Shown here piece after piece: positions 1 through 64,000 of a stretch of 64,000 nt of DNA. This stretch comes from Paramarasmius palmivorus. Lineage: Eukaryota > Basidiomycota > Agaricomycetes > Agaricales > Marasmiaceae. Numbering within the stretch: position 1 is the stretch's first letter; every line of letters begins with the position of its first letter. Made by a program: the position numbers and the translations under genes. The notes under the pieces are model-generated. The model was not told the origin of the DNA. It saw only the letters and a program-made list of their open reading frames with translations, and did not search any database. Location: positions 1 through 64,000 of the forward strand of contig JAYKXP010000088.1 of the NCBI GenBank assembly GCA_037176845.1, in the 5' to 3' direction.

Positions 1-279
1 GAGTGGTCAAAAGTCGAAATAGGCTCAGAATTTGATGGGTAGAAGGTGTAAGGTGAGTACCCTGTCCGCCCACACAGTGCTGCCGTCTTGGTCCGATGAC
101 GCTACAACCGACCTTTCATTCTTTTATAAACTCTTTTTGGAAGTCTCGGACGTCCAGTTTCAGCATCCGAAGTCTTCGAACGGCTCGCAATTCGAGCACT
201 GACCTTACCCCGCATTTGCTTCAAGAACTGCAAGCCAGGGAAAGGAGATTCATGGTCGAGAGATGATCATTATCAACAC

Positions 280-1215
280 CGGTCATCATGGAATGTATAC
301 ACCGTAGCGCGAACGACAGACCCGGTCGCTCATTAAGCGTATATTCGAGATATTGCGTCGGATAACACTATTTTCTTCTCCAGGGACATAACAGGAATCT
401 CGAAATCCAAACTCAGCAAGTTATTTCCATCCATCGAGCTTGTCGTCCGTAATATTCTTTGCTATCACAAATGTACAAGTCCTTAGGTCTGTTATCCAGG
501 TGAAATTGAACAACCTTGCAACACATCTCGTAACCTCAACATTTTACTCAACAACGCATCCAGCATTTCCAGCTCATTGGACTGCGTAATTCTGTTGTGC
601 AAGTTTCAACTTTGCATGAATAGAATGCAGATAACACGAGCAGATTCCAGTCGTCGCCTTTGGAGACACCGCCGGCAATGCTCGCGGAGCTTGCGACATC
701 ACACAAGCCAAATTGCTTCCGTTCAGGTGATAGTCAAACGTAACACGGGAAGTGATTTCTATGGTTGCTCAACTATATCTTTTATTTCAATCAAAGCTCT
801 TTGCTCCGTAAACGTCCAGCGTAATGGCGCCGATTCCGCTGTCAACCCATGCAAGACACCCATTTGGTCCTCGTATAACGAGGAAGTACATCGCAAGGAA
901 CCAACAGCTCAAGAATCCCGATACCAACTCCTTCGATGTCGGTCACCTTCCATTGGCAATAGCTTCGACTTAGCATGGTCCATGCAATTCCCGTTATCGT
1001 CGATTACGCGGACGAGTAGGTGGAGTTTCCTTTACAGGAAGTTCAGCTTCTTTTCATTGAGGTAAAACCTTTTTCCTTCCTTCATGATATCTATAACCAT
1101 CTTGACATTTTTTTTAATGTGTTCCTCTAGAGACTTTTGAGTTAAATCACAATGTCGTCAAGGTAAACGACCATACCGACTCCAATGAGTCCCGCAAACT
1201 GGTGATTCATCTGGG
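280..1215 (-). pseudogene. pol: Reverse transcriptase and RNase H remnants
   Basis: On the minus strand, about 1212-1144 reads QMNHQFAGLIGVG then MVVYLDDIVI. This is the RT palm block containing the YxDD catalytic motif, preceded by ATFQA in a shifted frame. Further on, about 470-330 reads GRQARWMEI, then in a shifted frame LSLDFEIPVM and DAISRIYA. This matches the gypsy RNase H tail (RRQARW...FDFxI...ADALSR). Several frameshifts and stops lie between them, so only fragments of the polyprotein survive. Confidence 0.75.
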
Positions 1216-1721
1216 GCTTGAAAGGTAGCACCTCCATTACAGTCTCCGTTCGCAATTACATGACTGAGCCATAGTACCATCAGTGTAGTCATCGCGGATC
1301 GATGAACATGTTCCGGGAATTATCCGAATCTGTTCAATATGCATCTATTTCCGTCAATGACGCTTCGAAATGGATGCGAAGCAACTCGCCAGCATGATAT
1401 CATCAATGTCTCGTAGGGCGAGGCTATCATTGCGAGTGTTGGCATTAACGCTCAGCGAAGATCATAGACAATACGCAGTAAGTCCATTTGCTTTGAAGAC
1501 TTCGAATCAAACATCATAGGTGATGTGTTTGTTGCAGTCCCGCCATTTTCCCACGCGCCAGACTTACATAGTCTCGCGTCCGTTTCTGAACCCATTTGTG
1601 CTCGAAGAGAGTAATGAATGAAATAAAATATAAAAACCCTGAGAAAAGGTAACATATAAAACTAGTTAAAAAAAACACACAAGTCCAAAGCCTGACCGCC
1701 TCCCCTTCCTATCCCCCATAA

Positions 1722-1845
1722 CCTCCCCAACACCCCCCCCACCCCACCCGACCATCCCCCCCCCGTCCCCCGCCTCCCCCCCCCTTTCCCCCCCCCCCCC
1801 CCCCCTCCCCCTTAAAACCCCGTCCCCCCCCGCCCCGCCCCCCCA
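1722..1845. repeat. Cytosine-rich low-complexity tract
   Basis: About 120 bp dominated by runs of C (G runs on the coding strand of the retroelement). Several runs exceed six bases. It lies between the RT and protease remnants, where unrelated coding sequence is expected. It is therefore a simple-sequence expansion, or an assembly or polymerase slippage product. The glycine-rich frames across it are artefacts. Confidence 0.8.
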
Positions 1846-2149
1846 ACACACCCCAAGATAGAAGATAAATCGTCCTGAAAAGAGATGACGACGCCAAGAA
1901 TTAAGAATATTTTCATCAATCAAAGTATAGTATAATGATTGATTGCACACGCAACGGACAAGGGTGTCTCCCGCTGCACTCTTACAGATAGGCTTGGCGA
2001 ACGCTCGAAGCTCGTCTCGAGCTTTCTTCAAGTCTCCGTTCTTCTATCATGATACTTTGAGACCGAATTTCACTAACGTTTTCTCCTGAATAGGATAAAG
2101 GTTCCGAACTTCCGATCTCGACAGACGACGGTTGAACCCAACACCTCAC

Positions 2150-2443
2150 TTAGGTGTTGGAAGAGAAATGGGTGTTTCCCCAAATCAAGTCATAGCCCGT
2201 CAGGTTAGCAATATCAAATATCGCACTGTCTTTATGTTCTATACCGAAATTCCACATTTGTTCACACAGTGAAATTTTCGAGCGAGAACCTTTGAACGCC
2301 AATGTAAAGGTAATGGTTTCCTCTAAGTACTCCTTGTGCACCAATAGCTGATCTGCCAGTTGAGTAGACATGAAGTCCCCAAGTGATCCGGTTATCAACG
2401 AGTGCCCTACAAGGCTTTGCCGTTGATCATACACAACGATCAC
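2150..2443 (-). pseudogene. Retropepsin-like protease domain, catalytic Asp lost
   Basis: The reading frame contains LITGSLGDFMSTQLADQL, then FKGSRSKISLC, and FDIANLTGYDLIWGNTHF. This matches the gypsy retropepsin layout: DSGS active site, then a gly-ser-arg segment, then FDI..YDLILGTPW. The D of the catalytic D-S/T-G is replaced (ITGS instead of DSGS), and the C-terminal LGTPW is altered to WGNTHF. The domain normally cleaves the Gag-Pol polyprotein. As it stands this copy would be inactive. Family recognition is from motif order, not from a search. Confidence 0.7.
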
Positions 2444-2924
2444 GATGGTCTAGGCACAACAACGCCCAATGTCTTTGACTAACGAAGATGTTCGCTGAAG
2501 TGCAGTAGGTTTCGTTCTAACATATTCATTCCAGCAATACTAAAACATGAACATAGCCCCCCCGTCTTCCTCTTCCCATTGGAGATTTCCACAAAGTAAG
2601 TGAACATAACTGTCGTACAGTGCAACTTGTTGATCTAGTTCCCGCGTGAACTCATCCTCAGGTTCGCCGAAAAAAACCTAGTAAGAATACATATTCAAGA
2701 TTGGACTTCGAAGACGTTCAACTAACTCACCTTCAGCGTTTCAACATGTTTACGGTACCAATTTGGTAAGTCGAACTTTGATCTTTAGAAGGTGCCGTTC
2801 TGAGATCTTGACAGTGAATTTCCGGACGCAATCTTCGATGACGAATTCAATTGCTTGTCCGGATTCGGTACACCATATACCATTCTTCTCGGGGAATGTG
2901 CACATCTGACTGGGAGGAAAAAAA

Positions 2925-2953
2925 GGGGGGGGGGTGTGGGTGGGTGTGGGAGG
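2925..2953. repeat. Short G-rich tract
   Basis: A run of about ten G followed by GTGTGGGTGGGTGTGGGAGG. It has four or more G runs close together, so it could form a quadruplex. It lies inside the decayed pol spacer. Confidence 0.6.
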
Positions 2954-4661
2954 ATAAGGTACGAACTTCGTCAGCTTTTCTCGTGCAGCAATAGCTAATA
3001 CCTTTGCCCATTCTAGGATAGTCCATATCAACAAATTCAGTATGTCATCCTCAATCGGCAAGACGACACGCCCAAGATTCACCAGGTTTGAAGCCAGGTC
3101 TCATCAACCGTGAGTAAGGAATTGACATCTTAAATTGCGCTCACGATCAATTGACATTGACACGGCGCCTACACCTTTTCAGGAGATTCCAAGCAACAAA
3201 TCGTGAAGAGGAATCAATTTTGTACTGTTCGGGATCACCCGATAAGGCAGCTTGCCTCAAACGACGAATCTTCGAGGCTCGGCAAGTACATCCCCCATTT
3301 TACGCATCTGGTAAGCATGTCATCCTTCTTACTTTCTCTTGTGTCCTGAGTCTAAGCTTATACATATCTTCAGCATGGACTTTCCTTTGCTGAGGATGTC
3401 CTAACAACATTTTCTGTGGGCTAAACCGAGTACGAGCATCTTGAATGATCTCACGTACCACCAAGAGACAACATCAAATGAGTGGTTGATAATTGGTCAA
3501 TGGGGATTGCCTTTCCGATACTTCGCTCGGTCAAAGATCCGGTACGTTTCTCTCTGTAATTTGGACGTACAAAGAATCTGTTTCTGACTGAAGTCTCAAG
3601 TTGGGGTGTAGGATATGATGAATACCTTTGTGAGCCCAAACGAAGGGTAAGTCCTTAGCGCTAAACGTCACCCATCCTATTGACTAACCCTTTGAATCCA
3701 GAGTCCACGTACTAATACCACAAGCATCAGCTCGACGTTTCGCATACCAAGTGCAGCTGGAATCCAGGTGTCAAGAGAAGTCTGTGGGCACAAGAACGGC
3801 CTCATGTCTTGACTCGAATCATTGATCTGATAAAATTCTTCGTTCACAGGTACAACATCAAATCGGAACGATGTTGTTGATCCCCAATAAAAATCATCAC
3901 CGGGGTATGTGCGTAATGTGTTAGAACAAACTGGGCATCTTCGGAAATCACATCTCCCATGCACGGTGTCGCCATGTAGGATCTATCTTTCCGTGCAAGT
4001 GGAAATCAGACCAAGGTGAGTCTGGATAACCAAATTCATTCTTTGCTTCGTTTGCCCATACGTACGATATTCTTCCCATCAGATCTCTCTTCAAGAAAGT
4101 GTTCAAATCAAACGGATGGTTCCTCATGCTCAAGTAGAGTTGAAAATCAGGTTTGGCCTTAATAATCATTGATGTAAGCTGTATACTGACATGCCGGAAA
4201 CAGGTGCGATGATAGCGACCATCATCTGGGATGCTACATCATTATCGGAGTCAACGTAGCGTGAAGATGATTTGTTTTCAAGACACTTTGTCATCATCCT
4301 CGGAATCAGGTGAGAATATGATTGTGCATAGTGATATTCATCTGAAAATTCCGTTTCTGAATCATAGCCTTGACTAGGTCTTGGTGTAGACATTCCTCAC
4401 CGAATCACTGATCTGACCAGAGGTCGTCATCAGTATCTGAAACAGCTTGTAGGGTCTGGTATACTGTCTTTCCGAGTTCGAATCTGACAACGAATCATTA
4501 GATGAATTCTCTGAGGTCACGCATTGAAGAATTTCATTAATTTCTTCATCGGAAATGAATGGTATTTCAAGTAGATCATCAGGCGTCAAGAAATTCAAGT
4601 GCATTTGGGTTTTTCACCCAGCGGATCCATTTCAAGGTCATCAACAATCAATCCAAGCGCG

Positions 4662-4961
4662 TTAGAGCTTAAACCAGGTGGCCCTTCCTATTGGACTTGA
4701 CTGTATTATTCTGAGGGCAGTTAACGTGCCATATGACCAGGTTCTTCGCATAATGAAACAACGATTCTGAGCGACAAGCTCATTTTTCTTAGCTCGGGTG
4801 AGCACTTTTCCTTTATTGGGTTGCGGCGTAGATGATTTACCACGACCCTCCATCCCGATAGCTATTTTCCATAAGGATCCTTGTCTAAAGGTTTGGCGCT
4901 GGAGTTCGGGATTGGTCCTCGAGAGGAACCTTGCTGAAATTGAGGTTCTTTTGATCACCAT
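4662..4961 (-). pseudogene. Gag C-terminal / zinc-knuckle region, frameshifted
   Basis: The open stretch contains STPQPNKGKVLTRAKKNELV followed by AQNRCF. In related elements this leads directly into a CCHC zinc knuckle. Here the frame changes right after the first Cys, and the expected C-x2-C spacing is lost in the open frame, so the RNA-binding knuckle is broken. Placement downstream of the capsid block on the same strand supports the assignment. Between here and the protease lie degenerate spacer segments (2750-4600) whose acidic and Ser-rich short frames I cannot assign. Confidence 0.55.
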
Positions 4962-5279
4962 TCCACTTTCCCTTCTTCTGGATTTGTGGTCATGACGAGG
5001 TACGTTTCCTCACGATCATTAGAGTTTGAAATTCTCAGGCTAGTACCAGGATTAGATTTAGGTTTTATCTTTCCTCGTGGTGCATTTCAAACTCGGCCAT
5101 TTCAACACGTTCGGCAGCGCGCACTATTTTCATCCCAAGAGTGAACGATCTTTATTCAACTTCTCGCATGAAGTTTCTCGCTCATTGAGCATTGAAACCA
5201 TCCCAAGTATTTAGATATACCATCTCACTTTACTAGTGATACCGACAAGATAAATAACATTTCAAGTTCATACACATAC

Positions 5280-7106
5280 TCAAGCACATAAAGGAACGAT
5301 CATTTTGAAGCATCGGACGAAGACGATCACGTTGTAGGTTTCGGAGTTTCGCTGAAAACAATAATTGAATAGTTTCCTTAGCGAAATCAAGATTCTCCAA
5401 CGTGAATGATTACGTGAAACCTTTTGAATGAAGAACGACAACGCTCGCCTCTTAGATAGTGGGACGCAAGCATGACTTGCTGATCTCGAGGTACGTTTCC
5501 TTCTTCGCAATATTGTATCATTCTCATTAACCAAGTATGTAATCTTTCAGCATCAGCAGTACCATCATAAGTAGGTGGACGTACGGGTTTGATTAACCTA
5601 GTTTTGCTTCCTTTGTCGGTAAGATTTTTCCGCTTGTTTTTCTTCCTTCGAGCACGTCTAGAGTCTGATGAATCTGAGCTAGAAGATGTACCTGAAGAAG
5701 TGGATGACTCCGACGAGTCAGAGTCAGAGCCACTATCATCAGCACTAGAGCTTGTACTTGAGCTACTTGACGATGACTGACGAACTCGAACCACCTGAAG
5801 AACCACTTCACCATCATCATCACCCAATGACGACGAGGAGCTCGAAGAGAATTCCTTTCTCTTCTTGGCATCACGGCGCTTTTTTGACACACGCTCGCGG
5901 GACCTACGCTTCTTACTGGAGCCATTCAAAGCTTGGGCAAGGAAGCTGGTATCCGGCAACTGATTGGCAGGTTGGGCAGCATAGTCAGATGCACGAGGTG
6001 TACCAGGGGTTCCGGAGCGACCACGCATTGCATCCTTAAGCTTCCTCTCATGGTGAGAGGACATGGGTTTGAGGTGAGTATCATCCTCCTTTGATTTGCG
6101 TTCTTTACGCTCACGCGACTTGTTCTTCTTAGAACGACGTTTTGGTGACTTGGACCTTGAACGTTTCGAACATTTCTTGGTTTTTACGCTTACCTTTCTT
6201 GGTCTTCTTGATGTCGTTGCAATCAGAAGCATCTGCCTCTGGTTCGGCAGCTTATAGGTTTCTTTGTTTCCTTGGGTTCGTTTTGAGTCAGACTGCTTGG
6301 ACAGACTCATTAACCTGTTTCTCTTTGCAGGTTGCGAAGCTTTGGGTTGCGCATGGGCTTGCTGTTCGACGTCTCGGACAGCATTCCAACTTTCCAATGC
6401 GGCACGTTGGGCTTGAGGATCCAATTCCTCATCATCAATTTCATTTTCACGTCGGCAAAACTTTTCCCTTGGAGATGGCGTTTGACGGCTTGGAGCTAGG
6501 ACCAGGAGTAGGCCTCCGAGTCAGAGGAATCAGATGCATCCTCTACTCGAGCTTGTAGATTACGGTTTTCATGTCAATAGCAGCGCGCTGAGCGGGAGTC
6601 AGATTCTCCTCAGCAGCTCTCACTGTACTAGCTTGTTCTTCAGACAGATAATCAATAGGAACATTGAAGCGCAATTGATTTTTATTAGACTTCTTTCTAC
6701 GTAAGTCATCTAAGCTCTTCGTACGACGACGAACTTCGGTCCAAGGACCTTCGTTGTCATCGCCAGTAGGAGCGGTAAAACTGGACTCATTAGAGTTGCC
6801 AGCGGGTATATCCCTTTTGCCAACATGGGGCTTAGGGATCTCGGTGTGGTTAGCACCGGAAACACGGGAAGCGGTACCACTACCACCATTGTGGGTCTTG
6901 AAAGTAGCACTGTCTTGAGCTTTCCCGGAAGGGTCTTGTTTGATAGCGGCGGCCGGAGAGGGTGACTCGGGAGCGCTATCGGTAGATTCGTCAGTAAGGC
7001 TTGAAGACAGCGACGGCGTACCTGGGTTTTCCTGATCAACAGGAACCTTGGCACTACTAGCAGCCTTGTCGCGGTTACGCAACGGATAACGGGTCTGCGA
7101 GGCCAT
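5280..7106 (-). pseudogene. gag: Gag pseudogene of the gypsy element
   Basis: The start MASQTRYPLRNRDKA at 7106 is characteristic of basidiomycete gypsy Gag proteins. The first frame continues through ENLTPAQRAAIDM and then breaks at about 6550. The next frame carries DPQAQRAALESWNA, a very long Ser/Arg/Lys-rich stretch (about 5600-6150), and the capsid-like block RPPTYDGTADAERLHTW ending near MLASHYLRGE. A further frameshift follows, after which VSRNHSRWRILISLRKLFNY continues the capsid helices. At least three frame breaks are visible. Gag forms the particle that packages element RNA. This copy cannot make an intact one. The Ser runs and RS-like blocks explain the long opposite-strand open frames seen here. 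Confidence 0.85.
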
Positions 7107-7262
7107 AACGAACAGAATAGCAAGCAGAGGTTTTGGGTATGAGTCCTTAGTCGAGTCGGATGTCGCAGGTGATCAGCCTAGGAGTTGCCGGAGACGACGA
7201 GGAGAGGTTTTAGAGGTTAAGCAGAGAGTTCAGAAGATAGAGCTGGTGGGCTCTCAAAAATA

Positions 7263-7476
7263 TGTGACGTTGCGCCGTTAAGCTCGTCACACGCAGAGTC
7301 AAACCGTGTACTGAGAGGGATACCAGTAGGGTAGATTTCACTGAAGAACTCTCTACGATACATGCCTGCTTATATACTGAGAGAATAGCTAAATAGGGAA
7401 CGGTAAGTATGGGATAGGAAATATATGAGTCCGTGAGATAGGCAGTGTTCGGTCACTCGATGACCGGCGCGTTACA
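7263..7476 (-). repeat. 5' LTR of the gypsy element
   Basis: On the minus strand this begins TGTAACGCGCCGG at 7476 and ends GTCACA at 7263, giving near-inverted TGTAAC/GTCACA termini over 214 bp. It lies directly upstream of the Gag start. It contains a TATA-like box. The partner LTR is outside the window, so the inner boundary rests on the terminal motif alone. Confidence 0.65.
7370..7376 (-). promoter_or_regulatory. TATA-like box in the LTR
   Basis: TATATAA followed by GCAGG on the minus strand, about 105 bp inside the LTR start. It is in the expected place for the Pol II promoter of the element (U3/R boundary). Inferred from position and sequence only. Confidence 0.5.
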
Positions 7477-7477
7477 A

Positions 7478-7492
7478 CAGACGCGTCGCGAA
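7478..7492. promoter_or_regulatory. Shared MCB/SCB-like site, copy 1
   Basis: CAGACGCGTCGCGAA, identical in all five copies of the duplicated unit. It contains ACGCGT (the yeast MCB core) next to CGCGAA (SCB-like). In this copy the gypsy LTR ends immediately before it. A binding function is inferred from conservation and motif only. Confidence 0.45.
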
Positions 7493-10400
7493 TACTCTTG
7501 ATTCTGAACCACCACCACCACCACGATCACGCTTACATCCCAACATACATAGTTCCTCTCAGTTGCCGAAATTCTTCTTTTTATCAACTTAAACGACGTT
7601 TAAGGATTATGTCCATATCTAATCACCGCGGACTCGTTTAAAATTTAAATCCTGAGCTTGCTCGGTCGGTCATTTTCTGCAGGGATTACTCTACTTATAA
7701 AGTCATACTAACCTTTATGGATGCAGGAAGCGCACAAAGCGTACATCCAAGTCATAGGCTCAAATTCAAGGTTCTGTAAAGACTGATATTCTCAACTAGG
7801 TCTGTTTCTCCCCTCTCTGAATTATACACCCTCCTCAGCTACTTACGTCTCTTCTTGTGCCCTAGTTACTATAGAAACCGCCGCGTGGAACTCTAGCTAT
7901 CGTAGGCATTGGGTATGGGCTTGTGGATCGGGGATACAGCTGTGAGTAGTTAACCCTTGTTCACGCATTCACGTCCTGTCCCCCATTCTCACCTCTTGAC
8001 CACAGAATGGCGCTCCCAAGCTGGCACAGTGCAACTTTACAACACGAAAGAGTCAACAAAAGGACGCCTGTGCCTTCGAGTCAAAGCTCCTCGACCTCAA
8101 GGTGCTCAGCTCTGTGTCCACCGGACTTGAAGCTTGAAGCTTGAAGGCTCGCCTCTCGATGCAGTCAAGTTTTTCGTCGTTTCACTCGAAATACATCGGT
8201 GAGCGCTATTTAATAGCCAAGTCTATACTCGCTTATATTCATTTCCATTCTCTTAATTGCTCAGTCTCGCCCAGAATCTCCGTATCACCAAAATCCCAGA
8301 CCAGAAAACTGCACTACCATTGGATGCTGCTGGTAACAATCTCAAGCCAAGGGGTTCGTATGTAGAACCAATAGAACCAAATATCCTCTGCTTGACAACC
8401 ATTCTCGAACACAACCTAAACAGGTGAACAACCTACCTCGAGATATTCAGTGCGCAAATACTAAGAACTTTCGATGATAGAGGCTTTCTAACGGTCCCAG
8501 GCACCAAAGACTCCAACACAACGCCCAAAAACCCTGGCATCTCTGAAAAGCGGTGGGTGACAGCAGTTGAGAAGGCATCGCTTGATCTCTGACGAAACTC
8601 TGTGGTTGATTTAGGGGTTTAGACCAGGATATCGAGCGCTTCTCCATGTCAAGTACCTGTCATTATTCTCGACATAGCATCCCCCAAGCGTAACCCAGCT
8701 TTTCGGATAGGCACCTGCCTGTGCTGATATTCTACGATGGTGCGGCATCAAAGGTTTCAGTTTCAAAATTCCTAGTTTACTGTGATTCGTACAGAACGGT
8801 TTCTTTAGTTTCAGGCGCATCTCACCTATAACCACACACTGCCAGCACTATACATGAACCTCGCAAATCATGCAGGTTCATTATAGTTGCATACATTATC
8901 CCAGAAGAAGGATCGTGGTAGACTCGAGCCTTAGCTGAATGAAAGCAGCTGGAAAGACCTTTGTAAGTTCTCGTGGCTTTTCTACAGCATCACGACTGAC
9001 CGATGCATTGTAGCCTTGGCTCCACTTTGCATTCAAGTACGACCGCCTTCAAGTTCCGTTGCGAATATTCACTCAGTCGACTTATTCATCCCGCCAATTC
9101 CCTTTCTTTCTAACGACGAAACACGCTGGTCATCGCCCAAACCATTTTTGGTCGTTTGACTACACCGAGGAACGAAAGATGACGGACTTCGGATATCATC
9201 CAAACATAAGTAATTTGGGGTTCCCGCGAGTGTGCGAATAGCGCGGAAATATCGGGGACTGAAGTTGTAAGAAACTGCATTGCTTGTTCGCTTGCGACAT
9301 TGCCGGAGTTCGACAATTATCGATAACTTCCGTGCAGAAGTACAAGGTAAAGACATGCTCGTTGCTTGATCTTTCGGCTTTGAGCTAACCAGTTGCATAG
9401 ATAGGAGGCTTCTATTGGAGAGGTAGTCCTGTATCCCCGAGCGAGTCAAAGTAGTTTGGGACAAAATGGAAAATCTCGCGCAGTCTCGCAGTTACTTGTA
9501 TTATACGGCACATTCTTATAAGCCATTTTCTGCACACCTTCAACGTGTTCATGTGCGTCATCCCCATCAGCGCAACCTGAAGCTTGATGGTCCGACCCTG
9601 CTTCTGACTGCTGGAAGTGCTGCGCGCACCGTCAAAGCACTACGCTTCGCACTCAGCACCTTACTAATGACGCAAATGTATGCCATCGTACTCACCGACT
9701 CTTCGCTCTATATGAAGGGGGTGAGTTTTGCGGATATTCTTTGAGGATAGGATGTCCGACATATCACGATGGAAATGTGCTGCAGTCAAGGCCTATGATG
9801 AGAAGGTGCGTCGTCGATTTTTCATACTTGTACCAGGCCCTGTTTGACATTTAGATATCCAGCCAGAATGAAAACACTGAAAATACTTTATGTATTTAAA
9901 GAGTCTTGCACGCTCCTCGTTAACGAAGCCCACAAAAGTCGCGAAGTCCGTGTTGTACAAGGAGATCAAGTTCAAGTTGCTGGTCTGTCCTTTCCTTTCC
10001 ATACGGCGTATTCCATATCTCCCTTATGATCATCACATTTACCGGTCTATACGGTCTCTCCGAGGCTCTATGCCCAGTGGATGTCCTTCATCCCACATCA
10101 ACATGGCTTGGGTATCTACTTCTTTCATCCGAGGGCGAGGTCTTTCGCTTCTCGTACTATTTGCTTCGAGTCTTCCCGTGACATTGTGAGCCCTAGTTAT
10201 CATTGTTTTTGCTGTCCTGGTTTTCGCACAACACTGCGTCAAATCCACGAGTTTCACTTGTACATCTAAATCTATATCAACGAGACCGCATAACAACCTA
10301 GCATAGCATATCTTCAATCCTATTTACGAGTCTCTGGCAATACAAAGGGAACGCAAGCGCTAGCAACCGAACCCCGAAGGAGGCATGGCGAAAAACGGTT

Positions 10401-11160
10401 CAGATTGTTCGTACATCACAGTACATCCAGCTGCATCCTATATAAGCACTCCGCAGACCGGACAGCATAACTCGTGCTCACTGAGTAATTACAACGAACT
10501 CCCGATCATTCAGTGCAGCCTGATGACATGCTTTTGACCCAGCAGACTAGGCAGCCCGGGACGGTCAACGTACATCTATTGGCGCAATATAAGAACGAAA
10601 TCCTTCATCTGGTGAAGGCCTCCTCGATATTGCTAGAGCATTTCCAGAACGAGCGGCCGAAGATCATACGAAGGCGACCACAAAGGTGCCATCTACGAAA
10701 ACAGCGCACAACATGAGTAGTAGTTCAGCGCGACGGATAAAACCTAGGAGTACCTCATTCCCGACGCCGGCTATGAGTATCACTTCGAAGGTTCCTATCT
10801 GTATAAGCAGGACGAAGGCAGAGGTAAGTACTGTGAGAAGTATAACCACAAGAAACCTGTTACTCACCAATTAACGCGTAGGCAACCTGGTGCCCACGGA
10901 CATGACGCAGTTTTAATATAACAGTGATTGATACTCCAGCACGCTAGCATAGACCAAACATGTTGGACGACCAAGATCATTCAGTGCGGCATAAAGCTAC
11001 AGAAGCCTAAAAGCAAGTCAATCAACATTGAAAGACGAGTAAGATGAAGATAAAAAGATACCCGTACGAGCTGCTCGACGACCAAGCTTCAGTAGAGGTA
11101 CAGCGACCAGTCCTTGGAGCGAACGTTCGACAACGTTATCTAACATAGTGGTCAATTAAC
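7478..11160. repeat. Duplicated unit, C-type, copy 1 (decayed gene family)
   Basis: By eye, 7478-8870 matches 59690-61030, and 9750-11160 matches 62050-63240; 7478-7950 also matches 24401-24840. Introns with recognisable GT..AG ends recur at equivalent places, for example donor GTGAGCGC at 8201 and acceptor TTGCTCAG near 8265. The copies therefore descend from a multi-exon plus-strand gene. The exons are interrupted by frame changes. A block reading GLRIIKVSGQK in the 59.7-kb copy corresponds to about 8265-8345 here. I do not recognise the protein. About 8860-9750 has no clear partner in the other copies and no recognisable gene. Confidence 0.55.
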
Positions 11161-11879
11161 GCGAGATAGGGAGCTGGGTGACAGAAACACGCACTTCAGA
11201 TCGACAGCAAGTGTCTCCGTCGCGTCTGCTCGGTCTGTACATGCTAACCCGTATATTTCAAGTGGGTAGGCTGAGCCTTCGTGCCCGAGGCCTGAAGATG
11301 GAGTCTGACACCCAGTGTTCCTCAGTCGTGTGCGGAAATGAACTGGTAGCTACCGATTCAGTAAAGAACGGAGAGTGAGGTTAGCAACGTACCCTGTCTA
11401 GACGTATTGCGTAGCCCTATAGAAATTCATTCTTGATGATTTTGGAGCTATACGTCGGGTCCAGACAAGGTAAGAAAGATGAGTACCCTGTTTACGAGAA
11501 AAGCAGGATAATTGTCTTCAGAGGTGTCCATGTCGTTTAAGGGTATCGCGACCTGGTCAGGAGCAGCGAGGTCCGAGGAATCGAGTTTCTAAATTCTGAC
11601 GCTCCATGTCAGCGACAGAGGAAGTTTGGATGCCAATGCAGAACGCACAACATGGTTTCCCAGACGTTGTGATCTGTGAAGCTTTCCGGAGCACCAAGCT
11701 TTGCGTGTTATCGAGTCTGCAATAGTAGTGTGAGTTTATATACTCTGAGATTGACCTCCAAACTCACCTGCCGTCAATCCAGCTGCCTTTCGAATGCTTC
11801 GGGTAGTGGTGCTTATCCGTGTTTTCTGAAGGCCCGAGACTGCCCGAGAGCGCAGTGGTAAGGGTGGATGTATCGAGGA
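11161..11879. other. Unassigned stretch between duplicated blocks
   Basis: No open frame here has convincing coding character and no matching block was found elsewhere in the window. It may be old intergenic DNA separating the C-type and A-type duplicated blocks. Confidence 0.4.
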
Positions 11880-12089
11880 GTTGGATGGTGGTGGTTTGGG
11901 AACAAGACGTGCGACGCGTCTTTTTGACCTGACCACCATCCGCTTCACTTCCTCGTTTCCTCTCAAGCTTTCTCAGCCCAACGTTCAGTGTACCCGTCCA
12001 AGCAGCGAGCAGAAACCAATAACTGGTATGTCGTTTTCATCTAGCCGCTGACGATGGAATTGAATCATTTGCTTCTGCAGGGTAACGAC

Positions 12090-12496
12090 TACAACGCTCC
12101 TCATCCAACATAACTAGGTCATCGATATCGGTCATCCAGACATCCTGCAAATACAAAGAACTACTCATTCTCAACGACTTCTTCGACCTCCAGTGTCCAG
12201 AATTCACGCTTCAGCCCTATGAGAAGCGTCGCTTGATTCCACTCACCAACCGCATCTCTGCCATTGCTCTCCCCGTACAACACCCACCTGTCCTTCATCC
12301 TAGCCCTCAGGACAATACGCAGATCTACAGATCTTTATCATGCTTGTGCTGGGCTCGGAAAATTGGAACAGAGGGGATTCGGGTGGTAATTAAACAGCAC
12401 ACGACCCGACACCCAACGCTGCCCCGCCATTGCATTATCCACAACTCTATCCCCGTTTTCAAGAGCCTACTGGCGTGTCTGGAAACCCCAAGTTGA
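12090..12496 (+). CDS. Possible exon of an unrecognised gene
   Basis: An open frame across this stretch includes KELLILNDFFDLQCPEF followed by LTNRISAIALPVQHPPV. Its amino-acid composition is like a folded protein rather than a random frame. It has no partner in the sister block at 39.7-40.0 kb, so it may be retained or inserted sequence. I could not identify the family, and no start codon or splice sites are firmly supported. Confidence 0.3.
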
Positions 12497-12550
12497 ATTG
12501 AATGAAGCCTAGAGCCTGCGTGTGGATACTGTGAAGGGAGCAGACCGTTT

Positions 12551-13060
12551 GTGAGTTCATCCTTCCCTCTCGGTCACACACGAGCTTACTCTAGACCCAT
12601 CTCCATTCACCCCATCTCCTTCTCCATCTTTTTTCGCCTCTCTATTACCCCCACACAGCTCCGCGTCCGTGTTCATCGCCCTATTCTTCCCGACATGGTA
12701 CCTTGCGCTCACGAGTGCGATTTGGGGTATGAGAAGGGACGCGGGGGTGTTGTGCGGTATCGCCGGCCGCTTGACAAACCACCAGCGTGTAGGTGTGAGG
12801 GGTATGAAATGGATTGGGTGGTTATCCTGTGTTTGGTGCCCTGTTTTGTGGTGCCTCGGAACATAGGGTAAAGGAAGGGCAAGGGAAAGGTGGCTCTGTT
12901 GGTATTGGTTGGGTCGTTCGAAGGGCGTTGACTGCTTCTCTTGTGCATGAGTAGACGTCACTACACCGGAAATGAAGGAGAAGGAGGAAGAATGACGAGA
13001 GGCGGTGTATGCTCAACGTTCCGACTCGCAAATGCCCTGTACAATGTTTCTAGATACTGA
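12551..13060 (+). pseudogene. Decayed copy of the 40075-40620 ORF
   Basis: Shares the block FIALFFPTWYLAL, then SAIWGMRRDAG, with the longer ORF at 40075-40620 (FIATLFFPTWYLAP, FTNAIWGMRRDAP), and the same 3' sequence including GTAGACGTCACTACACCGGAA. Internal deletions and shifts remove the downstream Gly/Val-rich part here. It is therefore a truncated paralogue. The product is unrecognised; the shared block looks like one membrane segment followed by a basic stretch. Confidence 0.45.
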
Positions 13061-13508
13061 ATTTTGCACACGTTCTACTAGAAAAGATTCTAATTTGGGC
13101 ACTTCATTATTGAAATGGATATTGTACATTTGGGGGGCAAGATGTCCAAGGATAAACAAAGTCTAGCTGTTCTCAGAGCCCAGTAGATCCCGCCCGATTT
13201 GTGGCTTTGAATAGATTATCCTCTGTGGTGCGCAAATTAGCGCTGCACGCGGAGCAGGTGCAAATATTGAAACGACGTACTGTGGATGATCACCTCCAAA
13301 TCCCTCAAGGGTGATATGATAGCGTAGTATCAACAGCGAATGTGGGCAACAACGATACCTATTGAGCTTGACTGAATGATTAGCGGAACGGACAAAAAAG
13401 GAACGAACATGCTCACTCTTGCGTATAGTCCATCTACGACTGAAGTCTGACAGGGAAAATAATCATCCACCCGTGGGGTTAGCTTGCTTGAGTGCAAGAG
13501 GAGGTGCG

Positions 13509-13949
13509 CTAGGGGAGTTGATAGACCGGTAGGCACTGGGGAACAGCAGGAGTGTTTGGCTTGAATTGAGGATGTTGAAGCTTTGAAGCTTTGAAGGCCG
13601 GTAGTCCTGAGATGGAACAGTAGGCGTTCAAAATGTCGGAGGTGACTTTTGGGGTTGCAAGGCTCTCTTTATCGCGGCAGGGAGGCGTTCTCTTGGTGAG
13701 GACGACATGTCGGTGCATTTGTGTTTGGGACTTCGGTGAAGGGGATACTGGTAAAGGCCGATTGAGTTGGTGACTTTCGGTGTCTTGCATAGCTCTGGAG
13801 GACGGGTGGAGTGGACTGGAGTTGAGTTGTATGCTGAAGGTGGTATTGAAATCGGCGGATGGGGAGAGAGAGCAAAGACTATTGAGTAGCGTATCAGAAA
13901 AAGACAAATTCATCGCTAGGTAGAGTGAGTCTCGTACCGCTAATTCCAT
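13509..13949 (-). other. Minus-strand Ser/Pro-rich region flanking the shared site
   Basis: A 146-codon open frame on the minus strand, matched by shorter broken frames at 41119-41442 and 41481-41672. The best conserved part reads KRTPPCRDKESLATPKV here. It occupies the same position relative to the 15-bp site as the sequence upstream of the intact minus-strand genes at 21607 and 56990, and shares short sequence blocks with it (TTGAAATCGGCGGAT). It is probably the leader or 5' region of a decayed minus-strand partner gene rather than an independent protein. Confidence 0.3.
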
Positions 13950-14066
13950 CCCAGTAATCCGTTGAACGGGTCGATAATAAGAAAACCGAGGCTGACAGAG
14001 GAACGAGAGAGCAGAGAACCGTGGTTAGTGCTGGTGGTAGTAGATGGAAGCGTTCTCGACAGCGCT

Positions 14067-14081
14067 CAGACGCGTCGCGAA
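14067..14081. promoter_or_regulatory. Shared MCB/SCB-like site, copy 2
   Basis: CAGACGCGTCGCGAA, preceded by GCGCT as in three other copies. It lies between a minus-strand region (13509-13949) and the A-type plus-strand gene remnant. Function is inferred from conservation. Confidence 0.45.
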
Positions 14082-14149
14082 TACCTCTTGATCACGAACC
14101 ACCACCACGCCTAGCATCCCAACATATCATTCCTCAACTGGCCGAGCAA

Positions 14150-15700
14150 GATGTCAAGTCAGAAAACACTCGCATGGGACCCGTCTCCGAAAGAAAATAC
14201 ATCGCCGAGGACTCGTGCAATTCCTGGGCTTGCTCACCGGTCAGTTCACGCTCCTCTGCTATCGAGACTACGTTAAACTGATCTGTACGGATGCAGAAAG
14301 CAGAAAAAATACGTCTCATGAGCTCGAATTCAAGGATTTCCGAAGAAGAAAACTCTGAACTAGGTGTGTTCCTCCCTTCTCAGAATCAATGATCAAAACT
14401 CAACTATATCACTTTTCCCGTGCTCCAGTAATCCAATTCGACGCGTAAAAATCTGGCTATTTGAATAGGCATTCGGCTTTGAGTGTTAAGCGTTGGCTAG
14501 GAGCTTGTGGACTGGAAAAATAACTGTAACGGTGAGAGCTAGCCTTATCCATCTGCCTTGCATTCTAATCTCTCGAGCCCAGAAATCCATTGCAAAGTTG
14601 GTCCCTCAAGAACTGTACGACATGAAGATTCAGAGACTGGACTCCGAAGAGTACTCAGCGCTTCGCTCTGCATATGGTCAAAAACATTCATCGTTTTGCT
14701 CAAAATACATGGGTGAGTACCCAATTACAGCCGTGTCTATACTTACTTATTGTGCCTTCATGCTGTCGCTCAGGGAGTTTACGCACCACCGTAATTCCAG
14801 GCTAGAAAACTACCTTCCGATGGTACACAGGCGCTGTTCAACTCGCTACCGACGACCCCATCATCGAAAATTGATCTCGAGCATCCAGCGCAAAGCTACC
14901 AAGAACACCTTTAAAGACTTTCAAACCCTCAGAAAAGACTCAGGGCAGAACGACACCGACACGACTCTTGCGAAGCTTTAAAACATGATTGAAGAAAAGC
15001 GAGGAATGACAGGCGTCAAAATCCGACGGGTAAGTTGATTCCACGCACCCTTAGACTACCAACATTCTCATGACATTGGGCCTACAGGATACCATTGGCC
15101 GAATACAGCCCTTATGCCAGTTTTCCGGCGTGAAGACACCGGGAATGACAGAGAACGACTATCGGATCGCCTGGTATGGCCCACAGAAAGGAAGCGACAC
15201 CCATGAACCTCAAGATCCTAGAAAGGTGGAGAAAGACCCAGCCCGTGCCAGACTATGGCGGTTCAGCCTGGCAAAGGCAATCCGAAAGCGTCAGGTGAGT
15301 TCATTTCGCGTATCTTCGAGTCATGATTGTCATAACAACGTTCAAGTTCAGCACCAGCATCAACTCGCCGTGCGGGCTTGATAACTGCTAAGCAGCTCCA
15401 GGTCTCGGTGAATGAAATACGGTTAACGGGTTTCGGATAGTTTGACGAGCTAAAGCTGCGTCGTCGAGGAGGCTCAGGCGTTGAAACCGGTTTGGATGAC
15501 CCAGATTGGAGGCGTCAGGGCTTTCTAGACTGGGTTCACCCCTGGATCCAGTCCCATGCTGCAACAACTCCAAGCTCGTCAACCTGCCATCAAATCTCCT
15601 GGCGAATCGCACAAGTTATGTCGAGCCATCGGGTGGTGATTGCAACAGCCCAACGAAGCAGGAGTAACAGGAAAGGACTACATAGGTAAGTTTATTATCA
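14150..15700 (+). pseudogene. A-type gene remnant, copy 1
   Basis: The plus-strand sequence after the shared site parallels 41920-43500. Retained splice-like signals include GTGTGTTCCTCCCTTCT, CTCTCGAGCCCAG, GGTGAGTACCC and GCTCAGGGAG. Exonic pieces such as KSIAKLVPQELYDMKI and FKDFQTLRKDSGQN are readable, but in different frames, with stops between them. The early exon that is open at 41926-42135 is frameshifted here. I do not recognise the protein. Its pattern indicates a multi-exon gene duplicated and then decayed. Confidence 0.4.
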
Positions 15701-16450
15701 TAAAATCGGTCGTACAGGGCATCGTTCAACATCAACGTCACCTCTAGGAACCTCAAAATAAAGATCTCGAGGAATCAAGTTCTAGAACGTTATCATCCGT
15801 CGAAGATCATCCCGAGGCACAAGGTTCGTCTCAGCAAGCAAGCTACTTACGTTCTTACTGATACATATCCGGTGCACAGCTGGCTCTTCTATTGGGTCAT
15901 CCAAAGCTACCGCAAGACGATACCACCCCCGAGACTGGACTTTGATCCCCAACGAGCAAAAAGCGGAAACACATCGATAATTCGGACAATGAAGAAGTCT
16001 CATCAGATTGAACGTAGCCAAAACAACGTGAGGAAGCGTCAGCAACCTGATGAACCGGGTAGTGGTCGTCCAAAAGAAGAGGTGTCGTTGACTGTAGTAA
16101 GTATGCTATGGTCAATCTCGCGGTTCAATACTGAATTGGTTTGTAGATGCGTAAACGGAAGCACCAACTTTCTGGATGCTGGGAGTCTCGAAACAATCGT
16201 TTCGTGTGGGCGGTTCATAGGTCGTTTCATTATCTCTCTCATCTTGGACTTCTCGATCATGGTGCCGGTCATTATGAGGTGTGCAGTAGCTCATGATAGA
16301 AGTGCAATGAAAACATCCATCGAGGTCTTGTATGAAAACTTTGAGTTACCTGAATTAGCAGCCCCGAACGCGTCCTGCTGTTTCTTTCTTTCCGTAGAGA
16401 CGTTTATGGTATGTGCTTGGAAAAATCTGAATATAGGTCACTTCACGATT

Positions 16451-17770
16451 CTGTAGAGAAGAATCAGCTAGCCCGAAAGCCTTCCCGTATGAAGTATCTC
16501 TAATGTCGTAGTAATTCATTGAGGATACAAGAACGTTCGTGCTATGAGAACAGCATATGCATTCAAGTACACGAACAACAACCCGAACCTAGGGTAGTAC
16601 AAAAATGGCCATAAATTAGCTCAATCCACACGACATCCTCGACCATGCCTAGAGCCCTAGTAGGACGACGGATATCATTCGTCGGGTCCCCCTTCATGTA
16701 TCATTCGTGAATTCAGCACTAAGCCAACATGAGCACGTAGATCCAGCACTGAATGAACACTAGATATTCATCCAAGCGGAATCGAGAAGCCACTAGGCTG
16801 GCTGACGATTTTCATCGAGCAAAGGTATGCGCGTGTACCTAGCTATCATCGTCAGATAGCTTATACGATAAACACGGCCTCAAACATACCTGTTGCATTC
16901 CCTATCCACAGGTGGACACAAGGTAGACACCACTTATGAGTATATGTCGCTGCCCTTGATTGTGAGCGACATGTGTATGGCCAAAAGTTCAGGCGATGCG
17001 CACCTCACAAGTTACAACGTGGCAAAAGACGTCTTGTGCGTGATACAGACACGCGAGGAACTGCTATCGTTGTAGCGCTTGATGGGAGTACCAGTACTCG
17101 CGTCGGACGTCTTCATTAAATTGAATTAGAAACGGACAAGACAGCTGATACAAGAGGCAGCATTAGTAACGACTAGAGACGCATTCGAGCGAGATGGAGC
17201 GTTACCTGAGTCCTAAAGGCACTCAGTGTCCGATGCGTCAACTTCAGAATGAGACTCTGGACATGTCAGCTGAAACGGCTCGATATTCCTGGCTTTAGCG
17301 GTACTGTTTCAGAAGGAATGCCATCGACGGTGCTGGTATTCGGAATTCGTTCCGGCTATGATCAATGTGCATTAGTACGGTAGCAAAACCCTGAAAATAG
17401 TAGACCTACAATGTTCGATTCGTTCGATTCATGCGTGCCTGAAGGATGCTGGCAACAAGGCGCTATGCGTTTAGATGAACAAATAATGATTGGACGTGAA
17501 CGTACCTGGGATGACGAGAAGGGATACCGAGCGATCTTCCTAGATTCAAGCTCAGCGCTCGGGACGTACAAAGGTGTTCGACCTGCGTTCGTCTGACTAA
17601 CGAAATAGGCCAGGAGCATTTTGCTGTAAGAGGCAAGCCATGAACGTTTGGGTGCATGAAATTTGAAGGGTGAGACATAGACAGCTCACATGAGTATATT
17701 GATCTTCTCCTTCGCACTTGTAGCCTACGTAGAAGGAACAATGAGCATGGTAATTATAAGAAGATAGCTA
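16451..17770. other. Unassigned stretch, unique within the window
   Basis: This separates the A-type and D-type duplicated blocks in copy 1. In the other two places (about 43.8-44.1 kb and 50.17 kb) the blocks are nearly adjacent. No coding region, RNA gene or repeat could be supported. Confidence 0.4.
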
Positions 17771-18990
17771 TCACTTACCCTTGTATCCTACACAGACACT
17801 CCGACAACGCTCAACCGAAGCCAGTAAGTACACCGGCAGACCGCAGAATGTCACAATCCGCACAAGATCGGCTTTTATCATGTTGGTAGCGGAAGAGGAT
17901 GATGCCAAAATGCACAGTACAAAACCATTGAGCATAGCGCAGTCGAGGGTATCCAGTGAGATCCAGCACGAGCGCCAGTGTACCTGCACCTTGCCTTCGG
18001 CTAGACGTACCAGCACGGTACCATGGTACGGGATGCTTTCATTTAGTAGAAGGGTCGGGCTAGGTGTTATCGTCCGCGGTGGGTACAACGAGTGTGTCCT
18101 AGGATATCGCGCCGAGATTACTGAGATATATCGATTGAGGATGGACTCAAATGCTTACCTTAACCAGGTCAAGTACACGCATATGGCATGGAGGCCCTCC
18201 CCATTTCAGAGAGGAAGAATATCTGGCGTTGGTCGGGACTCGGATCCGCAAGTTTCAGTCGATGTTAAACGGTCTAGAGGTGCGAAATTGTTAGATCGAG
18301 TGAAGAGAGGAAGTAGTGTAAAATGCAGAGAAGAGGCATGTAACCAAGCACGGCGCATCGCAGCTCGAAGAAGAGAACATCAAAATAACAATAGCCAAAA
18401 ACAAACACGAGAAGGAAAGCCAAAACCGAATAGCAGGTTTACATACCTGAACACATCTTCCACGCAACAACGGCCTAAGCTCTATTGTCTCCGTCTGATA
18501 TTTCATGTCTACGGGTCTTAGTGTGTGCCATGTAATGTGACGGGTGATGAAGATGGCGTTCGAGGAGCTATGTGGAGGCCGCAAGTAGAATTTGGTGAGT
18601 GTTCCTTCAAACCAGAGGGAATGGAGAAATGGCGAAAAAGGCGAAAAATATCGGTATGGTGGGGGTAGTAACTGAGAAAAAGGAATACATACTACAAAGC
18701 GCCCTAGCTATCATCGGCATTCCCGTCCCTGTAACTTCCACCTGCGTACTCTGGCACAGGATTTCAAACCAGGCGAATAGTCGGTGTTGATGGCTTTATA
18801 CGTGTCTTGTCGTAGTGTACCTCCAACCAATTCGACGCTCATCCCAGCCAAACGTCGGCACTGCTCCTCGCGATACTCGTCGCCTATGGATATCCTCTAT
18901 CAGTGCTGGGTTTCTGAGGGATGCAGACGATGTAGAGGTGAAACGAGGCTCGGTAAACCGATACTCAGAATCGCCTCTGCATACAACTTT
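17771..18990. repeat. Duplicated block, D-type, copy 1
   Basis: Matches about 44150-45200 and 50190-51200: shared stretches include GAGATATATCGAT, GGTTTACATACCT, and a block reading CAAACACGAGAAGGAAAGCC here. The splice-like GGTATGTAAACCTGC on the minus strand is kept in all three copies. Minus-strand frames are rich in hydrophobic residues (for example 17771-18088), so the ancestral gene may have been a minus-strand membrane protein. Frames are broken in every copy and I cannot name the family. Confidence 0.5.
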
Positions 18991-21606
18991 GGAGGATGAC
19001 ATAGATCCATACCGTCATTGAAAATTGTGCTTGGAGAGCATGCGCAAGATTATCATTGGTTGTAGTTTTGGGATCGGCATGGATGGGCGTGTTGCGTGCT
19101 TCGAGGTCTTGCGCTAGGCGGGAGTTGGGGACATGAGAGCAGAAGATGGAGCAAAGCATCGAGAACGTACCTTTTCGTGGTCATACACCAAAAGAGCTAG
19201 GCCGGAATGTGGACGTTGGAGGCATGACGCGTAGTCTTGCCCTGAGAGATAGGTTAGGTATGTAGCCAGGGAAGTAGAAAGAGAAATGTACCATATTTTC
19301 AGTATGGACTTGGGCTTGTATATATCCTGGGAGGAGCATGAGTTGGCTGAGGAAAGAGGTGGTGGTGGTGGTGGTGGTCGAGGTAGAAGCGTGTTCGCCG
19401 CCGGCGCTTGTCTTCTCAAAACGATCACCTTCCTCACAAACATTGCCAGCCATTGCACCTTGTTCACTCTGTCTTCAGGATACAACTACACAACCATGGT
19501 GTGTACCTTGTTTATTCCACGGTTTTTTTGTATCAAGGCTCAACCTCCTCGTACGCAAGCAGATGTCACCTAAATCTTCTTCGACAATGGATTCTGCCGC
19601 AGGTTTATCGCTATCCCAGCATTCCAGTCCCCTTCCCACTTTCCAACACCACCTAAGTACAAGCCAAGTATCCGCTATCAAGGCTCCCCGCTATGTATGA
19701 CACCCAAATACTTTCCACAATAGCCCGAGTCCACGCTTTTCACCGCCCGTTGCCAATCATGTTTGGCTGCAATTCTGACCCCTGCACACATTACACCCTA
19801 ATATCACCCCTCGTGAATCCGAGGTGTAGCTTCCTCTGTTCCCTATCTTCCGAGCACCATTCCTAGTAAACTCGTATCACCGCACTGGGTTTCCTGCAGT
19901 CAACACACCACACGCTCACCCATCTTCCCTCGTGTATCCTGCTGCGAAAAAGTCGCCAAAACCTTGCTGTGGATCGTAGGGTGGTCATAGGTCTGGATAA
20001 GCAAGATTGACCTAGTCGAAATGGCAGCCAAGCTGGCTTTGTTGGTTCTACCACGGTCAGTATCGATATTCCTTATTTTTAACGCGTTTCACTGATTTCT
20101 ATCCTAATAGAGCTTTGATAACATCGTTTAAGTGACTTCTGGTTGCAGTAAGAAGTCCAGGATCCGTCGCCTCGACCGGAGACACATGGTATCGCCTTGC
20201 TGTCGATTCAATACCCAAATCGGTTTCAGGCCATCTGTTCACCCATATCCTGACCCGCAACCTGCTCTTCCCCATCTCATCCTTCAAAATCTTACCTCCA
20301 GTTTGGATCCCAAGCTTCTTTGGGGTTTGGAACGTTCAGTCGTTGTTTCACCGATCCGTTGTGGGTTAGGGCTCAGGGAAAAGGAATCGCAAGTTGTCGA
20401 TGGATTTGGGTTGGGGGTTCCTCGAGGCTATCGCGGTTCTTCGGACTGTTGAATCCTTGACGAGCCCCGAGGATTCTAGTTCAAGCTTTCTGAACAGCGG
20501 TATGCCCTAATCGTTCTTGTGGTTTTTTATCTACTAATAGTCATCTTTAGCGCCATCTAGTGGCTTTTTTCCAAGGAACGTTTCCTCTCTTGAACGCATA
20601 ATGGGTTGTGCTCCCGAGAGCAAGGTGAATGGGCATTGGTACGTCGGTATCTTTTGTTCTTCTTTTCTGACGCTGATGGCTACTCCATAGCACATTGCTC
20701 TCGGCTCAGACTTTCGACGCGAAAAGTGGATAGACAAATATTGGTGGCAGTCAACGAGCATGCCGGCTTTCCCGAGAGGCTGTTAATGATCACAGTCGTC
20801 AATGTCAATGCCATGAGTGAGGTGTCATAGCATCACTCCATGAAGAATATCCACGCTAGACTGGACTCTTCGTTCGCATTTCAAGCTTCAAGTGGAATGC
20901 GTACCGAGGACTAGGTGCAGTTCAAGAGTTGCATGTGGAAGTTGGGTGAGTTTTTATCCCGCACTTTTCTTCGACGGCTTATACTTATTCTCGATAGATT
21001 TCCTAGTAACCAAGGCAGAAGATTTTCGTTTAAGATACGGCTATATCTTGCGAATACTGTACTTTGCTGGAACGTAACGAAAGAGAACCTTGAAGGCTAT
21101 ATCACCAAACGAGAGCGGCCCGTAATCAAATGGTGTGGTACCGTGTAGTCTTCATCCGATCCTTCTGAGTCTGAGTTTCTCAAGGCATATGTACCGTACC
21201 CAGGCCAGGGCATGGTAGACTGTCATACCGTGCTCATACACGTTCAGATCTTGACGTACGCCCTGAACGCGCTACTGATGTTGCTGACGCTACCTTCAAC
21301 CATATCACCGACGGGCAGTCGCAATCCATTATTCTAGGTATGATATGCGCGGTGTAGAACCTTGTTATATGGAACCAAATACATAGTATTGAATGATATA
21401 GACAATATAATACAGCGAGTTCAACTCGTAGAGCGCACATTTCGTGTATCGTTATGCGCCTTACATATACTGATCACTGGAGAGGAAGAAAAGCGAATAA
21501 CACATTCATAAATATGCAAATTTAGCAAGGAACCATATAGGACATGAGTACCTGCAGGTAGTCAGTACGACAATCTAGAACTTGCCGAATGACTTACCAA
21601 AAACAA
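18991..21606. other. Long stretch without a recognised gene
   Basis: Contains a short GGT trinucleotide run near 19360-19379. One plausible exon on the plus strand near 20150-20345 is open for about 65 codons (including RSPGSVASTGDTWYRLAVDS), but no family was recognised. Short hydrophobic frames near 20915-21150 have no further support. The part nearest the 585-aa gene (about 21470-21606) is its 3' flank, and is homologous to the last coding exon of the paralogue at 56990. Confidence 0.4.
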
Positions 21607-23790
21607 TCACACTCTTCGTCTGACCCTTCTTGTATATATCTGGTTGCCTCGCTTGCGTTTTCCCAGAATGCTCGCAGTGTCTGAGGTGTCAACCATCATC
21701 GGCTGCACCTGAGGGGGTGTTTCAGCTCTCGGTTGACCCTTGACCATGGAATGCTCTGGCGGCACAATGTTTCGTGAAGGCTCTATCGTGGATGTCGTGA
21801 GCGAAGGCTGAGGGATCATGACTGCTGCTGTAAAGTGAGATGGTGGAATTGCCAGAGAACGTAAACGAAATACTGACCTTCAACTGCCGGAGGTGTATCA
21901 AGTTCTTCTGGCTCGCTTTGGTTGTCGGGAGTAGATGAGTTTTCTGTGAATCATAAATGAACAATGTACCAATGACTGCGAGGAGATTGTTTGACTAACC
22001 ATGAACTTCTTCAAACCGACTTGCCGCTGCCTCGTTATCGATGAGGATATCAAACTCTGGATATCCCAAACTCCGAGCAAAATCGGCAGTGGCAGGGTCG
22101 AAGCCGCGAGCAACTTGCCAGTTGCGGATGGCAGGGTAGACATGGCTTGGCCATGTAACCACTTGTGGATAATACAAGAACTTTGCATGTACATACAGCC
22201 CTGGAACTCCCCATCGCCTACATTCCGCCTCCGTCATCTCAGATCGCCCATTCTCGTCAAGAGACCAGAAGTGGGTTCTGTTTTTTTCCCATGACTTGAT
22301 TTCGGCCAACGTCACGGGAGAGCAGATGAAGAGGTAGATGGGCGGGGGTGTTTCAAATGTAAGGAGTCTTTGTTGATTCAAGGAGCTTGATGATGTTGAT
22401 TTGAGAATGAGAATTGCACATAAGTCAACTGTAACTATGCAAAGGAAGTATGATGAGTTTAATCATCAACATGGTGAAAGGGGAGGACATACAGTATTGT
22501 TCCTCTGTTCCCGACATCCCGCAGCCATCAATGATCCTTGAGCTTTGCGACATCCAACTCTCCTGGATTCTCTGCCAGTCAAAGCAAAAACAAGCATCAA
22601 CATCTGGACCGTCTAGCTTAAAACTTTAGAAATCAGCACCCAAAACTGAACCATTACGCCCACACTCACTCACCGAATCAGCCCATCATCCAATACCGTT
22701 TTATCCACCAACCCGTTCTCCTGCATTGTCCACAACGCCCCACCATCCCGCCACCTTGCAACAGCCCCCAGTGAAGGGGAGTAGACGGTATCAATGCGGA
22801 GCCCATCGAGGGTTTCCGGAGTGTTTTCTGGTGGGATGTTGAGCGCTCCTTCACGAAAAAGGCTTTTGAGCGGTGAACTTGAGTGATGAAGCCATGCACA
22901 TTCCACAATGAGACGGTCCACTGTTGCTGAAGGGAATTTCCGGAGGAATTGAATGAAAATGTCTTCTTGCAGCATCTCTGCTGAGGGTGGGACAGTGATT
23001 CCATCGGGTTCTTGAACATATCGGACCGCAACATCAGGCCCCAGGGGTCCCTCGATCAGAGTCCCTCTCGTGTTCACCCATAACACCGACTCATCACAAC
23101 CCAATTTCCTCTAAAAGAACGGCGTGTTAGCTCTGCGGGCACAGGAAACACCAAGTTTAGGACGCACCGCCAACCAACGAACAAATAAATTCCCCCAGAA
23201 CGAGTTTGTGTAGAAATGCCCAAGAGGAACGAGCTCTATTGCACCAACTTGATCAGTATATGGTATTGCTGAAGAGGGAGGAAGACTCACCGTCATGGAA
23301 GATCAAAAATGGGACGTTTGATTGGTTCAGGCCGTAGAGTTGCCATGCGTCGGGGGACCTAGCTGGTTGTCAGTGAAGTTGGTGGGTGGGGAAGGGGGTA
23401 ACGAACCTTTTTTGTGAAAAACGACGGAAGTCTTCCTCCCAAACCTCTTGCGCTCCCGGACCTTTGTATTCTATGGCTGTGCACTTGATTTTCCGCTCAG
23501 GTAATTCGACACTGTAGATCGTTCTAGATCTACAGTATTGGCAACTACACGAGCTACGATGGATCTCTTCCAAAAGATACATCTCCCCTGTTGTCACCCG
23601 TTTAAACTGTGATTTTCGTATTCAGCTCAGGAATATACATCACAGTAAGGGCACATACCTCGTCGTATTCCGTAGGCTCCGCCAGTGAACTGAAATAGAC
23701 GTCTCTCGCTGTGACATTGAACTGGTCGCGTGATACGTTGTTGATAGCTGGACCGGCAACGATGACTTGCGAGACGTTATTGAAGCTCAT
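21607..23790 (-). CDS. Agaricomycete-specific protein of unknown function, paralogue 1 (585 aa)
   Basis: Nine exons (23790-23659, 23606-23407, 23358-23291, 23235-23168, 23110-22674, 22623-22493, 22434-22000, 21943-21878, 21827-21607) join in frame to 585 codons, with introns mostly of 40-60 nt. The start MSFNNVSQVIVAGPAINNVS is an Asn/Val-rich repeat-like segment. It is followed by GEMYLLEEIHR, FTAIEYKGPGAQEVWEEDFR-like sequence, WQLYGLNQSNVPFLIF, IELVPLGHFY, LWVNTRGTL, FKLDGPDVDACFCFDW, RTHFWSLDENG and NWQVARGFDPAT. I know this motif order from lineage-specific hypothetical proteins of mushrooms; no biochemical role is established to my knowledge. The C terminus is basic (GKRKRG, RRVRRRV), suggesting nuclear localisation. 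It is divergently arranged with a plus-strand family across the shared 15-bp site. No kinase catalytic motif is visible. Confidence 0.85.
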
Positions 23791-24400
23791 TGTTGGTGGA
23801 GGAGGGCTACTAGTAGGGCTGAGGGCTTTGGTGGTGGTAGTGGAACAGTAGGAGAAGTCGTGGAGTGCACGAGGCACACGACAGCTTTATAGCTGTTGTG
23901 TGCGCGATGTGATGGACAGATGGAATGGTCGGTGATCGATGATCTCCAGAGGTTAGTGTGGATGCTGTAGTAGGCGCTAGTTATGCCTTGGAGATTGCTG
24001 GAGGGATTTGAGTGTCGCAGGTAAGGTGTGACCTTGCAATTGTGGTAGGAGGACATGGAAGTGGACAGAACGACCAAGGTGAAGATGAGTGCAGGATAGA
24101 GTTGGCGGCTTTGGAGGTCTAGAGTACGGATAGGGGGACGGAAGAGTCGACTGGAATTGAGCTGTGTGTTGGTGAGTATGGGACAGCTAAGAGTGTTGAT
24201 TGTATTGTTGAAATCAGCGGATAAGAGGAGAGAGAAGACGACGAAGCAAGGTCGTGTCAGCGAAACAATTCCATCATTAGTATAGAATAAGTCGTACCAC
24301 TCTCAGAATTTCGTTGAACAGGGAGACGATGAGAAAATGGAGGCTGAAGAGAACCGTGTTAGATGGAAAGTGGTTTGACGGAATGTTCTGACTGAGCGCT
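23791..24400. promoter_or_regulatory. Divergent intergenic region of paralogue 1
   Basis: About 610 bp between the ATG of the 585-aa gene and the shared 15-bp site. It is strongly similar to 59100-59689 (shared stretches: GGAATTGAGCTGTGTGTTGG, GATTGCTGGAGGGATTTGAG, GTGTCGCAGGTAAGGTGTGA). It contains no open frame with coding character. Probable bidirectional promoter, inferred from the arrangement. Confidence 0.5.
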
Positions 24401-24415
24401 CAGACGCGTCGCGAA
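24401..24415. promoter_or_regulatory. Shared MCB/SCB-like site, copy 3
   Basis: CAGACGCGTCGCGAA preceded by GAGCGCT. It lies about 610 bp upstream of the start of the 585-aa minus-strand gene and just ahead of the C-type plus-strand remnant. Confidence 0.5.
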
Positions 24416-25860
24416 CACTCTTGATCGTGAACTACCACCACGCTCACAAGCACCCCAACATAGTTCTTCTCAGTTGCCCCAGTTACCGAAATTCTTCTCT
24501 TTATCAAATCAAACAACGTTCGAGGATGATTATGCCCATCTCTAGTCACCGTGGACTCGTCAAGGACTCGTTCAAAATTTCAATCCTGAGCTTGCTCGGT
24601 CGGTCATTTATCACAGTGATTACACTACTTATAACCTTTATGAATGTAGGAAGCGCACAAAGTGTGAAATATGGGCTCAAATTCAAGGTTTTGTAAAGAC
24701 CAACTAGGTCTGTTTCTCCCTTCCCCGACTATACAGCTACTTACGTCTCTCCTCGTGCCCTAGTTACTACAGAAACCGACGCGCGGAACGCTATCTATTG
24801 TAGGCATTAGGTATGGGCTTGTGGAACGAGATACGTCTGTGAGTAGTTGACCCTTGTTCACGTACTGTCTACCATTCTCATCACACGCTCTCGCCAGTGA
24901 TCATCCACGGTAGTTGATTCGAAGATCTCGACGAATCGAATACTCATCCATTACCGGTTGGTAGCTAACCCCAAGGTACGTTCAAACCAATACTCGTACC
25001 CTCGGTTTGGTACTAATAATCGCATTACACAACAAATAGGTGAACGTTCATCCAGTGCTAGGAAACCAAGAACAGATGCAAAGCCTGCCTAGTCCACTCG
25101 AAGCGGTCCTAGGCATCAGCACCCCCAGGACGCCACTCCCAAATCGACCATCACCCCTTCTGGATCTCGGCGCCCTGGGAAACAGGTGAATAGCCAAGTT
25201 GAAGGGGATGGACGACCGGGCTCGACGAGGGTAAAAGCAATCCGAAAGCACAGGCAAGTTCATTCTACGTACCTTGAGGCTGCTCTCATGACATTGCGTT
25301 TGATTTCGATTCCAACCATCTGCAATGACTCGGAACGCGCTACAGCCTCTTCGAGCCAGCACTTCCAGAAAGAAACCAGCTCTGCGAGGCGATAGATCCT
25401 AGTAGGCGGACTAAGGATCATGGTCAAGCAGATAGGAAGGCTGGGCGCTGGGCAGCCAAAACTGCGTTCTGGTCAAGAGGCGAGGAAGTCGGTGATAATG
25501 AAGATTGGTATTTCTGGATTCGGATAGACGGATAGGAAGTATGGATATTGTAGGTTAGAGCTGCATTCCCCGAACGAGGAGCAATAACGGTGTATTATAC
25601 ATTCTACGGTCGTTCGATGAATACCCAGTTTATTGATTTTCACATAGGAGCGAGATACATTTATGTTTTAAATAGTTAATCTAGACGTTTTCTACGCACT
25701 CTTGAGTCGCAGGAGTGTATTCCTTCAGCTGCTACTGTACATTCACCGCCATGGGTATTAAACGCGAAGGGCAGTAGCGGAGTGTCGGCAAAGAACGTTT
25801 GACATTGAGTGATCAACGATTCGTTCCTATTGCTGGTTGCTGGTTGAGTCGGCTGCGCGT
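24401..25860 (+). repeat. Duplicated unit, C-type, copy 2 (short form)
   Basis: Matches 59690-60180 and then 61035-61990; the segment corresponding to 60180-61030 is absent, so this copy carries a deletion of about 0.85 kb. Shared stretches include GACGAATCGA, GTACGTTCAAAC and TGCCGGCAAAGA. Readable fragments are out of frame with each other. The block ends where 25860 and 61990 stop matching. It is non-functional as far as can be seen. Confidence 0.6.
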
Positions 25861-28800
25861 ATGTACAAGTGTAGACACTTACCCAAGGATGCCTGATAGA
25901 GCTCTTAGGCGGAAGTATCAGTGTTGGCCTATTGGCGTGATCGCAATCGAAGCCAGTTGAAGAACGGTTGGACTGCGCATGATACCCCGTATGAATCGAT
26001 TTGCGTGAGCCGGCCAGCCTCTTTGGTGCATGATTTAGTCGGAAGATCTTCATGCGTCCCTGTAAGAGCTTTCGTAGGCCGACTTTGAGGTGAAGTGACA
26101 AGGTAAGACTCTCATAGACTTGAGGCGTAATGACCTATATAGTTGCTGGTATCTTGGTTTTGAAGAATCCGGAGCCTGCGTTGATAGCCCAAGGAAATTG
26201 CGACTATAGACATCGCTGGTATGTGTCGGGGTACGATGGACCTGAGATCTGATTAAGTATCAAACCCTTGGAAACAGGTAAATTAAAAACGAGACATGAA
26301 CTGGTCATCCCAACGCTTCGGATGAAAGCTCAATGGTGAACTTCAGGGATTTGAGACACCTGGTCCAGTGCTGCGTACGCGATGAAATACCCTCGGTGCT
26401 ATCCAACGAGAGAAAGGTGGGAAGGGTGCACCGTTGGTAAATGGAACAGATGCCGAGAGATTGGGCCTAAAACAAACCAAAGAAATAAGTAGAGCTGGAC
26501 CCGATCTAGCACTTATACAGGCACGTACCATGAAATTCTGAAAACGCTTCCTCAAACAGGCGTCTAGAGTGAACGTTAACAAGAGCATGCCCAGTATAAG
26601 GAGCTTCCGGAAGGTTTGCTGGTCCTAATGGGAGGCAGAGGCATCATCATGGTCAACGTGCAAGAGAAAAATGCCTGCCGGCGGCTCTCGTCGGAATGAC
26701 ATCGACATCGACAGCTTGTCGAATAACTTGCTCAGAGTCACAACCACCCCAGCATTCACAACGATGCTACGGCCAATGCTAGAGCGCAAACAAGGTGAAT
26801 CATGACTTTCTCTTCTACACACTCGACTCGCAAAATTAACGCATTTTCCACAAGTTCACCAACATCAATATCCCTTCACACTCCCAGCTTCCTTCAACCA
26901 AGCAATTTTCAAGACCAGACCTCCGCAAACCCTACACAGAACGTGCCATTTGCCTAACCTTAGCCTTTCCAATGAACCATGTCTCGCTGTCCTCATCCCA
27001 TCGGTCAACTAGCAAGGTTACAATTTCAGCAGCATCCCAAACTCTTACCTGGCCACGCATACCGAGGTCGTGTCTGTTGAGCTTGCGTATGTTTATTCTG
27101 GGATACACTACAAGGGACAAATAAACTACGGGTTGGGAGCCTTTTCAGTGAAACAGAGTGCGTATACACTACCATCCAGGTTCCTGCGTTCGCTCATCAT
27201 GTATCATGCACCAGCCGCCAACACCCGCTCCATCCATCCCGTCCTAACCATTAGACACTGGACATCAAGCACCTAGCCCTGAAGAAGAACTATACCCAGT
27301 ACCTTCTCCAGCTTGACCTATGGGATGAAGATATGGCATGTCGGCGCAGCTGTTATTTCGGTCGTACGACTCCAACCACTCTTATTCGGTTAGTCTACCT
27401 GTTATCACCTTCAAGGTCTCAATACTAACGCTAGCGTCAGGTGAAGAACCCCTTCAAAGCTCACTTCTTTATGCGCTACGGACCCAACACCCCCCGCCAT
27501 TCATCACCGGTGCGACGACCTTGAACCCGCCGCATCTTTGGTCTCGCTCGCCTGGCCATCTCGCATACCACTGCTCAATTATCACCACTTCCTCTCGAGC
27601 CTACCAAACAGCTCTTTACATCTATCTCTCCTATCGCAGCATTAGAGCCGACGTGGCGCGTATCTCGCAACACAACCAGCTCATTACCAATCCGGACAAC
27701 GTAGAATATGCGGTGATAGGTCCGACCAATACCTAGGTTGTTGGGTACTGGGGCTCGAGGTAAGCCAACTCGTACATCGTCGCATCCTGATACTGAATAC
27801 GATTTTTACAGACATATCCCCGAAACACCCACTACCAAACTTCCTCCTCCTACTATAGTTGGTAGTTGGGTTGTGATGTTTCGTGCCTTTATGCGAAAAG
27901 GCTGCCCCGATGTTCTCGCATTCTACAGCCTAAGCTTTCTGATGTAGGCGCGTCATTGTACAAGGTTCGTGTCTTTTATTATCTTTTCGTGCTCGTAGAA
28001 GTTAACCTGTCTGGGTAGTCGAAGATATACGGGTGTTCTATCAATGGCCGCGATCTATACGCCCCTTCTACTGCCCCTCGAGGTTTCAGCACCCAGCTCC
28101 GAGTTCCTGTCAGTCTTTGTACCATACCAACGAAGGCTATTGCCCGAAGCATCCGTGGAAACATTCAACTCAACCAATGCCCCCGAAAATTCTGCCCAAG
28201 CTCGGCAACTTTACTACCTTAGCTACAGAGTTGCCGGCTTTGTACGTGAATATAGGACGGAGGAGTAGGCTGGTGTCGAGCTATTTGTTGTAGATTATAT
28301 AGGCCAGTTGGGATTGTCGCTGCTATAAATAAGTGCGTCAGTTACATATTCAATTTCCTGTTTTCAATCCATTACCCCAGAGACTCGGAAGTAGAACACA
28401 GTGAGAGAATTCCAAAGATTGAGAATAAAAGAATGCTGAGGCGTCGTCGAGAAGAGATCATGGTAGTGGGAGTACGAGCTGAGATGATCACACCGATTCC
28501 CTCGCTCTTTTCATGCGTACAAATAGGTAAAATCTTTGATTTGTATTCGGCTTCAGGCATGCAATAGTACTAGAGGCGTTTGCTCTCCTTATGAATGGAT
28601 GAGCTACAGGCGTACAAAACTCCGATACCTGCAAAGCCTCCTTAGAGTTGACCACTCGACACTCGCGTCTCTTTATCCCATCACACACATCGTCTATTTC
28701 TTCAATCCCGAGGTGCTCGGTGTTCCTCCAAACCTAGAGGTATTTGAGCCGATAAGCTCACGGGAGGTACACGCAAGATCCGATGAAAACCTACGCACAG

Positions 28801-30709
28801 AAGAATCAGAAATTGAATAGGATAGTAGAAACGAGATACGTACCGTTCAATTGGCTTCATTCTTCCACCAGCTCATCTGAACTCCAACAGCGAGGTTTCA
28901 ACTATACGGCAGCAGCAATTTCGGGGATCAACAGGCACGCATAATTGCCAGAACGAGATATACATAGTCTGAATCTTCTCATTAGTTCGTGCTCCTCATC
29001 GTGGTAAGAGGTGGCTCTGCGAGTCCGTCCTATGAGGAGAAAAGAGATTGATTTGAATGGGAGCTCGCTTCAGTCGGTCAAATTCTCTGGGTTCTGATAA
29101 TCAGCTAAAAAGAAAGAGATTCACCGGCACAAAACCAACTCACGAGTAGACTGCCGCCGCCATAAGGAACGGCTCTAATAAAAGCGGACAACTGCTATCA
29201 CGGTCAGTGAGCCGTACATCGATGATAAAAGAGGATGTTACGAGATCGTCCACAAAGGGCTCGTTTTGGAACACCTGAGATGTATGTATGAGTGCCAAAG
29301 GATAAGAGAAGAACACGATCTGCATACGTGAACCCGAGAGCGTATCGACTTCTCAATGATGTCCGATTGATTTTGATCCTTGGACTCTGCTTTTCTCGCC
29401 CAGGCTAGCGCTAACCTAAGCCATAGTTGGATTGGTTGATTGGCGTCATGGTCGACCTGTTCGACTTCGAGTGCTGGTAAATTAAATCCTGCACACCCTA
29501 GCTCCAGGAAAATGCTGCGCTCGATAGAAGAGCTACACGATGAGCGGCTCAGGTCGTCTTCCGCGATCTCCCGCTTTTGCGCTTCAGGTTGAGTAGGGGA
29601 TGTGGGCAACAGCAGGGTGGGAGGATGTGTGAGCTCTTGAGATATGGTGCGAGGAAACAGCTTCGAATTCTCCGAGTAGTGTTTCTCCGAGATTCAGCTG
29701 TTCTTGTCCTTCGTCGACCCCACCCAATCCATACACAGTACCACAGCCTTTGAAACTGCCCCACTCCTGTTTTTTTCGTGCTTGAGGGGATAGGCGTATC
29801 AAGTGAGATGTGAATGCGAAAGTAAATGGTTGGAGGAGAAATTGCGAAAAAGAGAGGTGCTGAGGTGCGTTAAGTGCTCGAGATCATGGTAGTGGAAGGA
29901 AAGGCACTATCGGCTCTTTTTCGGAGGTTCGCCGCTACTCCATGCCTTCCTCTCCAAGATATTACTGGGGATACAACAGAGCGAACTGGATCACGGTCCA
30001 TGGATGAATAGAAGCATCCAAGAATCGCAATAGCTGCCACCGATCCCTGCTATATCCTCAGACCGAGTATACTGGGCAAGCAGAATACATGGGCTATAGA
30101 TGTTCACTTCCAACGCTGGCTAGAGCCAATAATCCACATCCTATGTATCCTTTCCGTCACGACAAGACGGTGCTCCGCAGCATTCAGGTCAAAGACGCCC
30201 AGCTGATGTTTGCGCTCGTACCCAAGATCAAGGATCGTGTGTACCGTTCGATATTTGAGAGAATTGAATGTTGGGTTTGTCTTCCTAAGTATACTGTCAA
30301 ACTAGAGAAAAGAACGCAAAAAAGAGTCAGAGATCGACTGGGGCACGAAGAACAAAGCACCAGTACGTACCACAGAATTCATTCTCTTCTCACTGTTATC
30401 GTCGGTTCCAGGGTGTTGGTAGAAGAAATTAGACACGATTCGCCCCGCACTGCTGTCCGACAACCCAAGCGCGACTTCTCAATTTGCCGAATGCCCAATA
30501 TATTCGCTTTCGCTATCGTAGACTTGCACAAAGCGTTAGCAAACGCATCCTGGGAGAGCGAGCAAGGCTCATACCTATTGCTACGTTGACTTTGGAGATT
30601 CAGAGCTTATTTACAAACATGATCCGCAACAAGGTCGGCTGGCATTGAGGTTGACGAATGAATGCCGTCTGAAGAGCTCATTCGTCAGTATGCCTTTTCG
30701 AGAAAGGAT
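25861..30709. other. Long stretch with only weak coding candidates
   Basis: No duplicated partner was found. Two short frames look protein-like. The first is minus 26932-27120 (RHDLGMRGQVRVWDAAEIV, then RWDEDSETWF), which has an intron-like acceptor just upstream. The second is plus 28044-28268 (AIYTPLLLPLEVSAPSSEF, then QLYYLSYRVAGFVREY). A minus-strand region at 29238-29802 (QPIQLWLRLALAWARKAES) and a plus-strand frame at 30089-30589 are open for 120-166 codons. None could be assigned to a family, and none has a supported start and splice structure. These may be fragments of decayed genes. Confidence 0.35.
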
Positions 30710-30716
30710 GAGGCGA
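30710..30716. repeat. Possible target-site duplication, left
   Basis: GAGGCGA, repeated in direct orientation at 38081-38087. Each copy is exactly six bases outside its 94-bp inverted repeat. Equal spacing makes chance less likely, but seven bases is short. Confidence 0.5.
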
Positions 30717-30722
30717 GAGGAA

Positions 30723-30816
30723 TCCATGTAGGGTCATTGGAATGACGCATGGATAATCCAATAGCTGTCATTGGAATGGATGGCCGGGGCTTCCTTTGCC
30801 TGGACTCATTCCAATG
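30723..30816. repeat. Left terminal inverted repeat of the element
   Basis: Starts TCCATGTAGGG and ends ACTCATTCCAATG. It contains CATTGGAATG twice in direct orientation and once inverted (CATTCCAATG at 30807-30816), so the repeat itself can fold. Its reverse complement matches 37981-38074 with nine mismatches. The internal decamers are candidate recombinase-binding sites (inference). Confidence 0.85.
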
Positions 30817-31058
30817 AGGTCGTGCGAATTTAAATAAGTTACGATATTCAGGGTAATTTACCGTCACCCTTAAATTTCCTTAAACTAGATCCCATCGACA
30901 TCACAGACAACCGACGCGTAGACGGAGCTGAGAACAAAGGGGGAAGGAGGCTATTGAACATCCGGAAACGGCGCTGGTGTAATGCTGAGTCCGAGGAGGG
31001 CGCGACAGCGTACACTGGTACTATCAAGTAGATTGACTGACACCAGGGATCATTTATG

Positions 31059-31138
31059 TAGGATATACGGTAGCCATGATTATGTCTTTGAGGTTTGAAT
31101 ATATAGGATATACGGTAGCCATGATTATGTCTTTGAGG
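31059..31138. repeat. 45-bp tandem duplication in the left arm
   Basis: The unit starting TAGGATATACGGTAGCC and ending ATGTCTTTGAGG occurs at 31059-31093 and again at 31104-31138, identical over 35 bp, period 45. Confidence 0.9.
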
Positions 31139-31390
31139 GTTTAAATACCATTTCTATGCTGCCGCTACCCTTTCTGTCATTGCGTACTCTCATTAATCAA
31201 TATCAACCAATCCCCGGAGTGTTGTTGGAGTGAGTTGTGAACACTGGAAGGTGTAAAATTAGCAGTGGACAACTACGGGGCTGTTGCGCATTATCGCGAA
31301 CCCGAAATGTTAAATCCTGCGCTTAGTATTGTTGTCGCGGCGCACGTAACTGTACAGCTGGCAGCCATGCTGAAATCCTCTTAAATTTTT

Positions 31391-31414
31391 CTTAAATCTA
31401 ACGTCAGATTTAAG
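31391..31414. repeat. AT-rich palindrome in the left arm
   Basis: Perfect 9-bp arms, CTTAAATCT and AGATTTAAG, around a 6-base spacer (AACGTC). ACTTAAATCT appears once more just downstream. Confidence 0.8.
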
Positions 31415-32723
31415 TCGGCTACTTAAATCTGGGCTTTCTTCTACTTATTAGTGCTTTCCTTCTTGGCTGACAGACGGAAGTGCACAAATTGCGCTTTCCT
31501 TTACCTGCATAATCACCAATAGTTTGAGGATGCCTAATTCAATGTAAGAGAATGACATTTTATTGATGCAGGTATACCTGCATGCTGATACCATCAGTAA
31601 AGGTCGTAGTACTAGAAACCTCACTGCAGTCCTCGCGCCAGGAAACAATGTCACGTGTTTGGCATGTGACGTGGCTGCACTTCGTTGATCCTGAAGCGTC
31701 GCCTCGTTGATCCCGAACCATCACCTTGCACATATAATGTCCGTGGCCGGCGAGCGGCACAGCCCGCTACTGCTTCAACAGTGTGCTGTATACGAACTTC
31801 AGTTCAGAGAACGCATACAATTAAATTCAGTTACGAGAAATTCTTATGCTACATCGTTGCGATAGTATTGGGCTGGAACTATCAGCCATGAAAAATTGAA
31901 ACCGTACTTGGTTTCCGATGCCCTGTTCGTCGCCCAGTGCTAGCCCCTCGGTGCGAGGATCCTTGAGGCCAAGTAACTTGGTACATTATCACAGAAGAGT
32001 ACGATGAAGCTTGTAGCACGTAGGCAGCCTTATCATGCTCAAAAACTTGATCTTGTAGAATCATGGGTGATGGCTATCAAGAATTGAGTGCGAGCCATGT
32101 TTCCTTAGACTGGCCCTACCCTTGCGCAGTAGGCTTTGAAATTTGAACGACTATCTTCAAAGTGTCGTAGCGAGTGGTTTGAATCTAGCGATTTGTACGC
32201 GCCTGTTCGTCGCCCAGCCTCCGGCTGGCTCCTCGCAGGCACGGGTGAATTTCTCTTGCCGCAAATTATCCGATCGAGCGAGACAGAACATTCAGGAGGC
32301 TTTTTAATATTCCAATGAACACCCTGCAGGTTCGTCATAAGTTCTGCTTGAGGAATCCACAGCGATTGACGGTTGCAACATGCAAATAGGGGCCTTGAGT
32401 AAAGAGGTAAAGACACTGGAATTGCTGAGGAGCCCATCAGAGGCGCTGTGTATGTGATGAAAAGGAAGAGACGATGGGCATTGGGCAAACGTTGGGTGGA
32501 ACCAGATGATCATGGTGACGGTCCAGGAGAGAAGAGAGTGGGAAAAATCAGGTGGTCCGTCACGTTTTTCATCACGTGGACATGGGTCGGGGGTGCAAAA
32601 AATGCGAATGAAACAGGGCTGTATAATAAACCCAATACTTAGCAGTATCGGGAATTTTCCTGCTATATTGGACAGGTAAGCACCCACCATGCCCTCCCAT
32701 TATGTGACGAAAGGGCTATTTTA

Positions 32724-32788
32724 CTTGTAGTTGATGCCTCTGGGATGTTTCGGCCCCGATTGGGACTACCAGAGGCATTGACTACAAG
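32724..32788. repeat. Hairpin upstream of the nuclease gene
   Basis: Arms of 20 bases (32724-32743 and 32769-32788), 18 of 20 complementary, around a 25-base loop. The left arm reads CTTGTAGTTGATGCCTCTGG and the right arm starts CCAGAGGCATTGACTACAAG. It lies about 210 bp before the nuclease ATG, so it may be in the leader or promoter. Confidence 0.8.
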
Positions 32789-32997
32789 AGAGTTGTCCTC
32801 TTGCACTATTTTCTTGACGAGATCTTGTTTTCTTACTGGTTTTACAGGACACAAGTTATACCTGCATTTATGTCCATCGTTGGCCGCATTGGTATGTTTT
32901 CATTTACGCTTATTTGTACCTGCTAATGGAACAGGAACCCTATTTAAACAGTTTTACTTGCCTCCTATGCATATCCTGTTAGACTTGGACTACCAAC

Positions 32998-34731
32998 ATG
33001 GGCGTCAAAGGATACTGGAAGGTGTGTTTTGATTCATCTCTGATTGTAGTGTTGCTGATGTTCTTCTAGATGGTTGAAGGCTCACGCCAAATGATTTCGC
33101 TACAAAAGCTTTGTGTTGACCGCGTTCGAGAAGTGCAGAAGCCCCTGATTATTGGTATTGATACTAGGCACGTCTTGATCTTTCTGTTCAATTTACCTTG
33201 CTGATGCACTTCATAGTATTCTGATCTACCGCTGCCAGGCAGGAACCAAGGCATCAATTTACGATTCTCAACGCGGACACAATGCCGACGTCAAGAGTGT
33301 TATCACAAAGCTCTCCTATTTCTCCACCTTACCCGCCTCCTTTGTCCTGGTACTCGATGGGCCGCAACGGGAGGAGTATAAACGCGGCAAGAAGGTCACT
33401 CCTGAGCCTCACTGGATGATAGATGAACTCCGTCATATCGCAGACATTTTCCATTTCCCTGTTCACCAGGTACTCTAACTATCTTGGTCTAAAACTCATG
33501 CTCATAAAATATTCTATACAGGCTCCCGGTGACGCAGAGGCAGAGCTTGCTGCGCTTGCTCGTCGTGGTATCATTGATGTCGTCCTCACGGATGATAGCG
33601 ATGCCTTGGTTCTAGGTGCTCCTGTGGTTGTACATTTGTGAGTATTAGTGTCTTCATCCAGACAGTGAGACTGATGATACCGTTCATAGCCCCGAGGATT
33701 CTAAAGACCTCGACACCGTTGCAATGTACAGCCTTCGGAACATCGAAAGGCACCCCGAAAAGCCGCTTACGATTTGCGGATCAATTCTCTTTGCAGCACT
33801 CGTTGGCCGTGATAAAGCTGAAGGTCAAGAGGTGAAGAAGAAAGGGAAAGATCACGTACGTTATACTTTAGAACTCCTTCATGAACGTCACACTGAGACA
33901 CTGGGCAGAATGAAGCTGACGGCTTTGGGCCGCAGTTGATCTATGGATTGAACAACACCGAGTTACCTGGAATGTTATCGATAATCGCCCATTCCAGTAC
34001 TGGCATCAACGACAAGGATACCATCACAGAGATGATCACGTTCAAGGAGCGGCTTCAGTATGAGCTACGTGAAAACCCATATCAATTCCTTCCCTCGAAG
34101 AAGCCCAAACTCGCCTCGAAACTAGACAAGGACACCAACTTTTGTGCTCGTGTGTTCAAGATCGCCTACAGCTTCACACACCCAATCATCTCCGATACTA
34201 ATAAAGATCAAATCGGTACCTCTTGGTCGTACACCTTACTTCCAACCCTCAAAGCCCTTGTAGCACGGTGCGAGGACCTGTTTCATTGGAAGCGGCTTAA
34301 CGTGATGGAGAAGAACTTCTCTCGCTTGTTTTTCTCCGATTTCTGTGTCAAGTATTTGACAACGGTGAGTGTTTCTCTTCTGATCATTCTCAACTTTGCT
34401 CAATGGTATCTAGATTGCCTTTCCTGCATTCTCGGCACACGATACCCTTTATCGGGTGCGAATTAATTGCGGTGCACTTGACTGCATATTCGACAAGTCA
34501 GCAACCAATAGGACGATTAGCGTTTGGGTTCCATCTGCTGTTGCCGGCCACTTTGTCGAGGAGCTTCAAGCGCTCTATCGAGACCTTGGCGGGAAGCGCT
34601 ACCAAACTCCCGGTAATCCACAGAAGCGCATTTTGGTCAGTGTTTCTTTACCGACGGTTTTCGGTTTGCTGATATCATGTGGTCAGGTCAAGAAACACCT
34701 CAACCTATTGGGTGTAACATCCTCAAAGTGA
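32998..34731 (+). CDS. XPG/FEN1-family structure-specific nuclease, 459 aa
   Basis: Eight exons (32998-33021, 33070-33167, 33217-33469, 33522-33637, 33690-33855, 33909-34364, 34414-34635, 34687-34731) total 1380 nt and stay in frame. The intron at 33168-33216 appears to be GC-AG; the others are GT-AG of 48-53 nt. The start MGVKGYWK is the family N terminus, which must be free to contact DNA. Predicted acidic metal ligands are all present: D39 (IGIDTS), D88 (VLVLDGP), E131 and E133 (APGDAEAELA), D150 and D152 (LTDDSDALVLG), and D223 (EADGFGP, at the helix-hairpin region). The C-terminal third (from about 315) resembles the less conserved tail of GEN1-like fungal proteins. It probably cuts flaps or branched DNA in the nucleus. 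Lying inside the inverted repeats, 239 bp ahead of the recombinase, it is read as an element protein rather than a host repair gene. Confidence 0.88.
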
Positions 34732-34970
34732 TCTGTAATTAGCCCATTGCGTATTTCTTTACATCTTGTACCATATCTCCAGTATCCTTCTTGTTTTTGT
34801 ACATGGTTTTATTGTAATTCATATGCTTTAAACTCCACATTTTGTGATACTCGTGAAATGCAATAGCAATGTACTGGTGCAGTATTCGTAATGTAGAAAG
34901 CGGCAAATGTTTAGCGAGACGAGACAAGATGAAACAAAATGGAGACCCCTAATACCCCTTGCCTATTCCA

Positions 34971-37357
34971 ATGCCCAAGACAACGACGAAGGCAGGACGC
35001 CCAAAAGCAAGCACAAAGAAGCCCACTGGAAGGAAGAAGAAGGAGACCAAGCCAATCGACGAGAAAACCTTCTATGAATTCACCGAAGAGGCGACTAAGC
35101 AAAAGAAGAAGCACACGAAAGCTGGAAACACAACCACGGCATATGATGGACGTGTTAAGCAAGCTCAAGAGTGGCTTGCGAAGTTCTGTACTGCAGTTGG
35201 AAAGGTTGAAGATGCAAGGAAGGCGCAGATAGATGCACTCCTTGAAGAGAGCCAGGACGTACTGGATACTTTACTGGATCGTGAGGACACCAGCTCAGAA
35301 TCTACTCATGAAACATTACCAGACAACTTTGCTGCCTCATTTGATGGTCCTCCATCCAATTCAACCCCGAAAGCAATTGCAATGTTTCTGTACATTAAAT
35401 GCTTCGAAGAAGACAAAGGAAAATCTACCGCATGGCAAATCTACTCTGCGATGCGACGGCACTACGACGATCTGTGAGTATTTTCCTTCGGACTTCTTTT
35501 GACACAAATCAGCTTGACACAAATGCTTGCAGTGATGGAGACACATACCGAGGCCCATGGCGTGAAGATAGAGACAAGAAGATCTGGGTCGGCAATCCAA
35601 CAAATGCGGCACTAGTACAAGACATGGTCAAAGCCTGCAAGAACAAAGACGGAGAAACAGAGCGTACTCACTCAAAGGCTATGTCATTTGAAGACATGGT
35701 TGCACTGTATGAGTGGTCGTGCAAGATGTGTCCTGATAATCTTCCAGTAACGGATATGGAATCTCTCACGCTGAAGACAGAACATCTTTCCTTTCGAGCA
35801 TTCATCAGCATCGCATTCACGCTATGGACAAGGTCTGTCTGCTCACCTATACTCTGCCTTTCAACTCTAATGCATTCTATTAGGAACTGCGAAACTTCTA
35901 GCCTCCGGGTAAAGAATGTTGACCGCAATCCTGAACCACGACTTGGAGCAACACCACTCGATCCCAAGTGTATCGTCTTTAGACTCTTCAATCGAAAGGG
36001 CTGGCAAAGGGAGAGCATCAACTCAATGGTGCGTTGATGAATTATATCTAAACGACAGCTGGTGATGTTTTGTTCACCTAGGCCACAAGTACCATATCTA
36101 CTCCTCTCCGAAAAATCCAGCAACAGATGCTTACCAGCGTACTCTTGTCTGGATGGATCACCTCGAACGTCAAGTCTACAAGCGGCACCTTGAACCTGAT
36201 GACTATCTGTTTCCGACTATTGGTGCTGGCGGTGCTGTGCAAGCAGCAGTTCCTGTGACTGCCGATACCGTACAGAAGAAGGTCAACGAATACGCCAAAC
36301 TAGCAGGGCTTCCGGGAGCTGGGAAATATACTACGCACTGTTTTCGGTGTGGAGGTGCTCAATATCGATGTATGTGGGCCCCTCCCGGTGAGCGCTGGCC
36401 ACTGACGGTTATTCGATGGTGGGGAGGTTGGGCACCAGGTGAAAAGGTACATCTTTCCGTCTGCTTCAACTTAGAGCAGTAGCTGAAACATCTTTCCAGC
36501 ATAATACACTGATGCTTTACCTGCTCGATGAGCTGCACACATATGAAACAGATTACAGCGATGCAATGTGTCCCATCAACCTTCAGAAAGATTCATCATT
36601 TCTCAGAGAAGCAGCTGCTTTAGCTCCGCTAAGGGCAGACGAAGCACGCATCATGCTTTCAGAGGCCATTGGTCAAATCACCCAAGTTATCCATGCTCAT
36701 GCCCATCACCACTCTTTCTCTCAGACTTCTCAGACGACGATGGCCGGAGCACCTTTACATCCAGTGCAACCAGTATCAATTCACTCGGCACATCCGGTTC
36801 CCATCAATTCATCTATCATTGTACCACCGCTCTCCTTTAATCCAGCTGCAACTGGGTATCAGACCTATTCCACAGCACCTTCACAGTCGACTCCAATTCC
36901 AGACGCCGAATTCTCAATACGCGTACCACGGATAACCTGCGGACGAGATGTGGCATGGGAGCAAGTTATCAAAGACTGGGATCAGCCAGACCCGACCCGG
37001 GAACACATGTACGCACTCAAGGACTGGAAGCAGGAGTGGATTGATCATCCGGCCTTCGCAATGCAATATCGTGATCGCCGTAAGATTGCCCTAGAATTTG
37101 TTGTCCGGTGCGAGATTCACTTTTTCCGAACTTCACTTTTTTACTAACTCACCATTCACAGCTTTGGTCGTGACAAGGCCCGGTTCTGTGCTGCATACCC
37201 TCAGTACAAGAAGGGTATCACCGCGCTCAAGAAGGCCATCCACTCGAAGCAACTGCAGGAGAACCGGGTCAAGTCAAGATGCAGCAAACTGAGGCGTGCA
37301 TCAGCAAGTGCCAGGTGCGCCGGCGGTGACAACCCATCAGACAGTATGAGTGATTAG
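34971..37357 (+). CDS. Tyrosine recombinase, about 702 aa
   Basis: Six exons (34971-35473, 35533-35832, 35884-36028, 36090-36446, 36500-37107, 37162-37357) give 2109 nt in frame. The N terminus is very basic (TKKPTGRKKKETKP), a likely nuclear signal. Residues about 55-215 form a helical core-binding part. The catalytic set is complete: R268 (TRNCETSSLR), H399 and R402 (HCFR), W430 (RWWGGWAPGE) and Y442 (LMLYLLDEL). A Ser/Thr/Pro-rich linker and a basic C-terminal segment (GRDKARFCAAYPQYKKG) follow. The exon 3/4 junction is irregular. The usual TAG acceptor (36081) would shift the frame, whereas AAG at 36089 keeps it, so either a weak acceptor is used or one base is lost. The spacing R-x130-HxxR-x27-W-x11-Y fits the tyrosine recombinase fold. 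It is not a recognisable DUF3435 Starship captain. Confidence 0.87.
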
Positions 37358-37485
37358 GTCTAGTTCATCGAATCATCTTGGACGTTACTACTTTAGCACT
37401 ACCTACTAATACTGACCTTTAATTGTGTATATATATCACGAGTGTCATCCGTACATTAGTCGCTACGCTAGTATACTACGCTTAT

Positions 37486-37605
37486 TTGTCCAATGCAAAG
37501 TCATTATGCAGTGATGAATAGAACTGATTAATCAAGCCATATATATATTAGTGGTAGCTACTACACCAATCTGTCCGAATGCAAAGTCATTATGCAGTGA
37601 TGAAT
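37486..37605. repeat. Short direct repeat in the right arm
   Basis: TGCAAAGTCATTATGCAGTG plus flanking bases (about 34 bp) occurs at 37486-37519 and 37572-37605, 86 bp apart, nearly identical. It lies between the recombinase stop and the right inverted repeat. Confidence 0.85.
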
Positions 37606-37980
37606 CCCTTGAGTCCCCAATTTCCGTCCAGCTATCGCAATTTCCGTCCAGCGATCGGATTTGGATTCCCTTTTCAAACAGCCGGACGACGAAATCTGCA
37701 AGGATCTGACACGCGAGGAACATCCGATGGTTTAGGGGAGGAGGAGCGGGCACGCGAGCCAAGCGACCATAAGCGGTCGGTTGCGGTCCCCTTGTGGGAA
37801 GATGGCCTTAAATCTTTCGACATAAGTAAAATAAACTGTACAGAATTGAATTGAACGTAGCTATATTACGGCTTTTCTTATTACTATTGGTAATAATCTG
37901 ATGTGCCTCATGTTCAATCCGGCTCAATTCCATTTTGATAAAGGTACCGATTAGTCATTACGAAAAAGGTACGGGAAGCG

Positions 37981-38074
37981 CATTGGAATGAGTCCGGGCA
38001 ATGGAAGCCCCGGCCATCCATTCCAATGAGATCTATTGGATTATCCATAGATCATTCCAATGCCCCTACACGGA
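37981..38074. repeat. Right terminal inverted repeat of the element
   Basis: Starts CATTGGAATGAGTCC and ends CCCCTACACGGA. It is the reverse-complement partner of 30723-30816 (85 of 94 identical). It carries the same three CATTGGAATG-type decamers. Confidence 0.85.
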
Positions 38075-38080
38075 CTATTG

Positions 38081-38087
38081 GAGGCGA
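38081..38087. repeat. Possible target-site duplication, right
   Basis: GAGGCGA, six bases outside the right inverted repeat, matching the left copy at 30710-30716. Confidence 0.5.
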
Positions 38088-39689
38088 ACGTACTGAATGC
38101 CTAACTATCCACTGGACCAAATGCCTGGCATGCTGTTTTGATACGATTCTCAGTGTCCTTCAAGTTGAAGACATCGACGAAAGTTAAAGGCAGGTCCGAA
38201 TGGTTCTACAGGCAGTGTGGTATTAGCGTAGCAGGGGTAGTTCGACGAAGCAGAAGACGCACCTTATTACAAACCAGGTTCAAGCTACTGCCCAGCTTTG
38301 CTAACCAGAAAGTGGATGTCGGTAATCCGCGGCCCAAAACTAGGAGACCTGTCGATAGGTTGTCTAGTACCTGCGGTTCTTCAGGCCTAGTCCCGTCAAC
38401 TTCCGATCCAACAAAGAACAGAGTTTGATAGAAGATGTGTTCGAGAACGGCTGGTGAGCAGACGAGTCGAAGTAGCTGGTACCTGTTCAATGTAAATATC
38501 AGAAGGTATCGTTTGGTTCGATAGCACGCACCTTTGCTTCTGAGTGTAAACGGACTATGGCTCCCAGAATCTGTAGTTGATGTTGTAGTACTGGTTCTAA
38601 TGCTTTTGAGTACTGGCCTACAGAAGGTACAGCGTCAGATACTCTTGCAAACAAATGTTCAGCAAGATAACTCACCATGTAGGGGGTGAAGCCTTTGAAC
38701 TCGTCGGTGATAGAGATGACTTGTCACTTGAACACCTGACCGTTCCCCGCAGTTCGAGTCCTGATATCAAACCTTGTCATAGCAAAGCAAACACGGGCTG
38801 ACGAAGACGTACCTTGCCATTGAAAAGGCTAGTATCGCGTGCCAGGGCATCTATCGCGAGCGATAACAGCAGGGAACAGTAGTTGAGCATGACTTTGGGC
38901 ACTTGTAAAAAGCGCATACCTCTGTTCTGGCAAAGACAATAATACGGTATCGTGCTTGCGTAGACAGGCGATGTCCCCGAAGCGGAGAGAAATTACTTTC
39001 AATGAGCAATTTAAACGATTCTGAGGGAGTGCTGTTCAGATAAAAGGGGAACACCAAGCAGTGAACTGCATACCAGATCTCATTTCTTTGCGTCTTCCAA
39101 GGTTCGCCTTTATAGCGTATCCTCTTTCATGACGCGTCTTACACCCTTTGAAGCATCAGTCAGTCTGATAAAAAAACGCGAACGAGATAATCCACCTTGT
39201 TGGTTCGAGATCCCGAGATGTGTCTACAGGAAAGGCAACGAAAGAGGTTTTTGCCCAGTCGTACTTTTCGAGGGACTTGAAGGATTTCGCGTTATAATTG
39301 GGGTTGTTTTGGTGTGTCTAGGTCCCGGAGTACCATTTGAAGGGTTCAGGAAGATTTTTGGATGGTGTGTAGGCACTAGATTTTGAGGTTAGTGATGTAG
39401 AGGTTAAACAGAACTTGGGGACGTACTACGTGCGACCATCTCCTTGGGCTGAGGCTTGCCCGAGTCGAAGATGGCGGAAAATCGACGCTATATGTTCTGG
39501 TTGAAGGCTGTCACCGGTCACCGTCCAATGGTAAGCGTAAATTCGTTGAGTGGTCTGTAAACTCACTGGCTAAATATCAGCCTCCCAACGCATTCATCTG
39601 GTCCAATTTCTTTCATATCCTTGCTCCGTGCTTTGAAGAACTCCTGATAGATGCATCGGTTGGGATGGATGGCCTGAAGAGCGCGATGA
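38088..39689 (-). other. Unrecognised, possibly split minus-strand gene
   Basis: Minus-strand frames such as 38206-38490 (YQLLRLVCSPAVLEHIFYQ) are open, and there are several GTxxGT...AG-like signals between 38490 and 38870. In that region short pieces read LNYCSLLLSLAIDALARDT and VISITDEFKGFTPYM. Together they suggest a multi-exon gene with at least one hydrophobic segment, but I cannot build a continuous model or name a family. About 39120-39690 shows nothing assignable. Confidence 0.25.
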
Positions 39690-40074
39690 TGGTGGTTTGG
39701 GAACAAGGTATCACGGCGCGTCTTTGCTTCTGACGACCATGTTCCTCATCCACTCCTCGCCTCCCTGCAAGCACACTCTTCCTGGTCCCCTTGGCTATCT
39801 CTCACAGAACAAATGAAAGGTACGTCTTGCCTATTTCAGTGTACCTAGTCGCTAATCCGCATCAACATGAACACCTCTGACGTGCAAGTTTGTGGTATTT
39901 TGCAGATTCGTACACACTCCCCCTGCCTCTCCTTCACCAATTTCCTTACCTTCCTCTCCGATATCTCCTCGCTCCCCACGAGAACGCCAACACCCCCAAT
40001 ACCAACCAAAAAAGTAATATTCTCACTCCCATCTTCACACTCCAACGTACACGCCTACGTTCCCTGAACGCAAG

Positions 40075-40620
40075 TTGAGTTCGAGGGCTTTACACGAACT
40101 TGCTCTACCTCCTTCGCCCTTTCCATCTCCCTTTTCCTCTCCTTCCCCTGCCCCATACTCGTCTGCTTCCACATACACCCCTTCTACCTTCTTCGCCGCG
40201 TCTTCCTCGGTGTTCATCGCAACACTGTTCTTCCCAACATGGTACCTTGCCCCTGTCCTCGCGTTCACGAATGCGATCTGGGGTATGAGAAGGGACGCGC
40301 CGGGGTATGTTGTGCGGTATCGCCGGTCGCTGCCTCTTGACTTTGGGGGTGTCGGTGTCGGGGTAAGGGGTGTTGGGGGTGTTGGGGGTGTGAATGAAAG
40401 GCAAGGAAAAGAAGTGCTACCCGTGGGTTCGGTAGCGAGTCATGTATATCTGGGTTTGGGCAGGGGGCTGGGTGTTTCTTTTCCCATCTCTGAGTCTGAG
40501 GGCGGGGGTGTAGAAGGGGAGTGGGTAGACGTCACTACACCGGAAATGAAGGAGAAGGAGGAAGGTGGCGTATGGCCACTTGCAAATGCCTCGCTGATGT
40601 ATAACGTTTCTAGATACTGA
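40075..40620 (+). CDS. Unrecognised ORF with one membrane-like segment
   Basis: An open frame of 181 codons. A Ser/Pro-rich start is followed by a hydrophobic stretch (VFIATLFFPTWYLAPVLAF), a basic patch (WGMRRDAPGYVVRYRRS), a Gly/Val-rich low-complexity part and an acidic end (TPEMKEKEEGGVWPL). The hydrophobic plus basic block is conserved in the decayed copy at 12551-13060, which supports real coding. The upstream boundary is uncertain; the first codons may be intronic, with acceptors available before 40100. It may be the C-terminal exon of a larger membrane protein. I cannot name the family. Confidence 0.4.
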   Translation: MSSRALHELALPPSPFPSPFSSPSPAPYSSASTYTPSTFFAASSSVFIATLFFPTWYLAPVLAFTNAIWGMRRDAPGYVVRYRRSLPLDFGGVGVGVRGVGGVGGVNERQGKEVLPVGSVASHVYLGLGRGLGVSFPISESEGGGVEGEWVDVTTPEMKEKEEGGVWPLANASLMYNVSRY

Positions 40621-41834
40621 ATTTCGCACACGTTAGCTACTAGAAAAGATTTTGACTTGGGCACTTTATTGTCGAACTCGATATTGTACACTTCAAGGGG
40701 CTCAAGACGTCTCTTAAGGATAAATAAAATCTAGCCGTTTTGAGAGCCCAGTACATTCCATCCGATTTGCAGCTTTGAATAGATTATCCTCTGTGGTGCG
40801 CGAATTAGCGCAACATGCGGAGCAGGTGGATTAAAACGACGTACTGTGGATGTCCACCTCCAAATCCTCAAGCAGGTGATAGCGTAGTAAACGTTGGCAA
40901 TAACGAGTCTTGACTGAATCATTAGCGGAACAGGCGAAAAAGGAACGAAAATGTTCACTCGATGTTTGCGTATAGCCCGTCTACGATTGAAGTCTGATAA
41001 GAAAATGACCATCCATCCGTGGGGTTAGCTTGCTTGAGTGCAAGAGGAGGTGGGCTTGAGGAGTTGATAGACGGGTAGGCACTGGGAGCGGCCTGAGCGG
41101 GACAGTTTGGCTTGTATTTTAAGGGTGTTGAAGGCCGGTAGTCTTGAGATGGAACAGTAGGCGTTCAAAATGTCGGAGGTGACTAGACTCTTGGGGATGT
41201 GAAGCTCTCTTTATCACGGCAGGGAGGCGTTCTCTTCTTGGTGAGGACGACATGTCGGTGCAGTTGTGTTCGGGACTTTGGTGAAGTGGATGCTGGTAAT
41301 GGCCGATAGAGCTAATGACTTTCGATGTCTTGCATAGCTCTGGAGGACGATTGGAGTGGACTGGAGTTGAGCTGTATGCCAATGGTATTGATATCGGCGG
41401 ATGAGAACTATTGAGAAAGCATATCAGCAAAAACAAATTCATCGCCAGCTAGAGTGAGTCGTACCGCTAATTCCATCCCATTAATTCGTTACAAGGGGAG
41501 ATAGTAGAAGAACCGAGATGATGGCAAAGGCCGATGGAGTTGGTAACTTTCGATGTCTTGCGTAGTTCTGGAGCACGGGTGAAGTGAACTGGTGTTGAGC
41601 TGTTGGTGTTGAAATCGGCGGATGAGGAGTAAAGACTATTGAGTAGCGTATTATCAGGAAAAACGAATTCATTGCTAGGTAGAGTAGAGTGAGTCTCGTA
41701 CCGCTAATTCCATCCCAGTAATTCGTTGAACGGGGAGACAGTAAGAGAACCGAGGCTGGCAGAGGAAGGAGAGGATAGAGAACCGTGGTTTAGATGCATG
41801 GTAGTACTGTAGATGGAAGCGTTCTGACAGCGCT

Positions 41835-41849
41835 CAGACGCGTCGCGAA
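41835..41849. promoter_or_regulatory. Shared MCB/SCB-like site, copy 4
   Basis: CAGACGCGTCGCGAA preceded by GCGCT, just upstream of the A-type plus-strand remnant. Confidence 0.45.
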
Positions 41850-41925
41850 TACCTCTTGATCATGAACCATCACCACCCCTAGCATCCCCACTTGCAACAC
41901 ATCTTTCCTCAACTGGCCGAACAAG

Positions 41926-43500
41926 ATGTCAAGGCAGAAAACACTCAAGAATAGGGCCCGTTTCTGGAAGAAAATACGTCGCCGAGGACTCATACGATTC
42001 CTGGGCTTGCTCACCGGTCAGTTCGTGCTCCTCTTCTATGGAGATTACGCTCAACTGATCTGTATGGATGCAGAAAGCAGACAAAACACATCTCAAGAGC
42101 TCGAATTCAAGGACTTTCGAAGAATGAAACTTTGAACTAGGTGTGTTCCTCCCTTCTCCAAATCGTGCTCCAAACTCACTTTTCCCGTGCCCTAGTAATC
42201 CAATTCGACGCGTAAAAATTCGGCTGCTTGTACAGGCATTCGGCGTCGAGTGTCAAGTGTTGGCTAGGAGCTTGTGGACCGGAAGGAAAACTAATGGTAA
42301 CGGTGAGAGCTAGCCTTATCCATCTGCCTTGCATTCTAATCTCTCGAGCCCAGAAATCCATCGCAAAGTTGGTACCTCAAGAACACTGTACGACATGAAG
42401 GCTCAGCAAATGGACTCCGAAGTACCGAAGATCCCAACCCCAGAGTACTGTATGCAGCGCTTGGCTGTCCATCCGATCAAAGACATTCAGCGTGTTGCTC
42501 AAAATACATGGGTGAGTACCCAACTACAGCCGTGTCTATACTTACTCATTGTGCCTTCATGCTGTTGCTCAGGGAGTTTACGCACCACCGTAATTCCAGG
42601 CTAGAAGACTACCTCCCGACGGTACACACTAGCACCGGTCAACTCGCTACCGACAACCACATCATCGAAAATTGATCTCAAGCATCCAGCGCAAAGCTAC
42701 CAAGAACACCTTTAAAGACTTTCGAACCCTCAGAAAAGACTCAGGGCAGAACGACGCCGAAACGACTTGAACCCATGATCGAGGAAAAGCGAGGAATGAC
42801 AGGCGACTGTGAAAATATCAGGTAAGTTGATTCCACGCACATTGAGACTAGTATTCTCATGACACTGGGCCTACAGGATACCATTGGCCGAATACAGCCC
42901 TTACGCCAGTTTTCCGGCGTGAAGAAACTGGGAATGACAGACAGAACGACTGTCGAATCGCCTGGTATGGCTCAAGCTGTTCAAGGAGGTGACGCTGATG
43001 AACCTCAAGATCCTAGAAAGGCAGGGAAGGATCCGGCGGATATGAATTTTCCGCGCCAGCCTAGCAAAGGCAATCCGAAAGCGTCAGGTGTGTTCATTTC
43101 CCGCATCTTCGAGTCATGATTGTCATAACATTCCAGTTCAGCACCAGCATCAACTCGCCGTGCGGGGTCGATAACTGCTAAGCAGCTCCAGGTCTCGGTG
43201 AATGAAACACGGTTAATGGGTTTCGAAGAGTTTGACCAGCTAAACTGCTGCGTCGTCGAGGGTAAACCTGGTTTGGAGGCCCAGATTGGAGGCGTCATTT
43301 CAACTTTGACGCATGGCGTCTGGGCTTTCTAGGCTGGGTTCACCCTTTGGATCCAGTCCCATGCTGCAACAACTCCAAGCTCATCAGCCTGCCATCAAAT
43401 CTCCTGGCAAACCCCAGGATCTCGGAAAACAGGCGAATCGCCGAGTAGATTATCGAGCCATTGGGGGTGACCCAACGAAGCAGAAGTAATAGGAAAGGAC
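41926..43500 (+). pseudogene. A-type gene remnant, copy 2
   Basis: The first exon is open (41926-42135; MSRQKTLKNRARFWKK, then RFLGLLTGQFVLLFYGDY, a possible membrane segment). It is followed by a GTGTGTTCC donor-like site. Later exon pieces (RLAVHPIKDIQRVAQNTW ending at a GTGAGTACC donor near 42510) and intron signals match copy 1, but the downstream frame is interrupted. The first exon may still be translated; the whole gene probably is not. The family is unrecognised. Confidence 0.35.
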
Positions 43501-44149
43501 TAGGTAAGTTTATTATCATGACATCGGTCGTACAGGGCATCATTCAACATCAACGTCACCTCTAGGAACCTCAAGACCCAATAAATATCTCGAAGAATCA
43601 AGTCCTGGAATGTGATCATCATTCGAAGAGCATCCCGAGGCACAAGGTTCGTCTCAGCAAGCAAGCTACTTACGTTCTTACTGATACATATCCGATGCTT
43701 AGCTGGCTCTTCTATTGGGTTATCCAAAGCTACGACAGGACGATACCACAGGGAAACAGATTTAAACTCCAGGAGATTCCTTGGTTCTCAAGGCTCCATG
43801 TTGGATGATGTAGTCTAGGGTGCACTCCACAACTCTCCGCTTCTCACTGTCGACATACAGGGTGATCAAGATGTCGCGGTACGAAGACGATACGTATCCC
43901 TCAAGCGCACATGGCCGAAGGGACTTCGAAGAGCGCCAGGAATCCGTACCTATAAGGTGCCTGTACCATGGGTCGATACACACAAAACTAACATTTTCCG
44001 GTCAACAGACAACGGAAAAATACATCCTCAACATCCAGAGCTTCGCCTCTTGAATCCGCACTAGCGTCGGCTATATGGAACATTGCATTTCTGCGGTGCG
44101 TGTACCTGTCGTATAGTTCTTATATGTTGCTGACTGACATTTACTACGA

Positions 44150-46080
44150 CAGGCCGACCGCACTGTCACAGGGTATCTACAACGACAGACCGCTCGCACT
44201 GGAGCTAATACTCGGGTGTTATCATATTGGTAGCTGAAAGAATATATTGCGGAAATGTACAGTACAAATCCTCAATCAGAGAAACCGGTATGTCTCACCG
44301 GGCATATCGCAGTTGAGGTATCCGACCGCCAGTGTATCTGCCCCTACTTCGCCCAGACGTGCCAGCATAATACTACGGGTTGAGTACGGGATGCTTTCGT
44401 TTGGCGTAAGGTAATCGCTCTATGGTTGAGGCAAGTGCTATCGTCCGCGGTAAGTACGACGAGCGTGTCCTAGGATATCGCACCGAGATTACAATGAGAT
44501 ATATCGATTAAGGATGTATTCAGATGCTTACCTTGATCAAGCCATATGGCACAGAGACACTCCCCATTTCGGAGAGGAAGAATAACCGGCGTTGGTCGGG
44601 ATTCAGGGTCTGCAAGTTGAAAGTTCTAGTCGATGTTGAATAGTCTAGATGGACAAGAGTATTAGCTCGAGTGGAGAGAGAGGGAGTAGTAAAAAAAAGT
44701 TAACAAGAGATATGCAACCTAGTGCATCGCAGCTCGGAGAAGAGCGCGTCAAAGTAACGATAGCGAAACACAAACACGTAAAGGAAAGCCGGAACTGAAA
44801 TAGCAGGTTTACATACCTAGAATATCTTCTGCGCAACAGCAGCCTAGGTTCTATCATCGTGTCTCCGTCTAATGGACCGTGTCTATGTCCGGTTTTAGTG
44901 TGTGCTATGTGATGAGGACAGCGTTCGAGGATTCCATGGGGGCTGCGGTAGCATTTGGTCAGTGTTCGTTCTTCGAACCAGAGGGCATACAGGATGGCGG
45001 AAAGAGCGGAAGATATTGGGATAATGGGGATAGTAGCAAAAAAGGTGCACATACTACAAAGAAACGATTTCCCAGGACATCAACCCAGTGGGTATTAGCA
45101 CTTCCGTTCCTGTACCTTCCTCTTTCGTATATGCTGGCACGAGATTTCAACCAGACGAAGAGCCGGTGTTGACGTTTCTCAAAAGGTTTCTTGTCGTGGT
45201 GTACCTATTACGACGAAAATTATACTGTGAGTATATGACTTTCGAGAGGAGATACGGGAGAGGGAGTACGCACGATGAATCATGCTGATAACGGCAATGA
45301 TGGCTGGGCTGGATGAGGCTGTATACGACAACTCTTGCTGAAGAGTCGGGCCTAGGATGCTCATATCAGCAAAGGACAATTGGCGGAGAAAGGGCGATGT
45401 CATACTCAGTCTGTGGTATATGGGATGTTCAATCTTGCAGTCTCCTAGTGTGCGCACAATCAGGTATTTAAGTTAAAGCCATCTCTGAGTCTACGCGCTT
45501 CCATCAGCCTCGCAAGAAGAAGTAGGAAGAGAACCGACCTGGCGAGATATTGAGCCCATTACCCCTTTCAAAAGGTGCCTGCTCAACCAGCCCACTGCTG
45601 CTCTTCTCGCTTGTTCTATTCGCAGCTCTACCGTTCAACCTGTAGTTTTCTCAACCAAACTTTATCTAGGTCTCTCGTGCCTTGGTGTGCTCGCGATACC
45701 TGGACCGCCAGATTCAGCGAGCGTATTTGATGAATGCGGGTTGTTGGAGGGAATCTTCATGGAACGGAGCGGATGAGGAGGAAGTTGATGGATGTAGTGA
45801 GGAGGAGCGTGCTAAGGAGGCTGGTGCGTAGAGATGGAGCAGTTGGATTTCATCGGTGTGAGCGCAAGATTTCTTCCGTGACCTAAAAGTAAGTAGCTTC
45901 AGATGTCGGATGGATTGCGGAGAACGGCGGTGTATAGAGAAGGTAGAAGAGAGCTGATTGGCAAGTTTCAACGTCAAGCGTAGTCTTGGTCCCTTGGATA
46001 ATGTGGGGCCCAACTGGCGTAGGCTGATGAATTGGGACAGAGGAGGAGGAGGCGTTGAGGTTGCTGTGTGGTGCACGGGA
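44150..46080. repeat. Duplicated block, D-type, copy 2 with right extension
   Basis: About 44150-45200 matches 17771-18800 and 50190-51200. About 45200-46000 also matches 51200-52000 (for example GTATATGGGATGTTCAA vs GTATATGGGATATTCAA). Minus-strand frames here contain FADMSILGPTLQQEL, which is shared with the 51-kb copy (FADMSTLGSTLQQE), so a minus-strand gene start is possible near 45370. Frames are otherwise disrupted. Confidence 0.5.
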
Positions 46081-47239
46081 CGTTGAGCGTGATTGTTCGT
46101 AAAGAGTTGGGGAGCTAGCCTGAGTGTGGAAGGAGTAGAGAGCTCGGGATCGGGAGACTGGTTCCTGAGATCTTGAGAGCTCGAGGAACCGTGTGTTGAT
46201 GGTGTTTTTTGGGCCCCTTGTGTTGTGTTTTTGTAGCAAAATGCTCGTGTTATCGCTATTGTATTTGCCTTGGTCTCGTCTGAATGGGATTGACTTGCTA
46301 TGGACTATCGTATTCGTCGTGTTCGTCGTGCGTGAAGAGGAATTTCGCGAGCGCGCGCGCTTACGGTATGCATCTCTCCTTGTTTCCTCCTCCTCCATGT
46401 CATCCAAACCGCACTATGTCTCGACAAACCAACAATGACCTTCAGATTGCATGTCGTTCTTCAAGCAGGCTCGGATAGGCGAATACGAAGCGCAACGAAA
46501 CGACTCCTACAGCTAGCCAAACTCAAGTCTTCTCGAGACTCGAATCGCGTATCATCTTGCCTCCTGTCTACCTAGGCCCTCGTATTACTACTATACCTGA
46601 CATGAGGAAAACAGTAAGTCGGCCATGATTATCCGCTGCCCACTTTTTCTTATTTGTCTCTCTATCCCCGCTAGCTCAAGGTACAGTATTTCATGGTACG
46701 TTCGATATATCAGTTCTACTCTTCGCCCGGGCTGAATTTTTTTGGATAGGCTTCAAGTCGTACAAGGATAATCAACTATCTCATGTACGCCTCCATTCAC
46801 TGTTCACACATACACTGCGGCCTGACCAATAACCACTCTTCGCATAGTTCACCACCGATTAACTGCCCAGAAGATGCACTATTGCATATCCTGAAGGTCG
46901 GAGGGGGAGATGGGGTTAGATTTGGAGATGATTTGTACGTCCATCGGTTATTCGGCATCCCACAAATGTAACACCTAACGCAAACTGCTAACAGGGAACT
47001 CTTCGCTCTATACGGTGAAGTTCTCACTCGTACACGAACCCAGGACATTGAAGCTAGGGGTGTTCTGGAGAGACTTCCCGAGCGAAAGATGGCGGTGAGG
47101 TGAATTTTATAACTATCCAAGCAAAACTATACCTCTCGAGGGTACTAAGGCGGATAGGTGAGGTTGAGGAGGCGGCGAATGAGTGAGTTTGTTGTTGATT
47201 CCACTGAACGTGTAGGCTCTTACGGTGCATTTGCAGTGA
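46081..47239. other. Unassigned stretch
   Basis: Ser/Pro-rich minus-strand frames (45883-46407) and a plus-strand frame at 46783-46971 (INCPEDALLHILKVGGGDG) are open, but none could be assigned. The latter may be an upstream exon of the gene pieces at 47240-47741. Confidence 0.3.
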
Positions 47240-47741
47240 AAGTGAACTCGTGAAGCCGTTCAAGCAAATCTCTCGACAGGACACTGTTATACGCAGGTGG
47301 TTCGAGACGGAGAATGTACGGGATCCTGTTTTCGAGGGGCTTGGTGGTAAGAAGTGGCTGAAGGTACCTCAGGCTGAAGCTCTCAGGGTGTCGAGTTCAA
47401 GAGGTGGTTGGGGGTACCGGTGAAGAAGAGGTGCATGTTTGACTGGTAGGCTCCTCTTTTGACTTTGAGAGGCGAGGCTGACTGGATCAATGGTTTAGCT
47501 TGAGGAACTTCCAAGTCAAGGAACACACATTTCGAGTGTACGTACCTAAGTATTCATCGCGTTTTTGAATAGCCTCGCGTACTGATGACATTCGCATTAC
47601 AGGACGTTGGAACACCCACGCTATGAGAAGATCCGCAAAAGATCCACGTTCGACGATGCCCTTGGCGTTCGATTGAACGATTTGAATGGGCGACAACGCA
47701 TGTGGTCCGTCTCGCGTCAACAGGTCGAGCAAGGACAACCT
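47240..47741 (+). CDS. Partial unrecognised multi-exon gene
   Basis: Four consecutive exon pieces join in frame. The first (about 47247-47363) reads through RRWFETENVRDPVFEGLGG to KKWLK. The next reads GVEFKRWLGVPVKKRCMFD and ends before a GTAGGCTCC donor. The third is RNFQVKEHTFR before a GTACGTACC donor. The fourth is LEHPRYEKIRKRSTFDDALG to NGRQRMW, then a stop soon after. The small introns and protein-like composition support real coding ancestry. Neither a start nor a full 3' end could be fixed. The family is unrecognised; the sequence is basic and could bind nucleic acid, but that is a guess. Confidence 0.4.
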
Positions 47742-48705
47742 TGAGCGGCAAGGCATGTCCAAGGATCGTTTCCTGGCATTTCAGTATCCTCAACCTAGGC
47801 CAAGAAACTGGATGATTGAGCGAGCATTCGTTCCGTCGTTCACGCTCTATGTCAGGGTATCGCATGATTGGAGACACTTGTTGAGTAAGGGGATGTGTTG
47901 ATGGCGACGTAGCTTTTGGATCATGGGATCGGGATAACAAGTCGTTATGTGCGCGGGATGTGGAGTACGAAGAGAAGGAAGTTGAGGATGAGGAAAAGCC
48001 TAAGACGACTGAAGCTGGTGATGGTGGTTGTGGAATCCCAATCGACCTCTTGATATCTTTCAACACCTCACTCGCTTCATCGTCACACGCCGCCTCCTAC
48101 GAATACCAGGTCGCAGAGCTACAGGTAGACGGGGTGAGAGGATGGGGGCATATCCTAGTGTTCGTGCACTGGATGTCCTCATACGCAAGCCATCCAGGTT
48201 CGATTCCAACTCGGTACCTCCATCGAAACGCATCAGCGTCGTGTACGAGTACCCCAACACTGTACCTGGCTCGTATTCACCTCTTTCTTCAACCTCGCCT
48301 ACGCCTACACCTCAGAAACACCCACACACACAACCCCAGAAATGGAGATGGTCATGCAAAACAACCAGAACACGCTGAACGGGGTTTAACGGGAAATGGC
48401 TATACGCTTGGTAGCGCCCTCGTTCTCTCTCATTGGGCTGCGTCGTACCCATCGACACCATCCAAAACCTCCGTTTGTAGCATGTGCGGTGAATTTTTAC
48501 CGGGTGCACCTGTTTTGTGCCTGCCGGAGAAAGAGATTTTGGACCTCGAGCACTGGACACCATTTACACCTCAGTATGATCAAGTTTCAGGAATACTCGG
48601 TGAGCGTATGTTTAACTCCTTACCTGGAAGCATGGCTTGATACTCAACAAACTATTTTTCAAACTACAGATCACTTCAATTGAGAATACCATTCACTGAA
48701 TTGAT
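47742..48705 (+). other. Open but unassigned stretch upstream of the ADE2 relic
   Basis: A plus-strand frame of 226 codons (47960-48640) runs through here with an acidic start (YEEKEVEDEEKPK) and a His/Arg-rich middle of low-complexity character. Its second half may be out-of-frame coding sequence. No domain was recognised. Confidence 0.25.
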
Positions 48706-49434
48706 GTCGTAGGTGGCGGCCAACTAGGTCGCACGCTGGCAGCTTCAGCATCTCTCCTGAATATCAAGATTGCCGTACTGGACTCCGGAGAATCAGCACC
48801 GACCAAGCAAGCTGTCACTCCCGTCCAATCCCCAGGTCACCCATATCGATGGTTCGTTCAAAGATCCGACCAGGATCAAACAGCTTGCGGCGGGCGTGCA
48901 TGCAGATGTTTTGACGGTTGAAATCAAGCATGTCGATATTAATGCCTACAAAGATTCACCCCAGACTGTGCACTATTCGGCTCATACAGGTCGTGGATAT
49001 GCACGATCCCCGGCAACGCGAGGGATACGTGCAATTATGTATAGCTGGTGCTGGCGGCGCCGCTCAACTGCCATGTATGGCTGCGGTACTCACACCGCTG
49101 CTGGTTATCGGTGTACCTGTGGGGAAGCTTGTTGGACGGCGTTGCTTCGTTGCATAGTATCGTGCAGATGCCTGTGAGTAGAGCCTGCCTTCTGATGAGC
49201 TTTACACTGATTCACAATGATTAGCATGGTATTCCTGTCGCTACAGTGGCCATCAACAACGGGATGAACGCTGGCTTATCGGCAATTAGGACCCTATCCA
49301 CGGGTGACTTCAAGCTCACAGAAGCGATGAGCAAGTACCGCAGTGATCTTGAGAAAGAGGTCATGGGTAAGGCCGGCAAGATAGACAAGTTGGATCAGGT
49401 TGGTTGGGAAGCATATGAGGTCAAGCGATCATAG
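48706..49434 (+). pseudogene. ADE2: ADE2 relic: phosphoribosylaminoimidazole carboxylase, internally deleted
   Basis: The 5' part (48706-48946) reads VVGGGQLGRTLAASASLLN, then IAVLDSGESAPTKQAV, and after one frameshift HIDGSFKDPTRIKQLA and VLTVEIKHVD. This is the N-terminal nucleotide-binding part of fungal Ade2. It jumps straight to SAH.TGRGYARSPATRGI, AGAGGAAQLPCMAAVLTPLL and VIGVPV of the C-terminal PurE domain. A retained 51-nt intron (49174-49224) follows, then HGIPVATVAINNGMNAGLSA and the end at YEVKRS. The whole ATP-grasp region and the start of PurE (roughly 400 residues in normal Ade2) are missing, and at least two frameshifts remain. It cannot perform the AIR-to-CAIR step of purine synthesis. 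The functional gene must be elsewhere. Confidence 0.9.
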
Positions 49435-49479
49435 ATCTACGCTGAGAATCTCTATCATAATATCTAACAGAAAAGCGAA

Positions 49480-52060
49480 AATTGTACGTATGATTGGTAT
49501 CGACGATGTTCTATGGGAACCAAAGATAAAAGAAGTCTCACAAGGGAATGTGAGATTGTCATATACGGTAAGATTTCCTCTAATTCTCCTTTCGATGCTA
49601 TAGCTGATGTACCAACTCGCAGACGAAGGCACATCTGGCTTAGCCTCTTCCTCGCCGAGTACAAGAACCTAGACACGGAAGAGCGATCGATGATCCAACC
49701 ACGTCAATCTCCGCGCCGTCTCATAGCAGCTTGGAGTCGCAGCAACCTACACCAGAACCTCGATCCCATGTTCAACATTCAACCACTTCAAAAGACGCGA
49801 TGCCTTGGTTCTCAAGGCTCTGTGTTGGACGGTGTAACATATGGTTCACTCCACAGCTCTTTTCCTCTTTCTACTCCGAAAATATAGATACGCAGGTCGA
49901 TAGGGATGCTGTGGTCCGAAGACAATATCTCCTGGAAGCGCACATCACCGTAGGGGACTTTGAAGAGCGGCGTGAATTCGTACTTGTAAAGTGCCTCGAC
50001 CCTGCGCTCATTTTCAGCCCTCGATACACAGAAAGTACTATTTCTGGCCGACAGACGACGGAAAAAATACATCCTCGACCTGGAAATTCACCTCTAGAAT
50101 CCGGCGCATCGCTAGCTATACGAAAGTGCGGTGCGTGTACCTGCTGTATATTTCCCTTACATCGCTGACTATCATTTCTTACGATAGGAAGATCACATTT
50201 TCTACAACGATAGTCTCTTCGCACCAGAACGAAGACTCGGGTTTATCGTATTGGTAGCTAGAAGATTATATTGCGAAAATGTACAGTACAACTTCTCAAT
50301 AAGAGAAACCGCCATGTGTAGATAACGCAGTCGAGGGTAGTATCCGGTGAGGTCCAACACGAGCGCCAGTATATCTACCCTTTGACTTTGCCCAGACGCG
50401 CCAGCATGGTATCATTGGTACAAGTTCCAGGCCTTTCATCTAGCGGAAGGGTTGGGCCAGGTTATCATCCGTGGTAAGTACGACGAGCTCATCCTAGGAT
50501 ATCGCACAAAGATCACTATGTGATATATCGATCAAGGATAGACTCAAATGCTTACCTTAACCAAGCAAGCACACTCATATGGTATGGAGATGCTTCCCGT
50601 TTCGGAGAGGAAGACTATCTGGCGTTAGTCGTGACTCAGGGTCTGCAAGTTTTAGTCAATGTTGAATGATCTAGACGGGCGAAAATGTTAGCTCGAGTGA
50701 AGAGAGAGGAAGTAGTCAAAAAGAAAACAAGAGATAAGTCAGCGCATCTCGAAGAGCGCGTCAAGGTAATGATTAGCGAAACACAAACACGCAAAGGAAA
50801 GCCGGAACCGAATAGCAGGTTTACATACCTAAGTATCTTCCGCACAACAATGGCCTATGCTCTATCGTTAATGTCTCCGTCTAATGGACCATGTCTACAG
50901 CCGGTTTTGGTGTGTGCTATGCAATGAGGACAGCGTTCGAGGGGATAACAAGAGGGCTGTAAGTAGTTTGATCAGTGTTCACTCTTCAAACCACAGGGCA
51001 CGGAGAAATGGCAGAAAGAGTGGAAAATGTTGGGATCACGGGGGTAGTAACGAAAAAGCTGCACATACTACAAAGCGGCCCAGCGATTATCGGCACTCCC
51101 GCCCTGTACCTTTAACCTTGCGTACGTTGGCACGAGGTTTCTACCAGACGAAGAGCCAGTGTTGATAGTTTTTACGCGTTTATTTTTGCTGCGGTGTACC
51201 TGTGTGCGACGAGGGTTATGCTATAAGTATGTGGATTTTGGGAAGAGATAAGGGTACGCACGATGGATTATGTTGATAACGATAGCTGGTATGAGGCCGT
51301 ATACGACGACGACTCCTGCTGTAGAGTTGAGCCTAGTGTGCTCATATCAGCAAAGGGCAATGTCATACGCAGTCTGCGGTATATGGGATATTCAACCTTG
51401 AGGTTGCAGTCTCCTAGTGGGCGCACAACCGGGTATTTGAAGCCATCTCTGAGTCTACGTGCTTCCATCAATGATCAGTCTCGCAAGGAGTGGGAAGAGA
51501 ACCGACCTGACGACATACCGAAACCATTACCCAGCCCTTTCAACGAGGTATCTGTCCAACTAATCCACCGCTGCTCTTCTCGGATCTCTTATTCGCAGTT
51601 CTACCCTTCAACCCTAAAGTTTTCTCAGCCTTTTCTCCCCAACCTTCATCCAGGTCTTGAGTGCCTTGAGGTACTCGCAATACCTGAGCCGCCAGGTTCA
51701 GCTAGCGTGTTTGATGAATACGTGTCGTTGGAGGGGATCTTCATGGCGCGGAGCGAATAAGAAGGAAGGTACTTGATGGAGTGAGGAGGAGGTGTGCGGT
51801 GAGGAGGCCAGCGCGTAGAGGGCTTTGGGATAGGCATAGGCGGAGCAGTTTGTAGCTGTAAGATTTCTTCCATATCCTGAAAGTAGCTTGAGATGTCGCA
51901 TGGATTCCGGAAAACAGCGGTGTATTGGCAAATTTCAACTTGAAGCGTAGCCTTGGTCCCTTGGAGAATGTTGAAGTAACCTCAACTGGCCTATGGCGTA
52001 GGCTGAGGATTCGCTGGTGAGAGGCCGGGTTGGGGACGTGTGGTAATGCTTTGAAAGATA
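49480..52060. repeat. Third copy: tail of A-type block plus D-type block
   Basis: 49680-50190 matches 43610-44150 (shared: CTTGGTTCTCAAGGCTC, CTCAGCAAGC-type context). 50190-51200 matches the D-type blocks, and 51200-52000 matches 45200-46000. Open frames at 49513-49887 and 49731-50168 (EAHITVGDFEERREFVLVKC) keep protein-like character, so parts of this copy may be younger or under selection. The plus-strand frame at 51263-51760 (165 codons) lies opposite the minus-strand MSxLGxTLQQE frame; which strand is coding is unresolved. Confidence 0.45.
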
Positions 52061-55000
52061 AATTGAGTGTTACAGATCCAGCAATCTAAGGAAGAAGTAC
52101 CTGTGGTGCTGTTGGAAAAGGTCTACGCATGGTAGAGCTTTACCTGGCTCGCACAGGTCTTCCTGCTCCTTATTCACGTGACTGATTTTTTTTTTCAAAT
52201 AGAAGCAAACAAGGGGAGCGCTGGCGTTGCATTGGCGCCCACTTGAAAATTTCCAACGGTCCATATTATCTCAAGATCTAAGGCTCAACAGCGTGTTTAC
52301 GAGCGAAATGCAGATAATCTTGGAGCTGGCAAGTGGATTGACTGCCTATGAGTGAGTCGGTGTATCGATGTACATGTACATGTACAATAAGAGATGCGTT
52401 TCTGTAAAGTATGCTATGGTTATAGCACGCTAGATATCATAGATCTCAAGAATCGATACATACGGTACAAGAAAGTGAATGCGTTGATCTGAACCATGAT
52501 AATTCGAGACGATGAGGTGTGAACGGTGGACGTTGGACGGCCAAATATCTCGTAGTACTCGAAGGTTTGAGTCTTTGACAATAGAACTTGGAGACTGCTA
52601 TATGCATAGGCACCCATGCCTCGCTTTCTTTGCTCCCCGCTACGCCCCTTCGTAATTCCTCTGGGATAGTGAACGTTCAACGAAATGGTGACGTGGGAGT
52701 GCAGAAACGAACACTGCATGGCCGGTGTGATTAACTACACGGGAATGTCGGCTTTGCAAAGGTACTCGCGCTCGATGATGTCGATTGTGAACACGTTGAT
52801 GCCGTCGGTATATGGGGATTGTGAAGAAGCGCTGCCCTCCATGCATGGCCTGAAGAATTCGATCCGATCGAGAACTGGAGTACCAGCGTTGGAGACATCG
52901 AAACGGCTGCTCTGCACGGCTGTAGGGTAGATTGACGTGTCGGAGATATCCAACGGACATGTTCAATTGAACACTGCCTCGATGATATTGGGTGACTTTC
53001 CACACTGTTGTCGTTGCTGGATATATTCGGATGTACGCCGCTGCTGCAAGTGTTGGTACTCTTCGCGGTATGGCTCCTTTGCACTTCCCAAGACCTGCGA
53101 TACCTCCCTGCGCTCCTTCATATCCCTCAGCAAGTGGCATATCCCACCACCTTCTCATCCGACTCTGGGGATCCAAAGGTCTTGCTGGGATTACAGCCTA
53201 ATGGCATCATGGTTGGAGAAAAATCTGTGGGTACAGACTTATTGAGGTACAGAGCCGGATCATTGATCATCCTCTGCAAAAGGATAGTCGTGTCTTTGGT
53301 AGGGCATTCTGCGGGATCCGAGATAAGGAAGGGGTTGTATATGATGTGTTGTTTGTCATAACGAGGTGTTGTTGGTCGGCTGTGGTAGCGGAATAATAAA
53401 TCGATATTGCGCCTGTGGTTGCTTGTTAGAGTTGGGATTCAGTGACAAAGTATCTAACCAATGCTGATGAGCAAGGGTGTTGTGGTTCCTGACCAACAAT
53501 ACCTAGGTAGAAGTTTTTGTCCATGGAATCGGTGTGCATACCTAGAAGCGAGCCAGGTCATGTGCCGGCGCCGACGGCGCTTCCCTAGTGACATGGTGGT
53601 GGCAAATTGGGTACGTGTTTGCCGGCGGCACTTGACGACCTTGCTCAAAACGTCTCCACATCGCCCAACGATATGTTCATCCACTGTTTTTGAGCCTGTA
53701 ACGTCACTTTCTTTTCATTATCTTTGTTTCTAATTTGCTTCTAGAACTCTCACTCAAATTACATGCAAGTTCTGCCTCAACTATCCAGATCCCTTGGTAG
53801 GTGTATATGCTACTCTAGGCCTTTCACCATTGCTCATGCCTCAGGTCTTCCCTAGGCCTCCCAACAATCCAGCATACCTACAAGATGATACTCATACCTT
53901 CCAAAACGCCCTCTGTCAACCTATTCTCTCCGACTTTCTCAACCAACTCCCCATGTCCAGTGACTTAAGGACATCCAATGCGAACGTTGCAAGCCTATCC
54001 CTCGCTCAGGTTTCCGCCAGATGACCTCGACTCGGCTCCCTTCACCTCGAGTTTTTCTTTCACGCAGCGCCAATGTCTTCCATTCCAACTCTTTGCTGTA
54101 TCTGGCAGTCGTGCAGATTGTCTTTCCGCTCCCTTTTTCCCAACCAAAGTCTCCTCGCATGCTCCGCCAAGTCATGAACGAGTGCATCCTGTCCGGCATG
54201 CTGGGATGCTTCCTTACCTTCAGAGCGGCGTAGTAGAGCTCAGAGTATTGGGTTTTGGTGTTGCGCTCTAGAGGTATACCCAGGTAAGCTGTCTTCTTTT
54301 CCGGCCTTTTTAACATGTTTTTCCTGACATTCACTATCTACAGTCCCCGGAAAGAGTAACATGAATTCCTCAGTTATGCCAACGAGCCCAGAAAGCCCTC
54401 ACTCCCGAATCATTCTGCATCCCAGACACCAACCACGACGCCCAATGCTCTACCCCCACACCTTAATTCTTCTCTGCCATTCCTCAAATACAAAGCTCGA
54501 ATTTGGCTCTAGACCGACGGGTAATCACCCAGGCTCTCATCGAGCTCGTAACACCAGTGTGTGGGCGATGTTCTGTAGGGTGCACTTGCCATCGGAAGCG
54601 CAGCGGCTGCCAGGGGTTACATGGGACCAAGTGTTACGCCAAAGCCACGGTGTTTTGAAGTTGCTGGTGTTTAGACGGGAGGCGTGGATGTATCTTCTAT
54701 CCAGGGGCGCAACACCGGCCAAAGTTCTTTTTTGTTTCGCGGTCAGCGACTCGTAGTGACGAGTGCCTCTACCAACTTTGCGGACGTACCTTTAGTCCTC
54801 TTTGGGCTATCAAGGTCGAGCACATAGTTCAGCGTATCCTGCGACATTGCCCATTCCCTCAACTCCATCAGCCGTATCTCGTGTAGCATGCGATCGCCCA
54901 GGATGCACGAACTCTGTGAAACGTACGGTTTCTCAGTTCAAGGACAGAAGAGCGAAATGGATACCATGTAACATCGGTGTTCACTTCCATCTTCACCACC

Positions 55001-56989
55001 CCTTTCATCGTCGGCAACAACTCGGAGCATGCTACAGTCAACGCTACAAACGGCCTAGTACTCCCCTTCACTCTTCAAACCGAGATGCATCGGACGATCT
55101 TGTCTGCCTTCTATATCTCGAGCTCAGGCCGAAGACCAGCATCTGGGTATCCGCGTAAAGGGGGGCATACACCACATACAAATCGCTGTTACCGAGACTG
55201 GGAAAGTGAAAGCACGTTCGGTGGGTGCTATTTTCATGTTTTTAGGCTTTAGCTGAGACATCCTTTCGTTCAAAGTACCTTTCATGGGCATTTGCATATC
55301 TGGAGCTCGTTTGGAACCAGATATCGGTCTTGAGGATGGCGATCAGTGCTATTCAATGTTCCTGGCATTGGTAGGTCCTGTGTCGTTCACTCGAAGATTT
55401 TGTTAGCTGACACACACGCTCTCTCTTGAAGCTGTCTTCAAACCTCATCCAGATAGAGGTCGATGTTAGGTTACGGTCTCGCCAAAGCCTCAGAGTCATC
55501 GTCAGCTGGAGGGGAAATACCGTACCACCAGAAATCGTCGGATGCAGGCTACAAAGCATGGTGCTCGATAGCCATATCCTTGCCGTTAAGGAGGACGAGG
55601 CGAAGCAGAGATGGTGAGGAAGAAAATGGAATGCTCGGTGCTCGCGTCAAGACACGCCGTTAGCAGCCTTCAAACCTTCCTGTCATCGGTATTGGCTCCT
55701 CATGTCTCGGAGAAGATAGAACATCAGGCCGAGTTGAGAAATGACCCATCTTGGATCTCTCAGGCAAAGAGGATCAATTGCAAGAATCGACAGTCGGATT
55801 AGGGTGCGTGTCTTTTGTCGGCTCCCTGTCTTCCGCAAACTCACGCGATTCTATACAGGTGCCAAAAAGTGGGATATTGACAGTACAGACATTTTAGCTC
55901 GCTCCTGCCTGTGGAGACGCAAGACAGCCAATATAGGCCTTTCTGCGATGTTTTACTCCATTTCGCTGGACGCCTTCCAATACCCCATCCATTCTTCGGA
56001 GCAACACATGGATATTGATCCCTAAAGTCAGACATCCATGTCAGGCACGCACCCTGACTTGTGGTATCTACCACGACATCTCCCGGTCCAAGACTCAAGG
56101 CCGTGGGTTAAGCGTATACAGGAACATCATTTCCCACTGTACTGTGCACCTTTCACCGCCATTATCGATCTATCTCTCGTGCTCTCGCCTCTACTAGATG
56201 CTTTCATTCGACATATGACCTAGTATTAGGGATTATCAGGGACCGCTCAAGTCGGTTGCGTGTGCAAGCCGACTTCCTCGGAGTATCATCGAGTCGTTAT
56301 CGTACCAGAAATTGTTCAAGTGTCGAGCTGGCAGTTCCTTCACTGGTTACTAGCCATCTGCCGAGGTTGGTGACTCCTTTATACTATCTCGTTCTTCGGC
56401 TGACGTGCTGTTTGCCAGGTATCATCCGCGCGCGGTGCGGAGAATACCAAGCCTGTCTCCATAGGTTTAGCCACTCGTCATAGAAGTGCATCAAGCGGAC
56501 ACCTAGATTCGGTCTTCCTGACTCAAAGGGCCGGAGTATGGATCCGGAATACGAGCACACCGTGGCCAATCTACTGGGTTTCTCGTTGAGGATACCGAGA
56601 TGTAGTGGGATATGGTGGTGAGAAGGTAAGAATGAAAGAGGTGTACGGTTGCTGGCTTGATGAACGATCATCAAAGCATGGGCCTAGGACACTATCGAAA
56701 GCGCATCAAGCGAACACGAGGACGAGCGAAGCGGAAAGAAATGCTCCAGGAATGCACACCCGTCGTGATATGATTGCGGACGTCGAAGTAGAACACTTGT
56801 TGCACAGTAAAGCCAATATATATAGTCAATGTTATCTGATACAGCGAAATAGAGCGCATAGTCGAACATCGTACACTGTAGTATGTACCCTATAAATACT
56901 AACCAATATACATATCTGATACAGCAAGTTCAATAAATAGAGCAGTCGAACCCGGAACATCTCCGTGTATTGTGGTATCCTATAAGTCA
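52061..56989. other. Long stretch with one protein-like minus-strand exon
   Basis: 52735-52953 on the minus strand reads SSRFDVSNAGTPVLDRIEFF, then FTIDIIEREYLCKADIPV. It has good coding character and is followed by a possible GTAGTTAAT donor. The longer 178-codon frame over the same place (52640-53176) is judged to be its shadow. Elsewhere there are only short frames on both strands (for example plus 53008-53361, 54361-54756 and 54802-55158), which I cannot assign. There is a short TGTACATGTACATGTACA palindrome-like repeat near 52369. No RNA gene or mobile element is supported. Confidence 0.35.
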
Positions 56990-59099
56990 TCACGGCCTGG
57001 AGGAGAAGAAAAGAAAGAGTAGAACATTCATGGATATGCAAATTATGCAAGGAATGGCATAGAACATGGGTATCTTCAGACCTTCAGTGCGCAGAGGTTG
57101 AGGAACCATCGCTGTTGCTGTAAAGTGAGATGGCGGAACTAACAGAGAACATTGAACAGAATACTGACCTTCAACTGCTGGAGGTGTATCAAGTTCGTCT
57201 GGCACGCTTTGGTTGTCGGAAGTAGACGGGTTTTCTGTGAATCGTAGATTAACAATGTACCAACGACTGCGAGGAGATTGAGCAACTAACCATGAACTTC
57301 TTCAAACCGACTTGCCGCTGCCTCGTTACCGATGAGGATATCAAACTCTGGATATCCCAAACTTCGAGCAAAATTGGCAGTGGCAGGGTCGAAGCCACGA
57401 GCGACTTGCCAGTTGCGGATGGCAGTGTAGACATAGCTTTGCCATGTATACACATATGGCTCACCAAAGCGTACATATGTCCTCAGCTCCGGAACTCCCC
57501 ATCGCCTACATTCCTCCTCCGTCATCTCAGATCGCCCATTCTCATCAAGAGACCAGAAGTAGGTTCTGTTTTTTCCCCATGACTTGATTTCGGCCAACGT
57601 CATGGGGAATGGGTGGATGAAGAGGTAGATGGGTGGGGGTGTTTCAAATGGTAAGAGTCTTTGTTGATTTGAGGAGCTTGATGATGTTGATTTGAGAATG
57701 AGCTCAGTGAATGAGCGGACAACAACTATGCAAAGGAAGTACAATGAGTTCAATCATCAACACGGTGAAGGGGTGAACATACAGCATTGTTCCTCTGTTC
57801 CCAACATCCTGCAGGCATCAATGACCCTTGAGCTTTGTGACAGCCAACTGTCCTGCAATCTGAGCCAGTCAAAGGAAAAACGAGCATTAACATCTGGACC
57901 GTCTAGCTTAAAACTTTAGAAATCAGCACCCAAAACTGAACCATTACGCCTACGCTCACTCACCGAATCAGCCCATCATCCAATACCGTTTTATCCACCA
58001 ACCCCTTCCTCTCCTCCATTTTCCACAATGCCCCACCATCCCGGCACCTCGCAACAGCCCCCAGTGAAGGGGAGTAGACGGTATCAATGCGGAGCCCATC
58101 GAGGGTTTCCGGGGTGTTTTCCGGTGGGATGTTGAGCGGCGCTTCACGAAAAAGGCTATTGAGCAGTGAACTTGAATAATGACGCCGTGCAGATTCCACA
58201 ATGATACGGTCCATCACTGTTGAAGGGAATTGTTGGAAGAAGTGAAAGGAGATGTCATCTTGTAGCATCTGTGCTGAGGGTGGAATAGGAATTTCATCGA
58301 TGGTATTGGCAGAGTGAACTCGAAAAGAAGGCCCCTTGGGTCCCTTGGTCAGAGTCCCTCTCGTGTTCAACCATATCTCTGAGGTATAGCGGCAACCCAA
58401 TTTCTTCTAAGAGAACGGTGTTAGCTTTGCGAGCACAAGAAACACCAAGTTTGGGACGCACCATCAACCACCAAACAAATAAATCCCCCCAGAACGACTC
58501 TTTGTAGAAATGCCCAAGAGGAACAAGTTCTATCACGCCAACTTGATCAGTATACGGCATTGCTGAAGAGGGAGGAAGACTCACCATCATGAAAGATCAG
58601 GAACGGGACGTTGGATCGGTTCAGGCCATAGAGTTGCCATGCGTCCGGGGACCTATCTGGTTGTCAGTGGAGTTGGTGGAAGGGGAAGGCGGTAACGAAC
58701 CTGTTTTGTGAAAAGCGACGGAAATCTTTCTCCCAGAACTCTCGTGCCTCCGGGCCTTTGTATTCTATGGCAGTGAACTTGGATTGCCGGCCAACCAATT
58801 CGACGCTGTACATCGTTCTATGGGCGCTAGCTCTACAGCCTTGACAGCTACAGTCCGGAATACCATCACGGCCATGGATCTCTTTCAAAAGATAGATGTC
58901 CCCTGTCATCACCCGTTTAAACTATGATTTTCGTATTTAGCTCGTGAATATACATCACACTGAGAGCCCATACCTCGCTGTCGTCATCCACCTGTGAACT
59001 GATATGGACGACTCCCCCTGTGACATTGAATTGGTCGCGTGATACGTTGTTGATAGCTGGACCGGCGACAATGACCTGCGAGACGTCGTTGAAGCTCAT
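56990..59099 (-). CDS. Agaricomycete-specific protein of unknown function, paralogue 2 (561 aa)
   Basis: Nine exons with the same splice phases as the 21607-23790 gene (first 59099-58974, second 58921-58701, third 58652-58585, fifth 58406-57964, sixth 57913-57783, seventh 57725-57291, eighth 57234-57169, last 57117-56990) join in frame to 561 codons. Motifs match paralogue 1: MSFNDVSQVIVAGPAINNVS, GDIYLLKEIHG, IELVPLGHFYKESFW, WLNTRGTL, FKLDGPDVNARFSFDW, RTYFWSLDENG, NWQVARGFDPAT. It has a slightly longer second exon with extra Cys residues (DCSCQGC). The last exon is different: instead of the basic tail it ends with a hydrophobic segment of about 23 residues (IPMFYAIPCIICISMN onward, roughly 535-557), predicting a tail-anchored membrane protein. 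That exon reads through DNA that is 3' flank in paralogue 1. Function is unknown. Confidence 0.84.
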
Positions 59100-59689
59100 T
59101 ATTGGCAAAGGAGGACTAGGGCTGAGGGTTTTGGTGGTGGTAGTGGAACAGCAGGAGAGGTCGTGGAGTGCACGAGGCACACGACAGCTTTATAGCTGTT
59201 GGGCGCACGATGTGATGGATAGGTGGAATGGCCGGTGATCTCCAGAGGGCGTTAGTTGTGGAGGCTGTAGTGTAGGCGCTGGCTGGTTATGCCTTGGAGA
59301 TTGCTGGAGGGATTTGAGTGTCGCAGGTAAGGTGTGACCTTGCAATTGCGGTTTGATTGCGGTAGGAGGATATGAAGGTGGAAAGAACGACCAAGGTGGA
59401 GATGAGTGCAGGACGGAGTTGGCAGCTTTGGAGGTCTAGGGTACGGACAGGGAGACGGAGGAGTTGACTGGAATTGAGCTGTGTGTTGGTAAGTATGGGA
59501 CAGCTAAGAGTGTTGATTGTACTGTTGAAATCGGCGGATAAGAGGAGAGAGAAGACGACAGGGTGTGTCAGCGAAACGATTCAATCATTAGTGTAGAATG
59601 AGTCGCACCACGTTGAACAGGGAGAAAACAGAGACTGATAGAGGAAGGACGTGTGTTAGATGGAAGGTGGTTTGACGGAATTGAGCGCT
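59100..59689. promoter_or_regulatory. Divergent intergenic region of paralogue 2
   Basis: About 590 bp, strongly similar to 23791-24400. It separates the ATG of the 561-aa gene from the shared 15-bp site. No coding region. Probable bidirectional promoter. Confidence 0.5.
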
Positions 59690-59704
59690 CAGACGCGTCG
59701 CGAA
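59690..59704. promoter_or_regulatory. Shared MCB/SCB-like site, copy 5
   Basis: CAGACGCGTCGCGAA preceded by GAGCGCT, as at 24401. Confidence 0.5.
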
Positions 59705-62700
59705 CACTCTTGATCGTGAACCACCACCACCACACCACGTCTACATCCCAACATAATCCTTCCCAGTTTCCGAAATTCTTCTCTTTATCACATCAAACAA
59801 CATCCGAGGATTATGCCCATCTCTAGTGGAAAATAGGTTACTGAGGACCTGCATCTTGACCTTGCTCGGTTGGTCATTTTCGACAGGGATTACATTACTT
59901 ATAAAAGTCATACTAACCTTTATGGATGCAGGAAGCGCACAAAGCATACATCGTGGGCTCAAATCCAAGATTTTGTAAAGCCTGATATTCTCAAATAGGT
60001 CTGTTTCTCCCTTCTCTGACTATACAACTACTTACGTCTCTTCCCATGCCCTAGTTATCGAAACCGACGCGCGGAACTCTGGCTATCGTAGACATTGGGT
60101 ATGGGCCTATGGATCGGGGATAAAGCTGTGAGTATTTGACCCTTTTTCATATCCTGTCTTCCATTCTCATCTCTCGAGCATAGAATGGCATTCCCTTGAA
60201 GCTCGCACGGTGCAACTTTACAACGCGAAAGATTCAACAAAAGGACGCCTGTACCTTCGAGTTGAAGCTCCTTGGCCTCAAGGTTCTCAGCTCTGTGTCC
60301 ACCGGACTTGAGGGCTTGACCCTCGATGCCATCAAGATTTTCGTTGTTTCGCTCGAAATACATCGGTGAGTGCTATTTAACAGCCAAGTCTACTCATATT
60401 CACTGCCGTTCTCTTAATCGCTCAGTCTCCCCCAGGGTCTCCGCATCATCAAAGTCTCGGGCCAGAAAACTACACTACCGTTGGATGCCGTTGGCAGCAG
60501 TCTCAAGCCAAGAGCCTGAGCTTCGTAGGAACCGATAGACTCAATATCCTCCGCTCAGCAATGATAATTTCTTTCTCTAACAAACCCAAAACAGGTGAAC
60601 ACCCTACCTCAAGATAACCACTGCGCAGATACTAAGAACTTTCGATGATAGCGGCTTTCTAGTCCCAGGCACCAAAGACACCAACACGATGCCCAGAAAC
60701 CCTGGCATCTGAAAAGCGGCGGGTGATAACAGTTGAGAAGGTATCGCCCAATCTTGGGGCAACTGACTGTGTGGTTGATCTAGGGGTTTAGACAGAATAT
60801 CGAGCGCTTCTCCTGTGTCAAGTACTTGTCATGGTTCTCGACGTAGCATCCCTCAAGCGTAACCCAGCTTTTCGGATGTGCACCTGCCTACGCTGATTTT
60901 CTACGATGGTGCGGCATCAAAGGCTTTAAAGTTCCTCGCTTAGCCTTACCTTGATTCGTACAGAACCGGTTCCTTGGGTTTCAGGCTCTTCTCGCCTATA
61001 ACCACACACTGCCAGCACTCTACATGCACCTCGCAAATCACAACACACTCACGCCAATGATTATCCACGGTAGTCGATTCAAAGATCTCGACGAATCGAG
61101 CGGCTGGCGACCAACCCCAAGGTACGTTCAAACCCATACTCGTACCCTCGGCTTGGTACTAATAATCGCATCACTGAACAAATAGGTGAAATCCAGTGCT
61201 AGGAAATCAAGAACAGATGTAAAGCCTGTCCAGTCCACTCGAACCGGTCCTAGGCATCAACACCCCCGAGACGTCACTCCCAAATCAACCAATACCATCA
61301 CCCCTTCTGGATCTCGGCGCCCTGGGGAACGGGTGAAGGAGATGCACGACCGGGCTCGACGAGGGTAAAAGCAATCTAAAAGGCACAGGCAAGTTCATTC
61401 TACGTACCTTGAGGCTGCTCTCATGACATCGTCTTCACAGAGCATCGTTCGATTTCGATTTCCAACATCTGCAACGAACACGCGACAGCCTCCTTGAGCC
61501 AGCACTTCCGGAAAGAAACCAGCTCCGCGAGGCTAGTAAGCGGACTGAGGATCATGGTCGAGCAGATAGGAAGGCTGGCCAGCCAAAACTGCGTTCTGGC
61601 CAAGAGACGAAGAAGCCGGTGTGGAGATAACGAAGATTGATATTTCTGAATTCGGATACGTATAGGAAGCATGGATACCATAGGTTTAGAACTGCATTCC
61701 CTGAACGAGCAGTAACGGTATATTATACGTATTCTACGTTCGATGAATACACTTATATCCAGTTTATTGATTTTCGAATTGGAGCGAGATACACTAATGT
61801 TTTAAATTGATAGGCTAGACATGTTCTATGTACTCTCGAGTCGCAGCATTCCTTCAGCTGCTACCATACATTCACCGCCATGGGGATTAAACGCGAAGGG
61901 CAGTAGCAGAGTGCCGGCAAAGAGTGTTGACATTGAGCCATGATCAACGATTCGTTCCCATTGCTGGCTGCTGGTTGAGACGACTTAGTCGGCTGCGAGC
62001 GTTGAAGGAGAGGTGTTTTGTGAATATATTTGGGATAGAGAGTGGACTTCAGAGGATGACCGACATACCGTGATGGAAATGCGGAAGACCATCACTAAAG
62101 GCGTATGATGAAAAGGTGTGTCGTCTATCTTCATACTCGTACCAGGCCCTGTTTGACATTTAGCTAGCTAACCAGAATGAAAGCAATAAAAATACTTTAC
62201 GCCTCCGGGAAGTCTTGCACATACCTCGTCAGCGAAGCGCACAGAAGTCGCGAGTTCCTTGTTGTAGAAGGAGATCAAGTTACTGGCCATGGTTGTCCTC
62301 GCATATGTACATTCCGCATCACTCATGGCTATCGCATTCACCAGTCTACCAGATTTCTCTTCGTACCAGACTGTCCAATGCACTACTTGCAACCCACGTA
62401 CTGGATGACTTGGGTCTACTGCTTTCATCCGAGGGCGAGCTGTTTACTTTGAATCTTCTCGTCTATGTATAGCATCACAGTGCACCAGCTATCTGTCAAA
62501 TTACGAATTCCTCTTGTATATCTAAATCTATTCAACATCACAAAATAACCTAGCATAGCACTTTCGATGTGAATCTCTTTCCCCAGCTGCAGTAACATAC
62601 GCGCCCGTAGGCGAGCCCCAGAGTGCACCGGAAGCATGGCGAGAAACGGTCCACGTCGTTTGTACAACATCCAGCTGCATCCCGTATAAGCACTCCATGG

Positions 62701-63240
62701 TTCGTGATAGTATAACTCCGCACTCACTGATCATGAACAATGTATCCCCGATCATTCGGCGTTGCCTGATGGAATGCTTTCAACTTGCTTTCAAACCGAT
62801 AGACTAGGCAGCCCGAGACGGCCAATGTACGTCGATTAGCGTAATTTAAGAACCGGTGAAGGCCCCCCTCGATATTGCTAGAACGAACGGCCGAAGATTG
62901 ACAGGGAAGCGACCATAAAGGCACCATCTACAGGAACAGCACCAACATCAGTCATGGTTCAGCGCGGCAGATAAACTATAGGAGTACAGTACCTCATTCC
63001 TGACGGCATCATATGTCGAAGGCTGCTATTTGCATAAGTAGGACGAAGGCAGAGGTAAGTGAGCACTGTGAAGAGTACCAAAAGAAAACCATGACTTACC
63101 AACTGACGCATAGATAGCCCATTGCCCACAGATATGAATCGGCATTGTCCAGCCTCATGGTCACTCAGGCTCACAATACCACGCGCAGACTCAACGTCGG
63201 ACAACCGGACCAATAGCAAAGATACAATGGCCACAGGGAC
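59690..63240 (+). repeat. Duplicated unit, C-type, copy 3 (longest)
   Basis: Matches 7478-8870 and 9750-11160 at one end, and 24401-25860 in part. Intron-like signals (GGTGAGTGCTATTTAACAGCC near 60364, acceptor TCGCTCAG near 60425) are kept. The exon after that acceptor reads GLRIIKVSGQKTTLPLDAVG, and the exon before it reads LEGLTLDAIKIFVVSLEIH. This is the best-preserved copy, but stops and shifts remain further on. On the minus strand 62959-63234 is hydrophobic (HGFLLVLFTVLTYLCL), as is 10664-10870 in copy 1, so a minus-strand membrane gene may overlap the end. No family recognised. Confidence 0.5.
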
Positions 63241-64000
63241 ATCCTCATATGTGCCTAAACCACACCATCAGTACAAGCTATACAAAGAACGGATTTGAAC
63301 ATACCCCAACGCTTGGATGCCTCCAATTAACAAGTCCAGCCCTGCACCTTAAGGACATGTCGCTGATTAGTGTCTGGGTAGCGAGTTTGAAGAGCAAGTA
63401 GTACAACATACCTCAGACGCGGTAGTCCATACCTCCGAACCGGGGAAGAGGACATAGAAAAAAGTTCGGAGCCTAGAAACTCTGTTAGTACTTGAAGTCT
63501 GTAGGTAATAACTAACACCCACCTTTGGAACATCCACCGAGAAGCTTAGAGATACGCGTAGAACATCACGCGTTTACGATGGCCTTGGGTGATTGAGCGA
63601 TGGATTGCGCGAATTCAGGGGGTTGTAGTCACTATTTTTGAATCCGTCTTTTTTGCGTTGTTCTCCGAGTCTTCAATATTGCCTGGAGTTTCCTGCAAGT
63701 TGGCTAGGAAGTATTGTTAGCTCCCGTGTGAAGGAGGATTCTGAACGAGGACGTACACCGTACATGAAGGATCTCAAAATCCTGGAATCTCTATCCCCTC
63801 GCTCGCTCAGAGTTCCGTGCCTGAAACCTTCCTCTCGATGACCTTTCCGAGGAACATCGTTCCAAGATGCAACCCAGAACTTATTACATGCAGCATGAAG
63901 GGCGTAGAAGGCTCGTGAGCCCTGACCAACCTCGCTGGTCACTCCAATACCTGAAAGCTATTCCAAGAGTCAGCAAAACGAAGTCTTGCAACGATACTAC
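63241..64000. other. Right edge, unassigned
   Basis: Short frames on both strands only. Nothing matches the other blocks and no gene could be supported before the window ends. Confidence 0.4.

Follow-up and report, generated by a model that had tools for sequence, protein, structure and literature searches.

A putative Crypton-like transposon encoding a tyrosine recombinase and a predicted GEN1/Yen1-like nuclease, nested within an unrelated inverted-repeat element of Paramarasmius palmivorus

Holliday junctions made by tyrosine recombinases are normally resolved by the recombinases themselves, and Starships are known for a DUF3435 captain and large cargo. CryptonF elements, in the sections of PMC3212892 (Kojima and Jurka 2011) drawn on here, encode a tyrosine recombinase with a GCR1_C C-terminus and have terminal direct repeats of 4–6 bp without long inverted repeats; some carry a C48 peptidase, and the same sections record MarCry as a case in which a Crypton and a DDE element are joined. 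Words starting with "xpg" or "nuclease" occur zero times in the text of PMC3212892, and among the titles and abstract starts listed from the open-licence literature, none dealt with a GEN1/XPG nuclease on a tyrosine-recombinase element, an absence which is not proof. Kyakuja (KDZ) elements produce 7-bp target duplications, and Kyakuja-1_LB and Kyakuja-2_LB have CA..TG termini without inverted repeats, according to the parts of PMC12730594 (Kojima 2025) used here. GEN1 is a Holliday-junction resolvase, as stated in the cited part of PMC4270448.

The window, a stretch of 64,000 nucleotides from P. palmivorus (contig JAYKXP010000088.1), contains two nested, unrelated mobile elements at 30717–38080, which the outer ends made look like one. 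It is highly probable that the outer one is a short, non-autonomous KDZ (Kyakuja-type) element and the inner one a Crypton-like two-gene transposon of 6988 bp. In this nested model, the parts shown by the analysis are the boundaries, the paralogous empty sites, the repeated occurrence of ends and cores, the pairing of the genes and the predicted folds. The features of the outer element are as follows.

30717–38080, no strand: outer element, split by the inner one into 30717–30839 and 37828–38080; same ends as the short copies C198, C50, C33, C92 and C42
30723–30816, plus strand: left 94-bp inverted repeat; its CATTGGAATG/CATTCCAATG motifs are common to larger elements
37981–38074, minus strand: right 94-bp inverted repeat
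30710–30716, no strand: left 7-bp target site duplication GAGGCGA, identical to 38081–38087
38081–38087, no strand: right 7-bp target site duplication GAGGCGA

The initial annotation had described gap-free 94-bp inverted repeats with 85/94 identical positions and GAGGCGA at equal distance on both sides, and both descriptions hold, each GAGGCGA copy lying 6 bp beyond an arm; in a Markov control, the best of 100 resampled 300-bp end-segment pairs reached 47/94. It had also taken these repeats for the ends of an element bounding the gene pair, a reading that has to be abandoned: they belong to the outer element, the true ends being short direct-repeat cores as in Cryptons. The repeats are dispersed through the genome in five two-ended copies (C198, C50, C33, C92 and C42) from which the two genes are absent, each copy having a private 7-bp duplication (6/6 two-ended copies including the window). 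The termini of the outer element are GA..TG. C234 was treated as a second, near-identical copy of the locus in the window and is not counted as an independent element. The empty-target sequence predicted earlier for the whole outer element reads AAAGGATGAGGCGAACGTACTG.

Among the matches listed (of 178; 150 of 365 candidates scored), a KDZ transposase match lies 12.7–14.1 kb inside related ends in 4/5 testable cases of a chosen set, C199 being the one without a listed match. Excluded from this count were C155 and C308, whose contigs stop before 12.7 kb; C40, C55 and C115 (two mismatches, another common sequence) and C59, C83 and C84 (window-type, single end), none of these six having a listed KDZ match at that distance; and C234 and every row with three mismatches. 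Among the same listed matches, none falls within the window outer element or near several other outer-related ends. The outer element is probably of KDZ/Kyakuja type and non-autonomous.

The inner element spans 30834–37827 including both cores, and both genes lie between the two ATAAGT copies; its junctions at 30834–30839 and 37822–37827 were overlooked in the first reading of the sequence.

30840–37821, plus strand: body of the inner element, a putative Crypton-like tyrosine-recombinase transposon; 6982 bp, or 6988 bp with one core
30834–30839, plus strand: left recombination core ATAAGT; present once in each of six empty-site paralogs; five left ends have NTAWGT
37822–37827, plus strand: right recombination core ATAAGT; the C54 pair element and C54:14105–14859 are likewise followed by ATAWGT at their right ends
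30840–30884, plus strand: left terminus TACGATATTCAGG...; matches at C10, C98 and C54:14105, pattern match at C34
37732–37821, plus strand: right terminal region, conserved and non-coding, ending CTTAAATCTTTCGAC
31391–31414, no strand: perfect 9-bp inverted repeat with a 6-bp spacer, CTTAAATCT-AACGTC-AGATTTAAG

Six outer-type copies run uninterrupted across the inner junction with one ATAAGT, and are therefore paralogous empty sites, that is, paralogs and not polymorphic alleles of the window locus; except for C83, they are 5–17% divergent from the window in the compared stretches and contain extra sequence near 37850. The inner ends are also found elsewhere in unrelated flanks, adjoining an NTAWGT core, with TAWGT at 5/5 left ends counted. 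These five come from seven matches in the left-end pattern search, C225 and C389 being left out (three mismatches, mutually identical, core not TAWGT), and the reversed pattern, used as a control, gave one match. Both inner ends are present in two copies only, the window and C54:14105–14859, a gene-less copy of 755 bp whose cores, CTATGT on the left versus ATATGT on the right, have 5 bp in common. The right terminal region matches the C54 pair element at 84%, in a match ending at 37828, and C54:14105–14859 at 85% over 41 bp. This second gene pair, on C54, has an inner-type end on its surviving side, within other flanks, and no recognisable left end. At three further pairs (C29 twice, C15), no inner-type ends were found in the sequence examined; inverted-repeat searches of the C54 and C29 pair regions were unproductive, and the repeat region downstream on C54 (19 CTA[GT]NTAGA-type motifs, 306806–307753) is unmatched elsewhere in the genome. 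Inspection of the termini revealed no terminal inverted repeats at the inner-element ends. Stretches resembling the repeat at 31391–31414 occur in C10, C54:14105–14859 and the C54 pair element, and this repeat is a possible candidate for a recombinase binding site. Judged from its sequence, the inner element is a Crypton-like site-specific insertion with a core, NTAWGT, of 5–6 bp. Its 6.99 kb hold two recognised genes, and none of 10 further ORFs matches Pfam at E<=0.1.

32998–34731, plus strand: GEN1/Yen1-like nuclease gene (model), 8 exons: 32998–33021, 33070–33167, 33217–33469, 33522–33637, 33690–33855, 33909–34364, 34414–34635, 34687–34731
34971–37357, plus strand: tyrosine recombinase gene (model), 6 exons: 34971–35473, 35533–35832, 35884–about 36030, about 36082–36446, 36500–37107, 37162–37357
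36004–36030, plus strand: interruption of the recombinase reading frame by comparison with relatives

Both genes had been thought to have exons joining exactly in frame and full predicted active-site sets. The nuclease model is open over 459 aa, provided that a GC-AG donor is used for intron 2. At the end of recombinase exon 3 (36004–36030), however, one frame encodes KGWQRE and a different one the KGEHQLNG of the relatives, and the frame is therefore broken relative to them; the public model, P0001, is 20 residues shorter than ours near the break. With its frame interrupted near 36010, this copy probably no longer yields an intact recombinase. R, HxxR, W and Y of the recombinase are all found in the window protein and are conserved in relatives. 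The metal-site set of the nuclease is nearly complete; Asp replaces the initial Glu of the GEAEAE motif, and GRDK stands where the relatives' consensus is GGDY.

The predicted fold of the recombinase is Cre-like. Pfam Phage_integrase is below cut-off wherever scores are given, no recombinase domain in Pfam exceeds its cut-off for the window protein, and PDB sequence searches with the recombinase or its profile returned no recombinase. GCR1_C is weak in the family (5/51 members at E<1, best 0.041) and is not among the P0001 matches; the two matches with positions given are C-terminal (residues 606–659 and 614–667), both below cut-off. DUF3435 is likewise weak, in 16/51 relatives (best 2.8e-4, all scores given below cut-off), and P0001 has no match to it at E<=1.

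The nuclease matches XPG_I (E 7.4e-15), and XPG_N at 0.16, below its cut-off. It is nearer to GEN1 than to FEN1, EXO1 or XPG by sequence, compared with a profile that includes proteins named GEN1, and by fold, predicted for the relative P0121 and not for the window protein. GEN1/Yen1 are the nearest solved structures by both measures, and for relatives in the C-terminal part too. The FEN1-like identity first assigned to the nuclease is rejected on these comparisons; on sequence and modelled fold, it is a GEN1/Yen1-like protein of the Holliday-junction resolvase family. In the tree, host-type GEN1 proteins form a single clade that does not include it, and its branch has a length of 2.61; the pair-linked nucleases are not one clade, 4/13 lying outside the group that contains the window copy (7 changes). 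The nuclease of the window evolves fast and is variant at two motif positions.

The view of the locus as a compact mobile element in which an XPG-superfamily nuclease accompanies a tyrosine recombinase was borne out, and the pair is recurrent. The linkage was sought elsewhere and found: in the P. palmivorus genome, the nuclease adjoins the recombinase at 5/5 recombinase loci found, in two gene orders (recombinase first at C29, twice, and C15). In other Agaricomycetes, there are nine same-contig pairs (Dendrothele, Flammula, Stygiomarasmius, Gymnopilus) and three annotated recombinase–nuclease fusions in three genera. No recombinase was found near the stand-alone GEN1-like genes at the 4/4 loci examined in the genome (3.3–3.8 kb each).

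For the movement of these elements, we infer KDZ as the outer mover, a circular intermediate, enzymatic activity and the role of the nuclease. A DDE-type KDZ transposase acting in trans would mobilize the outer element. The recombinase would excise the inner element by recombination between the two cores, presumably as a circle with the expected junction TTTCGAC-ATAWGT-TACGATATTC, and insert it at another NTAWGT site. Strand exchange would proceed via a Holliday junction. Junctions left unfinished by the recombinase, such as those between mismatched donor and target cores, are probably cut by the nuclease that the element encodes. The most likely mechanism has the recombinase excising and integrating the element at NTAWGT and the nuclease putatively finishing Holliday junctions.

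A single two-gene element, with the 94-bp inverted repeats as its own ends and the recombinase as its mover, would explain why the repeats and the 7-bp duplication enclose the pair. Nevertheless, the same ends occur without the pair in the five two-ended copies, related ends belong to elements with a KDZ match inside, six copies are continuous across the inner junction, and the second pair, on C54, stops at that junction within other flanks; this reading is barely credible, and the repeats as ends of the gene pair are ruled out by the pair-less copies and the inner-junction empty sites. The short copies might instead be deletion products, the outer element having lost the pair between the ATAAGT repeats by slippage or recombinase excision, as direct-repeat deletion leaves a structure identical to an empty site. 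However, inner ends next to NTAWGT exist elsewhere in sequence lacking the outer flank, and insertion there is therefore independent of the outer element; moreover, deletion driven by the recombinase is the nested model in reverse. We consider deletion very unlikely.

It is a slim prospect that the staggered cut of a DDE enzyme acting in trans left the 6-bp direct repeats as ordinary target duplications: 6 bp suits some DDE elements, IS3EU duplications being of that length in the cited part of PMC12730594, but the sequence is conserved rather than random (TAWGT at all five left ends counted) and the inner ends have no visible terminal inverted repeat. Random 6-bp duplications were rejected on the conserved TAWGT core. 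A more serious alternative, possible if on balance doubtful, concerns the nuclease, which could be a passenger outside recombination, serving gap or flap repair after excision or acting against host DNA or rival elements. The four stand-alone GEN1-like loci without a nearby recombinase and the rapid evolution of the window nuclease, with its two variant motif positions, would fit such a role. Against it, the nuclease is kept beside all five recombinase loci found, in either gene order, fusions are annotated in three genera, and tyrosine recombinases make Holliday junctions, the substrate of GEN1 (PMC4270448, cited part).

Under the nested model with a junction-cutting nuclease, it is tentatively suggested that a class of eukaryotic transposons exists, widespread in mushroom-forming fungi, in which the recombinase has to complete no more than the first strand exchange, a GEN1-type resolvase encoded by the element finishing the Holliday junction. 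If so, insertion would be possible at incompletely matching cores (compare CTATGT with ATATGT in C54:14105–14859), and a dedicated eukaryotic-type resolvase on a transposon would represent a new division of labour. Crypton integration is now directly testable, with cores, empty sites and a small gene-less substrate defined. Such elements may also account for part of the mushroom genes whose sole annotation is "PIN domain-like" or "DNA breaking-rejoining enzyme".

Compared with known systems, the outer element resembles Kyakuja in its 7-bp duplications and in the KDZ matches inside related ends, and differs from the Kyakuja elements of the PMC12730594 sections cited in its GA..TG termini, its 94-bp inverted repeats and the lack, among the matches listed, of a KDZ transposase inside. 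The inner element shares with Starships a fungal tyrosine recombinase, with weak DUF3435 similarity in relatives, but is about 7 kb long, has two genes, resides in Basidiomycota and is without large cargo. The predicted nuclease has GEN1/Yen1 as its nearest solved structures by sequence and fold; unlike them, it lies outside the single host-type GEN1 clade. As in CryptonF, within the account taken from PMC3212892, the inner element is a tyrosine-recombinase DNA element, possibly with a GCR1_C-like C-terminus, and has terminal direct repeats in the 4–6 bp range (ATAAGT/ATAAGT) and no long inverted repeats; where some CryptonF carry a C48 peptidase, however, it adds a second gene, for a GEN1-like nuclease.

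In the window, a real and recurrent two-gene variant of Crypton-like elements is found, which lies nested in an unrelated, probably KDZ-type outer element. The features concerned are as follows.

30717-38080: outer element
30723-30816 and 37981-38074: inverted repeats of the outer element, 94 bp, 85/94 identical
30834-37827: inner, Crypton-like element
30834-30839 and 37822-37827: ATAAGT at both inner junctions, two copies in the window and one in each of six read-through copies
31055-31144: 45-bp tandem duplication (93%) within the inner element, on the 5' side of the nuclease gene
32998-34731: GEN1/Yen1-like nuclease gene
33168-33216: nuclease intron 2, GC-AG donor apparently used
34971-37357: tyrosine recombinase gene
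12666-16000/40207-43749 and 21797-25854/57087-61985: long same-strand repeats, ~78-82% identity, being duplicated segments or gene families

The initial annotation took the 94-bp inverted repeats as the ends of a single element carrying both genes, and in this it was mistaken, since these repeats end the outer element and the inner junctions lie at ATAAGT. When short copies of the outer element are aligned, five loci (on contigs C83, C84, C198, C50 and C33) match 30717-30839 at 95–100% and continue straight into 37822 onward for 29-39 bp at 83–100%; C83 is identical to the window over 123 and 39 bp at the two sides of the junction. C92 also joins the two sides, within its inverted interior, so that the junction is read through in six of the seven copies examined, the remaining copy, C42, being too short. 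The 6988 bp between the junctions comprise both genes and are missing from the short copies, and the six read-through copies are paralogous empty sites of the inner element. Short copies also have extra sequence near 37850 that is absent from the window, and the right outer end was not found at C83 and C84.

The inner boundary is placed independently by a second gene pair, C54:301930-306384, which shares the non-coding sequence of the window up to 37828 and none beyond on the right; no left inner end was recognised there. Further copies of the left inner terminus, TACGATATTCAGG..., lie at C10, C98 and C54:14105, with a pattern match at C34; the right one, ...CTTAAATCTTTCGAC, is seen again at C54:14859 and, less exactly (4 mismatches), at C54:306769. 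A gene-less copy of 755 bp with both ends occupies C54:14105-14859 (left core CTATGT, right core ATATGT). TAWGT directly precedes all five left inner ends (at most 2 mismatches) and ATAWGT directly follows all three right ends examined; beyond the core, 4-11 of 30 bases agree between four inner-end loci. The second inner element is followed at once by 19 copies of the motif CTA[GT]NTAGA (C54:306806-307753), which may represent subterminal sequence of a different transposon that was used as target; this array has no second match in the genome.

The inverted repeats of the outer element are far above chance (85/94, against 47/94 in the best of 100 resampled controls), and GAGGCGA is present at both flanks. 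In the 68.3-Mb assembly containing the window, the left outer end as query gave 17 matches, and five further two-ended short copies of 116-675 bp (C198, C50, C33, C92, C42) have the common termini GAGGAATCCATGTAGGG... and ...CCCTACACGGACTATTG. They are flanked by 7-bp duplications that differ from copy to copy (AAGTACC, GATGTTT, TTCTGCT, ATCTTCC, GATTCTG), so that such duplications flank 6/6 two-ended copies, the window's included. The interior of the C92 copy (C92:61423-62097) is inverted relative to both its ends.

With at most 3 mismatches allowed, the end pattern gave a list of 48 hits, true ends and chance matches together, against 8 for the control. Seven ends (at most 2 mismatches) resemble, yet are distinct from, the window family (C65, C111, C114, C155, C199, C277, C308), and five have sufficient contig beyond the end to be tested for KDZ. 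Four of these five have a KDZ match (PF18758) on the inner side and in the orientation expected, 12.7 kb (C277), 12.7 kb (C114), 13.2 kb (C65) and 14.1 kb (C111) from the end, the estimated expectation by chance being ~0.003 matches per end (2-kb interval, one strand, 178 KDZ matches in 68.3 Mb). Among the KDZ matches listed, none lies inside the C199 end, nor at such a distance at C40, C55 and C115, which have another shared sequence, or at the window-type single ends C59, C83 and C84; with these six added, the count is 4/11. The larger elements on C114, C199 and C277 start with a related outer-type end and have many CATTCCAATG/CATTGGAATG motifs; they are perhaps part of KDZ elements of at least 13 kb. 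Their CATTCCAATG repeats are dense, and an opposite-strand ORF has a common RGG-rich C-terminus. Exon by exon, the genome holds at least 178 KDZ and at least 105 Plavaka (PF18759) matches, a heavy DDE transposon load. Because KDZ matches lie inside the related ends, and Kyakuja elements of the KDZ group are described as making 7-bp duplications (PMC12730594), the likeliest identity of the outer unit is that of a non-autonomous KDZ element mobilised in trans.

The pairing of recombinase and nuclease, as proposed in the initial annotation, recurs. The window recombinase matches the P. palmivorus protein VNI00_014824, and each of the five recombinase loci found in the genome has a nuclease gene next to it in the same orientation; the nuclease comes first at C88 and C54 and second at two C29 loci and C15. 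The recombinase-first loci were weak in the initial search (5e-5 to 7e-4) and stronger in the profile search (1e-10 to 2.5e-9); element ends were looked for there and not found. This reversed-order lineage (C29:41995-46702, C29:~122000-118000, C15:512714-508200) has the recombinase motif HSFRRGG, and a Cys-rich end, CPMCGRSCxCWGR, at the first C29 locus and C15. Stand-alone nucleases at C3, C153, C10 and C14 have no recombinase within the 3.3-3.8 kb examined at each. In other fungi, at least nine recombinase relatives share a contig with a nuclease relative among the matches listed: six in Dendrothele bispora (6/8 listed there) and one each in Flammula alnicola, Stygiomarasmius scandens (locus tags 012575/012574) and Gymnopilus dilepis (012439/012441). 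Same species and equal contig size served as a proxy for one contig, and the count, from the best 120 of 368 nuclease matches, is a lower bound. Three of the best 120 of 138 recombinase relatives (Tetrapyrgos, Agrocybe, Suillus) are single annotated proteins with XPG_I, either genuine fusions or the result of merged gene models.

The nuclease had been described as FEN1-like; GEN1 proves closer, both by sequence, the closest solved relative being Chaetomium thermophilum GEN1 (6e-19 versus 4e-06 for FEN1), and by the predicted fold of the related protein P0121 (pLDDT 80.6), whose top six Foldseek matches are GEN1. A profile from 25 relatives spans most of GEN1 (2.6e-93), a value biased by the inclusion of GEN1-named proteins. 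CtGEN1 is described as a junction-selective nuclease (PMC4270448). In a 70-sequence tree, a branch (100/99) separates all 29 host-type GEN1 proteins (our label for long proteins with PF18380) from the rest. The window nuclease groups with 12 others (100/99), eight of them pair-linked or fused, its long branch (2.61) making its position less certain; the other 4 of the 13 nucleases that are pair-linked or fused fall elsewhere in the tree, so such enzymes do not form a single clade.

Since, compared with relatives, the reading frame of the recombinase is disrupted near 36004-36030, and two nuclease motif positions are unusual, the window copy of the inner element is, judged from sequence, probably non-autonomous. 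On C234 a second, almost identical copy (98.5–99.5%) of the locus stops within the element, and ten more ORFs inside the inner element gave no Pfam match at E≤0.1. In an active copy, the recombinase would exchange strands between the two cores, releasing a circle, and would then recombine the circle with an NTAWGT site in the genome; either the recombinase or the GEN1-like enzyme could complete the Holliday junction that arises each time. That the 755-bp copy has mismatched cores is compatible with, without proving, a nuclease role at imperfect targets.

Our literature search found no description of such a two-gene Crypton-like variant. Unlike the published Kyakuja families, the outer element has inverted repeats and GA..TG termini. 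Cryptons are described with 6-bp terminal direct repeats and without inverted repeats, and one joined to a DDE element is on record (PMC3212892); the conserved, non-random cores of the inner element, its lack of inverted repeats and its paralogous empty sites agree with that account.
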